NCBI GenBank assembly: GCA_019751945.1
Contig: JAIEMT010000018.1
Location: forward strand, 1-64,000
DNA length: 64,000 nt
Reading direction: 5' to 3'
From: a bacterium
GTDB taxonomy: Bacteria > Bdellovibrionota > UBA1018
Part shown: positions 1-64,000 of the stretch, one piece after another
Position numbering within the stretch: position 1 is the first letter of the stretch
Layout of the letters: each line of letters begins with the position of its first letter
Program-made: the position numbers and the translations under genes
Notes under the pieces: model-generated
What the model saw: the letters and a program-made list of their open reading frames with translations, nothing else
What the model was told of the DNA's origin: nothing
The model's database searches: none

Positions 1-106
1 ATGTTTGGATTCTGGTGAACCCATTCTAAACGCGGTGAGGTCATGCTGCAATTTCAACTAAGTTTAGCACTCCGCCAAGGCCTGCAAATGCGAAGTTACT
101 ATTCCG

Positions 107-745
107 ATGTTTTTTACGCGACATACAAGCAAAATTGCAACAGGTCTTCGCTCATTGATTCAAGTGAATTGGGATAAAGTCGGAAAAAAAGGCTTTGAAG
201 AGATTCGTCTCACGCAAGACTTTAAGACCGATACCAGAATAGATGAAAAAAGCTTAGTTGTTTACGTTCCGTATTCTCTCTCAAGTGCTGAAATGGAAAG
301 CTTCTTAAGCCAACAACCGAATGCTAATGATTCTAACCTTGAAGAACTCAGAAGAATGGCATTAGCAACGGGAGAACTCGAAGCGGCTTTCACTAGAAAG
401 ACCGGAATTAGCATTTCTAAAGCCGGACTGACCGACGCATCCCTCTATTATTTTGGATTGCGGGCTCTCACGGAACTTCCCCTGCCAGATTGCTTGAATC
501 GAGGAAACTATCGTTTAAAGGACATTACTTTAGATAATATGGGTACGAGAGTTTATAAGAATGGAAATGTGAATACCCTTTTCTTAAGGGTAGGCAGTAG
601 AGATGAGATGATCAAAGATTTGCTTCAGCAAACCGATCGTTGTTCATTGCCAGCGACTTCAGGTGCTAATGCCGACGCAGCCCCCGCACAGGCGGATCGG
701 CAGCCGCCTTCGAAACCACCCAAAAAACTGCGTAAGAAGAACTAA
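107..745 (+). CDS. hypothetical protein, 212 aa
   Basis: I do not recognise this protein. It is hydrophilic with no clear signal peptide or membrane segment. It ends in a proline- and lysine-rich tail (PPSKPPKKLRKKN), preceded by an Ala/Gln-rich stretch. The first ATG in this frame is at 107 and a stop lies in frame at 65-67, so the start cannot be much further upstream. A separate ATG at 43 opens a different frame of about 44 codons that overlaps the first part of this gene, so an N-terminal frameshift cannot be excluded. The base composition looks more AT-rich than the genes to the right. It is convergent with hpd and the stop codons overlap: TAA on plus at 743-745, TAG on minus at 742-744. 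Confidence 0.6.
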   Translation: MFFTRHTSKIATGLRSLIQVNWDKVGKKGFEEIRLTQDFKTDTRIDEKSLVVYVPYSLSSAEMESFLSQQPNANDSNLEELRRMALATGELEAAFTRKTGISISKAGLTDASLYYFGLRALTELPLPDCLNRGNYRLKDITLDNMGTRVYKNGNVNTLFLRVGSRDEMIKDLLQQTDRCSLPATSGANADAAPAQADRQPPSKPPKKLRKKN

Positions 746-1827
746 GCCTGCAAAACCCCGCGGCGGATTTGGTCGAGTTCCATGGCTTGAAAGAGCGCTT
801 GGAAGTTGCCTTCGCCGAAGCCTTTGTTGCCCTTGCGTTGGATGTATTCGAAGAAGAACGGACCGACCGCTTCTTCGCCGAAGATCTGTAGCAAGTAACC
901 CGTATCATCTCCGTCTAATAGGATTCCGAGCTCTTCGAGTTCTGAGATATTCTCAGTCACGTTCGGAACGCGGGTGGGAACAGCCTCGTAATAAGTGTGC
1001 GGAACTTTCAGGAACTTGAAGTTCTTGGTGTTCAGCTTTCTCAGTGTGTCTTGAATTCCCATGGTGATGAGAGCCAAGTGCTGAACGCCCGGGCCGCGCA
1101 TGCGGTCTACGAATTCTTGGACCTGGCTGGTTTTTTCAGAGCCTTCATTGATCGGTACCTTGATTCGACCGTCTTCGGATTGAACGACGTCAGAGATCAA
1201 ACCCGTCTTATTCGCGCGAATATTGAATGAGCGAGTGACGATGAAGCCGAAAACTTTCTTATACCACTCCACCCAGCCCTTCATTTCGCCCATGCCCACG
1301 TTGTTGGTGAGATGGTCGATCAGGCGCAGTCCGAGTGGCGAGGGACTTTCCAAGTGCGAAACTTCCAAGCCATCATCAAAGAGCGCTTGGGAATGAGCGC
1401 CGCCTGGAGCTTTGCGCTCAATGAAAGCGTAGCGAACATTGCCGGGCGTCCAGATTTCCGAACGCACCACGGTGCCGCAAGACGACTCATACTTCGTGGG
1501 TTCCATGGCGGGCTTAGCGCCGCGCTTGGTAGTTTCTTCGAAAGCTTCGCGAGCATCGGCAACATCGATAGCCAAAACACAAATGCCTTCAGCCTGCTTA
1601 TTCAAGAACTTGATGGTCTCTTGGCTCTGAGCTGCGGGTGAACCATCGGACTGAGTCAGAACCACCCGAATAAAACCCTGAGCGAAAACGGCTTTCTTCA
1701 GACCCTTCGATTTGAGGTGAGTCTCGCCGATCATTTCGAAGCCCATGCGCTGGTACATCGGCACGTGCTTCGCGATGTCGTTGACGGCGAACTCGACGTG
1801 ATCAAATCCTTGGTTCTGAATTTTCAT
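742..1827 (-). CDS. hpd: 4-hydroxyphenylpyruvate dioxygenase
   Basis: Non-haem Fe(II) enzyme that converts 4-hydroxyphenylpyruvate to homogentisate in tyrosine catabolism; cytoplasmic. It has two vicinal-oxygen-chelate halves: the N-terminal one begins with GFDHVEFAVND and the catalytic C-terminal one with LIDHLTNNVG. The expected 2-His-1-Glu iron ligands are visible as His172 (DHLTNN), His250 (VQHLALIT) and Glu327 (FFFEYIQRKG). The C-terminal signature GFGEGNFQALFQAMELDQ is present and the length (361 aa) is normal. The ATG at 1827 follows a GAGG ribosome site. It lies 10 bp downstream of speA on the same strand and probably shares its transcript. No other homogentisate-pathway gene is in the window. 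Confidence 0.95.
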   Translation of the reverse strand: MKIQNQGFDHVEFAVNDIAKHVPMYQRMGFEMIGETHLKSKGLKKAVFAQGFIRVVLTQSDGSPAAQSQETIKFLNKQAEGICVLAIDVADAREAFEETTKRGAKPAMEPTKYESSCGTVVRSEIWTPGNVRYAFIERKAPGGAHSQALFDDGLEVSHLESPSPLGLRLIDHLTNNVGMGEMKGWVEWYKKVFGFIVTRSFNIRANKTGLISDVVQSEDGRIKVPINEGSEKTSQVQEFVDRMRGPGVQHLALITMGIQDTLRKLNTKNFKFLKVPHTYYEAVPTRVPNVTENISELEELGILLDGDDTGYLLQIFGEEAVGPFFFEYIQRKGNKGFGEGNFQALFQAMELDQIRRGVLQA

Positions 1828-1837
1828 AAAGCCTCTT

Positions 1838-3832
1838 CTAATTCAAGGTGACGGGCTGACCATTGGTGCCAGGAGCGCCTTGCGGGCGAACCTCGGTAGA
1901 GATTTGGTATTGCGGCTTGGCCTGCTTCTCCACATCCACGTAGGTGTAGCCTTGGAGCAATTCTTCGTAGAAGTTTTGCATTTCCACACCTTCTTTGGGT
2001 TTCAAAGCGCCTTCGCGGACCTTGGCGTCGATTTGTTCTTTCACTCGCTTCGCCATATCGGTCGCGCTGTATTGAATCCAAGACAGAACGCTCGCGATGT
2101 TGTTGCCGCGAATCACTTCTTCAATGTAGTAGCCGCCCGGCTCAGTCTCATCCAAGAAGACGTGGACTTCGTTCACACGACCGAACAGGTTGTGCAAATC
2201 GCCCATGATGTCTTGGTAAGCGCCCATCAGGAAGAAGCCCAAGTAGTAGGGCTCGTGACCTTTGATGGGGTGGAGCGGAAGCGTGTCTTTAATATCGCGC
2301 AGGTCGATGAACTTGCAGACCTTGCCGTCGGAATCACAAGTGATGTCGACGAGGGTCGCGTTCTTCGACGGCTCTTCTTCATGTCGATGAATCGGAATAA
2401 TGGGGAAGAGATGTTGAATGGCCCAGTGGTCGGGAATCGACTGGAACAGTGAGAAGTTACAAAGGTACTGATCGGCCAAGTGCTTGTTCAGGGCTTCGAC
2501 TTCATCGGGCACGTACTTCAATCCGGCGGCATTCTTGTGAATGACCTTACAGATTTGCCAGAAAATGTGTTCGACCTTCGCCTTATCTTCTAAAGACAAG
2601 AAGCCGAGTTTGAACATGCTGAGGGCTTCGTCTTTCCGTTGAACGGCGTCGTGGAAATGTTCGAGCAAGTTCTTGCTGGAAAGGTTCTGCTGCAAGTAGC
2701 GCATTTCTTTCACGACATCGTCTTCATCTGCCGTCTCATTCAAACCAATCGGAGTGGCGCCGACTTCGATGTTTCCAAACACGTTCACAATCAAAACCGA
2801 GTGGTGAGCCACGAGCGCGCGACCGCTCTCGGAAACGATGTTCGGTTCCGGAACTTCTTCGGCCTGACAGACTTCTTGAATCGAATAGACCACGTCGCTG
2901 ACATATTCATTCAGCGAGTAGTTGATGGAGCTTTCAAAGCTGGTGCGGGAGCCGTCGTAGTCGACACCCAAGCCACCGCCGACGTCTAAGAATTCGAGGT
3001 TCAATCCCATCTTGCGCAGTTTTGCGTAGATGCGAGTGCCTTCTTTCACGGCGTCTTTAATGGTCTTAATGTTGGTGATTTGAGAACCGATGTGGAAGTG
3101 CAGGAGCTTGAAGCTATCTGCCAATCCTTCTTGTCTCAAAATATTCACAGCGTGGAGGAGTTCAGGAGTGGTGAGACCGAACTTGGCGTGTTCCCCGCCG
3201 CTCGATTCCCACTTGCCGCTGCCCTTCGAATAAAGTTTGCAGCGAATGCCGATCAACGGGGTGACGCCCACTTCGCGCGCAACAGCGATGACCTGATACA
3301 ACTCGGATAATTTCTCGATCACGATGTGGACGCGCTTGCCGAGTTTAATTCCCGAGAGCGCTGTCTTGATGAACGCGTAATCTTTGTAGCCGTTACAAAT
3401 GACGAGCGAATTCGGCGTGGTGTTGGCAGCGATCACCGCAGCTAATTCTGCTTTCGATCCTGCTTCCAAACCGAAGTCGTAGGGACGGCCAGCGTCCAAA
3501 ATCTCTTCGACGACTTCGCGCATCTGATTCACCTTGATGGGATAGACGCCTTGGTACTGTCCTTTATAACCAAACTCGGTGATGCACTTGCGGAACGCTT
3601 CGTTCAAAGCAACAACGCGGTGGCGGATGATGTCTTGGAAGCGCACCAGGAGCGGGAAGGCAACGCCTTCTTTTTTCGCTTCTTCGATGACGGAGACGAG
3701 ATCAATCCCGGGGCCCTCGCCTCGCTTGGGATGAACGGTCATGTTTCCAGAGGGATTAATGCTGAAGTACTGGTCCCCCCAGTTTTCCATATTATATAAC
3801 TTGATCGAATCCGATACGCCCCATGTTCTCAT
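1838..3832 (-). CDS. speA: biosynthetic arginine decarboxylase
   Basis: PLP-dependent decarboxylase that turns arginine into agmatine, the first step of a polyamine route. The alanine-racemase-like PLP barrel carries the Schiff-base lysine at Lys100 (VYPIKVNQ) and the glycine loop GGGLGVDYDG near 285-294. The C-terminal beta domain carries the conserved Cys499 in VDITCDSDG. At 664 aa the length is normal for the SpeA family. The N-terminus (MRTWGVSDSIKLYN) fits SpeA starts, and AAGGA lies just ahead of the ATG. The gene begins only about 30 nt after the 3' end of rnpB with no terminator visible between them, and hpd follows 10 bp downstream. No agmatine-processing gene is present here. Confidence 0.95.
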   Translation of the reverse strand: MRTWGVSDSIKLYNMENWGDQYFSINPSGNMTVHPKRGEGPGIDLVSVIEEAKKEGVAFPLLVRFQDIIRHRVVALNEAFRKCITEFGYKGQYQGVYPIKVNQMREVVEEILDAGRPYDFGLEAGSKAELAAVIAANTTPNSLVICNGYKDYAFIKTALSGIKLGKRVHIVIEKLSELYQVIAVAREVGVTPLIGIRCKLYSKGSGKWESSGGEHAKFGLTTPELLHAVNILRQEGLADSFKLLHFHIGSQITNIKTIKDAVKEGTRIYAKLRKMGLNLEFLDVGGGLGVDYDGSRTSFESSINYSLNEYVSDVVYSIQEVCQAEEVPEPNIVSESGRALVAHHSVLIVNVFGNIEVGATPIGLNETADEDDVVKEMRYLQQNLSSKNLLEHFHDAVQRKDEALSMFKLGFLSLEDKAKVEHIFWQICKVIHKNAAGLKYVPDEVEALNKHLADQYLCNFSLFQSIPDHWAIQHLFPIIPIHRHEEEPSKNATLVDITCDSDGKVCKFIDLRDIKDTLPLHPIKGHEPYYLGFFLMGAYQDIMGDLHNLFGRVNEVHVFLDETEPGGYYIEEVIRGNNIASVLSWIQYSATDMAKRVKEQIDAKVREGALKPKEGVEMQNFYEELLQGYTYVDVEKQAKPQYQISTEVRPQGAPGTNGQPVTLN

Positions 3833-3861
3833 ATGCTTCCTTGTTTATCAGACTGTAAATA

Positions 3862-4282
3862 ATTGGCAAGGAACTGTAAGCCGGGTTCTGTCTTCATTGT
3901 TTCCAATGGAGGCGTTCATTCCTCTGGGGTCCGCGTTACCGCGAACCTCAAGCGTTCTTACCCGGAGGCTGCGACCAAGCGTGGTCTTTGCGAAGTCGAA
4001 ACTCCGCGGGCCTCCCTATTTGAACTTGCTCCAGGTAGGGTTTGCCATGCCACCAGGATCACTCCTGGCGCGGTGAGCTCTTACCTCGCCGTTTCACCCT
4101 TACCGACGACCTTGCGGTCGCAGGCGGTTTGCTTTCTGTTGCACTTTCCGTCACTTGTTTCACCCAGTACTGCAGTGGAACAAATGCCTGGCCGTTAGCC
4201 AGTACCCTGCTTTTGGAGCCCGGACTTTCCTCCAACGAACTCTTTTGACGGAGTCGCCAGCGAACGCCCGTTCCTTGCCAAA
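3862..4282 (-). ncRNA. rnpB: RNase P RNA, bacterial class A
   Basis: Catalytic RNA that matures the 5' ends of tRNAs. On the minus strand the hallmark GGAGGAAAGTCCGGGCTCC is at 4233-4215, and the conserved 3' segment ACAGAACCCGGCTTAC is near 3890-3875. The terminal P1 helix is explicit: the ten bases 4279-4270 pair perfectly with 3874-3865 (GGCAAGGAAC against GTTCCTTGCC). That bounds the RNA to about 420 nt; the ends are approximate. It starts about 4 nt after the stop of the zinc-ribbon gene and ends about 30 nt before speA, so it is embedded in a co-directional gene run. Small open frames over this interval are shadows. Confidence 0.95.
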
Positions 4283-4285
4283 CTT

Positions 4286-5020
4286 TTACTTCTGCTGCGA
4301 GCTGGGAATTGACAGGATGCGATGACAACTAGGGCAGTTGTGAGGACCGGTGCCCTTTTGGATCTCGTTGTACAACTGCGGTGGAAGCATCATGTTACAA
4401 CCCATGCAGCGTCCCGCAACCGTGACCACGAAACCCAGTCCCGCACGAGCCGTACGAATGCGATCGTACTGACTCAGGATGCGCTTATCGACTTGGTCGG
4501 TAAACTGCTTTCGCTCACCTGTGAGCGCAGAAATGTCTGTTTCTAATTTGCCGCCTTCGGTGCCCACTTGAGCCGCGATGGCATCTCGTTCGCTTTTTGC
4601 TTTTTCCACTTGAGCGACGAGGGCTTCAGAATCTTTTTTAATCGCAACCACGTCAGCATCGAATTTTTTCATCTGCTCTTCGAGGCCGGTGTTCATCTTT
4701 TGAAGCTGATCAATTTCTTTGTTCGCTGCTTGGAACTCTTGGCTGTTGTGAACGCCTTCGAGTTTTCCCTTGGCGCGCGCGAGACGATCGTTGTTCAGAT
4801 CGAGCGCAGCTTGTGTTTGTCGTTTCGTCTTTTCAATTTCTGTGATGGCGTTTTCTTTGACTTGGAGGAGAGCACTGACTTTCGCCAGAGCATCTTCTGC
4901 CGCCTTCAAGCTGACCGGAAGAGCCGCTTTTCTTTTTTGGAGGCTATCAATTTTGAGATCCAATTCCTGAAGGTGTTCTAGTGCTTTTGTCTGTTCTCGA
5001 AAAGGAAGGGGCTGACTCAC
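4286..5020 (-). CDS. C4-type zinc ribbon domain protein (CdsZ-like, DUF164 family)
   Basis: A long alpha-helical coiled coil (about residues 10-185) is followed by a C-terminal zinc ribbon with two CxxC knuckles, GRCMGCNMM and HNCPSCHRI. This matches the zinc-ribbon family found beside nif3 and rnpB in many bacteria. Members are thought to act as nucleic-acid or secretion-associated chaperones, but the function here is not known. The start is GTG at 5020, placed after a GGAGGA ribosome site that lies inside the last codons of nif3. The nif3 stop and this start are adjacent, which indicates translational coupling. Length 244 aa is usual for the family. Confidence 0.85.
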   Translation of the reverse strand: MSQPLPFREQTKALEHLQELDLKIDSLQKRKAALPVSLKAAEDALAKVSALLQVKENAITEIEKTKRQTQAALDLNNDRLARAKGKLEGVHNSQEFQAANKEIDQLQKMNTGLEEQMKKFDADVVAIKKDSEALVAQVEKAKSERDAIAAQVGTEGGKLETDISALTGERKQFTDQVDKRILSQYDRIRTARAGLGFVVTVAGRCMGCNMMLPPQLYNEIQKGTGPHNCPSCHRILSIPSSQQK

Positions 5021-6163
5021 TTACTTTTTTCCTCCTGACCAAATTCTCTGTGTTGGCACATCAATTGTCGCTGATTGAATTCCCTCTGCAGAGATCCAAT
5101 CTTTCATCGTTTTGAGAAAGAACTTTTCGCTTTCGCGATGCCCTAACTCCATAACTGCCATCCCGCCTCGAGAACCTTCGAGGGCGGTGTGGTAACCCGC
5201 TTCTCCGGTAATAAAAAGTTCACATCCTGCTTGCGAAGCCGAGCGTAAAAAGGAACTCCCTTTTCCCGCTACGAATGCGACCCGTTTCACCTTGGAAGGG
5301 GTGGGATGGGTGACCCAAAACCCGTCTATGTTGAACAGGCTTTTAACACTTTGCGCGACATCTGGGAAGGATCTTGCACGTTTAAACTCGCCCCAAAATC
5401 CGTAGCCGAGGCCGCTCACCAGGCCTTGCTTCGAAGGGCCCTGTTCAAGGGCGTAGAGGTCGTAGGCCACCTCTTCATAAGGGTGGGATTCTAAGAGCGC
5501 CTGAAGGATGGCCTTTTTTAAACCACGGGGCAATATTGTTTCGAGGCGCACTTCTTGAGCCTCTTCCAGCACGCCTGGCTTGCCTAAAAAGGGATGGGTG
5601 TCTTTGGATCCGCGGAAAGTTCCCTTTCCTGCCACCCCAAAAGTACAGGAGTCATATTGGCCAATATGGCCGGCGCCGGCTTCGGTAATGGCTTTACGGA
5701 CGCGTTCGACGTACGGGGTGGGGACAAAAACGACGAGCTTATAGAAGGATTCATTTCCGGAATCGTGGAGGCGACCCATCGGGGTGATCTCCAACTCCTC
5801 TGTAATGGAGGAGACGACTTCCAGCGCCGATTGGTCGAAGTTGGTGTGGCAAGCGGCGACCGCAATGCCTGCTTGGAGTGCTTCGTAGACCAGCGAGGGC
5901 GGGGTAACTCGGCTCAGCCCGCGGCTGCGGGGAAAAATGCAGGGATGGTGATTAATGATGAGCTTGTAGCCCTTCGCTTTGGCCGCTTTGATGGCTTCTG
6001 CCGTGAGATCAATTGAAATGATAGCACCTTTGGTGGTCCACTTCGGGTCGCCGGCTAAGAGACCGACATTGTCCCAGTCTTCTGCCGTGTCGCTGGGCGC
6101 GCGTTTTTCGAGGGCTTTGAGGATGTCTGCAACCGAAACCGATTTTGACTTGGCCATGGACAT
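5021..6163 (-). CDS. Nif3-like dinuclear metal centre protein
   Basis: Member of the Nif3/YbgI family (often labelled GTP cyclohydrolase 1 type 2 homologue), a toroidal hexamer with a di-metal centre of uncertain substrate. Metal-binding motifs are visible: INHHPCIFPR near residues 70-80, CHTNFDQ near 110 and a C-terminal GEAGYHTALE segment. At 380 aa it is the longer form with the central insertion domain (CutA/PII-like) between two halves. It heads the run nif3 - zinc ribbon - rnpB, a common bacterial neighbourhood. Two start ATGs lie 6 bp apart (6163 and 6157) and neither has a strong ribosome site. Confidence 0.9.
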   Translation of the reverse strand: MSMAKSKSVSVADILKALEKRAPSDTAEDWDNVGLLAGDPKWTTKGAIISIDLTAEAIKAAKAKGYKLIINHHPCIFPRSRGLSRVTPPSLVYEALQAGIAVAACHTNFDQSALEVVSSITEELEITPMGRLHDSGNESFYKLVVFVPTPYVERVRKAITEAGAGHIGQYDSCTFGVAGKGTFRGSKDTHPFLGKPGVLEEAQEVRLETILPRGLKKAILQALLESHPYEEVAYDLYALEQGPSKQGLVSGLGYGFWGEFKRARSFPDVAQSVKSLFNIDGFWVTHPTPSKVKRVAFVAGKGSSFLRSASQAGCELFITGEAGYHTALEGSRGGMAVMELGHRESEKFFLKTMKDWISAEGIQSATIDVPTQRIWSGGKK

Positions 6164-6414
6164 CTAGGAATAGGCGGCAGGAACCAGAAAAGCAAGTTCT
6201 CAAGGAAAGGGCATCGCCAGTTCTCTGGCCAACTTAGCCAAGTGTCAACGGGCTGCTGTCTGAAACAGTCTTGGAAAAATGGAGATCAACAGGTGTCTAA
6301 ACATTAGACGGGGTTCTTAGTGATTGGTGGACTATGTACCTAATATCCTTCACCTCAAATTACTGAAGCAGCTGGTATGGCTCTTGAAATCAGTTCAGTC
6401 CGAGAGAGAGTTTT

Positions 6415-7062
6415 ATGAAAAGATTGTTTTTAAAAGTCGCCACCCAAAGCCTTTTTATATTGGCTGTTTATTTTGTCGGTATCACCAGCACCTCTAATGC
6501 CGATGTTTTGGCTCAAATGAAAAAAGGTCTTGCAGATGCTGCCGACCGAGTAAGAAAGATTCAAAACGATGCTGGCGGTGAAGCTAGAAGATTGAAGGAA
6601 CGTGCTGATGAGCTCGCTAATAAGGCTCGAGCCGAAGGATCCAAGGCGCAAGATCGATTGCAAGATTTGGGAGACCAAGTCAGAGATAAGATTGACGATG
6701 CAACGAGAGATCTTTGTACCGTTGAAAATCCGATTTCTCGCCTGAAGAAGAGTTTAGAATTTACGGTTAAAGGAAACGATGCTTATTTCGCTACTCGTGT
6801 AAATGGTGTCAATCCTTCAGAATTTGAAATTCGTGCACGTCCTAATGGAAAAACTGGAGAAAAAGTAAAAAGTTATTCTCTTGAGTTGATCGATACAACG
6901 ACTGGGCAGAAGCTCTCTGGTAAGCCAGATGAGATTCTTAACCAGCTACATTATCGATTAGAGTGTATTCAGCTGAAAGAAACACCCCAGATCCGTGATG
7001 TAGCTGGTAGTGTGGTTCCTGAGTCTGAACAGCCATCCGCATCTGGTGCAGAGGTTAGATAG
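6415..7062 (+). CDS. secreted protein with N-terminal coiled coil, unknown function
   Basis: I do not recognise a family. A Sec signal peptide (hydrophobic stretch, cleavage probably after SNA near residue 29) is followed by a charged, heptad-like helix rich in Ala, Arg, Lys and Glu (about residues 32-98). A globular C-terminal half follows (about 100-200), with two cysteines (DLCTVEN and RLECIQL) that could form a disulphide. It is probably periplasmic. The ATG has a purine-rich GAGAGAG ribosome site. Codon use looks AT-richer than that of lon and the pil genes, as in the gene at 107. It is convergent with the barrel-like protein, leaving 3 bp between them. Confidence 0.65.
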   Translation: MKRLFLKVATQSLFILAVYFVGITSTSNADVLAQMKKGLADAADRVRKIQNDAGGEARRLKERADELANKARAEGSKAQDRLQDLGDQVRDKIDDATRDLCTVENPISRLKKSLEFTVKGNDAYFATRVNGVNPSEFEIRARPNGKTGEKVKSYSLELIDTTTGQKLSGKPDEILNQLHYRLECIQLKETPQIRDVAGSVVPESEQPSASGAEVR

Positions 7063-7065
7063 CAA

Positions 7066-8049
7066 CTACGGATAGTAATAGGTTGCCGAGAGAAGTGCGG
7101 AAAGAGACGCATCACTTCGATCGAGTCGAGACAATTCCAGGCCTGCACTAAAGGCGGGGGTGAGTCGGTCAAAAATTCCGATTCCATAAATTTGAGAAGT
7201 AGTCGTTCCCCCGATGCCTAGTTTTGCTACATAGAAACCGGAGAAGCCCAAGGGTATTCTCATTGTCTTTAGATCGAAATCGAGTTTTGCCGCGGCTTTA
7301 ACAAATGCCACTTTCCCAGTTCTTAAATCAAAAAGACTTCCGCCCTCCAGTAGTACGCCGAATACTGGCGAAGAAGCATATGCCAACGAAAACCGCGGAG
7401 AGAGTTCTTGGATTGGACTACTATTCAAAAACCTAGCACGATTGGCTTCCTGAAGATTGGTTATCGAAGCATCTACTGCAGTGAGGGGTGAAAACGAAAG
7501 CGTAGAGCCGGTTGTGTAAGAAACGCCTAATTGGGCACTCATGCGCTGACTACGAAATAGAGAGTAAAAAACTCCAGCTTCAGCGCGGTAGGTTGCCGAC
7601 GCCCCCGAGATAAAAGCGGAGTAGGCGTCTGAACCGCTGAGGAGAATTGCGCTAAGGCTGAAATCGAATGACCAAGCGTTTTTGGAGCCACGGTAGTTAA
7701 AAGAAGGAGAAACGCCGTAGGTCTTGATGGCAGCTTCTAGGGCAGGATCCGTGAGATTGGATGACGCCCACTCGATCCCAACGGCTAAGTTGTTGGTTGG
7801 AAATGGGTTAGCTAAGTATGCGCTAGGAAGAAAGACGTGGCCATTTAGGGTTCGAAGATATCCTTGGGGTCGAGCTAGCCTTGTTTCGGAAATTCTAGAT
7901 GCTACGTTTGCCAGATTTTCTGGTTGATCTAGGGCCTTCTCAATTGGAATCTCGAAGTCGGAGCGATTGGAAATATTGGGAGTGGGAGCGGCGAAAACTC
8001 CCCAGCTCCAAAGAAGAATAGTAGCGCACAATCCCCCCAGATTTTTCAT
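7066..8049 (-). CDS. putative beta-barrel outer-membrane protein
   Basis: No family recognised by name. After a signal peptide (MKNLGGLCATILLWSWG..., probable cleavage after FAA), the protein is dominated by short amphipathic strands rich in Ser, Ala, Tyr and Gly with alternating hydrophobic residues. It ends in aromatic ATYYYP, consistent with an outer-membrane barrel or autotransported surface protein. I chose ATG 8049 because the signal peptide begins there; an in-frame ATG at 8070 would add seven residues that do not look like part of it. It lies downstream of lon but is separated from it by a terminator. Confidence 0.6.
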   Translation of the reverse strand: MKNLGGLCATILLWSWGVFAAPTPNISNRSDFEIPIEKALDQPENLANVASRISETRLARPQGYLRTLNGHVFLPSAYLANPFPTNNLAVGIEWASSNLTDPALEAAIKTYGVSPSFNYRGSKNAWSFDFSLSAILLSGSDAYSAFISGASATYRAEAGVFYSLFRSQRMSAQLGVSYTTGSTLSFSPLTAVDASITNLQEANRARFLNSSPIQELSPRFSLAYASSPVFGVLLEGGSLFDLRTGKVAFVKAAAKLDFDLKTMRIPLGFSGFYVAKLGIGGTTTSQIYGIGIFDRLTPAFSAGLELSRLDRSDASLSALLSATYYYP

Positions 8050-8104
8050 CTGAAAGGGATTGTAGCACATGCCAAGGAATCAGAAAATTAAGGTCTATTA
8101 ATCC

Positions 8105-8145
8105 AAAAAGCAGGCAACGGTTAACAGATTCTGCTAACCGCTGCC
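8105..8145 (-). terminator. intrinsic terminator after lon
   Basis: On the minus strand GGCA-CGGTTA pairs with TAACCG-TGCC across 8145-8113. There is one internal mismatch, and a nested CAG/CTG pairing in the loop makes a long stable hairpin. It is followed by TGC and five Ts (8109-8105). A second, smaller hairpin (GCAGAC 8153-8158 with GTCTGC 8167-8172) lies between this one and the lon stop codon. Together they should end the lon transcript before the barrel-protein gene. Confidence 0.75.
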
Positions 8146-8178
8146 CGCTTCAGCAGACAGCAAACCGTCTGCCGGACT

Positions 8179-10578
8179 TCACATGACCGCAGCGGGGGGC
8201 TGCTGCGGAGGGGGCTGTGGCAAGAACTGATCGAGTTCCTTGGCCTTGATTCCGAGCGCGACTTCCAAAACTTCGGCGTAGTTTTCGACGAAGTGGAACT
8301 TGAGCTGGGCTTTGACGTCTTCGGGTACGTCGACCAAGTCCTTCTGGTTTCGCTTACTCATAATGATGCGTTCAATTCCGGCGCGATGTGCAGCGATGAC
8401 CTTTTCCTTGATCCCGCCCACAGGCATCACCGCTCCTCGCAGAGTGATTTCACCCGTCATCGCCAGTTTCGGATTCACGCTCCGTCCTGAGAGTAACGAT
8501 GCGATTGTGGTAAGCATCGTCACTCCCGCCGACGGACCGTCCTTCGGGATTGCGCCCGCAGGAACGTGGATATGAATATCCGATTTATTGAACTTGAAGG
8601 TCGAAGCGATCTCCGACACGTGAGAGCGCACTAAGCTCAACGCGATCTGAGCCGACTCCTTCATCACATCACCCAACTGCCCGGTGAGGGTGAGCTTGCC
8701 AGTGCCTGGCATCTGGCTGGCCTCGACGAAAAGAATCTCGCCGCCAACCGGAGTCCAAGCAAGACCAGTCACCACTCCCGGTGAAGTGACCCCTTCGGCC
8801 ACCTCTTGGATAAAGCGTTCAGGCCCTAAGATTTTTTCTAGATCTGCGACATCGACGCGAATCGGTTTACGATCCGCTTCGGGAGTTTGCAGGGCTTCCA
8901 AAATTCTTTCGGTCGAAGCTCGGCAGATCGCTGCAATCTTTCTTTGAAGATCGCGCACTCCCGCTTCTCGCGTGTAGTGGCTAATCGTTCGTAAGATCGC
9001 TGCGTCGCTGATCGAGAAAAGACTCTCTTGAATCCCATGCTCTTTGAGCTGCTTGGGGAGCAAGTGATTCTTCGCGATGTGCAACTTCTCGGCCGTGGTG
9101 TACCCGGTCAGGTCAATCACTTCCATTCGGTCCAGGAGCGGGCCCGGAATCGAATCCAAAGTATTGGCCGTCGCAATGAAGAACACGCGCGAGAGGTCGT
9201 ACGGAATATCGAGGTAATGATCCAAGAACGTTTTGTTCTGTTCAGGATCTAAGACCTCAAGCAAAGCGCTCGCTGGATCGCCCACGAAGCTGCGAGAGAG
9301 TTTGTCGACCTCATCTAGTAAGAAGACGGGGTTGCTTTCGCCCGCGCGCTTGATGGCCTGGATGATTCGACCCGGCAGAGCACCAATATACGTGCGTCGG
9401 TGACCGCGGATTTCCGCATCGTCGCGCACACCCCCCAAGCTTCCACGGACGAATTTGCGTCCGAGAGCGTGGGCGATGCTCTGACCTAAACTGGTCTTGC
9501 CAACGCCTGGGGGGCCGACAAGCAGTAAGATCGTGCCGCGAGATTCTTTTTTTAGTTTCATCACGGCCAGGTGCTCGAGAATGCGTTTTTTCACTTTATC
9601 TAAGCCGTAGTGGTCTCCTTCGAGAACCGCACGGGCTTGATCCAAGTCGATCGTTTCATCGGCGTACTTCGCCCACGGCAAACTGCAGAGCAGGTCGAGG
9701 TACGTTCGAATGACGTGAGATTCTGGCGAGGAATTGCCCATGCCTTCGAGTCGCTTCAACTCTTCGTCGGCAACTTTTCGGGCGCTCTCGGGCATTCCAG
9801 ATTCATCGATCTTTTTTCGATAGTTGTTCTGGTCTTTGGAATCGCCTTCTTCGCCGAGTTCTTCTCGGATCGTACGCATTTGCTCGCGCAAAATACTTTC
9901 TCGATGAGCCTTGCCCATCTTTTGAGAAAGCTTGTCGCGGATCTCGTTCTGAAGCGTCAGCGTTTCCTTCTGATGCTGCAGAACTTCGAGCAAGCTCAGT
10001 GATCGATTTTTAATCGACGGCGTTTCTAAAATTTCCTGCTTCTTCACCGTCGGTACATCGATGTTTGCTGCACAGAGGTGGGTGAGGAAGGAAAGATCTT
10101 CAATTCCATCCACCAACTCGATGAGCTGTTCGGTGTCGGCCGGTAAAAGATTTAAAATGTCTTTAGAGAGTTTTTTCAAACTCTTGATGAGAACCTCTTC
10201 CGTCTGCGCGTCGGAATCGTGGATGTCTTCCCATTCTTCGCCGCGAGCAGTGAGGTGGTCTCGCTCCAGTTTGAATTCATCAATTCGAAATCGGCTCACA
10301 CCGCGGGCAATGACTTCGTAGCCTTTGTCCCCCGAAGCGCGAGATTTTTCGAGTTTCGCTAGGGTGCCAACTTTATAAAGACCGTCGGAACGAGGATCGT
10401 TCGCCTCGTCCGCATCTTTCTGAGTGACGACTAAAATCCACCCGTCGCTAGCGCGCGCTTTTTCAACGGCACCAATACTTTTGCTCCGCCCCACTTTGAG
10501 GGGCAGCGCTGTGCCTGGAAAAAGAACTGTGTTTCTGATCGGTACTACTGGGATGAAGATATTTGTAGGTTTGCTCAT
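8179..10578 (-). CDS. lon: ATP-dependent Lon protease
   Basis: AAA+ serine protease that degrades misfolded and regulatory proteins in the cytoplasm. Order of domains: N-terminal LON substrate domain (about 1-205, beginning NIFIPVVPIRNTVLFPG), coiled coil, AAA+ module with Walker A GPPGVGKTS near 355 and Walker B VFLLDEVDKL near 420, then the peptidase domain. The catalytic serine is in PKDGPSAG near 680 and the lysine in GIKEKVIAAH near 720. The length (799 aa) is typical of LonA. A short Pro/Gln-rich tail ends the protein. No Shine-Dalgarno sequence is evident before the ATG, and no HrcA/CIRCE-type operator is seen upstream. Confidence 0.97.
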   Translation of the reverse strand: MSKPTNIFIPVVPIRNTVLFPGTALPLKVGRSKSIGAVEKARASDGWILVVTQKDADEANDPRSDGLYKVGTLAKLEKSRASGDKGYEVIARGVSRFRIDEFKLERDHLTARGEEWEDIHDSDAQTEEVLIKSLKKLSKDILNLLPADTEQLIELVDGIEDLSFLTHLCAANIDVPTVKKQEILETPSIKNRSLSLLEVLQHQKETLTLQNEIRDKLSQKMGKAHRESILREQMRTIREELGEEGDSKDQNNYRKKIDESGMPESARKVADEELKRLEGMGNSSPESHVIRTYLDLLCSLPWAKYADETIDLDQARAVLEGDHYGLDKVKKRILEHLAVMKLKKESRGTILLLVGPPGVGKTSLGQSIAHALGRKFVRGSLGGVRDDAEIRGHRRTYIGALPGRIIQAIKRAGESNPVFLLDEVDKLSRSFVGDPASALLEVLDPEQNKTFLDHYLDIPYDLSRVFFIATANTLDSIPGPLLDRMEVIDLTGYTTAEKLHIAKNHLLPKQLKEHGIQESLFSISDAAILRTISHYTREAGVRDLQRKIAAICRASTERILEALQTPEADRKPIRVDVADLEKILGPERFIQEVAEGVTSPGVVTGLAWTPVGGEILFVEASQMPGTGKLTLTGQLGDVMKESAQIALSLVRSHVSEIASTFKFNKSDIHIHVPAGAIPKDGPSAGVTMLTTIASLLSGRSVNPKLAMTGEITLRGAVMPVGGIKEKVIAAHRAGIERIIMSKRNQKDLVDVPEDVKAQLKFHFVENYAEVLEVALGIKAKELDQFLPQPPPQQPPAAVM

Positions 10579-10670
10579 AGACTAAAAATGGGACTGGTCG
10601 ACTGGAAGTCAAGCGAACGGCCTAAGCAAATGGCCATCTGCTCAGTTTCATACCGGAATTTTAAATAAAA

Positions 10671-11420
10671 TTATTTTCTGTGGACGACTTGCGGTGAAGC
10701 TTGATCAGTTGGGTATATTACCAATTCCTGAATGTTCACATGCTTGGGTCGCTGCGCCGACCAGACGATTGTTTCTGCAATGTCTTGAGCAGTGAGGGGT
10801 TCTAATCCTTTATATACGGATTTAGCCTTTTCTTTGTCGCCGCCAAATCGCACGACGCTGAATTCCGTTTCCACCATTCCGGGAGCAATCTCCGTCACGC
10901 GAATGCCGGTACCATTTAAATCCAGGCGCATGGATTCAGAAAGGCCTCGCACCGCGAATTTCGTGGCGCTGTACACATTTCCTTTCGGGTAAGTCCAACG
11001 ACCTGCAACAGACCCAATATTAATGATGTGGCCCGATTTTTTTTCAATGAAATGAGGAATGACTGCGCGAGCGACGTAGAGAAATCCTTTGATGTTGGTG
11101 TCGATCATGGCATCCCAGTCTTCAATATTTCCTTCTTGAAAACTGGCGAGCCCGCGAGCGAGGCCAGCGTTGTTCACCAAGACTTCAGTCTTACCGAGGA
11201 GCGACGCGTTCCTGTTCGCCCACTCTTTGACGGCTTTGGAATTGGAAACATCCAGTTCGGCCGTTTCTACGTGGACGGAGTATTTCTTTTTAAAAATGTC
11301 GGCCAGCTCGCGAAGTTTTCCGCCGCGGCGTGCAACCAGGAAGAGGTCTTTTTTTTGCGCTGCAAAGGCCTGGGCGGTGGCTTCTCCGATACCGCTACTG
11401 GCTCCCGTGATTAAAATCAT
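10671..11420 (-). CDS. short-chain dehydrogenase/reductase, YdfG-like
   Basis: Classical SDR with a Rossmann fold. The cofactor motif TGASSGIG spans residues 5-12, NNAG is at 83-86 and the catalytic tetrad is Asn109, Ser137, Tyr150 and Lys154 (YSATK). Arg31-Arg32 after the second strand suggest NADP(H) preference. The whole-length pattern, including the C-terminal YPTDQAS segment, matches the YdfG group of NADP-dependent 3-hydroxy-acid (serine/malonic-semialdehyde) dehydrogenases. The exact substrate is not determinable here. An AAGGG ribosome site precedes the ATG. It is divergent from the methyltransferase, with only about 38 bp between starts. Confidence 0.9.
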   Translation of the reverse strand: MILITGASSGIGEATAQAFAAQKKDLFLVARRGGKLRELADIFKKKYSVHVETAELDVSNSKAVKEWANRNASLLGKTEVLVNNAGLARGLASFQEGNIEDWDAMIDTNIKGFLYVARAVIPHFIEKKSGHIINIGSVAGRWTYPKGNVYSATKFAVRGLSESMRLDLNGTGIRVTEIAPGMVETEFSVVRFGGDKEKAKSVYKGLEPLTAQDIAETIVWSAQRPKHVNIQELVIYPTDQASPQVVHRK

Positions 11421-11458
11421 GGTTTCCCTTTACCATAAGAGTGGTCTATATCGAAATT

Positions 11459-12250
11459 ATGCGTAGGGTTTCTGAGAGTGAAGTCGAGACTGACTTTGAG
11501 CGTCAGTTTTGCTGGGGCGATGATGAGCGCTGTTTCTTCTACCCCAATCGCCGCAAGGCTTCCGTCTTCGGTTACTTTTTAAGAATTGAAGAGGTCCTGC
11601 GTCTCATTCGCATCTTTGCTCCGGGGCGTCGTGTGGCCGATCTTGCCTCAGCCCAGGGAAACTTCGCACTGACATTGGCTGAAGAAGGTTACGACGTTAC
11701 TGCAGTCGACCTGCATCCCGAGTTTTTAAAATATGCTCAGAAGAAATACACTCACGGAAAATTTAAAACCGTGAACGCGAACCTGATGGATTTTCGCGAC
11801 ACCGAGCGCTTTGATTGTATCTTGGCGGGCGAGGTGATTGAGCACGTTGCAGTTCCCGATCAGCTCTTGAAGTCCGCGTGGGAAAATTTGAAGCCCGGTG
11901 GGATTGTGATTCTCACGACGCCAAACGGGGCGGATTATTCGTCGACTCTTCCGACTTATAATCAGGTCGACAATATTGAAGAGCTCATGCCCAAGCAGTT
12001 TCATTGGAGCGATCATCTCTTTCTCTACACCACCGAAGAGCTTCGCGAGCTCTTGACCGAAGCCGGTTTCGACTGCGTCTACATGGAGAAGTATCACAGC
12101 GCCTACGTGAGCCAGATCAAGGCCATTCGCTTTCTCTTTCCGATGCGCTTTTTGAAATGGTTAGAAAAGAAAACTCGGCATTTGCCTAAAGCAGGCAAGG
12201 ATAGCGCTCATTCCATTATTGCAGTGGGAAGAAAGCCGCTTTCGACTTAG
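11459..12250 (+). CDS. class I SAM-dependent methyltransferase
   Basis: Rossmann-type methyltransferase. Motif I is VADLASAQGNFAL near residue 57, motif II follows as VTAVDLHPEF, and a downstream motif reads FDCILAGEVIEHV. The pattern is that of the Methyltransf_11/UbiG-like superfamily; the substrate is not predictable. A GTG at 11441 could extend the protein by six residues. I prefer ATG 11459, though neither has a clear ribosome site. It ends in a four-base overlap with the convergent zinc-ribbon gene (TAG on plus 12248-12250, TAA on minus 12249-12247). Confidence 0.82.
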   Translation: MRRVSESEVETDFERQFCWGDDERCFFYPNRRKASVFGYFLRIEEVLRLIRIFAPGRRVADLASAQGNFALTLAEEGYDVTAVDLHPEFLKYAQKKYTHGKFKTVNANLMDFRDTERFDCILAGEVIEHVAVPDQLLKSAWENLKPGGIVILTTPNGADYSSTLPTYNQVDNIEELMPKQFHWSDHLFLYTTEELRELLTEAGFDCVYMEKYHSAYVSQIKAIRFLFPMRFLKWLEKKTRHLPKAGKDSAHSIIAVGRKPLST

Positions 12251-12504
12251 TCGTCATGATCGTGACCGTGGCCATGGTGATCGTGATGGTCATGCCCACC
12301 CGAAACCCCATCGAAGTTGTCATGGCAGCCATGGAAGGTGGTCTCTCTTAAATCGCCCTGACCACCGACTGCGAACTTAGAAATCATCCTCCGGGTTTTT
12401 TTACCCTGACATTTAGGACACTTCCCCTGGTCCGGATCATTCGAAGAAGTGATCTGTTCGAACTTGGACTTACAGGGATCGCAGTAGAATTCGTAGAGAG
12501 CCAT
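12247..12504 (-). CDS. FmdB-family zinc ribbon protein with His-rich tail
   Basis: Small 85-residue protein. The N-terminal FmdB/regulatory zinc ribbon starts MALYEFYCDPC and contains CxxC pairs at about residues 8-11 and 29-32, spaced by the usual ten-odd polar residues. After it comes a tail of roughly 25 residues composed almost only of His, Asp and Gly. FmdB-type ribbons are often of unknown role; this tail suggests binding or storage of Ni, Zn or Cu. The convergent stop overlaps the methyltransferase. No strong ribosome site is visible. Confidence 0.85.
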   Translation of the reverse strand: MALYEFYCDPCKSKFEQITSSNDPDQGKCPKCQGKKTRRMISKFAVGGQGDLRETTFHGCHDNFDGVSGGHDHHDHHGHGHDHDD

Positions 12505-12583
12505 GAATAAATTCTATCACAGCCTTTTAATCCAACGAAATCGCTAGGAAATTATGGCCGCCTGTGTTTATAAAATGGCATGC

Positions 12584-12660
12584 GATCCCGTAGCTCAGTT
12601 GGATAGAGCAGGTGCCTTCTAAGCATCAGGTCGGGAGTTCGAATCTCTCCGGGATCGCCA
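12584..12660 (+). tRNA. tRNA-Arg (anticodon TCT)
   Basis: A complete 77-nt cloverleaf can be drawn. The acceptor GATCCCG (12584-12590) pairs with CGGGATC (12650-12656). The D stem is GCTC/GAGC. The anticodon stem GGTGC/GCATC holds the loop CTTCTAA with anticodon TCT (reads AGA). The T stem is GGGAG/CTCTC with loop TTCGAAT. Discriminator G and an encoded CCA (12658-12660) complete it. A -10-like TATAAA lies at 12569-12574 with no good -35. A long hairpin element begins eight bases after the CCA. Confidence 0.96.
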
Positions 12661-12663
12661 TCT

Positions 12664-12796
12664 TCCCTCTGCTCCCTCCTCCTTTATTTCTCTCCCAACC
12701 AGCCCGGGCAAGCATCCTTGCTTCTATCGCCTCCCTTCGTGGTCGGCTCTTTTAGGTCTAGTTGGGAGAGAAATAAAGGAGGAGGGAGCAGAAGGA
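12664..12796. repeat. long hairpin element E1 (31-bp perfect arms, conserved tip)
   Basis: Perfect 31-bp inverted arms lie at 12669-12699 and 12761-12791; with one mismatch the stem extends to 12664/12796. The 61-nt interior matches the tips of the two elements near 42.4 and 42.6 kb. Shared blocks are AGCC-GGG at the left, AGCATCC-TGCT in the middle and CTCTTTTAGG-CT at the right. Its first mini-hairpin is AAGCA/TGCTT (12710-12714 with 12719-12723), where the other copies have GAGCA/TGCTC: a compensated base pair. The second mini-hairpin is weaker than in the others. The arms share no obvious sequence with those of the other copies. E1 fills the gap between tRNA-Arg and the convergent AlkZ-related gene, where it could also terminate transcription. 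Confidence 0.85.
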
Positions 12797-12813
12797 TATT
12801 GTGTTGGGTGGGG

Positions 12814-13455
12814 TTAGATTGAGGAACGGTCCCAGAACTTCCGAAAGGCTGAGCCAGGGGGCATCGCTGTATCTAGGGTTGTTTGGGCTTCATCGACCGA
12901 CATGCCGCGTGCGCCTTCGACGAGTTCCTCGTAGATCAAGGAAGTGGCGGCTACGGCTAGGGAGGGGAAGGCGCCGTCTTCTACTTCGCCGAATCCGACG
13001 ATTGCTAGACGATTGAAGAGGGCTTTCATGGCTCGGCTGTAGACGCCTTCATTGTAGCGGCCTTGGAGTTCGGCTAGCTTTTTCAGTTCTTTGGTGGAGA
13101 GCGGGGAGTCTTGTTCCAAAATAGTGAGGATGGTTCGGGCGTTTGGGTCGGGGATTAGGCCGGCAGAGTTTTTCAAACGTAGCATGGCTTGAAAAAGGGT
13201 TTTTGAGAAAAAAGTTGCTCGGCCTTGGAACCATTTGGAATAGACGATTTCGCGGCAGTCGGAGAGGCGTTTCATCTGCATCCACATTTTAGCCACGCGG
13301 TCGTCGCCGTCTTCGGTCCATTCCCAACGCATTTCGGTTCGGGGGTGGGAAACGCTCCAGAGCGAGAGCGGCTCTTTTTTATTTTTTACCGGAAAAACGA
13401 GAAGCACGCCGTGTTCGTTGACCTTTTGAATGGCGCGCTGATCGGACGAATTCAT
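12814..13455 (-). CDS. AlkZ-related winged-helix protein (tentative)
   Basis: Protein of 213 aa without signal peptide. The motif set MRWEWTEDGDDRVAKMW, then VYSKWFQGRATFFS, then a basic winged-helix-like C-terminal half, recalls proteins annotated as AlkZ-related (relatives of the YcaQ/AlkZ DNA glycosylases). I am moderately sure of this resemblance from memory. The paired catalytic residues of true AlkZ cannot be confirmed here. It lies 3 bp downstream of the Omp85 gene and is the last gene of the long minus-strand block. Its stop codon is 18 bp from hairpin element E1. Confidence 0.5.
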   Translation of the reverse strand: MNSSDQRAIQKVNEHGVLLVFPVKNKKEPLSLWSVSHPRTEMRWEWTEDGDDRVAKMWMQMKRLSDCREIVYSKWFQGRATFFSKTLFQAMLRLKNSAGLIPDPNARTILTILEQDSPLSTKELKKLAELQGRYNEGVYSRAMKALFNRLAIVGFGEVEDGAFPSLAVAATSLIYEELVEGARGMSVDEAQTTLDTAMPPGSAFRKFWDRSSI

Positions 13456-13458
13456 GGC

Positions 13459-16146
13459 TTAGAGCATCCCGACTGAGAAGTAGAATTCCTGCGGGCTTTC
13501 GTCGGCACGCGGACGGAACTTAAAGCCCCAATCAAAGTTGATTGGGCCGATGGGCGTTTGATAGTGGAAGCCCACGCCAAGGCCGAATCGCAGATCTTTG
13601 ACGAAAGAGAAATCATCGACCAGAAGATTTGCTGCGTCCAAGAATGGACCGAAGCGAAGTGCTCCTGCAAACGGGAGATCCAGCTGTGTGCGGTAGTTCA
13701 CGTAGGAAGCCGAACCACTCACGGCCGTGTTAGCGATGGAGAGTTCTTGCTCCTTAAACCCACGCAAGCTGGAAGCACCCCCGAGGGCGAATTGCTTGAT
13801 CAAAGGAATGGTTCCTAAAATTCCGCCCGATCCGCGGATATTGTTTCGTTCCCAGCCGGTTCTAGCGCTGATGTACCAGGTCATTCCCTTGCCGATGGGA
13901 ACGAGGAGATCTTGCCGTGTTTCGACGCGAGAATAACCCACGGTGGGGTCTGAGAAAAACTCAGGCGCTGCGAGTTCGTAAGAAACTGAAGCGAAATACC
14001 CCGATGTCGGTGCAAGAGGATTGTCACGCAAATCGAGGCGTAAGCTCGGAATAAACGCGCCGATGCGGAGATCCACGTTGTCGACGCCGAACCGTGCATT
14101 GAACTGTCGGATCCTTTCCAGGCTGTAGGAAAAAGTTCCGATGAGGTTGGGCTTGGTCAGAAGTTTCTTTTCCAGCGTGGCCGAAAACCCAATCGTGTAA
14201 GCTGAAAAGGTTTTGTACTGAGTTCGTGCGACTGAAAAATTCGGACGGAACGTGGTTTCTCCTAAGAAAACCCACGGCCAGTTGTAACCAATCTCGGCTT
14301 GGTATTCGAGCGAGCAATTGCTTTCTACTTCTTCCGCCGCCCCTTGCGTGCCGGAACAGAAGACTTTGTCCGTTCGTTGATAGGCATTCGTGTTTAAGAA
14401 CACCGTATGGTTTTCTTCAAAAAGATTTCCGTAAGAGAGCTGGCCGAACACTCGAGGACCGAGGTCGTTTCGGTATCCTAAACCGCCTCCCCAAAGGCCT
14501 GGAAAAGCTTCCTGAACGGCAACACGAACCTTCTTGCCTTGAGGATCGTTGGCATCTTCAAAAATACGAATCGAGACGGTGCTAAAAATCCCCAATTTTC
14601 TAAGGCGGCCCTCGCTCTCGTCAATGAGGTGTTCTTCTAGAACGTCACCGACTTTGAATCGCAACTCTCGGGTTACCACTGGTTTGTGGGTTTTTGTAAG
14701 TCCGTCCACTTCAATTTCAGTGACGTGAAACTGGGGGCCTTCGCTAAAGCTGAGGCGAATCTCGGCGCGACGATTCTCGTCGCTGTAGCGAACAATGGAT
14801 TCTGGGCTCTCATTGGTGAGGTGAAACTCTAAGTAGCCCTTATTTCTATAAGCAGCCTTGAGACTTTCAATTCCTTCTTCGAACGCGTAGTGGTTGAAGG
14901 GCGTCTCTTCTTGGATGCGCAGAATGCGCTTTGCCTCATCGATGGGGTAGTATCTCACTCCCTCAATGATGATCTTTTCCACAATCGTTTGCTCGCCCTC
15001 TAAAACGTAGAAAACCAAGCGGGCGGTATCTTTTTTGGCAGAGAAGAATCGGTTCACGGATACGAGCTTCGCAGAAAGATATCCCTGCGATTTCAGAGAT
15101 TCGATGAGGAGGTCGCCTGCTTTTCCGATCTCCTTGTCGATGTAGACGCGCTTTTGAATGAGCAGGGGCGCTGTCGAAAAGAAGAGCTGGGTGAGTTGCT
15201 CCTTACTGAAAACCCGGTTGCCTTCGAACTCCAAGCTTTCAATCATCACCTTGGGGCCTTCGTGGATTCGGAAGCTGACGTGACGTTCTCCGAGGGCGAC
15301 TTTTTCAAACGTGAAGATGGTAACCTGAACGTTGGAATAGCCTACTGCTTTGTATTCGTCTTCGATTCGGGTTTTGATGGCATTGACGAAGTCGCGTCCG
15401 AATCCGATGAGCCGAATATCTTCGATGAACGAGTTGAGCTGGCTTCGAGTAAACACGGTGTTGTCGGAGAAGCCAAAGGTCACGCGATCGCCCAAGGTAA
15501 CTGCAAAGTTTAAATCCACCCATCTTAGGCTGGGGCCGAATTTTTCGTCTTTCGATTGGGGTGCCGAGGACCCTTTGGTTTCCACCTCTTCCACTCGAGC
15601 TCCGAAATATTCTTCGGAGGCAAGGGCATCTTCGATCGTACGGCGAGCGCTGGTAATTTTGTCTTGATCGAAAACATCGCCCGTTTTCAGAGGGATTTTC
15701 TGGGAGAGGGTGTTCTGAATCTTGGTCCAAAAAGCATTTTCTCGCGTCGCAGTGGGCGGGAGCGGATTTTTTAATCCAAATCCGATTTTCGCGATTCGAA
15801 CGGGCGAACCTTCCTCGACGAAGTATTTCAGAATGGTTTCAGACTTCTTAGAGCTCGTCTTGCGGCGAATGAGTTCGGTTCGGATGGCGACTTTCTCATA
15901 CCCCTTCTTTTTATAGAGGTCTCGGAGGCTCTGAGCATCTCGGGCTACGCGCACTTGTTCGAATTGCTCTCCAGGAGCGACCTCGAGGAGGGCTTCGATT
16001 TCGGTCTTTTGCAGGGCTTCGACCCCAAAGAACTCAATATTGTCGATTTCAACGCGAAGGCGAGAGTTCTCCCCTGCAGACCAAGCCGTCTGGCCGAGTC
16101 CCCCAAAGAGCAGTAGAGCTGCAGGAATCAGCCATTTTACTCGCAA
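13459..16146 (-). CDS. Omp85 outer-membrane assembly protein (BamA/TamA type)
   Basis: Signal peptide (cleavage near WSA, residue 24), then a string of POTRA domains. Recognisable POTRA repeats begin near VEIDNIEFFGVEAL, VTFGFSDNTVF, VMIESLEFEGNRVF, VEKIIIEGVRYYP and VTEIEVDGLTKTH, so at least five and probably six lie before residue about 550. The C-terminal 16-strand barrel contains the lid-lock motif as LRGF (SSLRGFKEQ) and ends in the strand EFYFSVGML. It inserts or translocates outer-membrane proteins. Placement 3 bp after tamB argues for the TamA role, although the POTRA count is closer to BamA (usually five; TamA has three). No other bam gene is nearby. Confidence 0.88.
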   Translation of the reverse strand: MRVKWLIPAALLLFGGLGQTAWSAGENSRLRVEIDNIEFFGVEALQKTEIEALLEVAPGEQFEQVRVARDAQSLRDLYKKKGYEKVAIRTELIRRKTSSKKSETILKYFVEEGSPVRIAKIGFGLKNPLPPTATRENAFWTKIQNTLSQKIPLKTGDVFDQDKITSARRTIEDALASEEYFGARVEEVETKGSSAPQSKDEKFGPSLRWVDLNFAVTLGDRVTFGFSDNTVFTRSQLNSFIEDIRLIGFGRDFVNAIKTRIEDEYKAVGYSNVQVTIFTFEKVALGERHVSFRIHEGPKVMIESLEFEGNRVFSKEQLTQLFFSTAPLLIQKRVYIDKEIGKAGDLLIESLKSQGYLSAKLVSVNRFFSAKKDTARLVFYVLEGEQTIVEKIIIEGVRYYPIDEAKRILRIQEETPFNHYAFEEGIESLKAAYRNKGYLEFHLTNESPESIVRYSDENRRAEIRLSFSEGPQFHVTEIEVDGLTKTHKPVVTRELRFKVGDVLEEHLIDESEGRLRKLGIFSTVSIRIFEDANDPQGKKVRVAVQEAFPGLWGGGLGYRNDLGPRVFGQLSYGNLFEENHTVFLNTNAYQRTDKVFCSGTQGAAEEVESNCSLEYQAEIGYNWPWVFLGETTFRPNFSVARTQYKTFSAYTIGFSATLEKKLLTKPNLIGTFSYSLERIRQFNARFGVDNVDLRIGAFIPSLRLDLRDNPLAPTSGYFASVSYELAAPEFFSDPTVGYSRVETRQDLLVPIGKGMTWYISARTGWERNNIRGSGGILGTIPLIKQFALGGASSLRGFKEQELSIANTAVSGSASYVNYRTQLDLPFAGALRFGPFLDAANLLVDDFSFVKDLRFGLGVGFHYQTPIGPINFDWGFKFRPRADESPQEFYFSVGML

Positions 16147-16149
16147 AAA

Positions 16150-19100
16150 CTATTTGAACCTTTTCTGTAGTTTAAGGTCTGCACCATAAGAGGTTCGATT
16201 ATTCGTGTCAACGCCGTTGCCTTCAATGATGTCATAAACGCCCTGAATCGAGAATCCCAGTGGGAGCTTTAACTCCGCACTGACTTCCTTCTCAGTATTG
16301 GTTCCGACGCCCACGGTCGAACCTACCGACACATCGAGACGATCCTTAATGACTTGGCGTTTTAAGACGATCTTGGGCGAAGAAGTCGTGGTTTCAGATT
16401 CCGTTCGAGGCCGCGAAACGCTGGCGCCGGCCTGAGAATCCACCGATTCATCGAGTTGGACCTGGAAGCCCGTCTTGTCGTGAATATCCCGATTGAAGTC
16501 CATCGAATTGAGCAAGATGGACGCGGCTTCACTTTGTTGTAAGGCCGAGCGATCGGACGATTTGATCTTGTTCATTTCATCGGCCGTCAAACCGAGAGCG
16601 AGCAGATTCAGAATTTCCGATTCCTGCATGGCAGGGTTCGACGTGAGTTCAATTTTGTACTTATCAATGCGTCCCGAAGCAAAGAGTTGGATCTTCGTGT
16701 TGTTGATCGAGGTATTCGCCGAGAGATTGAAGAGAGGATTGATCACCGTGGGATTGTCGAATTCTAAGTTGAACGATTGAATGAGAAACTCTCGGTCTTT
16801 AAACGTCATTTTGCCTTGAATGGTCGAAGCATTTCCTAGAAGCCGAGGAGTATCGATCGTGTTGACGACGGTGATCTGCCCCTTCATTTCAGAATTGAAG
16901 AGATCATTCTTAATGGAAATGCCCTGGTTGGCTAAAACCTTGACGTTCAGTTTGAAGAGCGGCGTATCGCCTTCCGATTTTGTAGTCGGGGGTGGAGGCG
17001 TGTAGCGAGTGGTTCGCAACGAGCGGCTCTGGCTTCCTCCCATGACTTTTTCTCGAATCAAGCCGGAGTCGATCGTCACGGCTCCTTCGATTTGATACGG
17101 AGGTTCGTCTCCAACAATTCTCAATCCTCCCTGAACCCGAACGACTTGGAAGGGATAGATCTTCAGGCGGCTGCCCCCGATACTTCCTGTGAGCAAAATA
17201 TCGGGATAGCGATCTACAAAGAGGGACACTTTCCCGGCGGCGTGAATGCGACCGTTACCTAAAGACGCTTCAATATTCTGAAATTGAAGAACGTTTTGTT
17301 TGAGCTGAACGGTGCCGCTCATGTTTTCAAATGTGGAATCAATGGACGGAATTCGAAGGATGACGTCTTCGAGATTCGCTCGACCCGAGAGACTCGGTTC
17401 CTTGATGGTCCCACCAATCACAAAGTCGAGATTTGCGGCTCCGCCTGCTTGGGCAATTTGGGGAAGAACAAACTCGGTGAAAGAAAGATCTAAGCGACCT
17501 TTGAGGGCTCCTGAGAGATTTCCGGAGTTTCCACGCAAAGAGAGCTGCGTATCCCCTCGATGTCCGCGCAGTTGGGCTGAAGGAATGTGGAAGGTTCCGC
17601 GATCGATTTTGACGCTCACCGGGTCTACCAGATTGAACTTCGTTCCGGTTTTGCTGAGCAGGTATTCGTTGAGATCGATTCGGCCAGTGGCTTTCTCCAC
17701 TTCATTGGACTGGAACTTGAGATCCACCGAGCCCGAAATAAATCCGGCCAGAGAAGTGTCCTGAACCAGTTTGGGATTCAACACAAGGAGTATTGGAGAA
17801 AAATCGAGGTGTTTGTATTCCCCTTTGACGAAGGAATTGCCCTTCGGATGGAAATCATATTGGCCCTCAAAGCTGCCCTGGTTTCCTAAGAGGTTGCCTT
17901 TGAATGTCGCAATGCCGCCCGCAGATTTCAGCGAACCATTGCTCGAGGGGAGGGATTGACCTCGCACCGAAACATCGGAAATCGAGCCTTGGGTCACCGA
18001 AGTAATTTGACCGACCCTTCCCGAACCATTGCTTTGAAGATTGAGCCGTCCTCGCACGGGTACTTCCATTTTTGCAATCATGTCGACGTCAGTGAGGCTC
18101 AGACCTTCAGTACGAAGATCCCAACTGAGGTTCTCCGTATTTTCGACGTAAGAAACTTGCCCGAGAATTCGGCCCGAGTTCTTCACGGTGTTTAGGGATT
18201 GCAAGTAATAGGTCCCCTTGTCATAGCCGCCCTTGATGGCCATGGTTTTGAACTTTTCGCCGAGGTACTCCCAGTTCGTGCCTTTGAAGTCGCCAAAGAC
18301 TTCGAGTTGAGAAAGAGTCAAGCCACCCGTCACCTTCACGCTTCCGGTGAAGGGACCGTTCAATTTATGGGGAAACCACGAGATGTGTTTGTAGAGTTCC
18401 TTGAAGACCGACGCGAATTCCTGAATGTAACCTTTTCGAATCGTAGCAGCGAGGTCGATGCTGTCTTGATTTCCGAGCTGAATGTTTCCACCCACTGAAA
18501 ACTGAGTTTGATCGCGAGTGACGTTCACATCGCGAAAAATGAGGCGATCTGCGCCGTCGTCATAGGTCAGCATGCCTTTGAGTGAGCCCAAGCCCAGTCG
18601 GAGATAGGACGTGTCTTTCAAATCACAGTCGAAATCCAGGAGGAGATTCGAACCCGGTCCATGAATGGAAAAGACAAACGGACCTTGGCCGCGAATTGGG
18701 ACTTCTGAAAGTGTATTGAAGTCCTTGAGATCAATGTTGCCAGACGCCTTCAGGCCGAATCCTGTTTTGAAGCCAAATTGTCCGGTTACGGCGAGATCCG
18801 TCGTGCCCACGCCAAGTTTCAATTCCTTCGGCTGTAACCCGTTAGCATTCACCGCTAGCGAACCGTTTAACTTCACCGACGGAATTTTCAGAAGGTGTCG
18901 AAGGGCACGCGATTTGGAGAAGCGCTGGTTATCGAGTTGGAAGTTCTCAAGATCTAACTTTGTCACCGCATCGATTGTCCAATTCCCGTCTTTTCCTTTC
19001 GGGGTGACGGCTAGGTCTGCTGTTCCAGAAATTCTAAAAATCAGGTTGAAGATATCTTTTTGAGCAGGGGCTGCTAACCAATGAATGTGGGCTTTTTCAA

Positions 19101-20301
19101 ACTCGAGGGGAATCTTCAGCTGTTCGTCCTTGTCGAGATTGGCCGGGTTGAAAGAAAAGGCACCGATTTTCACTTTGCCACCCCAGCCGGGAGTGAATGG
19201 CGGGACGCGATCTCTCGGAGCTGATTCAATCTCTGCTCCTTGGACAATGGCTTTGGAATTGTCCCAACCGCCCTCGAGTTTCAGAGAGTCGAAGAACCAC
19301 TCTTGGTAGCTGACACTCTTCGCATCCAGTTTCCCTTCAATTTCCAAAGTCTCCCAAGGACGATCGAGATCGGAACGAAACTTTCCGGAGGCCTGAATGT
19401 TGCCGCTGGGAAGAAAGGACTTTCCTTTTTCTTGGTGTAGAATCTTTAGAATTTCAAAGAGGTCGCCCTTAGCTGCAAAATTCCCATTGGCTTTTAGGTT
19501 TTTTGGATTGAGTAAGTCGCCGTCAATTCTCCCGGTGAACTCCAGCGTGTTTTCTTGAACCACGAATTTAAACGATTCGAGATTCAATCCGGAGGAGTTC
19601 ACGTAGGCATGAGAAGACAGACCGTCGATTTTCGAAGGAAGTCCCCAGGCTTTTGGAAACGAGCCTTGAATGTTCTTGAGCTCGAGCTCCATCTGGTAGC
19701 CCTTACCCGCGCGAGAATTCCATTGGCCGATTTCTAAAATCGTTGCGGTGAGTTCGGCTTGGACTTTTGGATTTTCAAAACTGACGCGAAGATGGGTGTT
19801 CTCGAGCGCGACCGACTCGGCACGGATCTTAAACAGATCGTCCCACTGAATAAATCCGCCCTTCGCTTTAGGCTGTTGTTTCTTCGGGGGAGCGGGGGTC
19901 GCAAAGTTATAACCTTTTGGAAAGGCGAGTTGGACGTCGCCATCCCCAATCACCACCCGATTCACTTGAATATTGCCAAAGAAAATTTGAAGCGGACGGA
20001 AGATCAAATCGATTCGCTTGGCTGCGATCGTTGAACCCGCCGGAAGGTCGACGATGTTATTGGGTTCGAGGTTGACCTTCGGGTTTTGAATGGAAAGGGC
20101 TGGAGGAAAAATCTGAATGGCGATGTCGGAGAAGTCGCCCTTAACGCCCCAGTTAATCGGAATGCGATGAAAGAGAACGCGCTTCAAGATGTCTGCAAAG
20201 TACGCGCTCTGGATAAACATCACCGCAGCGGTGGTGAGAAGAGCCACTCCGCCAAAAAAGGCGAGGACAGTGTGTTTAAACTTCAGTTTTGTTTTGGCCA
20301 C
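16150..20301 (-). CDS. tamB: translocation and assembly module protein TamB-like
   Basis: Very long (1383 aa) protein with one N-terminal membrane anchor (LAFFGGVALLTTAAVMFI) followed by an extended array of short beta strands. This is the AsmA/DUF490 architecture thought to form a lipid-carrying groove across the periplasm. The C-terminal DUF490 signature is visible in ESEILNLLALGLT and in the final strand-rich region DRLDVSVGSTVG. It pairs with the Omp85 gene just downstream. The start is GTG at 20301, which overlaps the end of the preceding gene by 19 bp. TamB proteins normally need their Omp85 partner in the outer membrane. Confidence 0.9.
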   Translation of the reverse strand: MAKTKLKFKHTVLAFFGGVALLTTAAVMFIQSAYFADILKRVLFHRIPINWGVKGDFSDIAIQIFPPALSIQNPKVNLEPNNIVDLPAGSTIAAKRIDLIFRPLQIFFGNIQVNRVVIGDGDVQLAFPKGYNFATPAPPKKQQPKAKGGFIQWDDLFKIRAESVALENTHLRVSFENPKVQAELTATILEIGQWNSRAGKGYQMELELKNIQGSFPKAWGLPSKIDGLSSHAYVNSSGLNLESFKFVVQENTLEFTGRIDGDLLNPKNLKANGNFAAKGDLFEILKILHQEKGKSFLPSGNIQASGKFRSDLDRPWETLEIEGKLDAKSVSYQEWFFDSLKLEGGWDNSKAIVQGAEIESAPRDRVPPFTPGWGGKVKIGAFSFNPANLDKDEQLKIPLEFEKAHIHWLAAPAQKDIFNLIFRISGTADLAVTPKGKDGNWTIDAVTKLDLENFQLDNQRFSKSRALRHLLKIPSVKLNGSLAVNANGLQPKELKLGVGTTDLAVTGQFGFKTGFGLKASGNIDLKDFNTLSEVPIRGQGPFVFSIHGPGSNLLLDFDCDLKDTSYLRLGLGSLKGMLTYDDGADRLIFRDVNVTRDQTQFSVGGNIQLGNQDSIDLAATIRKGYIQEFASVFKELYKHISWFPHKLNGPFTGSVKVTGGLTLSQLEVFGDFKGTNWEYLGEKFKTMAIKGGYDKGTYYLQSLNTVKNSGRILGQVSYVENTENLSWDLRTEGLSLTDVDMIAKMEVPVRGRLNLQSNGSGRVGQITSVTQGSISDVSVRGQSLPSSNGSLKSAGGIATFKGNLLGNQGSFEGQYDFHPKGNSFVKGEYKHLDFSPILLVLNPKLVQDTSLAGFISGSVDLKFQSNEVEKATGRIDLNEYLLSKTGTKFNLVDPVSVKIDRGTFHIPSAQLRGHRGDTQLSLRGNSGNLSGALKGRLDLSFTEFVLPQIAQAGGAANLDFVIGGTIKEPSLSGRANLEDVILRIPSIDSTFENMSGTVQLKQNVLQFQNIEASLGNGRIHAAGKVSLFVDRYPDILLTGSIGGSRLKIYPFQVVRVQGGLRIVGDEPPYQIEGAVTIDSGLIREKVMGGSQSRSLRTTRYTPPPPTTKSEGDTPLFKLNVKVLANQGISIKNDLFNSEMKGQITVVNTIDTPRLLGNASTIQGKMTFKDREFLIQSFNLEFDNPTVINPLFNLSANTSINNTKIQLFASGRIDKYKIELTSNPAMQESEILNLLALGLTADEMNKIKSSDRSALQQSEAASILLNSMDFNRDIHDKTGFQVQLDESVDSQAGASVSRPRTESETTTSSPKIVLKRQVIKDRLDVSVGSTVGVGTNTEKEVSAELKLPLGFSIQGVYDIIEGNGVDTNNRTSYGADLKLQKRFK

Positions 20302-21215
20302 TGCTGATACAAATACTTGAGACGATCCTCTGTGTCACGATATCCAGCCTCGAGTTTGCAGATCTGTAAGTATTTTCCGATGGCCTGAGTTTTTTGGTCA
20401 AGTGCTTCCGAGGCGCGGGCCGAAAGGTAGAGGATTTCTAGTTTTTCTTTAGCCGGAATGTCCGACTCGTTTAACAAAGGTTCCAACACCAGACTGGCTT
20501 CAAACGGCTCCTTTTCTAGAATTTTTGAGAACGCAAAAAGACATGCGCCCTGAATTCGATAGGTGAGGTCGTTCAACACGAATTGAAACTGAGCAGAGGC
20601 TTGCTTGTAAAAGCCCATTTCCAAAAATGCGATTCCAACATCGAGACGGTCTTTGGAACTCAAACCAGAAAGATGCTCGTCGAGTTTGAGGTCCCATTTC
20701 GGAAGCGGACCTGTGAGAGCGGGTTCGTCGGAATGAAAAAGACTGGGACGCAAATCTCCCAATCCCAACTGTAAATCCAAATCGAGATTTTGAATGAGCT
20801 GGTCGGTATCAAAGCTTCGGGTGACTTCAGTATCGGCTTTCGTAGTACCGAGAGTCGGGCGGCGAGGAGCCGAGTCTCCAAAAATCTGCTGCAACTCTTT
20901 TTCGTGCACTTCTTCGAGGCGTTTTCGCGCGACGACGTTATGAGGGTCTTGAATCAGAATCTTTCGAAGAACTTTCTTTCCTTCCTCGAGCAATCCTTCG
21001 TTCAAAAGAATTCGGGCGCTTTCGAGTTTGTCGCCGATTTCATCGACAATGGTTTCGCCCGGATCCGTGTCAGAAGAAACCGGCGCAAACGAATTGCGCG
21101 GATTGGTTTCAACCCCACTCCGAGTTTGTAAAAGGTCCTCCCCGAGATCGACTCGAGTACTGGTATTGGTGCTCTCTGGTTTGCCTGGAAAACCGCTGTC
21201 TGACCCGTTCGACAT
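20283..21215 (-). CDS. helical repeat (TPR-like) protein, unknown function
   Basis: Protein of 310 aa, no signal peptide. The first 70 residues are polar and disordered-looking. A helical stretch then resembles TPR units (ARILLNEGLLEEGKKVLRKI, followed by DPHNVVARKRLEEV). The C-terminal half again has TPR-like helices (IAFLEMGFYKQASAQFQFVL; SARASEALDQKTQAIGKYL). Similar proteins occur in gliding and pilus contexts, but no specific role can be assigned. It lies 12 bp downstream of accC and overlaps tamB by 19 bp, so it is co-transcribed with them. Confidence 0.65.
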   Translation of the reverse strand: MSNGSDSGFPGKPESTNTSTRVDLGEDLLQTRSGVETNPRNSFAPVSSDTDPGETIVDEIGDKLESARILLNEGLLEEGKKVLRKILIQDPHNVVARKRLEEVHEKELQQIFGDSAPRRPTLGTTKADTEVTRSFDTDQLIQNLDLDLQLGLGDLRPSLFHSDEPALTGPLPKWDLKLDEHLSGLSSKDRLDVGIAFLEMGFYKQASAQFQFVLNDLTYRIQGACLFAFSKILEKEPFEASLVLEPLLNESDIPAKEKLEILYLSARASEALDQKTQAIGKYLQICKLEAGYRDTEDRLKYLYQQWPKQN

Positions 21216-21227
21216 ACGGGTACTATT

Positions 21228-22586
21228 TTACTCGGTTTTAGGGAGAAACTCTTCCAAAAAGTGGGTGTCGTAATTGGAGTCGCGGAAGCGTTCGTTGGTC
21301 ATGATCTTCTTGTGGAAGGAGATATTCGTTTCAATTCCTTCGACAACAAATTCGTCAAGGGCTTGACGCATTTTTGCGATCGCATCTTTGCGAGTGGGTG
21401 CATGAACAATGAGTTTCCCGATCATAGAGTCGTAGTAAGGAACGACTTTGTACTGGTCGTAAACGAAGGAGTCGACGCGAACGCCATAACCCCCCGGAAC
21501 ATGGAGAGCAGTGATTTTGCCCGGTGAAGGCGTGAACTTCTCCGGATGTTCAGCATTGATTCGGCATTCAATCGAATGAGAGGTGATGCTGACATCGGAT
21601 TGTTTAATTTTGAGCTTCTCACCGGCAGCAGCGCGAATCTGTTCCTTGATCAAATCAAAACCCGTGACCATTTCAGTGACCGGGTGTTCGACTTGAATTC
21701 GGGTGTTCATTTCCATGAAGTAGAAATTCTTTTTCTCGTCGACCAAGAATTCCACCGTACCGACGTTTTCGTAGTTCACGGCTTTACAAAGTTTCATGGC
21801 CGCTTCACCCATGCGCTGGCGCATCTTCGCGTCCAGAATGGGGCTTGGGCTTTCTTCTAAAAGCTTTTGATGGCGACGTTGAATCGTGCAGTCGCGTTCG
21901 CCGAGATAGAGGCGGGTGCCGTGCTTGTCGCAGAGAACTTGGATCTCCACGTGGCGTGGGTGTTCGCAATATTTCTCGACGTACATGGCGGGGTTGCCAA
22001 ACGCAGCGCCTGCTTCGGAGCTAGCGCGTTCGAACGACCCTTTGAGCTGAGTCGGATTGAAGACGACGTGAATGCCGCGACCGCCACCGCCCGCAGCCGC
22101 TTTCAATATCACCGGATAGCCAATTTTCTTCGCTTCTTCTAAAGCAGCATCGACGTTTGGGACCGCGCTGACCGTCCCAGGAAGAAGTGGAACGCCGGCA
22201 TCTTTAGCAATTTGACGGGCGCGAGTTTTTTCACCCATCGCCAGAATGTTTTCGACCGACGGACCGATGAAAGTAATATTGCACTCGCGGCAGAGGCGCG
22301 CGAACTCGGAATTCTCAGACAGAAAGCCGTAACCCGGGTGAATGGCATCTGCGCCGGTGATGTCTGCTGCCGAGAGAATGCTCGCGATATTCAAGTAGCT
22401 GAGCTTGGATTGCGGCGGGCCGATACAAACCGCTTCGTCCGCCATCTTTACGTGTAAGGAGTGTTCGTCAGCGGTGGAATAAACTGCGACAGTAGAAATG
22501 CCCAACTCGCGGCAGGCGCGAATCACTCGAAGGGCGATCTCACCGCGGTTTGCGATGAGGACTTTTCTAAAAAGTGGGTTACTCAA
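21228..22586 (-). CDS. accC: acetyl-CoA carboxylase, biotin carboxylase subunit
   Basis: Carboxylates the biotin on AccB using ATP and bicarbonate, the first half-reaction of fatty-acid synthesis. The biotin-carboxylase N-terminal domain ([16 protein letters not shown]), the ATP-grasp glycine loop [13 protein letters not shown] near residue 160 and the catalytic [17 protein letters not shown] near 290 are all intact. Length 452 aa is standard. The start is a TTG at 22586 that overlaps the accB stop in a TTGA junction, so it is translationally coupled. AccA and AccD are not in the window. Confidence 0.97.
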
Positions 22587-23152
22587 TTGGGCTCAATTAC
22601 AAATAAGGGTTCACCGAACTCTACCGGTTGACCGTTCTCAGCCAAAATAGAAACGATCTTTCCGTTGAAGTCGGATTCAATTTCATTCATCAGTTTCATG
22701 GCTTCGACGATGCAAAGTGTGTCGCCCTTTTTCACAGACTGGCCTTCCTTCACATAAGATTCCGCTTCCGGTGAAGGAGATCGATAGAAGGTGCCAACAA
22801 AGGGTGAAAGAACCTGTTTTTGATTCCCAGAAACCGCAGCTGTAGCAGGTTTTGCAGCCGCTGGAATTTCGATGTGGTGAGAGTGGCCGTTGCTGCCGTT
22901 CCCATTGCTGTGAGCGGGGGCGTGGTGAACAGGGTGCGAAACCGTGTGAACCATGGGAGCAGCGGTCATCGCGCCCACGGTTTTCAAACGAATTTTCTCT
23001 CCACTATTTTCCCATTCAAACTCGCCGATCTGATGTTCAGCCATGAGTTCGAAGAGGTCTCGAAGTTGATCGAGGTTAGGTCCGCCTCCGCTTCCTTTAG
23101 AAGTGGGACTAGACGAAGGGGTTCGAATCGAAGTCTTTGTGGGTGTCGTCAC
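22583..23152 (-). CDS. accB: acetyl-CoA carboxylase, biotin carboxyl carrier protein
   Basis: The carrier subunit holds biotin on the lysine of EAMKLMNEI in its C-terminal biotinyl domain (about residues 110-189). The N-terminal part starts with a Ser/Thr-rich extension, then a helical [20 protein letters not shown] segment, then a Pro/Ala/His-rich linker. Length 189 aa is slightly above the usual 150-170 because of the N-terminal extension. The GTG start at 23152 shares one base with the TAG stop of efp, so translation is coupled. Confidence 0.95.
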
Positions 23153-23715
23153 TACTTGTTCACCTTTTCAACATAAGTGTAGTTGCGAGTATCTACCTTG
23201 ACTACATCGCCTTCTTTGAGATGGAACGGCACCTGGACCGAGGCTCCAGTCTCAAGTTTCGCGGGCTTGGTTCCGCCGCTGACCGTATCCCCTTTAAATG
23301 CAGGATCCGTTTCAACAATTTTTAGAGCTACGAAAGTCGGAAGCTCGATGCCGATCGGACGTTCATTAAAATACATCACTTTAATGACGAGGTTTTCTTG
23401 AAGGAAGTCTTTGCTCGTGCCCAGGGTTTCTTCTTGAAGGGCGACTTGATCGTAATTCGCCTGGTTCATGAAGTGGTACCCTTCCGCATCCTTATAAAGG
23501 TACTGCATTTCTCTTTCTTCCGTGTTGGCGCGATCGAGCTTGTCACCGGAAGTGATGGTTCGTTCAATCACGTTCTGGTTGAGCATGTTCTTGAGCTTGG
23601 TTCGGGTGAAGGCACGGCCCTTTCCGGGGCTAACATGTTGGAAGTCGACGATTTCGTAAGGGATGCCTTCGATCTCCACTTTGAGACCTTTTCTAAACTG
23701 GTTGGTCGCGTACAT
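23152..23715 (-). CDS. efp: translation elongation factor P
   Basis: Relieves ribosome stalling at polyproline. It has the three expected beta domains; the modifiable loop reads SPGKGRAF with the target Lys32. The presence of lysine at the tip is compatible with EpmA-type beta-lysylation; the modifying enzyme is not in the window. Length 187 aa is normal. Several proteins in this window contain proline runs (PilO tail, PilQ, BatD), which would make EF-P relevant. The gene sits between a pilus-linked TPR gene and accB, an efp-accB-accC order known in many bacteria. Confidence 0.96.
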
Positions 23716-23765
23716 AGGTACGCATCAGTATCTCGATCGAAACAAAAGTGTCAACAGAAGGTTGG

Positions 23766-24380
23766 TTAGCTGAGCTGGGTCTTGTAGCGCTCGACTCGCT
23801 GCAGAAGGTCTTGAAGGAATTGAACTTTTTTGATCGCCTGGGCCTTCTTGTAGTCGGGATCGGCTGTGATGGCCGTTTTAGCGGGAAGGACATCAAACTG
23901 AGATGCGTTTTGGCTGTCCTGATCGGTCCTCAGAACCAGGGTGCCCCGCTCATAGGCTTGAGCTTCCAACTCCCGAACCATCTTGGCTGTCTCGGGGTCA
24001 TGGGGGTGGAAGTAGAGCAACATTTTATATGCGCCCAAAGCTTCAGCAATTCGTCCGAGCATTAAGCAAGATTCAGCGAAGAGGCGTTGAGCGACGAGAT
24101 TGTCCGGAACTTCGTGAACCACGTTGGAAAGTTCCTGAACCACATCATCATATCGTTTCTTATCGAAGAGTGCGCGAGCTAGGGCGACGCGGCCTCCGAC
24201 AAAGCGGGGGTGCACTCTCAAACCTTCTTGCGCGATTTCAATGGCGTCATCAACTAAGCCGGCCTTGCGATATGCTTCGGCAAGCGGAGCAAAGACGCGC
24301 GAGCTGGGGTCTTCCTGATACTTTCGCAGGTATGTATAAAGGAGCGGAGAATCTGGAATGCCTTTTTTCTGTCCGACCAT
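23766..24380 (-). CDS. TPR-repeat protein downstream of pilQ
   Basis: Protein of 204 aa made of about four tetratricopeptide repeats. Examples are the helix pairs in VFAPLAEAYRKAGLVDDAIE, GGRVALARALFDKKRYDDVV and LVAQRLFAESCLMLGRIAEA. No signal peptide or membrane segment is visible, so it is probably cytoplasmic. The start codon ATG overlaps the pilQ stop by one base (TAATG), so it is coupled to pilQ. A pilus-related role similar to secretin or motor accessory TPR proteins is plausible from position only. A 50-bp gap separates it from efp. Confidence 0.7.
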   Translation of the reverse strand: MVGQKKGIPDSPLLYTYLRKYQEDPSSRVFAPLAEAYRKAGLVDDAIEIAQEGLRVHPRFVGGRVALARALFDKKRYDDVVQELSNVVHEVPDNLVAQRLFAESCLMLGRIAEALGAYKMLLYFHPHDPETAKMVRELEAQAYERGTLVLRTDQDSQNASQFDVLPAKTAITADPDYKKAQAIKKVQFLQDLLQRVERYKTQLS

Positions 24381-26269
24381 TAAGAGGAAAACCCTGCTTC
24401 CTTTTCGTTCAGAATGCGTGGAGTGACGAAGAAGAACAATTCTCGTTTTTCATTGGAATGCGATTTGTTTCCGAAAAGATTTCCGATGATCGGAATATCT
24501 TTCAAAATCGGAACGCCTCCCTCGAGCTTGGTCTTAGTCGAAGTGTAAATACCACCGATCATCAGAGTGGTGCCAGATTCTACTATCACCTTGGAAGTCA
24601 TGTTTCTATTTGCAACGGCGCTTTGGCCTCCGCCGACTGACTGAGGTACGTCACGCGAAAGGTAGATTTCCATCAAAACGTTTCCGTCGTTTACCACGGT
24701 GGGTTTTACTCGCAACGAAAGGATGGCTTGAGCCACCTGGCTAATGCTGACGAGCTGACCGTTTTGGAAAGTGGGGTTGGAGATCAGAACCGGCGTGCTT
24801 TCTAGGACGTTTGCTTCTTCGCGATTCAAGACCACCGTTTTTGGTGCTGACACGACCTTCACGTCGTTCGTCGATTCACCGATGGCCAAGGTTGCAGTCA
24901 AGCGGTCGAAGTTCGGAATGAATGAAAGCCGGGTGGAGATTCCGAGTGCTCCCTTCGTCGACGTGTTGATCTGACCCGTGCCGGAGAGGGAGGAGGTCAA
25001 TCCTGCTGTGGGGCTTTGACCTGCCATACTCACAAAGGCTTGGTCGGAGGAGTCTGCGCCCACACCGAAGCTCGATCCGATGGAACCCTGAAGGGTTTTT
25101 GTAAACTGCTCTGAAGCTTCGACCACTTTGCCTTCAATCATGACTTGTGGAGTTTGAACGTCGAGAATCTCAATCAGCTTCTTCATGCGTTCGATATTGT
25201 CCGGAATATCTTGGACGATAACGCTGTTAGTTCGGTTATCGACTTCAACCACGCCTCTATTTGTGGAGTTGAAGCGGCTCATTCCGCTTCCCGCGGCACC
25301 TACGGACTGCAGGAGCTTCTGAATATCGGCGGTGGTGGCATAGCTGATGGGGAAAACACGAGTAATTCGAGGAGCAGCGTTCTCAGCGGCAATTTTGGCT
25401 TGAAGCGCGTCGTTCTTGTTGCGAGTCAAAACTTCCAGGGGAAGGACCTTCAGAACGTTGTCCTGGCGTTCAGCTCCTAAGCGATAGGTGGAGAGGACAA
25501 CATCGAGGGCGAGATCCCAGGGAACATCGACCAAGTTCAAAGAAAGTTTTCCTGTGACGCCCTCGCTGATGACGATGTTGAAACCGCTGGATTCACTGAT
25601 CATACGAAACAGATCTGAAATATCGGCGTCTTTCACTTGGAGGGTAATGGGGCGCCCGATGTAATGACGAGTTTTTTGGCTCTCCATGAATTGATCCAGC
25701 TGAGGGTTTTTGAACCGGGGATCCCCTAGTTCTGGAGAATTCATTCCAATATTCTCTGAAGGATTCGTTGGAGGCTTTGGAGCCTCTTTCGCTTCACCTG
25801 GAGGAGGAGGAAGTGTGGGCATTTCTCCAGAGCTCTCGGGAGCCGCTGCCACAGAGCCCGTGCCTGATGGAGGATTGAAGCTGACCATAGTAGCGCCGCC
25901 ATTTTGGCTGACATCTACCGAAGTCATTTCCTTGAGCTGAAGTACGATACGAACGGAGTCTTTTCCATCCACCGTGTAAGGACTAATCATGCTGATATTG
26001 CTGTTGAACGAAGACGTGTCCATGCTTCGGCTCACGTTCTTGTTTGCAAATGCAGCGTTCTCGATTTCCAGCGTGATTTGCTTCGCGTCCGGATTTTCTT
26101 GTTTCTGAATCGTGAGGGGCTGATCCGCCTTGATAATGAGCTGATGGGGCTCTGCAGTTCCGATAAAGTCGATGCTGGTAATCTTCGCAGCAGAAAAACT
26201 GCTGGGGAGGTACAGGCTTGAAATAAGAAGGATCGACAGAAACTGTGTGAGTCGTTTGTTGATCGTCAT
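24380..26269 (-). CDS. pilQ: type IV pilus secretin PilQ
   Basis: Forms the outer-membrane gate through which the pilus passes. Signal peptide, then one AMIN domain (about residues 25-120, ITSIDFIGTAEPHQLIIKAD) that binds peptidoglycan. A Pro-rich linker follows, then the secretin short N-domain (VKDADISDLFRMISE), a second N-domain (ISYATTADIQKLLQS) and the secretin core ending in VESGTTLMIGGIY and FFVTPRIL. Many PilQ proteins have two or more AMIN domains; only one is clear here. I chose ATG 26269 because AGGAG lies six bases upstream; an ATG at 26275 directly abuts that site. Confidence 0.95.
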   Translation of the reverse strand: MTINKRLTQFLSILLISSLYLPSSFSAAKITSIDFIGTAEPHQLIIKADQPLTIQKQENPDAKQITLEIENAAFANKNVSRSMDTSSFNSNISMISPYTVDGKDSVRIVLQLKEMTSVDVSQNGGATMVSFNPPSGTGSVAAAPESSGEMPTLPPPPGEAKEAPKPPTNPSENIGMNSPELGDPRFKNPQLDQFMESQKTRHYIGRPITLQVKDADISDLFRMISESSGFNIVISEGVTGKLSLNLVDVPWDLALDVVLSTYRLGAERQDNVLKVLPLEVLTRNKNDALQAKIAAENAAPRITRVFPISYATTADIQKLLQSVGAAGSGMSRFNSTNRGVVEVDNRTNSVIVQDIPDNIERMKKLIEILDVQTPQVMIEGKVVEASEQFTKTLQGSIGSSFGVGADSSDQAFVSMAGQSPTAGLTSSLSGTGQINTSTKGALGISTRLSFIPNFDRLTATLAIGESTNDVKVVSAPKTVVLNREEANVLESTPVLISNPTFQNGQLVSISQVAQAILSLRVKPTVVNDGNVLMEIYLSRDVPQSVGGGQSAVANRNMTSKVIVESGTTLMIGGIYTSTKTKLEGGVPILKDIPIIGNLFGNKSHSNEKRELFFFVTPRILNEKEAGFSS

Positions 26270-26278
26270 GATCATCTC

Positions 26279-26947
26279 CTATCTATTGGGCGTAACAATA
26301 GGCCCTGCTGGTAAAGTATTCGGTTGAGTAGTCGCTGGATTTGCAGTGTAAGTTCCACTCATAATTGCGTCGTAAAGAGATTGGCTGCTTCCGCTGCCAG
26401 TGCCTCTACCCGTGGGTCCTAAGATTCTTTGATTAATGGGGGGTAGAGTTGCAGAGCGAGCAGTTTTGTCACGTTCTGACTTGTCGACTGCAATCGGAAT
26501 CAGAGTTTCAATAGTTTCAAATATTCCCAACTGGTTGGGAACTTGTTCGTGAACCACGATGGCATCTTTGTTGATTTGGGTGATCACGCCACTTTGATTT
26601 CCAATCTTCATGCGTTCGGAAACGATGATGGTTGGTCCATCTGGTGGCTGTACCACTGCGCGACGATGTAACGGGCCGGATACAAATCCGATGTATTTAA
26701 AATTATAGGCTGGAAAAGATTCGAGTGGAGGCTTGGGTGCCTGTGGGGCTGTCGGAGGCACAGTTCTCTTAAAGGGATCGCGCAGCCTTAACATCTCGAC
26801 AGTAACAGTGTCGGGCTCTTTAGGCGGAGCTTTCACGGGGTCTGCAGCTGCTGCAGCGTTAGTAGTCAGCACTAGGCCCAGAGCTGAGATCTGAAAAGGT
26901 TTTCCCAAAAATTTCCGAAGAAGTTTCCGAAGAAGTTTCAAAGACAC
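26279..26947 (-). CDS. pilP: type IV pilus assembly protein PilP
   Basis: Periplasmic link between the PilMNO inner-membrane complex and the secretin. The conserved beta-sandwich lies near residues 95-170 (YNFKYIGFV, then GPTIIVSERMKIGNQSGVI). The N-terminus has a hydrophobic signal-like stretch ending TTNAAAAADP. It lacks the lipobox cysteine seen in most PilP lipoproteins, so this one may be anchored by an uncleaved helix or be soluble. The GTG start shares one base with the pilO stop (TAGTG) and follows GGAGG. Confidence 0.9.
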   Translation of the reverse strand: MSLKLLRKLLRKFLGKPFQISALGLVLTTNAAAAADPVKAPPKEPDTVTVEMLRLRDPFKRTVPPTAPQAPKPPLESFPAYNFKYIGFVSGPLHRRAVVQPPDGPTIIVSERMKIGNQSGVITQINKDAIVVHEQVPNQLGIFETIETLIPIAVDKSERDKTARSATLPPINQRILGPTGRGTGSGSSQSLYDAIMSGTYTANPATTQPNTLPAGPIVTPNR

Positions 26948-27732
26948 TAGGGACCTCCTGGAACAGGCTGCGGGGGAGTCTGTTGAGGCGGAGCCGGTGG
27001 TGCACCCGGTGGCACTCCGGGAGGTTGGACGGGCGCCGCTCCCGCTCCTGGAGCTGGAGGTGTCGGTGAATCCGGTGTGGCTTGAATCGACATCACCGGG
27101 ACATTGGCATTCACCTTCTTGGCAATTTCGTCTTCCTTGCTTCCTTGATAGTAGAAAGCGTTGACCTTCGCAGCTCCATTGAGCACGACAAAGCGATTCA
27201 AATTAGATTCTGCCGGTTCTAAACTGAAGTCATCAATTCTCAGGATTCGATCTTTCGCAGAAATCTTCCGGAAGAACGACATGACTTGCACGTAGATGCC
27301 TTTGAACGTCATGACGAATCCACGCTGACCGTAAAAACCTTTATTGTCTTTATCAGAAGGAGGATCGGGCCTGAGGCTCGTAATAGTAAGGCCGACCTTC
27401 TTGCCCTCATCGACGAAAAGTTTCATGAATGCAGGAACGTCTAAGGTATCGGTAAGCGTCGCGCGCATGTCTTCTAAATTTTTTGCCAGGGTGCGAAGTT
27501 CAGCGCGTTTAGCTTCCAGATTTTTTACGAACTGATCGATTTCTTGAACGCGCTTTTGAAGGTTGACGTTTTCAGACTCCAGAGAGGCCATTCTCGCTTT
27601 TCTGGTGTTATAGGGGGACGAGCTGGAGCTGGTGAAATCGTAGACGTCGTAACTGACGTAGAGGAGGTAAGCGAAGACAATCAAAGCAATGGGAATCTTC
27701 TCGAGTCTCTCCATGATGGCTTCAACGTTCAT
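26947..27732 (-). CDS. pilO: type IV pilus assembly protein PilO
   Basis: Inner-membrane protein that pairs with PilN. One transmembrane helix (IALIVFAYLLYVSYDVY, residues 16-32) is followed by a periplasmic coiled coil (about 48-95) and a ferredoxin-like domain. The last 40 residues are an unusual Pro/Gly/Ala/Gln-rich tail (PPGAPPAPPQQTPPQPVPGG). Such a tail is absent from typical PilO proteins; it may reach PilP or peptidoglycan and would need EF-P to translate. The start overlaps the pilN stop in ATGA. Confidence 0.92.
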   Translation of the reverse strand: MNVEAIMERLEKIPIALIVFAYLLYVSYDVYDFTSSSSSPYNTRKARMASLESENVNLQKRVQEIDQFVKNLEAKRAELRTLAKNLEDMRATLTDTLDVPAFMKLFVDEGKKVGLTITSLRPDPPSDKDNKGFYGQRGFVMTFKGIYVQVMSFFRKISAKDRILRIDDFSLEPAESNLNRFVVLNGAAKVNAFYYQGSKEDEIAKKVNANVPVMSIQATPDSPTPPAPGAGAAPVQPPGVPPGAPPAPPQQTPPQPVPGGP

Positions 27733-28382
27733 TTGGGTTCTGCCTCCAGTTCAAACGTTGCAACCTCCAGGCCGCCCTTTTCTTCGACGGCCTGCGTGTT
27801 TTTCAAAGACACATTTTTAAAGAACTCTGTTTCGCTGAGATTCTTGATGAATTCAGAGATAGGTGTAAATCCCTTGGCTTCTCCGAAGATCACCATTCGG
27901 GTTTTTTCGTTATTTTTTTCGTCGTAGCGGAAATCTCGTTTGAAGCTGGTGATCCAGACCTCAGCCGGAACGGAGCTCGAAAGAGCGAGCAAGATCTTAT
28001 TGGTTGTATCTCGCGTGCTAATGAGACCTTGAATGGTTTCCAACTTCTTTCTCAAGTTGAACTCATCTTGCTCAAAGATCTTGCGCTGCGCTTCGTACAT
28101 TTTCTTGCTGTCCACGGTGCTTTGCAAAGACCGCTGCTGGCTCTCTGAATTCGTAATTTGTTCGTCGAGAGATTTGAGCTCACGGGCCTTATATTCTTCG
28201 GCGATTTGACCCGCCAAAAATAGAACGAGCACGGGCACGGCAATTTTTCGGACAATTGGAAAATACTGCTTGAGCGAATCGGCATCGAAATTCTGAAAAA
28301 TATTGACGTTCGCTTTGTCACCAGTACCGCCAACTCCCGCAATTTGAATTTGTTTTTTTGTAGCAAGGTTAATCCGAATCAT
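27729..28382 (-). CDS. pilN: type IV pilus assembly protein PilN
   Basis: Bitopic inner-membrane protein that docks on PilM by its cytoplasmic N-terminus. The start MIRINLATKK is the conserved IN(L) peptide that binds PilM. One membrane helix follows (VRKIAVPVLVLFLAGQIAEEY, about 43-63), then a coiled coil and a periplasmic domain. About 30 residues separate the docking peptide from the membrane, longer than in the shortest PilN proteins. Length 217 aa is typical. Start and stop overlap pilM and pilO by four bases each (ATGA). Confidence 0.93.
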   Translation of the reverse strand: MIRINLATKKQIQIAGVGGTGDKANVNIFQNFDADSLKQYFPIVRKIAVPVLVLFLAGQIAEEYKARELKSLDEQITNSESQQRSLQSTVDSKKMYEAQRKIFEQDEFNLRKKLETIQGLISTRDTTNKILLALSSSVPAEVWITSFKRDFRYDEKNNEKTRMVIFGEAKGFTPISEFIKNLSETEFFKNVSLKNTQAVEEKGGLEVATFELEAEPK

Positions 28383-29476
28383 GATGAACCAGCCCTCAAG
28401 GCTAACCCGATTGGCACTGCAGCCACTGGGCCGATTGCAGCTACGTATTCATTCGTAAAAATAGCTGGATCGAAAGTGATGGAGTTAAATGGATTCAAAA
28501 CTTGAGTGGGCAAACCTGCGTGGTCTTCGACCACCTTGGGTAACCCCGGAATTTTTGAGGAGCCCCCTGCGAGCAAAATGTAAGAAACGGGAGCACCAGA
28601 CGACGAAGCGTTATAGAAGTCGATCGACTTCTTGATTTCACCCGCAAAGTTTTCAGACATGATGTGCATGAGGTCACTGACTTCTTGAGGAAGGCCGCCG
28701 CCCACTCCTCCGATTTTTAAGCTCTCGGCATCGGTGAAAGAGAGATTGAGTTGGCGCTGAATCTCGGTGGTCAAATTAGTTCCACCGATCAAACTCTCCT
28801 TGGTGAAGACAGGAATTCCTGCGTGAGAAATGACAAGCTTTGTTGAACTGGCTCCGATATCGACAAGGGCAACTGCTTCGGAAGGATTTGAAGGGTAGTT
28901 CGCTTCAAAGACGTTTTGAAGTGCGAAGAAATCCACATCCACAAACTTGGGAACCAGTCCGGCCGCTTCTACACAAGACATGTAGACCTCGAGGATGCTC
29001 TTCTTCACTGCGACGAGCAGAATATCGGTTCGCCCTTCTTTAGAGCGGCTGAGAATTTGAAAATCCATCACGACTTCTGATGCATCGAAGGGCAGGTACT
29101 GTTCGGCTTCCCAGAAGATCTGATCTTGGAGATCTTTGGTGTTAGGAATGTCCATCGACATTCGCTTGATGATCACTGCGGTTCCTGAAAGCGAGATGCA
29201 AACATTCTTGGATTTGAGTCTCAGCTGATTGATAAGTGTCTTGATGCTTTCGTTCACTGCGAGCTGGTTGATGATCTCATGGTTGACGATCACGTCTTCG
29301 GTGAGTTGCACCGTTCCGAAGTGTAAAAGTTTCCAGGATTTTCCAGAGCGTTGAAGTTCTACCAGCTTGATGGACGAAGACCCAATGCTCAGCCCCACTG
29401 CTGCATTGCCGCCACCAAATGAAAAGAGCCCTGATAATCCTGAGAAAAGTCCCCGTTTTGGGCCTGCCATAGCCAC
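28379..29476 (-). CDS. pilM: type IV pilus assembly protein PilM
   Basis: Cytoplasmic actin-like (FtsA-related) ATP-binding protein. The phosphate loops are visible: VGLSIGSSSIKLVEL near residue 27, VALVDIGASSTKLVI near 205, and the adenosine motif ILLAGGSSKIPGL near 310. Length 365 aa is typical. The start may be GTG 29476 or ATG 29470. A 26-codon stretch in another frame runs into it from 29549, but I see no reason to think it is expressed. It heads the coupled array pilM-N-O-P-Q. Confidence 0.95.
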   Translation of the reverse strand: MAMAGPKRGLFSGLSGLFSFGGGNAAVGLSIGSSSIKLVELQRSGKSWKLLHFGTVQLTEDVIVNHEIINQLAVNESIKTLINQLRLKSKNVCISLSGTAVIIKRMSMDIPNTKDLQDQIFWEAEQYLPFDASEVVMDFQILSRSKEGRTDILLVAVKKSILEVYMSCVEAAGLVPKFVDVDFFALQNVFEANYPSNPSEAVALVDIGASSTKLVISHAGIPVFTKESLIGGTNLTTEIQRQLNLSFTDAESLKIGGVGGGLPQEVSDLMHIMSENFAGEIKKSIDFYNASSSGAPVSYILLAGGSSKIPGLPKVVEDHAGLPTQVLNPFNSITFDPAIFTNEYVAAIGPVAAVPIGLALRAGSS

Positions 29477-29606
29477 CTGTGTTGTTCACAAAAATGCGGA
29501 CAAATTCGTCATCAAATCCGCCACCTAATCCAATAGATAATTTTTGCATCCCGGCAAATTAGGATCAACTATTATCGCAGTATTTTGGGGCGCCAAGAGT
29601 TTGACG

Positions 29607-30224
29607 TTACTCGAAGGAGAGAACGCCAGATTTTCCGGTGATGGCGAGGAGTGAAATGCGGTCTTTGCGGTTCTCGGACAGGTCTTGTACCGGCACAAAT
29701 CCGACGGCTTGAATGGATTCTTCATCAGAGGCGCTGTTGCTGCCCTGGTGGGCGTCGTAACAGAACTCTTGAGTCAATCCTGGGATATCATTTTGAACTC
29801 CCTGGGCCGGGGTAAGGGTCACGAAGTGAGGACTGTCCTTCTCGCTGAGAAGGGTTCCGGCTGAAACGGCCGTCCACTGAGAATCTGTGCAGGTGTTGGC
29901 TTTTTCAATGGAGTAAGAAAGATGACGTGCGTCAGAATCACTCACTCGGATTCGATAGGCCATCTTTTCAATGCTCGCGTCTTTCTTGAGTTTACTGACA
30001 ACTTCTCCGAGCTTTCTTGCGGCAGCCAAGGATTTCCACTTGGGCAACCGATCTTTTAGCGGAGGAACGGCCGCCAAAGCCAAGAACAAAACGAATGTGA
30101 AAAGAATCAGCAGGCGGCGACGTTTTCGCTGCCGTTGTTCGATCTTTTCCCAGAGCTCAAAGTTTTCCCAAGAGGCCTGGCTGTAGCGTTCTTCGGCTAG
30201 GTCTGTGTCATGAATGGGAGCCAA
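29607..30224 (-). CDS. single-pass membrane protein between pilD and pilM, unknown
   Basis: Unrecognised 205-aa protein. A basic cytoplasmic N-terminus of about 35 residues (EQRQRKRRR) precedes one transmembrane helix (LLILFTFVLFLALAAVPPL, about 37-55). The rest is a periplasmic domain of 150 residues with two cysteines (ANTCTDSQW, QEFCYDAHQ). It overlaps the end of pilD by 28 bp and is followed by 130 bp before pilM, so it is part of the pilus transcription unit. The bitopic layout suggests a structural or regulatory pilus accessory; this is inference. Confidence 0.65.
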   Translation of the reverse strand: MAPIHDTDLAEERYSQASWENFELWEKIEQRQRKRRRLLILFTFVLFLALAAVPPLKDRLPKWKSLAAARKLGEVVSKLKKDASIEKMAYRIRVSDSDARHLSYSIEKANTCTDSQWTAVSAGTLLSEKDSPHFVTLTPAQGVQNDIPGLTQEFCYDAHQGSNSASDEESIQAVGFVPVQDLSENRKDRISLLAITGKSGVLSFE

Positions 30225-30988
30225 AGCGAATCTCCAAAAAAGTAATAATATAAACCGCCGATGACTAAAAACGGACCGAAGGGAATTGCCGACGTCATCA
30301 AGTTCTTTTGTCGGGTGGCTACGGCCCAGAGAATTCCAATCAGGGTTCCAGCAATACTACTAATCAGAATGGTTGTAAAAACTCCCTGCACGCCCAAAAA
30401 AGCGCCCAGCATGGCAAGCAGTTTGATGTCGCCTCCACCTAAACCCATTCGGCCTTTGTATTTCTGATAGCTCCAAGCCAAACCGTAGAACAAGCCGAAG
30501 CCCACTGCAGCTCCTGCAACAGATTGAATCCAACCCAGATCCGGTACCGCCCAGGTGGTGGCCAAGCCAAGCACTAGTCCGCCGATGCTCAGTTCGTCTG
30601 GAATAATTCGATGATCGAGGTCGATGAAAGTAATTACCACCAAAATAAATAAGAACGGAATGTCTCGAATAAAAAAGAGAAGGTCCCAGCCGAAGCGCAC
30701 TTTTGCTGCCAAAAAAAGCAGCGCCATCATCGCTTCAACGACTGGGTAGCGAAGCGAAATTTTTTTTCCGCAGCCTCGGCATTTCGCACCCAATGCCAGA
30801 TAACTGAGCAAGGGAATGTTGTCATACCAGGCAATCGACTTCTTGCAGTTCGGGCAGTGACTTCCTGGGCGAACTACCGACTTTCCTTCGGGTAAGCGAG
30901 CGATCACGACATTCGCAAAACTTCCGAAGATCAACCCCAGTACGGCCGTTACAGCGTTGCTGAATGCTAAAGGAAGATCGCCCATCAT
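30197..30988 (-). CDS. pilD: prepilin peptidase / N-methyltransferase PilD
   Basis: Polytopic aspartyl protease (A24) that cuts type III prepilin leaders and methylates the new N-terminal Phe. The cytoplasmic zinc-binding CxxC pairs are SHCPNCKKS and AKCRGCGKK, near residues 43-46 and 68-71. The two active-site Asp are in TFIDLDHRIIPD and GLGGGDIKLL. About eight hydrophobic helices are seen. Length 263 aa is normal. Its substrate pilA is divergently placed 2.8 kb upstream. The start is 4 bp from the end of pilI. Confidence 0.96.
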   Translation of the reverse strand: MMGDLPLAFSNAVTAVLGLIFGSFANVVIARLPEGKSVVRPGSHCPNCKKSIAWYDNIPLLSYLALGAKCRGCGKKISLRYPVVEAMMALLFLAAKVRFGWDLLFFIRDIPFLFILVVITFIDLDHRIIPDELSIGGLVLGLATTWAVPDLGWIQSVAGAAVGFGLFYGLAWSYQKYKGRMGLGGGDIKLLAMLGAFLGVQGVFTTILISSIAGTLIGILWAVATRQKNLMTSAIPFGPFLVIGGLYYYFFGDSLWLPFMTQT

Positions 30989-30991
30989 TGT

Positions 30992-31801
30992 TTAGGTTTC
31001 CCTGCTTTGAATGGTTAAGCCAGCCAGGAGAAGAAAAAAGCCGATCATCACAATGCCGTAGCTCAACCCGGCTATTCCGAAGGGGAGTTCGACGGCGAGG
31101 CCATAAGTAGCGCGTGTCCCAAGATTGAAATATTCCAAGTTTGGGAGAGTGAGGGCAAAACCCTTCAGAAGAATCTTAAACAGTGAGAATTCCGTTTTTT
31201 CCGCGAGTGCGCGGATTTGGCTAATATTATTGCCGATCAAATAAAGTCCCACGCAGACCATGACCGAAATTGAAGTTGTCGTAAAGGTCGAAAGAAAGAG
31301 CGCGATGGCTCCCAGTAAAATGCTTTGAATGAGATTGAACAGGAGCGCTACGAAAAGTGCGGCAGAAAAACTACCGGCGACGTCGTATGCCATCATTGAA
31401 AGAATTGCCAAAAAAGCCAGAGATAAGAGCAGCCAGTTTGCCGCAATGACTGCGGCAAGACCGGCAAATTTCCCCAAAACAAACTGCATTCGATTGATGG
31501 GGTGCGAGAGCGCCACTTGTACGGTTCTTCTTTCAAACTCCCGAATCAGAATGGTGCTTCCAACGAAGATCCCAATGAAGGAGCAAGAGAGGTTTACTGC
31601 GCTAATTCCGAAGTCGATCATGACGCGATCGGGTTGAATAAAGGCGAGTCTGGAAGCCAGAATGGCAATTCCAAAAAGTAAAAACGCAAAAACCAGAGTG
31701 TTGTAGAGAATTTTGTCTCGAATGACTTCGGAGAAGGTGACTTTGCCAATGGCGATCACCACAGGAATAGTTTTGGGTTGAGGAGGAGACGGTTGCTTCA
31801 T
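30992..31801 (-). CDS. pilI: ABC-2 type transporter permease, PilI candidate
   Basis: Six hydrophobic segments in 269 aa (for example LVFAFLLFGIAILA, LLSLAFLAILSMM, ALFVALLFNLIQSIL and IVMIGFFLLLAGL), the ABC-2 permease plan. It overlaps the ATPase gene by four bases (ATGA) and lies just before pilD. In Myxococcus xanthus the genes pilG, pilH and pilI sit at this point of the pil cluster and are needed for pilus assembly; the same order here is the reason for the name. The transported substrate is unknown. Confidence 0.75.
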   Translation of the reverse strand: MKQPSPPQPKTIPVVIAIGKVTFSEVIRDKILYNTLVFAFLLFGIAILASRLAFIQPDRVMIDFGISAVNLSCSFIGIFVGSTILIREFERRTVQVALSHPINRMQFVLGKFAGLAAVIAANWLLLSLAFLAILSMMAYDVAGSFSAALFVALLFNLIQSILLGAIALFLSTFTTTSISVMVCVGLYLIGNNISQIRALAEKTEFSLFKILLKGFALTLPNLEYFNLGTRATYGLAVELPFGIAGLSYGIVMIGFFLLLAGLTIQSRET

Positions 31802-32721
31802 GTTTTGCTCTCTTTATGGAAAAGGTCTTCTAAAGAGGGGCGAATGGGGGTCACCCAAAGCACTTTAGCTTCTTCAGCTAAGAGTTTTTTCAAAACAGCC
31901 GTGGTTTCTTTTTGAGAGGAAACGATTCCGCGAACCCCTCCTTCAGGAATAGCCCGAATATTTTCTAATTCAGAAATTTTCTTAGCTGCGCTGAGTTCCA
32001 AGCCTGTGAAGGCGATTTCAGTTTGAATCGGGCCGTCTGAAAGGAATTTTCCGATGGGGCCGCAGCCGATGAGCCGCCCTTTTTGGATCACTGCGACTTG
32101 TTCGCAAATGGCTTCCACATCGGGAATGACATGAGAGCTGAAGAAAATCGTTCGTCCTTCCGAGGCGAGACGTAGAATGAGCTCGCGCATTTCTTTTCGC
32201 CCCATGGGATCCAGTCCGCTCATGGGTTCATCCAAGACAAGAAACTCGGGATCGTGCAAAAGCGCTTGTGCAATACCAATGCGCTGAAGCATCCCCTTAG
32301 AATATTTTCGGAGCTCGAGTTTTCGAGCATGAGACATTCCCACTTCATTCAAAACTTTCGGTGTTCTGGCTTGGATCTGTGAACTCGTCATTCCTGAAAG
32401 GGTGCCGAAGTATTTCAGCAGACCTTCACCGGTAAGGTGGTCGTGAAAGTAAGGGCGTTCTGGCAGATAACCAATCTTTGCTTTGGCCATGGGACTCACT
32501 GCATCATATCCGCCGATGCGAACCGTGCCAGACGTGGGTTGTCTCAGTCCGACAATCAATTGAATGAGAGTCGTTTTTCCTGCTCCGTTAGCTCCTAAAA
32601 ATCCGAATATACATCCTTTGGGTACTTCTAAAGAAACGCCGTGAAGAACTTCGACATGAGTCATCCAGAAGCCGGTACGAAAAGATTGTTTTACTGATTC
32701 TACTTGGAGGATCGCGCTCAT
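31798..32721 (-). CDS. pilH: ABC transporter ATP-binding protein, PilH candidate
   Basis: Canonical ABC ATPase: Walker [11 protein letters not shown] near residue 43, signature [16 protein letters not shown] near 143, Walker [14 protein letters not shown], and H-loop FFSSHV. The C-terminal 75 residues resemble the accessory domain of ABC-2 exporters. I set the start at ATG 32721 ([10 protein letters not shown]). The open frame continues upstream to 32805, but that part overlaps the preceding gene and lacks homology-like sequence. With the permease it forms the PilH-PilI pair by Myxococcus synteny. Confidence 0.82.
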
Positions 32722-32746
32722 AATTGTCTTAAGACTAATATCATTT

Positions 32747-33709
32747 CTATTCCATTCCCAATACTTTACGCCGGGGGGTCGTCGAGGTGACCTTTCCTTC
32801 TTCATCTAAGAAAATCTGACCTCCCCAAGGGTCTTGGTTGGGGATGCCGGTGTCGGAGCGAAACTTCTTCCAGAGCTGCTGAAGCTTTTGTTTTGAAACT
32901 TCTTCGCTTCGTGCGTAATCCGGTCGTGTGCGTAAAAAATCACGAAACTCATAGTTCAGACGAAAGAGGTATTGGCTTAAAAACAGGGAGTTTCGTTTTT
33001 TCTCGAGTTCCTCGACAGCAGCCTCGTTCGGGGCCTGTTTCATCATGAAATTCAAGAATCGGATTCCGACTTCGTAGCGGCCATCCGGCTTTTTCAGCCT
33101 TTCTTTCAGCTGAGAGAGATAGGGAGGCGCGTTGGCATAAGCCGCTGCCTCTTCGTACATGGCAGTAGCTTTGGGGAGATCCTGAAACTCGAAAAGGTAG
33201 AGGTAGGAAAGAACTAGGGGAATCCCCCAGCCGCCCCCCCAAAATCTTTCTCGAAAATGAGCGGGATACGTGGGCAGGACTTTTTTTCGAAAGTTATTTC
33301 CTTTTTCAAGCAGAGCCAGCGCGCCTTCGTTATCATTTTTAACGGCGGTGAGATAATTTCCACCGGTCGTATAGAGTGAATAAAACGCCGGATCCAAATC
33401 GCTAGCCGCGTCAAGGTCGTAGTAGAGAGGGGCGCGAACCCCTTTTTCAACATGCTTAATAGACGGGTCTGCAATCAGAAATCGAAGGAGCAACCAATCG
33501 ATTGCCATCGGAACATGTCCGAAGGACAGGATCTGAAAAAGACGGGGATCCCATTTTTGTACTCCATCCGGAGTTTCTTTCGCTGACGAAAGTTTTTGCA
33601 GCGTTTCTAAGCGTAAATTCAGCGAAATTCCGCTTGCCAAGAAAATCAAAGAAAAGCCTGTCAAATAAAGCTTGTATAAAAATGATTTTGGATGGGTCGC
33701 GGATGACAC
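32747..33709 (-). CDS. PilG candidate: membrane-anchored helical protein
   Basis: 320-aa protein with one N-terminal hydrophobic helix (YLTGFSLIFLASGISLNL, about 14-31). A long helical, TPR-like periplasmic part follows, containing repeated Tyr/Asp-rich segments (YYDLDAASDLDPAFYSLY; YLFEFQDLPKATAMYEEA). No named family is recognised from sequence. Its place between pilA/pilR and the pilHI transporter is that of M. xanthus pilG, whose product is also an accessory without clear homologues. The start is GTG 33709, and pilA diverges about 107 bp away. Confidence 0.55.
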   Translation of the reverse strand: MSSATHPKSFLYKLYLTGFSLIFLASGISLNLRLETLQKLSSAKETPDGVQKWDPRLFQILSFGHVPMAIDWLLLRFLIADPSIKHVEKGVRAPLYYDLDAASDLDPAFYSLYTTGGNYLTAVKNDNEGALALLEKGNNFRKKVLPTYPAHFRERFWGGGWGIPLVLSYLYLFEFQDLPKATAMYEEAAAYANAPPYLSQLKERLKKPDGRYEVGIRFLNFMMKQAPNEAAVEELEKKRNSLFLSQYLFRLNYEFRDFLRTRPDYARSEEVSKQKLQQLWKKFRSDTGIPNQDPWGGQIFLDEEGKVTSTTPRRKVLGME

Positions 33710-33816
33710 GGGTTAGAATGTTAACACTTGCCCAAAGTAAAAAAAAGCTTACACTTGAACTTAACTAGACTACTCAAAGGTTGGTCGAACGTAAAAATGG
33801 GAGAGGTCCATACACT

Positions 33817-34416
33817 ATGAATATTAAAAATAACAAAGAAGGTTTCACTCTTGTGGAACTGATGATCGTCGTAGCCATCATCGGGATTTTGGCTGCGATT
33901 GGTATCCCGCAATATTCGCGGTACCAAGCTCGCGCCCGCCAAGCTGAAAAGAATATTCAGCTTGCGAACATCTACACGGCTTTGCAGTCGTTCGTAGGAG
34001 CAAACAACACCTATACTTCGTGCTTGAACATGGCTGGCTACCAGCCGGCGGTTGGCGCAACTAACAAGATATTCTATACCGTGGGGTTCCATGCTGCTGT
34101 AGCGGGAGCGGCCCAATGCGGCGTCACCGGGGTTGGACAGCCTTGTACGCAATGGAACTACAATACTGCCGCTATTCAGAGCTGCGTTGCAGGAGCGAAC
34201 ACTTCCCTCTTCCTGGCTAATAACCGGGTTACGGCTGGTTTGGCGCTTCCAGTAGACGCCCAGGTGGCTGCTATCGCTGCTCCGGCAGTAACGGTAACCT
34301 CGGGAGCCTTCGTAGCTGGCGCTGCCGGGAACATCTTTCAGGGTGGAGCCAACAACTACGATTCCTGGACGATCGACAACAACAAAGCAATGATACAAAA
34401 CCTGAACGGTATCTAA
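33817..34416 (+). CDS. pilA: type IV major pilin PilA (prepilin)
   Basis: Class a prepilin with a nine-residue leader MNIKNNKEG cut before Phe1 ([19 protein letters not shown]). Mature Glu5 and the usual hydrophobic spine are present. The mature protein is about 190 residues, Ala/Gly/Asn-rich, with four cysteines (SCLNM, AQCGV, QPCTQ, QSCVA) that can make two disulphides. ATG 33817 is preceded by GGGAGAGG; the open frame extends upstream from a TTG but those residues would spoil the leader. It is the only plus-strand gene inside the minus-strand pil block and carries its own terminator. Confidence 0.95.
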
Positions 34417-34441
34417 GCTTAGTTACCTGATGGTAGAATTG

Positions 34442-34475
34442 AAGCCGGGTTCCTTTCGGAACCCGGCTTTTTTTT
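34442..34475 (+). terminator. intrinsic terminator of pilA
   Basis: A perfect 10-bp stem GCCGGGTTCC (34444-34453) with GGAACCCGGC (34458-34467) has loop TTTC, is lengthened by two A-T pairs, and is followed by eight Ts (34468-34475). A strong terminator fits a highly expressed pilin. On the other strand it has no T-run, so it may not stop the convergent pilR-like transcript. Confidence 0.92.
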
Positions 34476-34498
34476 GCTCAGAATTTGAGTTGGGAATT

Positions 34499-35542
34499 TT
34501 AATGGTCGTTTTCAGACGAATCCGCTTCGACTCCAAGTTTTGCCAAGCGGTAGCGAATGCTTCTAAATGTAATTCCCAAAAGCTGCGCTGCTTTCTTCTT
34601 GATACCGCCAGTGTGACTTAGTGCGCTGAGTAGATAGGTTTTCTCAATATCTCCCAGAATCTGGTCCAGGTTGATGGGGCCCTTTGAAAAGTCAGGGGCT
34701 GGCAAGCGAATTTCTTTAGCTCCAGATCCTGTCTCGCCCTTCGCGCCCGACAGGCCATCGGAAAGAATGGAAGCGTTACCACTCGATGTCAAAATGGATG
34801 GAGGCAACGACTGAAGGGTGATTTCCGTGCCATTTTCTAAGGTGGCAGCGCGCTCGATGACGTTTTCAAGTTCGCGAACATTTCCGGGCCAAGGGTAGTC
34901 TTCAAGTGCCTTCCAAGCATCTGGCTGAAGGTCTTTGACGTCCTTCTTTTGGGCTGTAGCAAATTTTTTCAGAAAGCTCTTTGCCAAGATTCGAATATCG
35001 CCTTTGCGGGAGCGCAGGGGAGGCGTTTTGATCAGAATGACGTTGAGTCGGTAATAGAGGTCTTCACGAAATTTCCCAGCCGCCACAGCTTGTTCTAGGT
35101 CGCGATTCGTCGCTGCGATAATTCGTACGTCGATGCGAATATCTTCGGTGCCCCCGACCTTTCGAACGGTTCGCTCTTGAATAGCGCGCAACATCTTCAC
35201 CTGCATTCCCAATGGAAGTTCACCGACTTCGTCTAAGAACAGGGTTCCCTGATTGGCTACTTCAAAGAGGCCGGATTTTTCTGAGATGGCTCCTGTGAAG
35301 CTGCCTTTGCGGTGACCAAACATTTCGCTTTCAATAAGATTTTCAGGGATGGCGCCGCAATTTACCGGTACGAAGGGTTTGTCCTTGAGGGGGCCCGAAT
35401 CGTGAATCATTCGAGCAACGAGTTCTTTTCCGGTGCCGCTTTCACCAATGATCAAGACGTTGGTTTTTGCCGACGCCACTTTAGCAATCATTCCAAGCAG
35501 GTCTTGTATTGCTTGCGATTTACCTAAGATGTTTACACTCAT
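34499..35542 (-). CDS. sigma-54 activator, PilR-like but without receiver domain
   Basis: Enhancer-binding AAA+ activator. The AAA+ domain starts almost at residue 1 (ILGKSQAIQDLLGMI), with Walker A GESGTGKE near 33-40, the sigma-54 contact loop KGSFTGA (the usual GAFTGA is changed to GSFTGA), Walker B GTLFLDEVGE and the R-finger region. A Fis-type HTH closes the protein (GGIKKKAAQLLGITFRSIRYRLAKLG). The N-terminal response-regulator domain of normal PilR is absent: the start ATG overlaps the pilC stop (ATGA), leaving no room. No PilS kinase gene is present. It likely activates pilA or other sigma-54 genes under a different control. Confidence 0.85.
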   Translation of the reverse strand: MSVNILGKSQAIQDLLGMIAKVASAKTNVLIIGESGTGKELVARMIHDSGPLKDKPFVPVNCGAIPENLIESEMFGHRKGSFTGAISEKSGLFEVANQGTLFLDEVGELPLGMQVKMLRAIQERTVRKVGGTEDIRIDVRIIAATNRDLEQAVAAGKFREDLYYRLNVILIKTPPLRSRKGDIRILAKSFLKKFATAQKKDVKDLQPDAWKALEDYPWPGNVRELENVIERAATLENGTEITLQSLPPSILTSSGNASILSDGLSGAKGETGSGAKEIRLPAPDFSKGPINLDQILGDIEKTYLLSALSHTGGIKKKAAQLLGITFRSIRYRLAKLGVEADSSENDH

Positions 35543-36759
35543 TGGCCGACGCCTCCTGCCATTTTGAATACAGGGAGATACATAGCGATCAGCATTCCGC
35601 CAACAATTCCTCCGAGGAATACCAGAAGAATGGGTTCAATCAGTTTGGTGAGACCACCGACTGTCACAGTGACTTCTTCTTCGTAAAAGTCTGCTACGCG
35701 ATCAAGCATCTTATCTAAACTACCGGTCGATTCCCCGACGCTAATCATCTGCACAGCCATTCTGGGAAAAACACCCAGGGACCCGACGACGCCGCCGAGC
35801 GTTTTTCCGGCTTCGATTTCACCACGAATCTTTCCGATGGCTGTTTCTAATACCGCGTTTTCAACCGTAGCTCGACAGATGTCGATGGCATCAATCAAGT
35901 TGATACCTGCCGTGAGTAGGGTTTGCATGGTTCTGGAAAAGCGTGCCACGCCGGCCTTTTGCATCAAGGGACCAAAGAGTGGTGACTTAAATAGAACTCG
36001 GTCTAGAACGGCTTTACCCTCCTGCGTTTTGAAGAAGCGAATGAGGAAGTACGAGGTGCCTACCATCCCCACGGTGAGATATACGGCGTTCGAGACAACG
36101 AAGTGAGATGCAGTGATCACAAACTTCGTTGGACCCGGGAGTTCTTGTCCGCTTCCTGCAAGCATTTCCTCGAACTTGGGAATGACGAAGGCTAGCATCA
36201 ACGTGATTACACCGATAGCAACGCTGATCACGATTGCCGGATAGATCATCGCGCTCTTCAAGAGCTTCCGAAGACGATCTTGATCTTCGAGATAGCGGCT
36301 CAAGCGTTTGAGCATTTCCTCCATGGCTCCAGATGCTTCACCCGCTCGAACGAGAGCGATGTAGAGACGGGGAAAAACGGTGGGGTAAAGGTTCAGCGAC
36401 TCCCAGAGGTAGGAGCCTTCTGAAACTTTAGAGCGAATGGCGATAATCATTTTCTTCACGGCCGGAGCACCCGCTTGTTCGGATAGAACATCCAGAGCTT
36501 GAACGAGTGGGATACCGGCGGAGATCAAAACGTTCAGCTGTCGAGTGAAGGCGAGAAGTAATTCTAAGGAGATATTCGGTTTCCCCCCGGAGAAGAGGTC
36601 GCTTAATCCCGTATTCATCACGCCCATTTTGTCGATGCGAGTGGGTCGAACACCCTGGGAGCGTAAGGTAAGGCGAACCTCTCCATCGCTGGCTGCAGCC
36701 ATCTGACCGGAGACTCTCTTCCCTTCTTTGTTTACGCCTTTGTAAAGGTAGTCAGCCAC
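35539..36759 (-). CDS. pilC: type IV pilus inner-membrane platform protein PilC
   Basis: GspF/PilC family with two homologous cytoplasmic helical domains (about 70-195 and 270-390) and three membrane helices (AIVISVAIGVITLMLAFVIP; AVYLTVGMVGTSYFLI; the last LLVFLGGIVGGMLIAMYLP). Conserved FTRQLNVLISAGIPLVQAL and its repeat FSRTMQTLLTAGINLIDAI are clear. It forms the base on which PilB and PilT act. The GTG start is 3 bp after pilT; the stop overlaps the pilR-like start. Confidence 0.95.
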   Translation of the reverse strand: MADYLYKGVNKEGKRVSGQMAAASDGEVRLTLRSQGVRPTRIDKMGVMNTGLSDLFSGGKPNISLELLLAFTRQLNVLISAGIPLVQALDVLSEQAGAPAVKKMIIAIRSKVSEGSYLWESLNLYPTVFPRLYIALVRAGEASGAMEEMLKRLSRYLEDQDRLRKLLKSAMIYPAIVISVAIGVITLMLAFVIPKFEEMLAGSGQELPGPTKFVITASHFVVSNAVYLTVGMVGTSYFLIRFFKTQEGKAVLDRVLFKSPLFGPLMQKAGVARFSRTMQTLLTAGINLIDAIDICRATVENAVLETAIGKIRGEIEAGKTLGGVVGSLGVFPRMAVQMISVGESTGSLDKMLDRVADFYEEEVTVTVGGLTKLIEPILLVFLGGIVGGMLIAMYLPVFKMAGGVGQ

Positions 36760-36762
36760 CTA

Positions 36763-37848
36763 TCATCCTGTTCTGTCCGGCATGATGACGAGCATCTTTT
36801 GAATTTCTTCAGGCATATGACTGTTCTCAAGCGCTTCAAGTTTCGAAATGACTCCTGAGCGAACAAGAGTCATGAGGCTTTGGTTCATGGTCACCATTCC
36901 GGTTTCCTCTTGGCCTGATTGCATGGAGGAGTAAATTTGGTGAATCTTATCGTCACGAATCAGATTGCGAATGGCCATGGTGGGAATCATCAGCTCGCAG
37001 GCCATGACTCGACGGGCTCCATTCGCCGCTGAAATCAGCATCTGAGATACGGTTGCTTGGAGGGTAAATGAAAGCACCTGTCGGACTTGCGCCTGTTGGT
37101 GGGGCGGAAAGACGTTGATAATACGGTTAATCGATTGAATGGCACCGTTGGTGTGAAGGGTAGCGAAAACCAAGTGACCGGTTTCAGCTAGAGTCAGCGC
37201 CATTTCGATGGTTTCAGGGTCGCGCAACTCACCGACTAGGATGTAGTCAGGGTCCTGACGAAGGATTCGCTTCAGCGCAGAGGCAAAGGTCTTCGTATCC
37301 ATTCCCACTTCGCGTTGATTCACAATACAATTTTTGTGGGGATGCACAAACTCGATCGGGTCTTCAATGGTGACAATGTGGCCGTATTCTTCGCGGTTCA
37401 GCACGTCCAGCATGGCTGCCAGGGAAGTGGATTTTCCGCTACCGGTGGGGCCTGTTACCAGAATGAGCCCGTGAGGACGGCGAATCACTTTCTTAATGAC
37501 CTGAGGCAAATTCAACGCATCGAAATCCGGAATCTGAAGCGGAATGAGGCGGAACACGCCTGCGACGTAACCTTTTTGATAGTAGAGGTTACCGCGGAAG
37601 CGGGCGACGTCTTTGATGCCGAATGAAAAGTCGAGCTCGTAGTGTTTTTCAAACTCGCTCTTTTGGAAGTCCGTCAGGACGGAGTAGCAGAGTTCCTTCG
37701 TATCTTGAGGAGAAAGGAAATCCGTTTTCACTTTCACCATCTTGCCCTGAATACGAAATTCAGGTGGAATCCCGACGCTGATGTGTAAGTCGGATGCGTT
37801 CTGCTCGACCATCGTTTTTAGTAATGCCGGTAACCCGATCTTTGCCAC
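36763..37848 (-). CDS. pilT: type IV pilus retraction ATPase PilT
   Basis: Hexameric motor that depolymerises the pilus. An N-terminal PAS-like N2 domain is followed by Walker A VTGPTGSGKSTSL near residue 130, Asp box VTIEDPIEFVH, Walker B ILVGELRDPETI and His box TGHLVFATLHTNGA. The PilT-specific retraction motif AIRNLIRDDK lies near residue 295. Length 361 aa is typical. The start is GTG 37848, two bases after the pilB stop, with GGAGGG as ribosome site. Both motors are thus produced from one message. Confidence 0.97.
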   Translation of the reverse strand: MAKIGLPALLKTMVEQNASDLHISVGIPPEFRIQGKMVKVKTDFLSPQDTKELCYSVLTDFQKSEFEKHYELDFSFGIKDVARFRGNLYYQKGYVAGVFRLIPLQIPDFDALNLPQVIKKVIRRPHGLILVTGPTGSGKSTSLAAMLDVLNREEYGHIVTIEDPIEFVHPHKNCIVNQREVGMDTKTFASALKRILRQDPDYILVGELRDPETIEMALTLAETGHLVFATLHTNGAIQSINRIINVFPPHQQAQVRQVLSFTLQATVSQMLISAANGARRVMACELMIPTMAIRNLIRDDKIHQIYSSMQSGQEETGMVTMNQSLMTLVRSGVISKLEALENSHMPEEIQKMLVIMPDRTG

Positions 37849-37849
37849 T

Positions 37850-39562
37850 TTAACCCTCCATGGTCGCTGTGAGCGCCTCTTCCAATGATGTCTTTCCTTC
37901 GGCGACCTTTGTGAGTGCCGACATTCTCAGAGTCTTCATGCCTTCTTTGACAGCCTGCTTTTTGATTTCCAGCGGGCTCTCTCCGCGTAGGACCATTTCT
38001 TTAATGGCTTGCGAAAAATCCATGACTTCATAAATAGCGATGCGCCCCTTGTAGCCAGTCATGTGGCAAGTGGCGCAACCCTTGCCTTTGACTGGCCGGA
38101 ATTGCGAAATCACGTCTTGGGGAATTCCAATTTCCACAAGTTTCTCGACGGGCACTGGCGCGTCAACCTTGCAGGACTTACAAACCGTGCGAAGCAAGCG
38201 CTGAGCGATGATGGTGTTCACAGAGGCCACGACCAAGAAGGGTTCGAGTCCCATGTTCAACAAACGGGTGACGGTACTGGGCGCATCGTTGGTGTGAAGT
38301 GTGGACAGAACCAAGTGACCGGTGAGGGCAGCTTGAACGGCGACTTCAGCGGTTTCGAAGTCTCGAATTTCCCCGACCAGGATGATGTCTGGGTCTTGGC
38401 GAAGCAAAGCTCTCAGAACGCTCGCAAAGGTGAGGCCGACATCTTTATTGATCTGACACTGATTGATTCCTTCGAGGTTGTACTCGACCGGGTCTTCAGC
38501 GGTAGAGATGTTGTCGGTAATTTTATTGAGCTCTGCTAAGCCAGAGTAAAGCGTCGTTGTTTTACCGCTACCAGTGGGGCCCGTCACTAGCACCATTCCG
38601 TTAGGGGAGTAAAGACCGCGCTTAAAAACATCGAGCTGTTTTTGTTCGAAGCCTAGTTTCTTTAGATCGAGTTGGAGGTTCCCGGTGCTCAACATGCGAA
38701 GCACGATCTTCTCGCCGAAGAGCGTGGGCATGGAGTTAACGCGGTAATCGACTTCGCGGTTTGAAAACTTTAACTTGATACGACCGTCTTGAGGCACCCG
38801 GGACTCGGCTAAGTCCATTCGGGACATAATCTTGAAACGCGCAACAATCGCTCGTTTCATCTGGAGGGGAATCTCGGTGACTTCTTGGAGAACACCGTCG
38901 ATTCTCATTCGGACGCGAAATCTTTTTTCGTAAGGTTCGACGTGAATATCGCTGGCCATCAGTCGGATCGACTCGGAGAGAATACCGTTCACCAGAGTGA
39001 TGACAGGAGCATCTTGTTCGGTGCTGCCCGTGCTGTCGATGTCGTGAATCTGAACGAGTTCAAGTGCACCCGTGAGGCCGTCACTGTCTTTTTTCTGTTC
39101 CTTTTTGTAGGTCTCGATTGCCTGTCCCACAACGGCAACCCCGCCAAAGTATTTGGCATAAGTCGTATCGAAAGCGGAATAGGAAGTGAGCACCGCTTCG
39201 ACATTCATTTTGAGTTTGAACTTCAGATCTTCAAGAGATGAAATATAGGTCGGGTCGCAAATGGCGACCACCAATGTTCCTCGATTCGTCTGAATGGGGA
39301 TAGCCTGAAGCTTTCGAACAGTATCGACAGGAATCAGCTTAATCACTTCGTTGCTGATTTCAAATTTCACTAAATTGATGCTGGGTAAACCAAACTTGTG
39401 ACTCAGATAGTAAAGGAGCTTGGTTTCTGCGATTTGTTTCTTATCGATGAGATAGCGGACCAGGCTTCTCCCAGATGTTCCGACGCCTGCAATGGCATCG
39501 TTCAACTGAGCCTGTGTAATGATCTTATCTTTAACGAGGAGATCAGCTAATTGCCGCGACAT
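37850..39562 (-). CDS. pilB: type IV pilus extension ATPase PilB
   Basis: Assembly motor of the GspE/PilB family. N-terminal MshEN/T2SSE-N domains (ALADLLVKDKI-like start; cyclic-di-GMP binding is possible but not checked) lead into the ATPase core. The core has Walker A VTGPTGSGKTTTLYSG near 330, Asp box STAEDPVEYN, Walker B IILVGEIRDFET and His box TGHLVLSTLHTNDA. The zinc knuckle CKSC...GCATC near 460-490 is intact. Length 570 aa is normal. AAGGA lies seven bases before the ATG. It begins the pilus transcription unit. Confidence 0.97.
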   Translation of the reverse strand: MSRQLADLLVKDKIITQAQLNDAIAGVGTSGRSLVRYLIDKKQIAETKLLYYLSHKFGLPSINLVKFEISNEVIKLIPVDTVRKLQAIPIQTNRGTLVVAICDPTYISSLEDLKFKLKMNVEAVLTSYSAFDTTYAKYFGGVAVVGQAIETYKKEQKKDSDGLTGALELVQIHDIDSTGSTEQDAPVITLVNGILSESIRLMASDIHVEPYEKRFRVRMRIDGVLQEVTEIPLQMKRAIVARFKIMSRMDLAESRVPQDGRIKLKFSNREVDYRVNSMPTLFGEKIVLRMLSTGNLQLDLKKLGFEQKQLDVFKRGLYSPNGMVLVTGPTGSGKTTTLYSGLAELNKITDNISTAEDPVEYNLEGINQCQINKDVGLTFASVLRALLRQDPDIILVGEIRDFETAEVAVQAALTGHLVLSTLHTNDAPSTVTRLLNMGLEPFLVVASVNTIIAQRLLRTVCKSCKVDAPVPVEKLVEIGIPQDVISQFRPVKGKGCATCHMTGYKGRIAIYEVMDFSQAIKEMVLRGESPLEIKKQAVKEGMKTLRMSALTKVAEGKTSLEEALTATMEG

Positions 39563-39630
39563 TTCCCATCCTTGGGTCTGTTTTTAAACGCAGAGTCTAT
39601 AAAATATTTTGAGTGAAGTGACAAATATTG

Positions 39631-40335
39631 TCAAGGAACGGAGAACCGGTAGCCGGCGCCCTTTACCGACTCGATGTATGCAGCAGCAGCGGGGCCTAGT
39701 TTCTTTCTCAGGCTCGAAATATGAGAGTCCACGGTCCTGTCAAAAACCGAACTCCCGTCGCCACCCCAGGCCGCTTCTAGAATCTGATCTCGGGAAAGCA
39801 CCCGGCCTTCATTTTTAATCAACAGGCGAAGAATTTTGAATTCGCGGGGAGTGATCTGAACTTCCTTTTCTCCTGCATCCGAAACTACTATCACGGATTG
39901 GGAATCGAAGTTGATCTGGAGCGAACCTTTCACCACGCTGCCTTCGGTTGACGCATCGTTCGATTCTTTGCTTTTTTTAATTTTGGATTCCACTCGCGCC
40001 TGAAGTTCTAAAGGATGAAATGGCTTCACGATAAAGTCGTCAGCGCCGAGTGAAAATGCAGTCACTTTATGAGCGACATCGGTTTCGCCGGTAAGCAGGA
40101 TGATCGGGAGTTTCTGGGTTTTTTCGTTTTTCTTCAGTTCCGAACAAAGTTCTAAGCCGTTCTGATCGGGCAAACCGATGTCCAAAATGATGAGTGAGAA
40201 ATCGAACTTTGGAATCAGGGCCAGCGCTTCTTTTGCGCTCGCCGCGGTCGTGACCTTGTAACCAGGAATACTAAAAGTCTTCTTTACGAGGGCCTGAAAA
40301 ACCGGGCTGTCCTCGACCAACAGGATATGGTTCAT
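39631..40335 (-). CDS. OmpR/PhoB-family response regulator
   Basis: Receiver domain with phospho-acceptor Asp52 (IILDIGLPDQNG), the acidic pair Glu8-Asp9 (LLVEDS), a conserved Thr in LLTGET and a Lys in FIVKPFHP. It is followed by a winged-helix DNA-binding domain (ITPREFKILRLL, then DRTVDSHISSLRKKLG and GAGYRF). Length 234 aa is standard. No histidine kinase gene is adjacent. It is upstream of and co-directional with pilB, 68 bp away, which may tie it to pilus expression, but direct evidence is lacking. The divergent region to the next regulator contains an inverted repeat at 40403-40420. Confidence 0.93.
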   Translation of the reverse strand: MNHILLVEDSPVFQALVKKTFSIPGYKVTTAASAKEALALIPKFDFSLIILDIGLPDQNGLELCSELKKNEKTQKLPIILLTGETDVAHKVTAFSLGADDFIVKPFHPLELQARVESKIKKSKESNDASTEGSVVKGSLQINFDSQSVIVVSDAGEKEVQITPREFKILRLLIKNEGRVLSRDQILEAAWGGDGSSVFDRTVDSHISSLRKKLGPAAAAYIESVKGAGYRFSVP

Positions 40336-40402
40336 CTATACACTATATCGGTTTAATAATGGGGTGCTTTAAGACGTAATTCCTCAATGATTTCAACGGC
40401 TA

Positions 40403-40420
40403 GTTTAAGGAACCTTAAAC
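40403..40420. promoter_or_regulatory. 8-bp inverted repeat between two response-regulator genes
   Basis: GTTTAAGG (40403-40410) and CCTTAAAC (40413-40420) form a dyad with a two-base centre in the 165-bp divergent region. The dyad is 68 bp from the PhoB-type gene and 81 bp from the plus-strand regulator. Size and position suit a transcription-factor operator; which protein binds is unknown. A short hairpin in RNA is an alternative. Confidence 0.45.
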
Positions 40421-40500
40421 CAGGGTCCATCTATCCCCAACATCCATCGGCGATACTGAAAGTGTCAGAATCGAACAACGTAGAACGTAGGAGGTAGATT

Positions 40501-41043
40501 ATGACAAACGCAAGCAAGGGAAATCCTAAAAGAGTTTTAGTCGTTGAAAACGACATGTTGGAACAAGTGCAGTTTTACTCCATGTTCCGCCTGCTCTGCA
40601 CTCGGCATGAAACCCCAATCATCGTGGATATTGTAGATTCGTACACGGAGGCCCGAGACACGCTAGAAAAGTTGATGTTGAACGGGGGTAAGTACGACAT
40701 GGTTTTGCTCGATAGCACTTTACAGAATCCCGACGAGGGATTGGCGGTCAGAAATCTGTTCATGATTCTGTACCCCCAGACCAAGATGGTTGTCACTTCG
40801 GGCGAAGCTTACGAAGATTTTAGAAAGCAGAGAAAAGACAAAGATTTTGGATTGCCGATTCACTACATCTCAAAAATGTCGGCACCTGGAATGTACATTG
40901 AAAGACTGAGCGAGCACCTGTTTGGCGAAGTGAAAGGAGGGACGGTTCAGAAGAACGCCCCAAAGCGGGAAAAGCTCGAAGCGAAGAGACCTAAACGTCA
41001 GCGAAAAGTGGCGCTCAGTTACAAGTTTGTGGGTAGAGCTTAG
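40501..41043 (+). CDS. single-domain response regulator with basic tail
   Basis: CheY-like receiver of about 145 residues. Glu16/Asp18 lie in VVENDM, the phospho-acceptor is Asp71 (MVLLDSTLQ), Thr99-Ser100 form the switch position and Lys125 is in HYISKM. It has an insertion before beta-3 and no output domain. The last 35 residues are strongly basic (KREKLEAKRPKRQRK). The tail could contact nucleic acid or a membrane surface. A textbook AGGAGG precedes the ATG. Convergent with ribF by one base. No kinase is adjacent. Confidence 0.82.
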   Translation: MTNASKGNPKRVLVVENDMLEQVQFYSMFRLLCTRHETPIIVDIVDSYTEARDTLEKLMLNGGKYDMVLLDSTLQNPDEGLAVRNLFMILYPQTKMVVTSGEAYEDFRKQRKDKDFGLPIHYISKMSAPGMYIERLSEHLFGEVKGGTVQKNAPKREKLEAKRPKRQRKVALSYKFVGRA

Positions 41044-41044
41044 G

Positions 41045-41935
41045 CTACCCTAAAAGAATCAATCGAGCTGCCTGGAGGTCTTGCTCAATCTGATTCTTAA
41101 GAGCCTGCGGGCCTTCGAATTTCTGTTCGGGTCGGATGAAATCAAAAAACTTCACGTCCACATCCGATCCGTACAGATCTTTCGAAAGGTCCAAAAGGTG
41201 AGTCTCAATGAGAATCTCCGGCTCATGAGACTCAAATGTCGGGCGGATGCCAATGTTTGTAACGCTGGGTAGGTCCGCTCCTTCGTTCAGCTGAGTCCGG
41301 GTTGCATATACACCATAAGGCAAGATGAGTTTCCCATCTTCGGGTCTGAGGTTTGCAGTAGGGAATCCGATGGTTCTTCCTCGGCCCGCGCCTTTCATCA
41401 CAATGCCGTGATATCGAAATTCATGTCCCAAAAGCCGATTTGCAGCACGTATCTCTCGCGCCTGAAGATGTTTGCGAATCGCAGTACTGGAAACCGTCTC
41501 TCCATCTCTCTGAAAAGGAGGGACGATTTCCAGGCTCACTCCATTTTTTTCACAAAGTTTTGCAAGGACATCGAGATGGCCGGTTCTTTCTTTTCCAAAC
41601 GCAAAGTCGTGGCCCACCACAATGTGCGAGGCATGCAATCTTTCCATCAACGTTTTATTGAAGAATTCTTCAGGCGTGAGGGTGGAGAATTCGCGGCTAA
41701 AAGGTTCTTCGATGACTTGCTGGGCGCCTTTCTTATAAAGGAGGCGAACTTTTTCGTCGTAGCTCGATAGGAGTGGGATGTGTTTTCCAGGATGAAGTGC
41801 CAATTGCGGGTGGGGCCGGAAAGTGAAGACAATCATCTTCAGACCGGTTCGTTGGGCTTTAGTTAAAGCCGTTGCCAGAATTGTTTTGTGTCCGAGATGG
41901 ACACCATCAAAATTCCCGATGGTCACTACACTCAA
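41045..41935 (-). CDS. ribF: bifunctional riboflavin kinase / FAD synthetase
   Basis: Makes FMN and FAD from riboflavin. The N-terminal FAD synthetase half has the nucleotidyl-transferase motif GNFDGVHLGHKTIL (residues 7-20) and the second site SSTAIRKHL. The C-terminal flavokinase half has GAGRGRTIGFPTANL and the YGVYATRT segment. Length 296 aa is normal. The start is a TTG at 41935 that overlaps the stop of the cysteine-cluster gene in TTGA. Tight coupling to a cysteine-cluster gene may only reflect operon packing. Confidence 0.95.
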   Translation of the reverse strand: MSVVTIGNFDGVHLGHKTILATALTKAQRTGLKMIVFTFRPHPQLALHPGKHIPLLSSYDEKVRLLYKKGAQQVIEEPFSREFSTLTPEEFFNKTLMERLHASHIVVGHDFAFGKERTGHLDVLAKLCEKNGVSLEIVPPFQRDGETVSSTAIRKHLQAREIRAANRLLGHEFRYHGIVMKGAGRGRTIGFPTANLRPEDGKLILPYGVYATRTQLNEGADLPSVTNIGIRPTFESHEPEILIETHLLDLSKDLYGSDVDVKFFDFIRPEQKFEGPQALKNQIEQDLQAARLILLG

Positions 41936-42288
41936 GCGCGGCTCTCTGCTTTCTTGAATGTAAATCCACAGGTGTCGACTTCAGAATCAATTGCGTCGAA
42001 CGGATAGTTACGGCAGTTGGCCGGGCGGAGGTCTCCGTAGATCCGGCAGTAGGGCAGGTTCTGTCCATCGCGGCCTAAGAAGGGGCATTTGTAAATGAGC
42101 TCGCAGCAAAGTCCGCAGCGATGGCAATCGCCTTGGCGGGTGTCTTGGATGGCTTGTTGGATATAGTCTTGGCGGAAGGTACCCAAATAGAAACGGCGCC
42201 ACTTTCTTAGGAATTGCCCCAAGAAAGTCCGTGCACCAATATTTCTGTCGTACCAGGCTTTGAGTGCTGCCATCCCCTGTCTATACAT
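41932..42288 (-). CDS. YkgJ-type cysteine cluster protein
   Basis: 118-aa protein with the family pattern CHRCGLCC...CPFL...CRIY...RPANCRNYP...CGF, up to eight cysteines for a probable zinc or iron-sulphur site. The biochemical function of the family is not established. Candidate starts are ATG 42288 and ATG 42273. The latter begins MAALKAWYDRN, the very segment that recurs inverted at 42475-42513 beyond element E2. The upstream region is entirely occupied by element E2, whose arm ends 11 bp before the ATG, so any promoter must lie in the hairpin or come from upstream readthrough. Confidence 0.85.
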   Translation of the reverse strand: MYRQGMAALKAWYDRNIGARTFLGQFLRKWRRFYLGTFRQDYIQQAIQDTRQGDCHRCGLCCELIYKCPFLGRDGQNLPYCRIYGDLRPANCRNYPFDAIDSEVDTCGFTFKKAESRA

Positions 42289-42298
42289 TATCTGAGAA

Positions 42299-42451
42299 TG
42301 TCCTTCTAGGGGACCTTTCTCCCTATTTTTAGTTCTAAAAAACGCGAGCCGGGGTGAGCATCCTGCTCCTTGGTCCCCGCATCCTGCGGGGCCCTTTTAC
42401 GGCTCGGTTTTTTAGAACTAAAAATAGGGAGAAAGGTCCCCTAGAAGGACA
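42299..42451. repeat. long hairpin element E2 (45-bp perfect arms, conserved tip)
   Basis: Identical arms of 45 bp lie at 42299-42343 and 42407-42451. Inside them a 6-bp stem CGAGCC/GGCTCG (42345-42350, 42401-42406) encloses two mini-hairpins: GAGCA-TCC-TGCTC (42356-42368) and CCCCGCA-TCC-TGCGGGG (42375-42391). CCCTTTTAC follows them. Only one base (G42344) is unpaired along the joined stem. The 62-nt tip is nearly the same as that of E3, read in the opposite direction, and related to E1. Outside the perfect arms, symmetry continues in decayed form: 42242-42264 on minus equals 42484-42506 on plus over 23 bases. Confidence 0.9.
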
Positions 42452-42458
42452 CCCTCCG

Positions 42459-42517
42459 TGTCTAGGAAAGGGGGACGGCAGTGCTCAAAGCCTGGTACGA
42501 CAGAAACATCGGCGACG
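42459..42517 (+). pseudogene. inverted fragment of the cysteine-cluster gene 5' end
   Basis: Reading on plus, codons from 42475 give T A V L K A W Y D R N I G, against M A A L K A W Y D R N I G of the real gene on minus from 42273. A block of 23 bases is identical. Within the 13 aligned codons three changes are synonymous (AAT/AAC, ATT/ATC, GGT/GGC) and two are not; the ATG has become ACG. The upstream bases (TGTATAG/TGTCTAG) also align. It is a dead 5' fragment lying as a mirror image across element E2. Confidence 0.8.
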
Positions 42518-42537
42518 GAGGGGGCGTAGTCTGCCGT

Positions 42538-42574
42538 GCGGGGGATGCTGTTCATCTCGTTTGAAAATGGGTGA
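42538..42574 (+). pseudogene. inverted fragment of the glnN 3' end
   Basis: On plus, from 42539, the codons read R G M L F I S F E N G and stop, against R E M L F I S stop at the end of glnN on minus (42736-42719). ATGCTGTT-AT-TCGT--GAAA and GT-AGCGCCC are shared and run directly into the left arm of element E3. The differences include TTT/TTC and ATA/ATC, both synonymous. It is a mirror copy of the glnN tail across E3. Together with the other fragment it makes up the whole 120-bp space between E2 and E3. Confidence 0.7.
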
Positions 42575-42711
42575 GCGCCCTAGAGCAGGGAAGAGTTCTT
42601 CTCTCTGGGCGAGACATAAAAGGGCCCCGCAGGATGCGGGGACCAAGGAGCAGGGATGCTCACCCTGGCTCGCTCAGAGAGAAGAACTCTTCCCTGCTCT
42701 AGGGCGCTTAC
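42571..42711. repeat. long hairpin element E3 (33-bp perfect arms, inverted copy of the E2 tip)
   Basis: Perfect arms of 33 bp lie at 42575-42607 and 42675-42707. With G-T pairs the stem extends to 42571/42711 outside and a further GCGAG/CTCGC inside. The tip is the reverse complement of the E2 tip with about four changes. Its mini-hairpins are CCCCGCA-GGA-TGCGGGG (42625-42641) and GAGCA-GGGA-TGCTC (42648-42661). The arm sequence is unrelated to the E1 or E2 arms. The right arm ends eight bases after the glnN stop codon. Confidence 0.9.
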
Positions 42712-42718
42712 TTATTTC

Positions 42719-44947
42719 TTACGATATAAACAGCATTTCGCGGTACTTGGGCAGCGGCCAGTAGTCGTCCGACACGATGGCTTCTAGCTCATCGCAAGTG
42801 CCTCGGAGCTCGGCCATTGCCGTTGCGACTTCGGCTGCGAAGGCTTTCGCTTTTGCCTCTTCGCTGCTCATGCTTTCTGCCTTGTGATAGGCCGACTCTA
42901 AAGCTGTGCGCTTGGTTTGCAAGGTACCGATCAGCGTGGAGATCTTATTCAAGATTTCTTGCTGAGGAGCGGTTGCGCCCGCGCTCTTTGCTGCGCTCAC
43001 CGAAGTAGCCAGCATACCGTGGTAGGCGTAGCAGGCCGGCAGAACGATCGTGTCGACCGTCGATCGAAGGGTTTCCACTTCGATGATCATGTTCTTCAAG
43101 TAGCGTTCGAGGCGGACGTGGAATCGGGAAGCTGATTCCGCTTCGGTGAACACACCTAGGCGGGTCAGCATTTCTTGCGACGTTTTGTCGACAATCTTAG
43201 CCAACGCTTCTGGAGTTTTGCGGAGATTCGGAAGGCCGCGTTTATCGGCTTCCTTCACCCACTCTTCCGAGTAGTTGTTGCCTTCGAATCGGATGGCCTT
43301 CGTTTCTTGAACCGCTTCCTTCACGGTTTCGAAGATTGCGGCGTCTAAGCCACCCGCTGTCTTCATCTTCTTCTTCAAGGTTTCAGTGATCATCGTGAAA
43401 CCATCGGCCACTGCCGCGTTTACCAAGGTGATTGGGAAAGCTGTCGAAGCTGAAGATCCCACCGCGCGGAATTCGAACTTGTTGCCGGTGAAGGCGAACG
43501 GAGAAGTTCTGTTTCGGTCAGTGTTATCGCGCATGACTTCGGGCAATTTGCTGATGCCCAGGTTAATCACGGCACGTTCGACGTTCTTGTCAGCGCCCGA
43601 ACCCTTCTCGATTTCATTCAAGATGCGGCTGAGTAAGTCGCCCAAGAATACCGAGATGATGGCCGGGGGTGCCTCGTTCGCGCCCAAGCGATGATCGTTT
43701 CCGGAAGAGGCGATGCCCGCTCTCAAAAGGCCGGCGTGCTTGTGCACACCTTTCAGGACTGCCGAGAGAACCAGCAAGAAGCGCAAGTTTTGTTGCGGAG
43801 TCTTACCGGGTTCGAGCAGGTTGTCGCCATCGATGTCCGAACCGCTGGCTGCGATCATCATGGACCAGTTGTTGTGCTTGCCGCTTCCGTTCACACCCGC
43901 GAAGGGCTTTTCATGCAAGAGAGCCATGAAGTTATGTCGGAGTGAAACCTTCTTGATCACTTCCATCACCAGTTGATTGTGATCAGTCGCGATATTGGCT
44001 TCTTCAAAGATCGGTGCCGTTTCGAATTGGCTGGGAGCCACTTCGTTGTGTCGGGTTTTGACCGGCACGCCGAGTTTGTAAAGTTCGTATTCCATCTCCA
44101 CCATGAAGGCTTGAACACGAGCCGGGATGCTGCCGAAGTAATGGTCTTCGAGCTGCTGACCCTTCGGAGGCTGACCGCCCACGAGGGTACGACCGGTCAT
44201 GACCAGGTCGGGGCGCAGGTGGTAGAAAGCGCGATCGATCAGAAAGTATTCCTGCTCGACGCCCAGAGTGGGGAGGATTCGCTTCACCTTCGTGTCGCCA
44301 ATCATGTGCAAGAGTTCGCACGCTTTGTTGGAAAGCACTTCCATGCTTCTCAGCAAAGCGGTTTTCTCATCGAGAGAATCGCCGTGGTAGCTGATGAAGA
44401 CCGAGGGAATGCAGAGAGTTTTGCTGCTCGCAGATTCCATGATGAAGACCGGACTCGACGGATCCCACGCCGTGTAGCCGCGGGCTTCGAAGGTCGTTCT
44501 CATTCCACCGGACGGGAAGCTCGAAGCGTCCGGTTCGGATTGAATCAGCTGTGCGCCAGAAAACTTTTCAATGACTTGGTTGTTGTCGTCGAAGGAAACA
44601 AACGCGTCGTGCTTCTCGGCCGTCGTTCCGGTTTGGGGTTGGAACCAGTGACAGAAGTGGGTGACGCCTCTTTCCAGCGCCCACTCCTTAATGGCTAGTG
44701 CCACGGTGTTGGCAATATCGTTGTCGAGCTTGTTACCCGTCTCAATGGTTTGACGGATCTTGTTAAAGACTTCCTTGGGAAGCTTCTCTCTCATCTTATT
44801 GAGATCGAAGGTGTTCATCCCATAAAACTGTGAAATTCTTAATCTTTTACCCGAATCGTCTCGGGGGGGATCAAATTTTCGGGGGGTTCGAGAGGTGATC
44901 TCGCGGATAGCATCAAAACGGGACTTCGCGCCAGTTCCTACGCTCAT
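42719..44947 (-). CDS. glnN: glutamine synthetase type III
   Basis: ATP-dependent synthesis of glutamine from glutamate and ammonia; the dodecameric GSIII form typical of Bacteroidota, cyanobacteria and some Bdellovibrio relatives. Motifs: LPTLGVEQEYFLID with the GS beta-strand Glu residues near 225, KTRHNEVAPSQFE, the ATP-binding EKPFAGVNGSGKHNNWS near 355, and RNRTSPFAFTGNKFEFRAVGSS near 485. Length 742 aa is within the GSIII range (about 700-730) and slightly long. AAGGAG is eight bases before the ATG. The end of the gene is duplicated in inverted form across element E3. A 16-bp palindrome lies about 80 bp upstream of the start. Confidence 0.95.
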   Translation of the reverse strand: MSVGTGAKSRFDAIREITSRTPRKFDPPRDDSGKRLRISQFYGMNTFDLNKMREKLPKEVFNKIRQTIETGNKLDNDIANTVALAIKEWALERGVTHFCHWFQPQTGTTAEKHDAFVSFDDNNQVIEKFSGAQLIQSEPDASSFPSGGMRTTFEARGYTAWDPSSPVFIMESASSKTLCIPSVFISYHGDSLDEKTALLRSMEVLSNKACELLHMIGDTKVKRILPTLGVEQEYFLIDRAFYHLRPDLVMTGRTLVGGQPPKGQQLEDHYFGSIPARVQAFMVEMEYELYKLGVPVKTRHNEVAPSQFETAPIFEEANIATDHNQLVMEVIKKVSLRHNFMALLHEKPFAGVNGSGKHNNWSMMIAASGSDIDGDNLLEPGKTPQQNLRFLLVLSAVLKGVHKHAGLLRAGIASSGNDHRLGANEAPPAIISVFLGDLLSRILNEIEKGSGADKNVERAVINLGISKLPEVMRDNTDRNRTSPFAFTGNKFEFRAVGSSASTAFPITLVNAAVADGFTMITETLKKKMKTAGGLDAAIFETVKEAVQETKAIRFEGNNYSEEWVKEADKRGLPNLRKTPEALAKIVDKTSQEMLTRLGVFTEAESASRFHVRLERYLKNMIIEVETLRSTVDTIVLPACYAYHGMLATSVSAAKSAGATAPQQEILNKISTLIGTLQTKRTALESAYHKAESMSSEEAKAKAFAAEVATAMAELRGTCDELEAIVSDDYWPLPKYREMLFIS

Positions 44948-45027
44948 GGGTCGGGCTCCTTGTGGTTAATGGGGCGAACGCAATGTCGACCCCGTAAGAC
45001 CATTTATAATCCGAACCGTCATGAAAT

Positions 45028-45043
45028 TCACGAAATTTCGTGA
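45028..45043. promoter_or_regulatory. 16-bp perfect palindrome upstream of glnN
   Basis: TCACGAAATTTCGTGA is its own reverse complement. It lies 81 bp from the glnN start and 75 bp from the divergent secreted-protein gene at 45118. On the minus strand a -10-like TATAAA follows about 20 bp later (near 45008), so the palindrome would sit just upstream of a -35 for glnN. A nitrogen-status or global regulator site is plausible; the binding protein is unknown. Confidence 0.5.
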
Positions 45044-45077
45044 GCCGCCGATAAGGATTTTGAGGCATCTTTATTCA

Positions 45078-45104
45078 AAAACTGTTTAATTATTAGACAG
45101 TTTT
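45078..45104. promoter_or_regulatory. inverted repeat before the 45118 gene
   Basis: AAAACTGT (45078-45085) and ACAGTTTT (45097-45104) are exact complements separated by 11 AT-rich bases. The repeat ends 13 bp before the ATG at 45118, covering the region where a ribosome site would normally be; none is obvious. It could be an operator or a hairpin limiting translation. Confidence 0.4.
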
Positions 45105-45117
45105 GATCTTGAAACGC

Positions 45118-45588
45118 ATGAACAAAGTCATTCTCATCAGCATGAGTGTTCTGGTAGCAATCGGCCTGGGGCAAAGCCCTTCGGCTTGGTCTAAAACCGG
45201 ATCAAAACGCACCCCGGCCGCCTGGGTCAAAGAGGAAAAGGTCTGTAAGGCCTATATCCGAAAGGTTACGGGCGGAAAGAAGGAAACTTCCAAGCTCAAA
45301 GCCAAGCTGAAGAAGGACAAGCGTTATCAGAGCTGCCAAAAGACCCTGCGCCGAGGCGAACTAGCTCGAAGTGGTTCCTACGAAGCGAAGGAAGGACCAG
45401 CAGCCCGCTTGGTGACTCCTGAAAAGAAGGGCAAGCTGCGCTTACCTGCCTCGACTGTGAAGTCCGCCCCCATCGAAGAAGAGCCAGTCGTCGTGATGGA
45501 TGACAGCGTGGTTCAACCCACGGAAGACCAAGCGCCCGGTGAAGCCATCGATACCGTGGACCTCAATTCACCCGATCCTCAGCACTGA
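45118..45588 (+). CDS. secreted basic protein, unknown function
   Basis: Unrecognised 156-aa protein. A signal peptide (MNKVILISMSVLVAIGLG..., cleavage near SAWS) is followed by a lysine-rich segment with two cysteines (EKVCKAYIRK and RYQSCQKTLRR) and an acidic Pro/Glu/Asp-rich tail. The charge changes from strongly basic in the middle to acidic at the end. I chose ATG 45118; a TTG at 45103 would add five residues before the signal peptide. It is convergent with the next gene and overlaps its end by 10 bp. Confidence 0.6.
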   Translation: MNKVILISMSVLVAIGLGQSPSAWSKTGSKRTPAAWVKEEKVCKAYIRKVTGGKKETSKLKAKLKKDKRYQSCQKTLRRGELARSGSYEAKEGPAARLVTPEKKGKLRLPASTVKSAPIEEEPVVVMDDSVVQPTEDQAPGEAIDTVDLNSPDPQH

Positions 45589-46625
45589 GTTTCTTCAGCA
45601 TCTAAACAGATTTTTTCGCAGGCTTTCGGATAGGGAAACTGACTCGCGCCTTGTTCGCGTCCATTCAGCTTGAATCGCTCTTCCTTTAAGCATTGCGAGC
45701 AGCTGGCTTTGGTTTGCACACGTTCTTCGGGCGAGAGCGGTTTTACGAAATGCAATTTGTCGATCAGCACCTCATGCTGGGAGTCGATAATTTTTTCGTC
45801 GACCAAATATTTTTCGAGATTTTGGGAGTGCTTGAGGATGTCTCTGTTTTTCGAAGCCAGACCTGCTTCGATTTGTTCCATCAGCTGTTTTGTGCAAACG
45901 GATTTGGGATAAATCCAGTTTTTGAAATCTTCGACCTCGCAAACTTTTGCTGAGTAAGGAGAGTTGGCCAAATCATCGGGAGTGCTGATCGCCTCGGGCG
46001 GATAAATTTCGGCCAGTACTCGTCGAAAGACGGGAATGAAGTTCCACCAACTAGTGAACTCTTCTTCGTAGGCCCAGTTCACAAAGTCGGAACAGATTCC
46101 CTTTTGGCCGTAGGTTTCTTTGCGAGCCACTCGTTCCAGGGCGCGCTCGCGCTTTCGCATCACACTTTCAGCGGTCATTCCTTTGGCTCGATAAACTTCA
46201 AAGCCTTTGCGGTAGCGAATACTTCCGCCCGTGTAGCGTTTGAACTCTGCCTTCTCGCGTTTGGAGTGAGCGCTGGCTCGGTAGAATCCCCACGACATGA
46301 TTTCTCGTCGTCCCAGGATCTCTGAAATGATGTCGGCGTGGACGAGCTTGATTGTAGGGAGATGGAGTGAGAGCAATTCCTTTAAACGGGCCAGGTAGAC
46401 GGTGGGAGTTCCAAAAATAGATTCCAAAGTTTCATCATCATCTTCGTGAATTTCCTGGAGCATGAAATCGCCGGGCATCGAGAGCAGTCCGCAGCCTTCG
46501 ACACCGCGATTATGGTCTTCAAATTCTAGAAATTTTTCCGAGGAGTTTGCCAGGAGCGGACCTCCAGCGAAAAGCCCCAAGGCTGCGACCACACTATAAA
46601 GGAAGGGTCTCGCTTGAAAGAACAC
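45579..46625 (-). CDS. secreted YiiX-like (permuted NlpC/P60) cysteine protease candidate
   Basis: 348-aa exported protein with a signal peptide (cleavage near LLA). Residues 95-205 resemble the permuted papain-like YiiX/NlpC-P60 fold. A histidine in LPTIKLVHADII begins the domain, and the probable nucleophile is the Cys of GICSDFVNWAYEE about 85 residues later. It is followed by the characteristic ISTPDDLANSP, which in YiiX-like proteins reads TPDDLA. The last 90 residues are helical with a cysteine cluster (CSQCLKEERF, ACEKICLDAEETQC). Substrate may be peptidoglycan or a lipid amide; this is inference. The start is GTG 46625. Confidence 0.55.
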   Translation of the reverse strand: MFFQARPFLYSVVAALGLFAGGPLLANSSEKFLEFEDHNRGVEGCGLLSMPGDFMLQEIHEDDDETLESIFGTPTVYLARLKELLSLHLPTIKLVHADIISEILGRREIMSWGFYRASAHSKREKAEFKRYTGGSIRYRKGFEVYRAKGMTAESVMRKRERALERVARKETYGQKGICSDFVNWAYEEEFTSWWNFIPVFRRVLAEIYPPEAISTPDDLANSPYSAKVCEVEDFKNWIYPKSVCTKQLMEQIEAGLASKNRDILKHSQNLEKYLVDEKIIDSQHEVLIDKLHFVKPLSPEERVQTKASCSQCLKEERFKLNGREQGASQFPYPKACEKICLDAEETQC

Positions 46626-46677
46626 GTGGCCTCCGGTCGGATACTTAGCATATGCGTTAAGTCTTTCAAACTATTCC

Positions 46678-46724
46678 TTGACCCCGATGTACCCAGCACA
46701 TATAGCCACCCCGCGACTAGTCGC
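46678..46724 (+). promoter_or_regulatory. sigma-70-type promoter with palindrome at the start site
   Basis: TTGACC (46678-46683) and TATAGC (46701-46706) are separated by 17 bp. The 12-bp perfect palindrome GCGACTAGTCGC (46713-46724) begins at the expected transcription start, about 30 bp before the ATG of the 740-residue secreted protein. The arrangement suits a repressor operator. Confidence 0.5.
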
Positions 46725-46755
46725 ATAAACGATCCAATTTGTAGGGGAGTAAAGA

Positions 46756-48978
46756 ATGAAAAGAAGTAGTGTTGTACTTGTTTTGGGGATGACCGCAATG
46801 GTCCTTCAGCCCCATCCAGCGCAAGCCGCGAATTGTTATAACGGCTACGGGCTGATCGATATCAATCGTCGCTGGGTTTCGCCGGGACGATCACCTTTCT
46901 GCGGAACGCGGCACGGAGCAAGTGATCCGCGCGCGATGCAGGCATGTTTAGCAGGTCTGGATTCGGCTCTTTGGATGGCTGAAGTTTTGGGAAGAAACAA
47001 CGGGGACTCCATCGGTTTGGTGATGGGTTACTCGTACGGAATGCATACGGAGTTTGAGCGCTGGCAGAACGATGCTCGTTCCCGCCAAGAAGGCGCTGCA
47101 AAAGTTCAGGGCTGGGATTATCGCTTGGCGAAGAAGCAAGGCGGCGAGGCTGCCATTTCGCCCGCAACCACTCAAGGTGAGAGCGATGCGGTGAAGCGCT
47201 TCGAACTCGCTGTACAGAATCAATCGGAGCCAGTCGATACGATTTCGACTCCGAATTGGAACTATGCCGGCGTATTGAATGGTTGGAAGCAAATGGGCTT
47301 CCGCTTTAAAGATGAGAACGATCTCATCGACGATGCGACTGCTCGTTTGAATTCGCCGCGCTATCGTGGCATCGCCGATGCAACTTTCGACGATCTTCGC
47401 GACTACAGCTATCGCGATCTTTGGAAGAATCGCGATCTCCAAGGCTATGGCCGCTATGACTGGAAAAACGGCGAAGTGGCTTGGAACCGTTGGTTGAAGT
47501 CTCGCTCACCTGGCGTGCGCGATTACAACAACTTGCCGGCGTTGACTGAAGACTACACGGACCGGGTTGCTAAAGACGCCGTCGATCCCAAGACCGGTAA
47601 GCCGCTTTTGGATGACAAGGGCAAACCGGTGCAGTTCTTTGAGAATGTGAAGAAGACCCGCGTCGTGAAAGAGGCGAGCTACTACAAGGGTCTCTGGGAA
47701 GAGAGTTTCAAGAAGACCTATGCTTATTACGTCGAGTACTTCTTCGCGACCGCTTATTCGGCCGCAGTCAACGAAGGGTGCTCGGTAGGTTCGGACATCG
47801 GTCGAAGCATGGGCTTGGCTTATGCTGAGCAAGCCGCTGCTTACGAAGCCTACAATAAGAAGTATCAAGATGATTCGATTCAAGGTTACTCGGAATCGTT
47901 CAGTGCGAACTATGAGAGCAGCTTCAAGAGCACCTTCACTGAATATTTCACCAATCCAAAAATTCAGGTCAACGACCTGCAGTTCTTTGGCAAGGTGACG
48001 GATGATATCAATCGTCCGGGTGAAGAAATTCGTGCTCAGTTCGCTATCACCAACTTGGGCGGAAGGGGCAAGCAGGTTGCCGTTTCGATTCAAGGCCCAG
48101 GTGTCCAGGAATCTGCTCCGGCGATGAGCTTCGACATTAAACGTCTTTCGAGACAATCGCTCTCGACGGACTACATGGCGAAGATCCGTTCGGATCTCAA
48201 AGTGGGCGATGCAGCTGTGGTTCAAATCGACGTCGATGGAACCAAGGGCTACGATCGCAAGAGCTTGATCATTCACCAGCTGGTAGAGGTGCAGTCGATT
48301 CAGTTCGTGCACATTGAAGCCACCCGCGGTCGTGGGCAGCTTCAAGTCGTGTTGTCGAATCCGACGAACCACGCTAGTCCGGTGGGTGTGAAGGCGACCT
48401 TGAGTCTCCAGGGAATCAACCCGATTGAACTGGCTTTCGATTCGATTCCAGCGCACGGAACCAAAACTCTGACCGCTTCGTTTGAAGGAATGGATCCACT
48501 CAAGATCATTCAGAGTCAGTTGGTCACCGGTGATGTGGTTCTAGTCTTCGACAATACTCAGCTGCACTCTTCCAGAGGCAATGCGGGTATCAACAAGAAG
48601 GCGGAATTGCCTCAGTACTTCCAAGAGCTCGTGAACAAGCAAGCGACCGCTGTCGCAGGGGTTGAGCCAGAAGCTCGCCTCGGCGAAGTGAAGCGTGCGA
48701 TCTATGATGCGATTGCGAAGGAAACCACTTCGTTGGACGGCGATGTTTGGAAAGAACATCCGGAAACCACGATGCTGGGCGAGTTAGTGAAGCAGTATAA
48801 GCTGGTGGGTCAGTCCCCAGATGCCGTGGCTGCTTACAAGGCTTTGGCTTCCGAGCTTTGGCCGCTTGCAAAGAATGTCACCACTGGCATTCTCGGCTTG
48901 GGTGGGCAACGTAGTGCCTTCCGGGACAAGCTCAAAGAAATCAATCCTGAGTTGAAGAGCGAAGGTTCTTCTAAGTAG
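46756..48978 (+). CDS. large secreted protein, unknown function, 740 aa
   Basis: Not a family I recognise. Signal peptide (cleavage near AQA, residue 24), then an aromatic-rich N-terminal half with many Tyr/Trp/Arg residues (LRDYSYRDLWKNRDL; GYGRYDWKNGEVAWNRWL) and a YxExxxxxY-type helical segment (YSESFSANYESSFKSTFTEY). The middle (about 420-600) looks like one or two immunoglobulin-like beta domains (IRAQFAITNLGGRGKQVAVS; GQLQVVLSNPTNHASPVGV). A helical C-terminal domain of about 120 residues closes it. Good ribosome site GGGGAG. GC-rich codon use matches the core genes. Probably periplasmic or surface-located. Confidence 0.7.
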   Translation: MKRSSVVLVLGMTAMVLQPHPAQAANCYNGYGLIDINRRWVSPGRSPFCGTRHGASDPRAMQACLAGLDSALWMAEVLGRNNGDSIGLVMGYSYGMHTEFERWQNDARSRQEGAAKVQGWDYRLAKKQGGEAAISPATTQGESDAVKRFELAVQNQSEPVDTISTPNWNYAGVLNGWKQMGFRFKDENDLIDDATARLNSPRYRGIADATFDDLRDYSYRDLWKNRDLQGYGRYDWKNGEVAWNRWLKSRSPGVRDYNNLPALTEDYTDRVAKDAVDPKTGKPLLDDKGKPVQFFENVKKTRVVKEASYYKGLWEESFKKTYAYYVEYFFATAYSAAVNEGCSVGSDIGRSMGLAYAEQAAAYEAYNKKYQDDSIQGYSESFSANYESSFKSTFTEYFTNPKIQVNDLQFFGKVTDDINRPGEEIRAQFAITNLGGRGKQVAVSIQGPGVQESAPAMSFDIKRLSRQSLSTDYMAKIRSDLKVGDAAVVQIDVDGTKGYDRKSLIIHQLVEVQSIQFVHIEATRGRGQLQVVLSNPTNHASPVGVKATLSLQGINPIELAFDSIPAHGTKTLTASFEGMDPLKIIQSQLVTGDVVLVFDNTQLHSSRGNAGINKKAELPQYFQELVNKQATAVAGVEPEARLGEVKRAIYDAIAKETTSLDGDVWKEHPETTMLGELVKQYKLVGQSPDAVAAYKALASELWPLAKNVTTGILGLGGQRSAFRDKLKEINPELKSEGSSK

Positions 48979-48995
48979 GATTTCCTAATATTCGG

Positions 48996-49031
48996 TTGTC
49001 GTCACGAGGGCTTCGGCTCTTGTGACGACAA
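48996..49031. terminator. 16-bp hairpin with TTCG tetraloop at convergent gene ends
   Basis: TTGTCGTCAC (48996-49005) pairs perfectly with GTGACGACAA (49022-49031). Inside, GAGGGC and GCTCTT continue the stem with two G-T pairs to a CTTCGG loop. It overlaps the stop codon of batD and lies 18 bp past the stop of the plus-strand gene. There is no T-run on either side, so it may be a Rho-assisted or processing hairpin serving both transcripts. Confidence 0.65.
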
Positions 49032-50960
49032 AGCGAATGTCTTGTGCGAAGAGAGCTGCTCTTCGATCGACTTTCCTTCCATCACCCATTTCGAAAGCTG
49101 TGAACGTGCGGAGCTCTCCGAGACCCCTCCGACTTGGCTTGCGAACTGCACTGTTTCCGAAAACTCAAAGAGTGCCGAGAGACGCTGCCAGAGATTTTCA
49201 GGCATGCCATGAGTTTGGGTCAGCATCTCACCCAGATCGCGGCGAGAAAAACTGCGAGCGCCGACGCCGTAGATTTCATCAATTCTGTCATTCAAGGTTT
49301 CCGTGAGGAGGTCGTAGGCTTCTGTCACGTCCTTGAAGTTTCCGCCCTTGCTGGCTGCGTCGGCTAGTTTCAGAAGTTTTTCCCAGCTTTGCTGGTAGGC
49401 TTTCGAACGCTTCAGATTTTCGAGGGCCCTTAAGTCCTGTCGGCCGCGCATCCAGTCACTCATGACCAGGAGTCCAAACCCTGCGATTCCCGCCATTCCA
49501 AGAAGGTAGAAGCCTAAGAGCCCCGATCGTTGGATCAGAGCAGCCAGACCACCATTGTTTGAAAGCTCAGCAGCAGAAGTTCCCGGGGGTTGAAGGTAGC
49601 GCAGGTCTTCGAAGGTTTTATTTCGATCTTCCTTCGGCGATGTCGCAATCGCAGCGCCGGAGGTCTGACCCGTCCCAAGAGTACTGCCGGGCATGAGGCC
49701 GTTCACATTGATCTCAATCGGATTGGTTTTTCGAGTCTGGTAGCGCTGAGTGGTCGGATCAAAGAAGCTCAACTCCATCGAAGGGAGCGAGAACTTTCCC
49801 GTCGCGCGTGGGATGAGCAAGTATTCAAAGATTTTGTAGCCCACACCGCCCTGACCACTCTTCGAGCGATTCTTGGATTCGTAAACTTCCACATCCTTCG
49901 GCCAGTTTACTTGCGGGCCCTCGATCGCTGCGACGTTGCCTTTGCCCTCCACCTTGAGCGTGAAATTCAAGGCTTCGTTGGCGCGCACTTCATACTTGTC
50001 TACTGCAGTGGTGAGGTTGAAATCGCCGACGCCCCCCGTGAAGCTTGCGGGGCGTCCATCGGTCGGAAGTGGTTTCACATCCACAGAGATGGGTTCACTT
50101 TGCGAACTGGTTTGGCGTGGCGCCAGTTGTTGGAAGAAGGTTGAGAACGGATCTTCGTCGTCATCTCCCAGAGAGATATAGAAATTGGTTTTGATTCCGA
50201 GAGAATCAATGATGAGCTTTCCATCTTTCAGCGGATAAGCGGCATAGCGTACTAGCAGAGATCTTTCATAAGGCACGCCATCGACTGTGACGCGTTCGGA
50301 AGCAATCGTAGCCGGAGCCTGCATCACGGGCATTTCCAGGTCTTCGCGTAAGAACGAGTTCAAGACCGGGAACTTCGTTACCTGAACGTTGAAGACCCGA
50401 ACACGGCGATACAGGTAGTAGCTGACAATCACTTGCTCGCCTTTGAAAGCGGACATCTTGTCGAGTTCAGCGCGGACAAAGAAGTTGTTCGCCGACTTAT
50501 TTCGATTTCCCTTCAGACCGACGCCCGAGTTGGCACCGTAGCCTCGAGGAGGAGGCGTTCCAGCTCCCGCTCCTTGAACATAGATCGTGATGGGGTTTGC
50601 CGCGTAAACTTTGCCGTCAATCTTCACGGTGATGTCTTTGATTTGCAGCGTTCCGGTTTTTTCGGGCTTGAGAATCTTGGTTACCTGCTGATTGAAGCGA
50701 GCTCCGAATTTTCCATTTTCAAAGTAAGACTCCGAGAAAACGCTCGAGTATTCATTAATAGTCGAAAGGCCGACAGCGTTGTATTTGGGGGCTTCGACGG
50801 TGACGGGCTTTTCAGATCGAATTGAAAACTTGATCGAGATCGACTCATCCAAACCAATTTGGGTTTTATCAGGACGAACTTCCAGTTGCGTGGCAGCGGG
50901 ATCAGTAGCCCAGGCTAAACTCCATGTAAACAGTGTCAGAAAAATCGGAAGCGTCTTCAT
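49002..50960 (-). CDS. batD: BatD-family aerotolerance protein
   Basis: Last gene of the Bat operon. Signal peptide (cleavage near AWA, residue 18), a long periplasmic region of repeated beta domains (ATQLEVRPDKTQIGLDESISIKF; DKYEVRANEALNFTLKVEG) as in BatD/BatG proteins, one membrane helix near residue 485 (LLGFYLLGMAGIAGFGLLVM) and a cytoplasmic helical tail of about 150 residues. BatD is thought to work with the BatA/BatB von Willebrand proteins in an inner-membrane complex for envelope stress tolerance. It starts 1 bp after the batB/C stop with AAGGA as ribosome site. Confidence 0.88.
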   Translation of the reverse strand: MKTLPIFLTLFTWSLAWATDPAATQLEVRPDKTQIGLDESISIKFSIRSEKPVTVEAPKYNAVGLSTINEYSSVFSESYFENGKFGARFNQQVTKILKPEKTGTLQIKDITVKIDGKVYAANPITIYVQGAGAGTPPPRGYGANSGVGLKGNRNKSANNFFVRAELDKMSAFKGEQVIVSYYLYRRVRVFNVQVTKFPVLNSFLREDLEMPVMQAPATIASERVTVDGVPYERSLLVRYAAYPLKDGKLIIDSLGIKTNFYISLGDDDEDPFSTFFQQLAPRQTSSQSEPISVDVKPLPTDGRPASFTGGVGDFNLTTAVDKYEVRANEALNFTLKVEGKGNVAAIEGPQVNWPKDVEVYESKNRSKSGQGGVGYKIFEYLLIPRATGKFSLPSMELSFFDPTTQRYQTRKTNPIEINVNGLMPGSTLGTGQTSGAAIATSPKEDRNKTFEDLRYLQPPGTSAAELSNNGGLAALIQRSGLLGFYLLGMAGIAGFGLLVMSDWMRGRQDLRALENLKRSKAYQQSWEKLLKLADAASKGGNFKDVTEAYDLLTETLNDRIDEIYGVGARSFSRRDLGEMLTQTHGMPENLWQRLSALFEFSETVQFASQVGGVSESSARSQLSKWVMEGKSIEEQLSSHKTFALSSQEPKPS

Positions 50961-50961
50961 C

Positions 50962-52770
50962 TTACCAGTCCTTCCTTCGAGCTTGAGGATTGCCTCGCTG
51001 CTTTTTCAATTTGGCGTTCAATTCTTTTTCACGCGATGCGAGCTCTGCCATGACGCGGTCAGCGTCTTCGGGGGTGAGCTTTTCAGATTTAAACTTTTGC
51101 TTGCGGCGATCTTTGGAGTCGCTGTCTTTATATTTCTGGGACTGTTGTTGCTTCTGGTTTTGATTTTTCTGATCGTCCTTATTGTCGTCACCCGAGGGAT
51201 TGCCCTTGGACTGCTGGTCCTTTTGATTTTCTGACGACTGGCCACCCTTGCTCTTTTGTTGTTGTTCTTGCTGAATCAGGAGTTGAAGATTTTTGCGGGC
51301 AGCGTCTTCGGTCTTAGTGTCTTTCGCCGCTTGTGCCGCGCGAATTGCACCGACATACGATTGAACGGCGTTCTGAATATCGCCCTTCTTACTGTAGACA
51401 TTCCCCAGGTTGAAGTTGGAAAGACCTTCCAGGCGAGGGTTCTTTTCTTCAGCAGCACCGCGAGCAGCTTGCTGAAACCCAGCGATCGACGGATCCCATT
51501 CCTCTTGCTGGGCTTGAACTACGCCTTGATTGAAGTGCAATTCCGGAATGCTCGGACTTCGTGCCTGAGCATTTCCAAAACGCTGCTTTGCTTCGTCGAC
51601 TTTTCCGTTTTTAAAGGCGTCCACGCCCTTCTGGTTTTCCAAATAGACGTCGAGCGAAGGTTGGGCGGCCTCAGCTGGAACTCCAGAAATCAACAGAAAG
51701 AGAACGGCAGCCGTTGCAGTTCGTCGAGTGGTCAAAACGCGATATCCCGCGATTGAGATTTCCAAGAGGAAGCAAAGAATTCCGAAAAAGAGCGGAATCT
51801 GGTAGCGCTCCTTGTAAGTCGTGATCTTTCGATCAGCGTACTGGCTGCGATGAAGCATTCCGAGATTTTCGAGAAGTTCCTCGACTTCTTGTTCTCCTTC
51901 GGTGGCCGTCCAATATTTTCCGCCTGAAGCTTTTGCCAGACTTTGTAAGAAGTCGGGGTTGAAGCGGCTAATGACCGGCTCCCCTTTTAAATCCTTTTTG
52001 TAACCCCGGAGCGCGCCAGTTTCATCGCGAACTGGAACGGGGGCACCCTTCTGAGTTCCAATTCCGATAATGTAGAGGCTGATTCCTTCGGCTTTGATTT
52101 TCTTGGCAATGTCTTCGGTGCCTTCTTCGTGGTCTTCCCCGTCGCTGATTAAGAGAATCGAACGAGAGGGGATTTCCTGATTTTTGTTGTCTCCCGACTT
52201 CTGATTCTCTTCAGCCCCGCGTTCGAGCGCTCTCAGGGAAGTCTCGAGCGCGATACCGATATCGGTACCCTGATTGCTCACCATTCCCGAGTTTAGGGTG
52301 TCGATTGTTTCCAGCATGTAGTCGATGTCTGTAGTGAGCGGGCAGGCGACGTAAGCACTAGCGGCGAAACCAATAATGCCCACGCGGTCGCCATCCAGTC
52401 GTTGGGATAGCGTGCGAACAATGTGTTTGGCTTTTTTCAATCGATTGGGCACGACGTCTTCCACGTTCATGCTTTGGGAGAGGTCCATGGCCAGAACAAT
52501 GTCTAGTCCCGACGCCGACACCGTTTCTTCGTGGATGCCCCACTGCGGACGAGCCAGAGCTAGAATCAGAAAAAAGAAGCCTAAGATCCAAAAGCGCATT
52601 TTTCTGAGTTTGGCGCCCCAATCGAGTTCGGGGGCAATCCAGCGCCAGGTTTCCGATTTCGCAAATTTTTCAAACTGGCGACGCTTCCGGGCCTGGACTT
52701 GGATCAAGATCCAATAGATTGCAGGAACCGCTAAAAGTGCCCAAAGCCAAATCGGAGTTGCAAACTTCAT
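50962..52770 (-). CDS. BatB-BatC fusion: VWA membrane protein with TPR tail
   Basis: One 602-aa protein carries both halves that are often separate genes. N-terminal membrane helices (IWLWALLAVPAIYWIL; FWILGFFFLILALARPQWG) precede a VWA domain with MIDAS motif DLSQSMNVED near residue 90 and TDIGIAL. A further helix (IPLFFGILCFLLEISI) and a second hydrophobic segment follow, then two to three TPR units (about 400-490). The tail is Gln/Lys/Asp-rich, low complexity, about 110 residues. I chose ATG 52770, which overlaps the batA stop in ATGA and has GGAG upstream; a TTG at 52785 is less likely. Confidence 0.88.
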   Translation of the reverse strand: MKFATPIWLWALLAVPAIYWILIQVQARKRRQFEKFAKSETWRWIAPELDWGAKLRKMRFWILGFFFLILALARPQWGIHEETVSASGLDIVLAMDLSQSMNVEDVVPNRLKKAKHIVRTLSQRLDGDRVGIIGFAASAYVACPLTTDIDYMLETIDTLNSGMVSNQGTDIGIALETSLRALERGAEENQKSGDNKNQEIPSRSILLISDGEDHEEGTEDIAKKIKAEGISLYIIGIGTQKGAPVPVRDETGALRGYKKDLKGEPVISRFNPDFLQSLAKASGGKYWTATEGEQEVEELLENLGMLHRSQYADRKITTYKERYQIPLFFGILCFLLEISIAGYRVLTTRRTATAAVLFLLISGVPAEAAQPSLDVYLENQKGVDAFKNGKVDEAKQRFGNAQARSPSIPELHFNQGVVQAQQEEWDPSIAGFQQAARGAAEEKNPRLEGLSNFNLGNVYSKKGDIQNAVQSYVGAIRAAQAAKDTKTEDAARKNLQLLIQQEQQQKSKGGQSSENQKDQQSKGNPSGDDNKDDQKNQNQKQQQSQKYKDSDSKDRRKQKFKSEKLTPEDADRVMAELASREKELNAKLKKQRGNPQARRKDW

Positions 52771-53750
52771 ATCGCAATTCTCCAAAATCCAAACGCCAGG
52801 ATCTGTTCGAGAAGAAGAAGCAGGAAGCCGATCTGGAGAGGCGTCTTAAAGGCATCGTTAAATTTAATTTTTTCTTTCGAGCGGACTTCTGTTTTTTCGA
52901 GGTGGTCAATTTCAGAGAACACATCTTCGAGCGCGCCCGCATCAGTTACGCGATAAAACTTGGCACCCGTGATTTTGGAAATGTGCTGAAGCAGTTCCGG
53001 GTTGAGAGCGTTATCAAACCATTGGTAGGTCGTGATAGTGTTTCCAAAAAGCCCTTTCTGACGAATGGGCATCTTCACCCGACCTTCGCGGCCCACCGCA
53101 ATGGTGTACACACGAATTCCAAAGCCTGCGGCTAGTTCTCCAGCTGTGGCGGGATCGACCTGTCCGACATTGTTGTCTCCATCGGTGAGAAGAATAATGA
53201 TCTTGCTCTTCGCTTTCGAATTTCTGAGGCGACTCACTCCGAGAGCTAGGCCGTCGCCGATTCCCGTTCCATCTTTCAAGACGCCGGTGGTGGCTTCGCC
53301 CACCGACTTCAGAAGAAGTCCGTAATCTAAAGTAGGTGGGGCTAATGTCAGCGGTTCTCCGCTGAAAACCACGAACCCCATTCGATCGTTCTCGCGGCCA
53401 CGAATGAATTTCTCCATCGTTTCCTTGGCCACATCGAGTCGGGATTTTTCGGCCAGGTCTTCAATATTCATGCTGGCAGAGACGTCGAGCACCAACATGA
53501 TGTCGACGCCGTTTACCGTCCGGTCCACTTGCTTAAAGCTGGTTTGCGGTCGAGCAAGTGCAACGACGAGGAAAGCCAGAGCCGTGTAGCGCAGCAGGAG
53601 CAACCAACGCATGTGGTTGGATTTGGCAACGCGGGCCGGAATGGTCAGCGGGAATGTCACTTTGGCGGGACGATTTCGTCGCGACCACCAGCGGTGCAAG
53701 AGGGGAATCAAAATCAGAAGGAGAAGGACCCACCAGTTATTGAAGCGCAT
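52767..53750 (-). CDS. batA: BatA-type von Willebrand factor A membrane protein
   Basis: Inner-membrane protein of 327 aa. A membrane helix at each end (WWVLLLLILIPLLHRWW; LQIGFLLLLLEQILAFGFW) and another near residue 52 flank a VWA domain with intact MIDAS motif DVSASMNIED near 88-97. TGIGDGLALG and LLTDGDNN follow. Length is typical. The start lies 14 bp inside the preceding gene, and the stop overlaps batB. With BatB it probably forms a metal-dependent protein-interaction pair. Confidence 0.92.
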   Translation of the reverse strand: MRFNNWWVLLLLILIPLLHRWWSRRNRPAKVTFPLTIPARVAKSNHMRWLLLLRYTALAFLVVALARPQTSFKQVDRTVNGVDIMLVLDVSASMNIEDLAEKSRLDVAKETMEKFIRGRENDRMGFVVFSGEPLTLAPPTLDYGLLLKSVGEATTGVLKDGTGIGDGLALGVSRLRNSKAKSKIIILLTDGDNNVGQVDPATAGELAAGFGIRVYTIAVGREGRVKMPIRQKGLFGNTITTYQWFDNALNPELLQHISKITGAKFYRVTDAGALEDVFSEIDHLEKTEVRSKEKIKFNDAFKTPLQIGFLLLLLEQILAFGFWRIAI

Positions 53751-54741
53751 TTTGCTTCTCCGCTAAAATGGCGACAACGGGTGGACGTCGCGTCGTTAAA
53801 ATAAATTTTCGAGCTTCTTCTAAAATCGCTTTTCCATCAGCTTCTCCGGGAATGGTGTCCGTGAACTTCACGACATCCATTCGCGACATGAGTGATTCCA
53901 ACCTGTCGAGTTCTGTCGAAGAAAGAATCTGCGCCTTTTCTAGGTGCTGCATGACTTCGTAAGTGGTCGACTCAGCGGCTTCGAATTGATAGCGCGCGCC
54001 AATGTAGCGTTTCAACGTTTCTGAGACGGCAAAGTAATGGGCTTTGAAGCGACCTGCTTTCATCCAGCCCTGGCGTTCAATGTCCATTAAGCTATTCAGG
54101 GCCGTTTGATCTTCTGGCAGTTCGGGTTTTGGCGGAGCCACCGGGAGCAGTTTTTTACGGCGCTTGCTCCATTCCATGAGGCCGTAAAGAATTCCGGCGA
54201 TCAGGAGAATCGCTAAGAGCCCGAGTAAAAACACCATCCAAACCGGAAAAACGAGCGAGACCGGCGGCATGAGCTCGACGGGTTCGTTGGGTTTCTGGTC
54301 GTCCTTCTTGATGGCGGATTCGATGACGAGTTGAAGCGGGAGAGATCGCGCGATGGCCTTGCCTTGGGCATCTTTTAGAACGAGCCCGGGTAAAGTATTC
54401 TGCCCCGGCTTCAACGCCACCACGCTGAAATAAATTTCGCCCGTTTCTTGCACGGTCTTCACTTGACCGTCGAGTGCCCAAACATTTTGGGGTTTCGTTT
54501 CGCCTTCGGCAGGTTTACTCGGTTGAGCCAGTTGAAATGCGACCTGCGCCGGTTTGATTTCTTTCGTTTTTAAAAGGATGTAGAGCTCATCCCCAAGTTT
54601 GATCTTTCCATCTTGCTTCAAACCCGTGGCTTCGGTTTCGACAGCGGGCAAGAGCATGAAATCTTCTTCGCCCCGAGCCAGGCCGGAAAACATCAACGCA
54701 GAAATGAAAATGCCCGTCATCAGGGCGCGTCTCAGAATCAT
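53737..54741 (-). CDS. Bat-operon membrane protein (DUF4381-like)
   Basis: 334-aa protein. Signal peptide or anchor (MILRRALMTGIFISALMFSG), a periplasmic domain of about 165 residues, one strong membrane helix (FPVWMVFLLGLLAILLIAGI, near residue 195) followed by a basic stop-transfer (WSKRRKK), and a helical cytoplasmic domain of 120 residues. The cytoplasmic part resembles DUF4381 proteins that occupy this slot between DUF58 and batA. I set the start at ATG 54741, which overlaps the DUF58 stop (ATGA); the open frame further upstream is a shadow of that gene. Confidence 0.75.
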   Translation of the reverse strand: MILRRALMTGIFISALMFSGLARGEEDFMLLPAVETEATGLKQDGKIKLGDELYILLKTKEIKPAQVAFQLAQPSKPAEGETKPQNVWALDGQVKTVQETGEIYFSVVALKPGQNTLPGLVLKDAQGKAIARSLPLQLVIESAIKKDDQKPNEPVELMPPVSLVFPVWMVFLLGLLAILLIAGILYGLMEWSKRRKKLLPVAPPKPELPEDQTALNSLMDIERQGWMKAGRFKAHYFAVSETLKRYIGARYQFEAAESTTYEVMQHLEKAQILSSTELDRLESLMSRMDVVKFTDTIPGEADGKAILEEARKFILTTRRPPVVAILAEKQNALQ

Positions 54742-55616
54742 TTCTTTTTCCGAGACCTCGATCGAAAGAATTTCACGACCATGTCGCCGTAGTCGGAAGA
54801 GGTGAGGACGCTGAGCTGTTCCACCTTCCCATTTTTCAAAATGGATTGAAGCTGGCTGCGATAGAACATCTCGCGCTCTTTGAACCATTTCTTAAACTGA
54901 TAAGAGCCCGTGTCGATCCACCGTTCAGCTCCTGTCTCGGGGTCGACGACCAAAAGTTGCCCCACGTCGGGAATTTGGCTTTCGCGCTCGTCGTTGACCA
55001 CCACTGCTATAACGTCGTGGCGACGAACGAGTTGTTTGAGCGGTTGAACATAGTCTTCAGCAATAAAGTCGCTGATCACAAAAATAATCCCGCTATGCTT
55101 CATGATGCGGCCTGCACTGTCTAACGCATCCGCCAGGTTCGTGCCCTGCGTGCGACTTTTGAAAGTCAGAATCTCGGTAATGATTTTCAGAACATGCTGG
55201 CGCCCTTTTTTAGGAGGAATGATTTTTTCCACCTTCCCACTAAACAGAAGGACGCCCACTTTATCGCCAGTTTGCACCGCTGCAAAAGCCAGCATGCCGG
55301 CGACCTCTGCAGCAATTTCAGATTTTAATTTTTTCTGACTTCCGAAGTTCTCGGATCCCGAAACGTCGACCACGAGCATGAGTGTGAGCTCGCGCTCTTC
55401 TTCATACTTTTTAATCATCGTTTCGCTGGAACGAGCACTGACCTTCCAATCAATGTGACGAATGTCGTCGCCGGGAACATACACGCGGTGCTCAGAAAAT
55501 TGCACACCATGGCCTTTGAAACTGCTGCGGTACTGGCCGGTCATCACGTCGCTCACCGTTCTCCGGGTGGAGATCTCGATCAGCTTCACTTTTTGGAGTA
55601 GCTCTTTGGAAAGCAC
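54738..55616 (-). CDS. DUF58 domain protein (VWA-like, Bat operon)
   Basis: 292-aa cytoplasmic protein with the DUF58 core YVPGDDIRHIDWKVSAR near residues 47-63. A VWA-like fold follows: VVDVSGSENFGS with the DxSxS-type metal site, AAEVAGMLAFAA, and FVISDFIAED. In moxR operons this protein is a substrate or partner of the MoxR chaperone. The start is GTG 55616 with GAGAGG nine bases upstream; moxR ends 15 bp before it. Stop and next start overlap by four bases. Confidence 0.92.
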   Translation of the reverse strand: MLSKELLQKVKLIEISTRRTVSDVMTGQYRSSFKGHGVQFSEHRVYVPGDDIRHIDWKVSARSSETMIKKYEEERELTLMLVVDVSGSENFGSQKKLKSEIAAEVAGMLAFAAVQTGDKVGVLLFSGKVEKIIPPKKGRQHVLKIITEILTFKSRTQGTNLADALDSAGRIMKHSGIIFVISDFIAEDYVQPLKQLVRRHDVIAVVVNDERESQIPDVGQLLVVDPETGAERWIDTGSYQFKKWFKEREMFYRSQLQSILKNGKVEQLSVLTSSDYGDMVVKFFRSRSRKKK

Positions 55617-55631
55617 CGAGGCGCCCTCTCT

Positions 55632-56624
55632 TTAAGGAACTTCGACTCGCTCGAGGATCTTCTTGATGATTTGTTCGCTGTCCATGCCTTCGGCTTCAGC
55701 CTCGAACGAGACAATTACACGGTGCCGAAGGACGTCATAGGCCACATTCTTCACATCTTCGGGACTCACAAACCCCCGGTGGCGCAAGAAAGCTCCCGCG
55801 CGGGCAGCTTTCGCTAGGCCAATGGTTGCACGCGGAGAAGCGCCGACTTGAATCATGGGCTTCAACTCCGGCAAACCCATCTTCTCGGGATAGCGAGTCG
55901 CAAAGACGATGGCCAAAATATAATCTTTCAGTTTTTCATCCATGTAGATCTGTGAACAGATCTCGCGCGCTTGAAGAAGCGTATCGGGATGACAGACCTT
56001 GCTCGCTTGCGGGGGTTTCACTCCCGACATGCGATTCAAGATGCTTTTTTCTTCCATCTGCGTGGGGTAGCTCACCTTCACCTTGAACAGGAAGCGATCG
56101 AGCTGGGCTTCTGGCAAGGCATAGGTGCCCTCTTGTTCAATCGGGTTTTGAGTCGCCAAGACGGTAAAAGGTTGGGGAAGCGTGTAAGTCGTTTCGCCGA
56201 TGGTGACCTGTCTTTCACCCATCGCTTCGAGGAGCGCGCTCTGCACTTTCGCCGGAGCGCGGTTAATTTCATCTGCCAAAACTAGGTTCGTAAAAATGGG
56301 ACCCTTCTTCGCCGTAAATTCACCCGTCTTTTGGTTGAAGATCATAGTGCCCACTAAGTCCGCTGGAAGCAGGTCGGGAGTGAATTGGAGGCGTTGAAAG
56401 TCGGCATGAATGACGTCGGCCAGAGTCTTAATGGTGAGAGTTTTGGCCAACCCTGGCAGACCTTCCAGGAGCACGTGGCCGTCGCAAAGCAGGGCCAGCA
56501 ACAATCGCTCGAGCAAAACCTTTTGTCCCACAACGACCTTGGAGGCTTCGGTGAGAATATCTTCTACGAATTTACTGCGCGTTTTGATTTCTTCGGTGAG
56601 GGTCTGGACGTCGATAGTTGCCAT
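55632..56624 (-). CDS. MoxR-family AAA+ ATPase
   Basis: First gene of the Bat operon; a hexameric chaperone that acts on VWA proteins. Walker A GLPGLAKTLT near residue 58, Walker B LVLADEINRAPAKVQSALLE near 115, sensor 1 VLATQNPIEQEGTY and sensor 2 GASPRATIGL are intact. Length 330 aa is typical. ATG 56624 has TAGGTG five bases upstream; a GTG at 56630 would add two residues. The 98-bp gap upstream is where the operon promoter should lie; TTGACT at 56661-56656 (minus) is a candidate -35 without a good -10. Confidence 0.94.
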   Translation of the reverse strand: MATIDVQTLTEEIKTRSKFVEDILTEASKVVVGQKVLLERLLLALLCDGHVLLEGLPGLAKTLTIKTLADVIHADFQRLQFTPDLLPADLVGTMIFNQKTGEFTAKKGPIFTNLVLADEINRAPAKVQSALLEAMGERQVTIGETTYTLPQPFTVLATQNPIEQEGTYALPEAQLDRFLFKVKVSYPTQMEEKSILNRMSGVKPPQASKVCHPDTLLQAREICSQIYMDEKLKDYILAIVFATRYPEKMGLPELKPMIQVGASPRATIGLAKAARAGAFLRHRGFVSPEDVKNVAYDVLRHRVIVSFEAEAEGMDSEQIIKKILERVEVP

Positions 56625-56728
56625 AAGCACCTATCTTCCGCCCACCCAGAATGGCAGTCAATTACCTTCGCGTGAAACGGCGCAAGACTCGAGAATCTTA
56701 TGTGAAATTATCCGACTTTATATGTCTG

Positions 56729-59200
56729 TTAAGGGGCGAATTTTCGAATGACTGGGGAGGGAATGTTCGGGTCTTGGTAACTCAGGTAGAGATGGTCCGT
56801 TGCGTCTTTCGCGAGCGTGATGAATTGTGGCGCACCAAGTGAAAAGCCTGCTGCTCCGAGGTTCCCCCAAGCGCTGCCATTCCACCTAATAACGCTCTGC
56901 TTGATTCCGTTTCCCCAGTCCTGGAAGGCAACACAGGGTGCTCCGGTAGAGTCGATCACTATCGATGCCCATTGAGCTGTGTTGGAGCTAATGCCCGCCG
57001 CACCCACGGTGACCCACGCGGCCCCGTTGTAGGTCATGACGGTGAGTTTATTTGCATTCATATTATCTTTATAAGCGATGTAAGGAACGTTGGTCGATGA
57101 GAGGGCCAAGGAACCGTGGCTCAGGAAGCCAGCAGTGAAACCGTCCAATCCAATCGTCACCCAAGCGGCTCCATTCCATCGTTGAACGGTCGCTTTTGAT
57201 GCGTTGGCGCCGTCGACGTAAAGAATGTAAGGGCGATCTGTCGAATCCATTGCAAGCACGGGTGAGGCAGCGCTACCCACTGTATAACCGGCTCCTCCTA
57301 AGGCAGTCCAAGCGGCTCCATTCCATTGCAGGACAGTACCTTTATTTGTAGCAGCCGGATCCGTATAAGCCAGGTAGGGAATGTCGTTACTGTCGACCTT
57401 AAGCGAGATAGCAAGAACGTTGTTGGCAGTAAGGCCTGCGGCCGCTCCTAAGAAATTCCAAGCCGTTCCATTCCACTGTTGTACTGAGACCTTTGAAGTG
57501 TTCGTGGCGTCTGTGTAAGCGACTATAGGTCTTTCTAAGGCGCCAACGTCTATCGAAATCAAACCTGGATTGCCGTCTGAAATTCCTGCTGTACCGACAG
57601 TGGACCAGGTCCCCGACGAATATTTTCGGATGGTCAGTTTATTTCCGGCGGCGGGATCCGATGCCGCGATATAAACGACTCCCGCAGGACTGACAGCCAT
57701 TCCGGCGTTGGCTCCTGTAGCAGTAATAACCGAGCTGTTTAAATCGACCCACGCCGGGCCTACTGCAATGGGGGCTGAGCACTGCGACCACCTTTTTTCT
57801 GTAGAATCGGAAACAGAGGTGATCAATCGGTAGCTAGAAAACCGACTTGTTGTGCCGGTGGTTGCGTCCGTCGTTTTCGTGGCCGATAACAAATTGATGG
57901 GAGATCCTACTGCAGTTCGGCAGAGCTCATCGGAATAGTATTGAATTTCTTGGTTGGATGCTCCCTTGGAAGGCGTCCAACTCGCGTTGAGGGTGGTGGA
58001 TGGACTCGGATTGCTCTCCGTCCATCCTAAATTCGAAGCACCTTTATCGGAGCGATAGGAACGCACATTGATTCTTTGCCCGCCTTGATAATTCACGCCC
58101 GCCACATAGAGTGTTCCGCTTGGGTCGGCAGTGAAGGTCAACCCAAAAAAGGATTCATGCGAGAGGCTTGCTCCAACAGTGCTCCAACCTGTCCCATTCC
58201 ATTTTTTGACCGCACCGTAAGGCAACCCACTGGAATAAAATGCGACGTTAAGATTTTCGTCGGCGTCAACGGCTAAAAGCACGTCGGAAGTTCCCGATGT
58301 GTCGAAAGGAGTGGCCAAAGTGGTCCAGCTCGCGCCATCCCACGTTGCAACGTATCCGGAATAAGGAAGCGGTCCTGCTCGGTATCCAAAGTAAATATTT
58401 CCGTTAGTGGTACGAGCAAGTGCAGTGTCCACGATCGCAGTGCTTGTAAATCCGGCTCCGCCTAAAGCCGACCAAGCTGTGCCGTTCCACGAATAGAGGG
58501 AACCTTTTCCTGATTGGGACCCGTCTTGAAATCCAAAGTAGAGAACACCCGCAGCACCCGGGAGGAGAGAAAGATTTGAAACCACATCGACCGTAAACCC
58601 TGCGCCACCAAGTGCCGACCAGTTTGTTCCGTTGAAGCGCATGACCGTACCTTTGTTTGCGTTCGCCACGTCGGTATAGGCCACCACAGGGGCATCCGTA
58701 GAGTCGATGACCAGACGAATTTCAGCAACACTGCCCACTGAGAAACCGGCAGTTCCGACGAGTGCCCAAGCTGTTCCATTCCATTTTCGGACCACCGCCG
58801 TGTTTCCGTTGCTCGAGTCACTGTAAGCAATATAGGGCGTGTTGGTGGAATCAAAAGCCATGCTATAGCCCAGTCCCCCTTCACTGATAGCAGTAAGTCC
58901 TGGAAGGCCGACGATTGTCCAATTCGTTCCATCAAAAGTGTAAACACTTAAGTCTGAGCCCACAGCATTATCTGAAAAAAAGTAATAAAGTTTGCCGGCG
59001 CGATCGACACCGAGCACGTAAGTGAGACCGCTATTCGTGGCAAACCCCGGCGCTCCGACTAGATTCCAGGAAGAAGAGTACGAAGCTGCAGTCGCCGGTT
59101 GTGTTTTGCCGCGAGAGTTGATGAGCTGAACGGTACAACCAGACATCAGAAAGGACGCCAAAGCGAATGTTAAGGGTGTGAGGTTTTTAAATCGCTTCAT
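56729..59200 (-). CDS. surface lipoprotein with two repeat arrays (beta-propeller-like)
   Basis: 823 aa. Signal peptide with lipobox LMSGC, followed by CTVQLINSR. The rest is built of about 14 repeats of roughly 45-50 residues with the core WNGTAW-x-LGGAGF and DSTDxPYxAYxD. Seven or so come before and after a central fibronectin-III-like domain (about 360-460; SNPSPSTTLNASW, then YRLITSVSDS). Each array could form one beta-propeller, giving a two-propeller protein. The start is ATG 59200, overlapping the stop of the paralogue upstream (ATGA). The open frame further 5' is a shadow. The target or ligand is unknown. Confidence 0.8.
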   Translation of the reverse strand: MKRFKNLTPLTFALASFLMSGCTVQLINSRGKTQPATAASYSSSWNLVGAPGFATNSGLTYVLGVDRAGKLYYFFSDNAVGSDLSVYTFDGTNWTIVGLPGLTAISEGGLGYSMAFDSTNTPYIAYSDSSNGNTAVVRKWNGTAWALVGTAGFSVGSVAEIRLVIDSTDAPVVAYTDVANANKGTVMRFNGTNWSALGGAGFTVDVVSNLSLLPGAAGVLYFGFQDGSQSGKGSLYSWNGTAWSALGGAGFTSTAIVDTALARTTNGNIYFGYRAGPLPYSGYVATWDGASWTTLATPFDTSGTSDVLLAVDADENLNVAFYSSGLPYGAVKKWNGTGWSTVGASLSHESFFGLTFTADPSGTLYVAGVNYQGGQRINVRSYRSDKGASNLGWTESNPSPSTTLNASWTPSKGASNQEIQYYSDELCRTAVGSPINLLSATKTTDATTGTTSRFSSYRLITSVSDSTEKRWSQCSAPIAVGPAWVDLNSSVITATGANAGMAVSPAGVVYIAASDPAAGNKLTIRKYSSGTWSTVGTAGISDGNPGLISIDVGALERPIVAYTDATNTSKVSVQQWNGTAWNFLGAAAGLTANNVLAISLKVDSNDIPYLAYTDPAATNKGTVLQWNGAAWTALGGAGYTVGSAASPVLAMDSTDRPYILYVDGANASKATVQRWNGAAWVTIGLDGFTAGFLSHGSLALSSTNVPYIAYKDNMNANKLTVMTYNGAAWVTVGAAGISSNTAQWASIVIDSTGAPCVAFQDWGNGIKQSVIRWNGSAWGNLGAAGFSLGAPQFITLAKDATDHLYLSYQDPNIPSPVIRKFAP

Positions 59201-61657
59201 AGCGCAAACCTCTTCAGGATTACGGCGTCCGGAAACTGATTGTCTTGATAATAGAGGTAGAGCTGGTCGTTCGAGTCGATTTTGAGCTTCGAATTTGTTC
59301 CCTGTCCCGTTGAAAATCCGGCGGCACCGAGATTGACCCAAGCCGCTCCATTCCATTTCAGGACGCTCTCTTTGATGCTCGCGTTCCAGTCTTGAAATGC
59401 GACGTAGGGAGCTCCGGTAGAATCGCAAACAATGGACATGTTGTTGGCAGAATTCACCGTAATTCCACCGACCGGACCTATGGTCGACCAAGCTCCTGTC
59501 CAGGCTTTTACGACCAGTTTATTGCCGACGGTGAAATCCCGGTAAGCGATGTAGGGAACATTCGTCGGAGAGAGCGTCATGGTTGCGAAACCGCCGACAA
59601 CTTGTGTAGTGCCTGCCACCCCAATGGACACCCAGGAGGCTCCGTTCCAGTTTCTGAGCGTCACGAATCCCGATTCCACAGAGCTAAACCAGAGACTGTC
59701 GGTGGAGTCGATTGCTAGCGTAGGGGAGTGAATGGCGGCCGCAGTGAATCCTGCTCCGCCTAATGCGGTCCAGCTCGCTCCATTCCATTTCAAGACCGTT
59801 GCTCGATTGCTATTGGCTGTGTCTTGGTAGGTCACATAGGGAGCGCCGGTGCTGTCCACGGCGATCATCGGGCTGATCGTTCCTCCCGCTGAAATTCCTG
59901 AAGCTGAGCCAATAGTATTCCAAGTACTTCCGTTCCAGGTTTGGACGACAAGCTTAGAAACACCGAGGTCGATATAACTTACGAAGGGTGTTCCTAAGGA
60001 ATCAAAAGTAATGCTCGGAGATGAAGCTGTGCCCGAGGAAAATCCCCGTGTACCAACGACAGTCCAAGTGCCTGACACATATTTCAATACGGTGAGTTTA
60101 TTTCCAGCGGCGTAGTCCGAGTAGGCTACGTAGAGCGTATCGCTGAGGTCAATACCGATAGTGGCAGCCGTTACCGCGATTTGCGAAATGGAAGAGGAAT
60201 CGGAGACCGGGATCCAGCCCGGGCCCACTGCTATGCCTTGCGAACAGCGGGACCAGCGAACTTCTCCGGAGGAAAAAGTAGTTTTCACGCGATAGCTTTT
60301 TGAAAGTCCGGTAGATCCCAAGGTGGCGTCTGTATTGGTGCTAGTCGAAAGCAAGTTCACTAGGACGCCTGAAGCGAGATAACAGGATTCATCCGCGTAA
60401 TATTGAATTTCTTGGTTTGACGCCGAAGATCCCGTTGATGCGCTCCAGTTAGCGTTCAAGGTCGTAGACGGCGAGGGGTTCGACTCCTGCCAATTCAAGG
60501 ACCGGGCGGCATAGTCCTTTCCATAACTCATGGCTGAAAGCGTGTTGTTCACGCTGCTCACGTAAGCGACGGATATCGTGTCATCCGGTGCAACGACGAT
60601 GTTGGGACGAACAATTCTATTCTCTGCGAATTGACTTGATCCTACTGCTGTCCACGTAGAACCTGTCCATCTTTGAACAATGCTTCGGGTATACCCATTT
60701 GAGAACAGCACGCTCAAGAGATTTTCCGAAGAGTCGAGCGCGAGCTGAACAAATCCCCCTCCGGTAGAATCCAAAGGCGCTCCGCCCAGAGTGCTCCAAC
60801 TCACCCCATCCCACTTCGCAACATGGGTGAGGGAGCTTGATTCGCTATAACTGGCGTACAGGGTTCCGTCGGAGGTGCGAATCAAGTCATTAAAGGAGAT
60901 GAGGGCGCCAGAGAAATTTGCCGACCCCACGTAATTCCAGGTGGTTCCGTTCCAGTGCATGACCGATGCGCCCGTGGAGTCTTTGAACCCAAAATAAAGT
61001 TCTCCAGAAGGACCTGGAATCAGTTTCGTGTCGAAGGAAATATTGGAAGTGGTAAAGCCTGCTCCCCCCTAAGGCGACCCAGTTAGTACCGTCAAATCGC
61101 ATCACGGTGCCTTTGCTTCCGTTGAGGATGTCGGTGTAGCCCAGAACCGGAGCTCCCGTGGAATCGATCGTGAGTGTAATGTTGGAAGCTGCTCCAGCTG
61201 AAAACGAAGCGCTGCCAACTAAAACCCAGTTCGTGCCGTTCCATTTCATTACTGATGTTTTTTGTGAGTCTGAGAGATTTACAAATCCGACGTAGGGAAC
61301 ATCCGAGGAGTCTATCTTGATGACGACTTGAGATGCGACCCCCCCAGAGAATCCTGCTATTCCTAGAGGAGTCCATTCCGTTCCATCGCTTGTATAAACA
61401 CTTGCATACCCGGTCGAAGCGGCGGCATCTGAGAAAGCAAAATAGAGTTTGCCAGTCGAGTCTACGGCGAGCGAGTTCGTTCCGTATTGCAAAGTTTTGA
61501 AATTCGGTTGACCCACATAGTTCCATGAAAAAACGGAAGTACTCGTGGAAGTGGTTGTACTCAACTTCCGAGAATTGATCAGCTGGAGCGTGCAAGCTGG
61601 CAGAATTAAGCTGAGTAAGGTGGCTTGTGCCACCCTGCGAATACGTTCCACACCCAT
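59197..61657 (-). pseudogene. paralogous repeat lipoprotein interrupted by a frameshift
   Basis: Same plan as the preceding lipoprotein: lipobox LPAC then CTLQLINSR, N-terminal repeats (MKWNGTNWVLVGSASF), a central FN3-like domain (SNPSPSTTLNANW) and C-terminal repeats. The reading frame breaks in a run of six Gs on the minus strand (61069-61064). Upstream, WVALGG continues as a short nonsense tail; one base fewer would restore LGGAGFTTSNIS and join the 5' part (61657-61064) to the 3' part. This may be decay, a sequencing or assembly error, or a phase-variable homopolymer. The 3' part remains open to the stop at 59197 and overlaps the next gene by four bases. An intact version would be about 819 aa. 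Confidence 0.8.
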
Positions 61658-61779
61658 GATTTCATCATCTCAAATAATGCAGCACAGCAGAATGTGTCCC
61701 CGATGACCTGGGTCTTCTGCCTTGGGGTGTACAAAGGGGGCGGTTGTTTTAGACTTCTCTTCAACGAGATGGCTGTAAT

Positions 61780-61803
61780 TTGACTAAAAAAGTCAACTAT
61801 AAT
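61780..61803 (+). promoter_or_regulatory. dyad and -10-like sequence before the third lipoprotein
   Basis: TTGACT and AGTCAA form an inverted repeat with a five-A centre (61780-61796), directly followed by a perfect -10 hexamer TATAAT (61798-61803). The TTGACT is only 12 bp from the -10, too close to serve as its -35. The dyad more likely is an operator. It lies in the 198-bp divergent region, 53 bp before the ATG. Confidence 0.35.
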
Positions 61804-61855
61804 AAAATGAACTTGGTAACTCCTAAATTGCAGATCTCCACCGGGGACGGAACGT

Positions 61856-64000
61856 ATGCGGGCAGGTTTAAAAAATACCTCAGTCTATGCCTTGATTGGA
61901 GGAGCGATCCTTGCGCTCTCTCTGAGTGGGTGTACTCTTCAGCTCATTAATGCCCGGTGTTCTTCAAAGTCGCCCTTATCTCTTTCGAACCCGGCAAGCC
62001 TTGAGCTTTGGACTGGAGATGCTTTCGATCTCCTTCCAGACGGGGGCTGTCCAGATTACAGCGCTTGGGACCAGGGATCAGGTTATTTAGACACCTCCAG
62101 TCTTCACTATAGTGTGGGACTCCAAGCCGCTCCCGGGAGTGAAACTGTGACCATCGCCGATCGCACTGGACGTCAGGCCAGCCTTCAAGTGCAGTGGCGA
62201 GCGTTTCAATCTCAGGCCGCTGTTTCAGGCGGTTCGACCATGACCTCACTGCTTCCCAATTTTCGAAAAGTGATGGAATCCGGCTCAGTACTTTACGGGA
62301 TTGGAAGGCGACAATTGACTCTTCCCACCGTCGCAGTCGCAATTACTATGGCCAGTTCCGACGGAGGGAATAGTTGGTCCTACTTGGACGAATACGCTTA
62401 TGCGCCCGGTATGAACAGTTATGGGATTGCTATCGATGCCAGGGGTACGCAGCTTCTGGGGCTTGTGCAAGGAACCCGTTGGGGGGGAGATGCTGCTTCG
62501 GTTCGATACAGCACAGATAGCGGAGCTACTTGGGAGACCTTGCTGACCATAACAGACCCGGATTACGGGTTTACCCCTTCTGATATTAAGTTTGTGACGA
62601 ACGACGTCTTCTTGATTGCTGGTGCCCGCTACGCTCAGGCAACCAACTATTCAGACTGGTCCATCTTTCGCTGCCTCATCTCAACGGGTTCGTGCTCAGT
62701 CACAGACTTCATCGCCGGAGGTTCGAACAACAGCAGTGTCGCCAGCAAACTCGCTGTTGATAGCAACGGAATTGTTTACGTCGGTGGGCGAGTAGCAACA
62801 GGAGTGACAGACAACAGTTTGCTCAGAAAATCTACCGATCAAGGGCAAAGTTTTTCGACGATCGGAACTCAATCTTTCGGTGGATCGGTGGAAGTAACGG
62901 AGGTGAGTGCGGATGGCGCAACGATTCTTTGGTCGGGTTCTTGGGTCAGAAGTCCCTGGGTTTTTTACAGCTTCGATTCGGGTTCTAACTGGTCCGCCGA
63001 TCAAACGGGCGCAGCATCTCTTTGGCGTTACTACGACGTGAAGATTCTCGCGAACAGGGATCTGATCGCCTCAGGATATTGCTTTAGTGATTGCGGCGCC
63101 GGGATGCGCTGGGTTGCTAACCGGCGTTCGTTCGCCACAGGAACTTGGACGAATACTACCCCTGCAGTGGCGGGTGATTCAGGACGACTCTTGGCCTTGC
63201 GTTCGAACGGTGATCTGATCGCTTTCAATGCCACCGGATTGCTCATTTCGACCAACTCGGGAACTTCTTATTCCGCACTTCCAGCGCTGAGCGGGCTGAC
63301 GATGGCCACCTCGCGTTTGTACACGGCCCTAACTTTGGGAGGGTCTGGATCCGTTCGCTATATGACCAGTTACTCTATGGACCCCTCTACCGGTCAGAGC
63401 GGGCAAGTTCTTATTTCGAACGACTCCGGACAGACTTGGAGCAACGATCTTCAGCTGGGTGGGAATACTCCTCTCTTCAATATCGGACGCTCTCCGACCA
63501 CAGGTACTATTGTTGTCGGGGGATCCAATGTCTCGACGACTTGGATAGGCCATCGAAATGTTGGCGGACTCGGGGTGTGGCAGCAAGTTCTCAACGCTGC
63601 TCCTGCGGGTGCTTCGGGGGGGCAAGTCATGAAAGTAAGAGCCACCTCCAATGGAGATTTCTTTTTGACAGGAACGTCGACTGTGACTGGGATTCCTCGT
63701 TGGTTTGTTTTGCATAGCACGGACGATGCAGCGACCTGGAGTACTTCGGAAACCTATACCTACCCCGGAGGCAACGGACAGGGATCCGCGTCTGCGGCCG
63801 GAGCCTTTAACACGGGACTCGCTGTGGCGGGCGGCTCCTACGATGCGTCAGGAGTGATGCACTGGGTGGTTCGACTTTGGAATGGAACCAGCTGGAGTAC
63901 TATCGACGATTTCGTTTATTCGGGAATGACAATGAACTCTCCCAAGGAAGTCTTACAAGTCGGCGCGGATCTCTACGTAGTTGGGCAAGTTTACCCGAGC
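61856..64000 (+). CDS. surface lipoprotein with Asp-box (BNR) repeats, partial
   Basis: Open for 715 codons to the window edge with no stop, so the 3' end is missing. Signal peptide ending in lipobox SLSGC, followed by CTLQLINAR, the same N-terminal motif as the two lipoproteins on the other strand. The body contains several Asp-box motifs (S-x-D-x-G-x-x-W): SSDGGNSW, STDSGATW, NDSGQTW, SFDSGSNW. These are typical of sialidase- and sortilin-type beta-propellers. It may bind or cut surface glycans, but no catalytic set can be confirmed. The start ATG 61856 is preceded by a weak GGGGACGG. Confidence 0.8.
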   Translation, partial: MRAGLKNTSVYALIGGAILALSLSGCTLQLINARCSSKSPLSLSNPASLELWTGDAFDLLPDGGCPDYSAWDQGSGYLDTSSLHYSVGLQAAPGSETVTIADRTGRQASLQVQWRAFQSQAAVSGGSTMTSLLPNFRKVMESGSVLYGIGRRQLTLPTVAVAITMASSDGGNSWSYLDEYAYAPGMNSYGIAIDARGTQLLGLVQGTRWGGDAASVRYSTDSGATWETLLTITDPDYGFTPSDIKFVTNDVFLIAGARYAQATNYSDWSIFRCLISTGSCSVTDFIAGGSNNSSVASKLAVDSNGIVYVGGRVATGVTDNSLLRKSTDQGQSFSTIGTQSFGGSVEVTEVSADGATILWSGSWVRSPWVFYSFDSGSNWSADQTGAASLWRYYDVKILANRDLIASGYCFSDCGAGMRWVANRRSFATGTWTNTTPAVAGDSGRLLALRSNGDLIAFNATGLLISTNSGTSYSALPALSGLTMATSRLYTALTLGGSGSVRYMTSYSMDPSTGQSGQVLISNDSGQTWSNDLQLGGNTPLFNIGRSPTTGTIVVGGSNVSTTWIGHRNVGGLGVWQQVLNAAPAGASGGQVMKVRATSNGDFFLTGTSTVTGIPRWFVLHSTDDAATWSTSETYTYPGGNGQGSASAAGAFNTGLAVAGGSYDASGVMHWVVRLWNGTSWSTIDDFVYSGMTMNSPKEVLQVGADLYVVGQVYPS

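Follow-up and report, generated by a model that had tools for sequence, protein, structure and literature searches.

A family of dispersed hairpins with a conserved core and site-specific arms, probably shaped by fold-back copying of adjacent DNA

The gap between a tRNA-Arg gene and a convergent AlkZ-related gene in the window (the whole stretch of 64,000 nucleotides that we analysed) is filled by a hairpin, here called E1, that recurs in its genome with a common T-shaped core and with arms that differ from site to site. On balance we think it probable that the family is a non-autonomous, formerly mobile hairpin, and that the flank next to an inserted copy was then duplicated by fold-back synthesis (template switching). 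Insertion mechanisms leave footprints, and the footprint here is an inverted copy of the flank. To our knowledge this is the insertion footprint of no described bacterial element, and none of the titles and abstract openings listed in our searches of the openly available literature describes such an element family. It is possible, though we advance this only tentatively, that we are dealing with mobile DNA of a new kind: a hairpin, T-shaped and self-priming, that would insert beside gene and tRNA ends and copy the neighbouring chromosome backwards instead of duplicating its target directly, its arms being grown from its own site.

Results

Anatomy of E1

Repeat search, folding and extension alignment place the whole E1 hairpin at 12664-12796 on the plus strand, with arms at 12664-12705 and 12755-12796. 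Its 5' neighbour is tRNA-Arg(tct) (12584-12660, plus strand; ARAGORN and Rfam RF00005). On the other side lies the AlkZ-related gene (12814-13455, minus strand; ORF list and Pfam PF24741, E 7.9e-17), with 17 bases between the arm end and the stop of this opposing ORF. In the repeat search the arms were 42 nt long and 93% complementary, with 49 nt between them. These coordinates and distances bear out the original prediction that E1 fills the whole gap; it is a near-perfect inverted repeat. The further statement that the arms start eight bases after the CCA agrees with a base-by-base reading, in which the uninterrupted outer part of the arm begins at 12668, eight bases past the CCA of tRNA-Arg. 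All three elements of the window had been said to abut gene ends; this stands for the distances at E1, but the element at 42.29-42.46 kb adjoins the start, not the end, of a minus-strand ORF (41932-42288). The folding energy of E1 has a z-score of -9.51 on the plus strand and -12.45 on the minus strand, and none of 200 shuffles was as low on either strand. No Rfam family scored above its gathering score at E1, and at E≤1 only microRNA-precursor models appeared, below their cut-offs.

A search of the own genome with the gap matched its inner 93-101 bases to three other places at 90-98% identity, and gave shorter or weaker matches at more. The portion of E1 common to other copies (12684-12776, plus strand; positions 24-116 of the 153-base query) is 98% identical to the copy C4:44370 and 91% identical to C5:125795. 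The outer ~20 nt of each arm are absent from both of these copies, yet they are mirrored within E1, and we infer that these site-specific 20 nt come from the target. Very short arm matches (14-22 nt) elsewhere in the genome, including L019 and L020, are probably due to chance. Between the arms, alignment and pair counts define two small hairpins on the plus strand, P2 at 12710-12723, with ATCC in its loop, and P3 at 12729-12747. They are followed, between P3 and the 3' arm, by TTTTA (12750-12754, plus strand), which is invariant or nearly so in the first 15 aligned cores and variable in some relatives.

A family with a conserved core

Fifteen aligned cores define a unit of ~89 nt that forms a three-way junction of the arm stem, P2 (with the loop ATCC in most) and P3, followed in most by CTTTTA. 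Using a first covariance model, we found 33 full-length copies in the window's own genome (G000), with E-values from 6.4e-23 to 1.0e-15; 15 of these 33 were the training set of the model. The same model identified 5 carriers in 40 relatives at E 0.01 and, with the limit set at E 1e-4, 4 in the 55 genomes of the order. A second covariance model, run over 368 genomes of the phylum, gave eight carriers, all of one order. In this search the best 11 candidates were scored per genome, so that weak copies were missed, and 11 of the 33 G000 copies were among the matches listed. The cores of the relatives' copies are much changed, and their plan is the same. From 58 matches in seven relatives we analysed 51, leaving out G013:C415:380, G013:C64 (whose coordinates are those of the G022:C158 match) and G025:C18 (at a contig edge) and, as weak, G038:C121, G021:C57, G021:C33 and G013:C331:8560; the left flank of G030:C23:124348 was limited to 60 nt.

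For 48 of 52 cores the nearest neighbour is another core of the same genome, and the copies have therefore multiplied within lineages. In a midpoint-rooted tree of the cores, built on 74 columns, the genomes did not form clean clades, and the nearest-neighbour count alone was used. The whole structure had a covariation score of 0.83, compared with 0.17 for shuffles. Of five covariation measures, one (the number of further pair types) was not above the shuffles (451 of 500 reached its value), and P3 is paired in only 77%. A pattern scan of named genomes, which may exclude records close to the window's own, gave two hits that we take as chance because the covariance model gave nothing in either up to E 1. 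Four pattern scans of viral contigs gave 7, 0, 0 and 0 hits; of the seven, three scored at most 14.4 bits over a partial model and four gave nothing.

The CsrA consensus is close to GGA in a hairpin loop, and both loops of the core read GGA on the minus strand, which might accordingly be a CsrA-binding RNA. The motif CNTCCNTG (minus strand CANGGANG) is present in the core unit of 30 of the 33 own and 49 of the 51 relative copies, 53 of 55 genomes have csrA, and the minus strand is favoured among the non-Watson-Crick cells of P3 (4 A-C, 1 G-T). However, csrA is equally present in genomes free of the element and P2 has no strand lean (4 vs 4), all on small numbers. We consider this reading very improbable.

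Arm pairing and the outer mirror

In the own copies the perfect arm outside the modelled pairs has a median length of 29 nt (range 18-72), and the inner perfect stem is estimated at ~48 bp at the median. Outside the model the delimiting rule itself makes the arm perfect, and only the modelled pairs were therefore used as evidence. At the 12 outer of the 13 modelled arm pairs, the 33 own copies have 390 Watson-Crick pairs out of 396, with 2 G-T, 3 A-C and 1 other, and the 51 relative copies have 584 out of 612, with 3 G-T, 9 A-C and 16 other; these are counts from a covariance-model search, which favours paired arms. Three or four kinds of Watson-Crick pair occur at nearly every arm position. 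E1 and C4:44370, for instance, have the core and ~22 nt of arm in common, and beyond this point their arms are unrelated but each is self-complementary; three G030 copies have a longer arm in common. In an RNA stem under selection, tolerance of G-U is expected to exceed tolerance of A-C. Because the arms are nearly all Watson-Crick and G-T is not in excess, we conclude that they are made by DNA copying rather than by RNA selection. Arms that are tied to their site and internally perfect are the expected trace of copying one side from the other.

Beyond the perfect arm, an outer mirror was significant (p<0.01 against the flanks of other copies) in 10 of the 33 own and 8 of the 51 relative copies; all ten own cases belong to close pairs except C13:75830. 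In the other 23 own copies, E1 among them, it was not significant. The original prediction of little mirrored flank at E1, unlike at 42.4 kb, was thus correct: with the flanks of other copies as comparison, p was 0.09 for E1 and 0.0009 and 0.0028 for the 42.4-kb copies. Twelve copies have a tRNA on their 5' side; in ten of these the mirror enters the tRNA by 7-34 nt, and in E1 and C11 it stops 3 nt short. In coding flanks the differences fall evenly over the codon positions (25/174, 36/171 and 34/171), which indicates that one side is the gene and the other a decaying non-coding copy; a codon-position bias that had been apparent by eye was absent on counting.

The mirror is also polar. When ORFs of at least 140 aa and tRNAs were counted, it overlapped a gene or tRNA lying 5' of the core in 21 of the 33 own copies and one lying 3' of it in three, C15 being in both groups. 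Two of the 3'-side cases, C61 and C15, rest on ORF starts, and C19 (tRNA-Pro) is the clear exception. The opposite polarity of C19 would fit an inversion of the spacer through template switching between the arms, a process described in the available portion of PMC8604942.

Fold-back chimeras are likewise inverted duplications, and the assembly of this genome is a 71-contig draft. An assembly or amplification artefact is nevertheless scarcely credible in view of the conserved core in 33 copies, the ~20% of mismatched cells in the outer mirrors (121 of 610 in the own copies) and the same anatomy in other genomes.

Insertion sites

There are 35 tRNA matches in G000, 13 of which carry a copy. A sense tRNA 3' end lies 17-38 nt upstream of 12 of the 33 own copies, one further copy has a tRNA on its other side, and 20 copies are away from tRNAs. 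In the relatives a tRNA lies within 70 nt of 5 of the 51 copies, always on the 5' side. Several other copies lie 14-48 nt past predicted gene ends, and at least three (C4:44615, C9:42331 and C26:11345) lie beside predicted gene starts. The 13 occupied tRNA genes and the marks of insertion at E1 support the earlier suggestion that tRNA 3' ends are a favoured insertion place. A preference for intergenic junctions, also suggested, is borne out by the cores, which sit between genes with few ORF overlaps: just three ORFs of at least 140 aa overlap a core, namely two across the C4 palindromes (158 and 141 aa) and one at C70 (207 aa) with an uncertain start. Among the 22 tRNA genes free of a copy, 21 were examined (C19:11050 was excluded), and no long inverted repeat belongs to any of them; the best other stems at these loci have at most 13 pairs, and the Thr gene simply lies upstream of the copy at tRNA-Tyr.

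At tRNA-Gly and tRNA-Ala loci of G000 (L161, L168, L170) a short palindrome follows at once on the 3' side, with arms of 9-15 nt and a loop of 1-4 nt. These may perhaps be minimal two-way terminators.

The placing of the family copies just after tRNAs and gene ends, together with their very stable folds, would suit a two-way terminator or RNA-processing hairpin, in which selection keeps the palindrome because the folded RNA, from whichever strand, would stop or protect transcripts where genes end. Several observations make this unlikely. The arms have no tolerance of G-T, at least three copies lie beside gene starts, and two copies of the window, E2 and E3, lie inside a row of genes of the same direction. 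A pattern with 5 T and a loop of 3-8 finds no terminator-like site in 12661-12813 and a single one inside the opposing gene, and the core has only 4 T after P3 in place of the T-rich tail of a terminator. Moreover, 22 of the 35 tRNA genes have no copy, the 21 of these examined have no long inverted repeat in its stead, and arms that copy the neighbouring gene would be left unexplained. Whatever barrier effect the elements may have, the original suggestion that they serve as two-way transcription barriers does not, therefore, account for the arms, given the lack of wobble tolerance, the copies at gene starts and the lack of a terminator site in the gap.

The use of 13 of the 35 tRNA genes is also compatible with a folded single-strand attachment site for a tyrosine recombinase acting at tRNA 3' ends. 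Integron attC sites, which are folded hairpins of variable stem sequence with symmetric RYYYAAC and GTTRRRY boxes, and the forked hairpin of some filamentous phages are folded single-strand sites of this sort. At 67.5-68.3 kb of G030:C12 (L051, L055), downstream of tRNA-Arg, two elements alternate with three direct copies of the 3' end of this tRNA (~19 nt), as such a site might lead one to expect. The family resembles attC in being a folded hairpin with a variable stem sequence; unlike attC, it has the symmetric boxes in only 1 of 84 copies. In addition, 20 of the 33 own copies are not at tRNAs, and only 8 of 84 places have a longer direct copy of the left flank on their right side, some of these copies being weak or due to a neighbouring element. 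We regard an attachment site as quite unlikely. The G030:C12 array itself has units of ~300 bp and a stretch with several small hairpins.

Close pairs

Six close pairs of copies occur in G000, 147-204 bp apart and all convergent; when the relatives are included, 7 of 8 pairs less than 300 bp apart are convergent. Their layout can be written as a-E-a'-b'-E'-b, where a' and b' are inverted copies of the flanking ends. Mirrored gene ends make up most of the spacer in C4 (142/154), C9 (152/177) and C26 (171/198); in C10 they amount to 176 against a spacer of 169 and overlap, and in C69 (88/204) and C28 (91/147) the share is lower. We considered and rejected an origin of both pair members from one event: as judged by eye, the partners carry differing cores, which favours two insertions. 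A wider arrangement occurs at 4.9-6.2 kb of G000:C2 (L074 1943-3155), where two convergent copies lie 1 kb apart around an ORF of 267 aa, the far copy being flanked by a possible tRNA-Lys 3'-end fragment (a weak match).

The E2/E3 locus and an empty site

E2 (42294-42456, plus strand; model match 42331-42419) and its convergent partner E3 (42565-42717, minus strand; model match 42597-42685), both also delimited by repeat search, sit in a same-direction row of a type III glutamine synthetase gene (Pfam), a small gene (gene A, ORF 41932-42288) and a FAD synthetase/riboflavin kinase gene. The gene A start (42236-42277, minus strand) is the source of the outer mirror of E2, and its decayed inverted copy, 88% complementary, lies at 42471-42512 on the plus strand. 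At 42530-42566 on the minus strand (limits approximate) there follows another decayed inverted copy, this one of the glutamine synthetase 3' end. The junction of the glutamine synthetase gene with gene A is 430 bp long here and contains E3, E2 and the mirrored ends. In G016, a genome of the same taxonomic family in which neither model found a match, the gene order is the same and 50 bp separate the synthetase stop from the gene A start. The G016 junction is an empty site, for this one locus and not for E1. G024 also has the same gene order, with a gap of at most ~100 bp. Loci of 25 relatives were compared, and in most of them gene A or the kinase gene lies elsewhere or outside the examined flank. 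For E1 the comparison gave no empty site, because the AlkZ-related gene, found in 5 of 29 other genomes, in none of them has a tRNA inside the examined flank. Two features of mobile elements are thus seen in the family, 33 dispersed copies and one empty site in a relative.

Search for a partner enzyme

Within the order, 39 of 55 genomes have Y1 transposase genes. All 8 carriers gave a Y1 match at E≤0.001 (that of G028 below the curated cut-off), as did 31 of 47 non-carriers, a weak association. None of 11 Y1 loci (seven in G000, two in G030 and two of the three in G013) holds a copy of the element, the best E being 0.65. The search for reverse transcriptase genes was negative in 5 of the 8 carriers, among them G030, and neither it nor the Y1 transposase search gave a clear partner enzyme. 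Among the loci examined, HNH genes adjoin copies at two places in G030 and one in G028, and they also occur in one G000 tRNA locus and one G031 locus that have no copy. The HNH endonuclease-like genes of G030 (L057 309-905 and L065 412-1431) adjoin copies, and one of them lies between two convergent copies.

These results bear on a more conventional explanation, namely a MITE- or REP-type element of the usual sort, mobilised in trans by a transposase, in which template switching homogenised the terminal repeats and the flank mirrors arose as later side products. The dispersed, non-coding, intergenic and lineage-specific character of the element and the presence of Y1 matches in all carriers are in keeping with it. 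On the other hand, the terminal repeats are not conserved between copies, the examined Y1 loci have no copy, and direct target duplication is not in excess: with arm ends set by rule, direct repeats of at least 5 bp were found at the arm ends of 3 of 84 copies, against 2.6% in random pairings. An element of this type is improbable in our judgement.

Discussion

We favour insertion followed by fold-back copying, which may have proceeded as follows. The element would arrive at a DNA end or gap adjoining a gene, and its 3' end would fold onto its own 5' arm and prime synthesis on the upstream flank by snap-back or template switching. Because the fold-back end would copy the upstream flank, insertion would leave an inverted flank copy and not a direct target-site duplication. 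Further template switching through the hairpin would afterwards keep the inner stem perfect as the outer mirror decayed, and a second element inserting against the other gene would produce the layout of the close pairs. Homogenisation would be needed as a second process because perfect inner arms adjoin decayed outer arms.

Both processes have precedents. That template switching can create and maintain perfect stems is reported in the available part of PMC8794818, and the family resembles the hairpin mutations described there in having perfect stems that are reverse-complement copies of neighbouring DNA; unlike those scattered mutations, it has a dispersed, conserved core central to every palindrome. 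For E1, a Watson-Crick-perfect reverse-complement copy of adjacent sequence is seen in the arm only and not in the outer flank. In E. coli, a palindrome gives rise to inverted chromosome duplications via a hairpin route, according to the part of PMC3315005 available. As in those cells, which lack SbcCD and RecA, a replicated hairpin end would give a mirror copy of the flank; unlike those large duplications, the copies here are of ~20-100 nt and are tied to one repeat family.

Among known repeats, REP and REPIN sequences are short, dispersed intergenic hairpins, often in inverted pairs; MITEs and fold-back elements are non-coding, non-autonomous and intergenic, with inverted repeats; and parvovirus terminal hairpins are self-priming T-shaped folds of one long stem and two small arms. 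With REP/REPIN and the associated RAYT (Y1) the family has in common that its hairpins are short, dispersed, intergenic and lineage-specific, and with MITEs and fold-back elements all four of the properties just named. REPs measure 20-40 bp in the available text of PMC3733652; unlike them, the family has a longer stem, a core that forms a three-way junction, site-varying arms that mirror the flank and Y1 loci without a copy. From MITEs it differs in terminal repeats that vary between copies and in having no excess of direct target duplications. The likeness to parvovirus ends is one of shape alone, no virus or rep gene being known here. At least one defining feature of each of MITEs, REP/RAYT, attC and the Rfam families is absent. 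Should insertion and mirroring prove to be a single event, the 33 copies would offer a natural series for following fold-back DNA synthesis in a bacterium, for seeing how long perfect hairpins arise and for asking why 13 of 35 tRNA genes tolerate one on their 3' side.

Two other features of the window were noted. Minus-strand ORFs at 56729-60960 contain ten divergent 50-nt repeats, partly with a spacing of 147 nt; their only Pfam matches are weak ones to DUF6087, and by eye they resemble repeated fibre-type modules. Finally, Rfam identifies a class A RNase P RNA on the minus strand at 3861-4279.

Follow-up and report, generated by a model that had tools for sequence, protein, structure and literature searches.

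The window analysed here is a stretch of 64,000 nucleotides (contig JAIEMT010000018.1, assembly GCA_019751945.1) from a bacterium of the Bdellovibrionota. Two hairpin-forming elements, E3 and E2, lie between the 3' end of glnN and the start of a ykgJ-like cysteine-cluster gene, and a third element of the same family, E1, lies elsewhere in the window. The features are as follows.

12584 to 12660, plus strand: tRNA-Arg(tct), the native gene upstream of E1
12664 to 12796, plus strand: E1, with arms at 12664-12705 and 12755-12796 (93% complementary) and a divergent core
42228 to 42298, minus strand: A, the native flank to the left of E2, with the start of the ykgJ-like gene
42299 to 42343, plus strand: 5' arm of E2, perfect, 45 nt
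42344 to 42406, plus strand: core of E2 in canonical orientation, with hairpin 1 GAGCATCCTGCTC, hairpin 2 CCCCGCATCCTGCGGGG and then CCCTTTTA
42407 to 42451, plus strand: 3' arm of E2, the reverse complement of its 5' arm
42452 to 42519, plus strand: A', a mirror copy of A, with 23 identical bases at 42484-42506 and a scrambled stretch before them
about 42545 to 42574, plus strand: B', a mirror copy of the glnN tail, weak taken alone
42575 to 42609, minus strand: arm of E3 on the A'B' side (canonical 3' arm)
42610 to 42673, minus strand: core of E3, canonical orientation on this strand
42674 to 42707, minus strand: arm of E3 on the glnN side (canonical 5' arm)
42708 to 42736, minus strand: B, the native 3' end of glnN (open reading frame 42719-44947, minus strand)

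The order at the locus is A-E2-A'B'-E3-B. The two elements are different from each other and convergent, and each mirrors its own native flank. Mirrored flanks on both sides of E2 and E3 had been reported in a preliminary description, together with the perfect arms of E2 and the 23 bases common to A and A' (TTTCTGTCGTACCAGGCTTTGAG); all of this was confirmed, and the mirroring proved to be genome-wide, in a family of 33 copies. The inverted copy of the glnN tail to the left of E3 was also found, although its span is about 42545-42574 rather than 42538-42574. About 25 bases of the spacer belong to neither A' nor B'. The outer mirror of E2 was scored against cross-locus controls, in which the 5' flank of one copy was compared with the mirrored 3' flank of another. 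It scored 35.5, a value reached by 0.09% of the controls (mean 8.9, 99th percentile 14.7). The outer mirror of E3 is weak by itself (14.0, reached by 1.8% of the controls), but it is convincing because it adjoins a perfect arm and because all six pairs of elements in this genome share the layout. At their full extent the arms of E3 (42565-42616 and 42666-42717) are 90% complementary, with an inner perfect run of about 33 nt. The real start of the ykgJ-like gene is probably the ATG near 42273; alignments with ykgJ homologues begin at about residue 7.

Successive searches of the genome (G000) yielded 17, 23 and, with a covariance model, 33 copies of the family. Each consists of a core of about 60 nt with two hairpins, surrounded by inverted arms with a median length of 43 bp. 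The canonical order in the core is stem, hairpin 1 (GAGCATCCNTGCTC), linker, hairpin 2 (as CCCCGCATCCTGCGGGG), CTTTTA and stem. Hairpin 1 has the loop TCC almost without exception, and this loop is also frequent in hairpin 2. The helices of the core covary (0.831, compared with 0.198 after shuffling). A second covariance model, run on 58 genomes of the class, found 30 copies in G013, 17 in G030, 5 in G028 and one or two each in G022, G025, G005, G037 and G038. The class (predatory-type bacteria, Bdellovibrionota/Oligoflexia) thus has at least eight further genomes with relatives of the family, and the distribution is patchy. Weaker matches to the first model in G021, G002 and G014 have two ATCC-loop hairpins each. 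The named relatives that were traced by way of the ykgJ-like gene are mostly metagenome-assembled genomes (MAGs) of Oligoflexia, Bacteriovoracaceae and Bdellovibrionales. The same element was observed at the same position on equally long contigs (5035) of two genera (G013:C64 and G022:C158; loci L066 and L036). This suggests a shared contaminant contig in one MAG, from which the G022 match may stem.

The family is real and reproducible, and it is undescribed in the literature that we searched, where searches on bacterial repeats of this kind, on template switching at terminators and on palindromes at tRNA ends gave no match. A known RNA family was rejected, since only tRNAs exceeded the gathering score in Rfam 15 and the miRNA matches were sub-threshold matches to the stem. 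An origin from phages or plasmids was likewise rejected after searches of both gave no match to the family. The exact core pattern was found in no other GTDB genome or viral contig. Misassembly had been named as a possible refutation of the mirrored layout. We rejected an assembly or amplification artefact as unlikely because the 33 copies lie on many contigs, relatives occur in other assemblies and several genomes, some mirrors are decayed, and empty sites exist elsewhere.

Within each copy of G000 the arms are near-perfect, whereas their sequences differ from copy to copy. The inner arms of these copies contain 1379 Watson-Crick pairs, 3 G·T pairs, 14 other mismatches and 6 indels. Related copies were compared with each other six times; 43 differences affected both arms and none a single arm, although one comparison, contributing 15 of the 43, may include an indel shift. 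Simultaneous change of both arms is the mark of quasipalindrome products, and the near absence of G·T pairs favours DNA copying over RNA selection. The closest copies, E1 and C4+, have cores that are 96% identical but only 16 nt of arm in common, while their mirrors extend over 36 and 39 nt. Since the mirrors outrun the common arm, the perfect arm consists of local sequence in its outer half. The preliminary description held that the arms had stayed perfect since one old event. Judged from these comparisons, they look instead as if they were continually homogenised in place. In G013, most copies share arms of about 60 nt that are perfect within each copy and end near a fairly fixed outer boundary, as in an ordinary palindromic repeat, which speaks against snap-back copying of the kind proposed below.

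The copies have a clear polarity, and 25 of the 33 are sense-oriented behind a gene or tRNA. Those behind protein genes mostly lie 15-49 nt past the stop codon. Thirteen copies adjoin tRNAs, whose 3' ends are mirrored in most cases. The tRNA lies 5' of the core and in the sense orientation at 12 of these 13 loci and at all six tRNA loci of the relatives (18/19 together), and the CCA end is located 18-20 nt before the start of the model at nine of the 13. The exception is tRNA-Pro cgg (L014, G000:C19), the only tRNA copy with an inverted core; the flip would be fitting for a loop inversion by template switching. At E2 and C26+ the native flank is the start of a gene; therefore, the copying direction follows the core and not transcription. 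Part of the polarity could come from selection, as opposite copying would overwrite the end of the tRNA or gene. On the reverse strand of the cores (for example at 42344-42406) the hairpin loops CANGGATG and CAGGATG resemble CsrA-binding loops, and the genome encodes csrA; the strand with these GGA loops is antisense to the adjoining gene.

Hairpin 2 followed by CTTTTA resembles an intrinsic terminator, as does hairpin 2 with CCCTTTTATG at E3, and the element may serve as a gene 3' end or terminator. A structured RNA or terminator could have been kept by compensatory selection on RNA pairing. We consider this highly improbable. It would agree with the sense placement behind genes and with the tRNA-Ser locus of G013 and the tRNA-Lys locus of G030, where the same upstream gene recurs, with an element, in another genus or family; this sharing fits both long residence and repeated insertion. 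However, G-U pairs are almost lacking and one-arm changes are absent, the mirrors reach into tRNA and coding sequence, and the U-run lies inside the hairpin, so that a terminated RNA would be without the 3' arm.

Beyond the perfect arms, nearly every copy has on its 3' side a mirror image of its native 5' flank. The outer parts had been described as mutated around inner arms that stayed perfect. The inner arms are indeed perfect, but the outer parts are not simply older or decayed: a scrambled stretch of 12-30 nt with near-random identity is followed by an outer block that is often 85-100% identical. A local template for the scrambled stretches was looked for, and none was found. At L026 and L032, the tRNA copy in the 3' mirrored flank is broken at a similar place by a related hairpin insert of about 33 nt (AAGGTACCGAACGCTCCGCGTTCGCGCACTGCT and TAAGGCACGAACCGCTCCGCGGTTCATCACTGT), which is possibly another small repeat. 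The outer mirrored flank exceeds the 99% level of the cross-locus controls in nine of the 33 copies, namely eight of the 12 paired copies and one of the 21 single ones (Fisher p = 0.0003). It extends into the gene for mostly only 8-15 nt in single copies and for 50-110 nt in pairs.

Six close pairs were found (C9, which is E2/E3, C26, C69, C4, C28 and C10), and all of them are convergent. About 0.1 pairs within 300 bp would be expected by chance, and the orientation has p = 0.0002. All six have the order A-E-A'B'-E-B, and A' and B' fill most of the spacer with few bases unassigned. In at least four of the six (C26, C69, C4 and C10), the two members come from different core subfamilies. For these, the splitting of one element at a cruciform was rejected.

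Two independent fold-back insertions give this same order. The main rival for the pairs is a one-step repair of a two-ended break, in which a break occurred between A and B, each 3' end received an E hairpin, folded back and copied its flank, and the extended ends were joined in a single event. The excess of convergent pairs, their filled spacers and the concentration of long mirrors in them all agree with such a repair. However, two donors would usually have been needed at once, because the members are of different subfamilies, and convergence is also expected from sense elements behind convergent genes (C69 and C10). In several relatives, glnN and the ykgJ-like gene are separated by a parA-like gene that is missing here (window 42289-42718), its closest homologue in this genome being only 37% identical; the site may therefore be a rearrangement junction. 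Against a one-step repair, two relatives have glnN next to the ykgJ-like gene and no element there. Overall, we regard a one-step repair as unlikely. The preliminary description had offered two readings of the origin. Of these, fold-back copying at each element has support from many loci, and hairpin-capped ends that were copied and joined are compatible with the six pairs.

The empty-site comparison proposed in the same description could be made. In MAG_CO165, the stop codon of glnN overlaps the start of the ykgJ-like gene, and in G024 the two are separated by a gap of about 130 nt; neither junction has an inverted repeat. Therefore, A' and B' do not belong to the ancestral state. The conserved serS–tRNA-Ser(tga) site, where the name serS was inferred from context only, is empty in about 16 relatives, again with no mirror. 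The empty sites at both loci indicate that the elements bring the mirror, although they are too diverged to place the switch points. Palindromes near the tRNA end that mirror part of the tRNA are present at this site in G000, G013, G001, G023 and G014, those of G001 and G014 showing ATCC-loop hairpins. In G006, the hairpin at the site is plain and terminator-like, and it comes with a mirrored tRNA end that has decayed. This suggests that fold-back copying is a general property of strong hairpins behind tRNA genes and that the E family is an especially successful one.

Direct copies of the tRNA 3' end (17-21 nt, GAATC...CCA, from the T-loop to CCA) were also seen, 109-351 nt downstream of the tRNA, at the serS–tRNA-Ser loci of G001, G006, G003 and G023 (L197, L199, L206 and L212) and at L186 of G030. 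In G030, and apparently in G023, a second element, of the same kind as the first, comes after the direct copy.

Our preferred explanation, to which we assign a probability of about 0.58, is snap-back template switching at the core, which copies the 5' arm and flank to the 3' side repeatedly in place, E2 and E3 being two members of one non-coding family of small hairpin elements. We infer both the polymerase mechanism and its repetition. The conserved core folds into two mini-hairpins on a stem. When replication passes it, the growing 3' end would snap back, read first the 5' arm and next the native 5' flank as its template, and later return to the normal template. On the 3' side, arm and flank would thereby appear as a reverse complement. 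Repetition would keep the inner 32-50 bp perfect while the arms take on local sequence, and it would leave longer, partly changed mirror blocks further out. New copies would arise once the core has arrived, together with the inner arm, at a further site, in most cases behind a tRNA or protein gene. At the glnN/ykgJ-like site, the convergent elements would each have copied their own native flank as a mirror image, which yields the order A-E2-A'B'-E3-B. Hairpins are known to be both made and repaired by template switching (PMC8794818), and such switching at the core would explain the perfect arms, the two-arm changes, the scarcity of G·T pairs, the captured local sequence and the polarity. The scrambled stretch between inner arm and outer block argues against a single simple snap-back event, and the difference in mirror length between pairs and single copies also counts against the mechanism. 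Snap-back copying would account for the arms and flanks but not for the dispersal of the core.

In a further rival explanation, a host or mobile enzyme might attach a single-stranded hairpin to a 3' end that lies behind a tRNA or gene, after which self-primed synthesis would copy the flank in a rolling-hairpin-like manner and leave an inverted target duplication. The precise start just after CCA, the fixed polarity, the two-hairpin tip, the patchy distribution and the direct tRNA-end copies in several relatives are in line with such an insertion. However, no enzyme was identified, and the length of the common arm varies between copies in G000. Reverse transcription is disfavoured, because RVT_1 genes were not found in G013 (only about 76% complete) or G030. 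RAYT transposases do not discriminate, since Y1_Tnp is present in most relatives with or without elements. Enzyme-driven insertion therefore appears improbable to us. It is doubtful that the family represents a new class of mobile DNA that completes its insertion by self-priming. In such a class, the hairpin would be single-stranded when it is linked to a 3' DNA end behind a gene; after folding back at the two-hairpin core, it would copy the target flank as an inverted rather than a direct duplication and keep rewriting its own arms. Parvovirus-type terminal hairpins also carry a pair of small hairpins at the end of a long stem, prime their own synthesis and leave inverted copies at junctions. 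The E elements are chromosomal, and the resemblance is one of shape only.

Among known systems, template-switch or quasipalindrome correction mutations (PMC8794818; PMC7202029; PMC8604942) share with the E elements the reverse-complement copying between arms, the perfect arms, the two-arm changes and the occasional loop inversion. The known cases are single hairpins, whereas here a repeated core nucleates the process at dozens of loci and the mirror reaches tRNAs and coding regions. REP/BIME and other bacterial palindromic repeats (PMC3733652) and MITEs (PMC9769881) are, like the E elements, intergenic, non-coding, multi-copy and hairpin-forming, and lie near gene ends. However, their palindrome or terminal repeats are the same from copy to copy, in contrast to a conserved centre with locus-specific arms and mirrored target flanks. 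The GTAG or CGTC tag of REP/BIME (RAYT) is not conserved in the E alignments A2 and A4. Terminal inverted repeats common to the copies, as in MITEs, were not found in G000, where the outer arm is local, while the arms of G013 are shared. No direct target-site duplication was noticed by eye; the flank repeats seen were inverted. The hairpin elements (RHE) of sponge mitochondria (PMC2800124) are also mobile hairpins in intergenic DNA, but the abstract of that study does not report mirrored flanks.

The chemistry is probably that of known template switching. What is new is the repeated conserved core, with its locus-specific arms, and the mirroring of gene ends. Template switching at hairpins is usually inferred mutation by mutation, and the occurrence of the E core at dozens of loci constitutes a replicated natural experiment, with arms that are perfect but locus-specific, mirrored gene ends and six two-sided pairs. 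These loci are relevant to the birth and upkeep of long perfect palindromes, on the origin of the hairpins behind tRNA genes, and on whether a repeat can spread without conserved ends.
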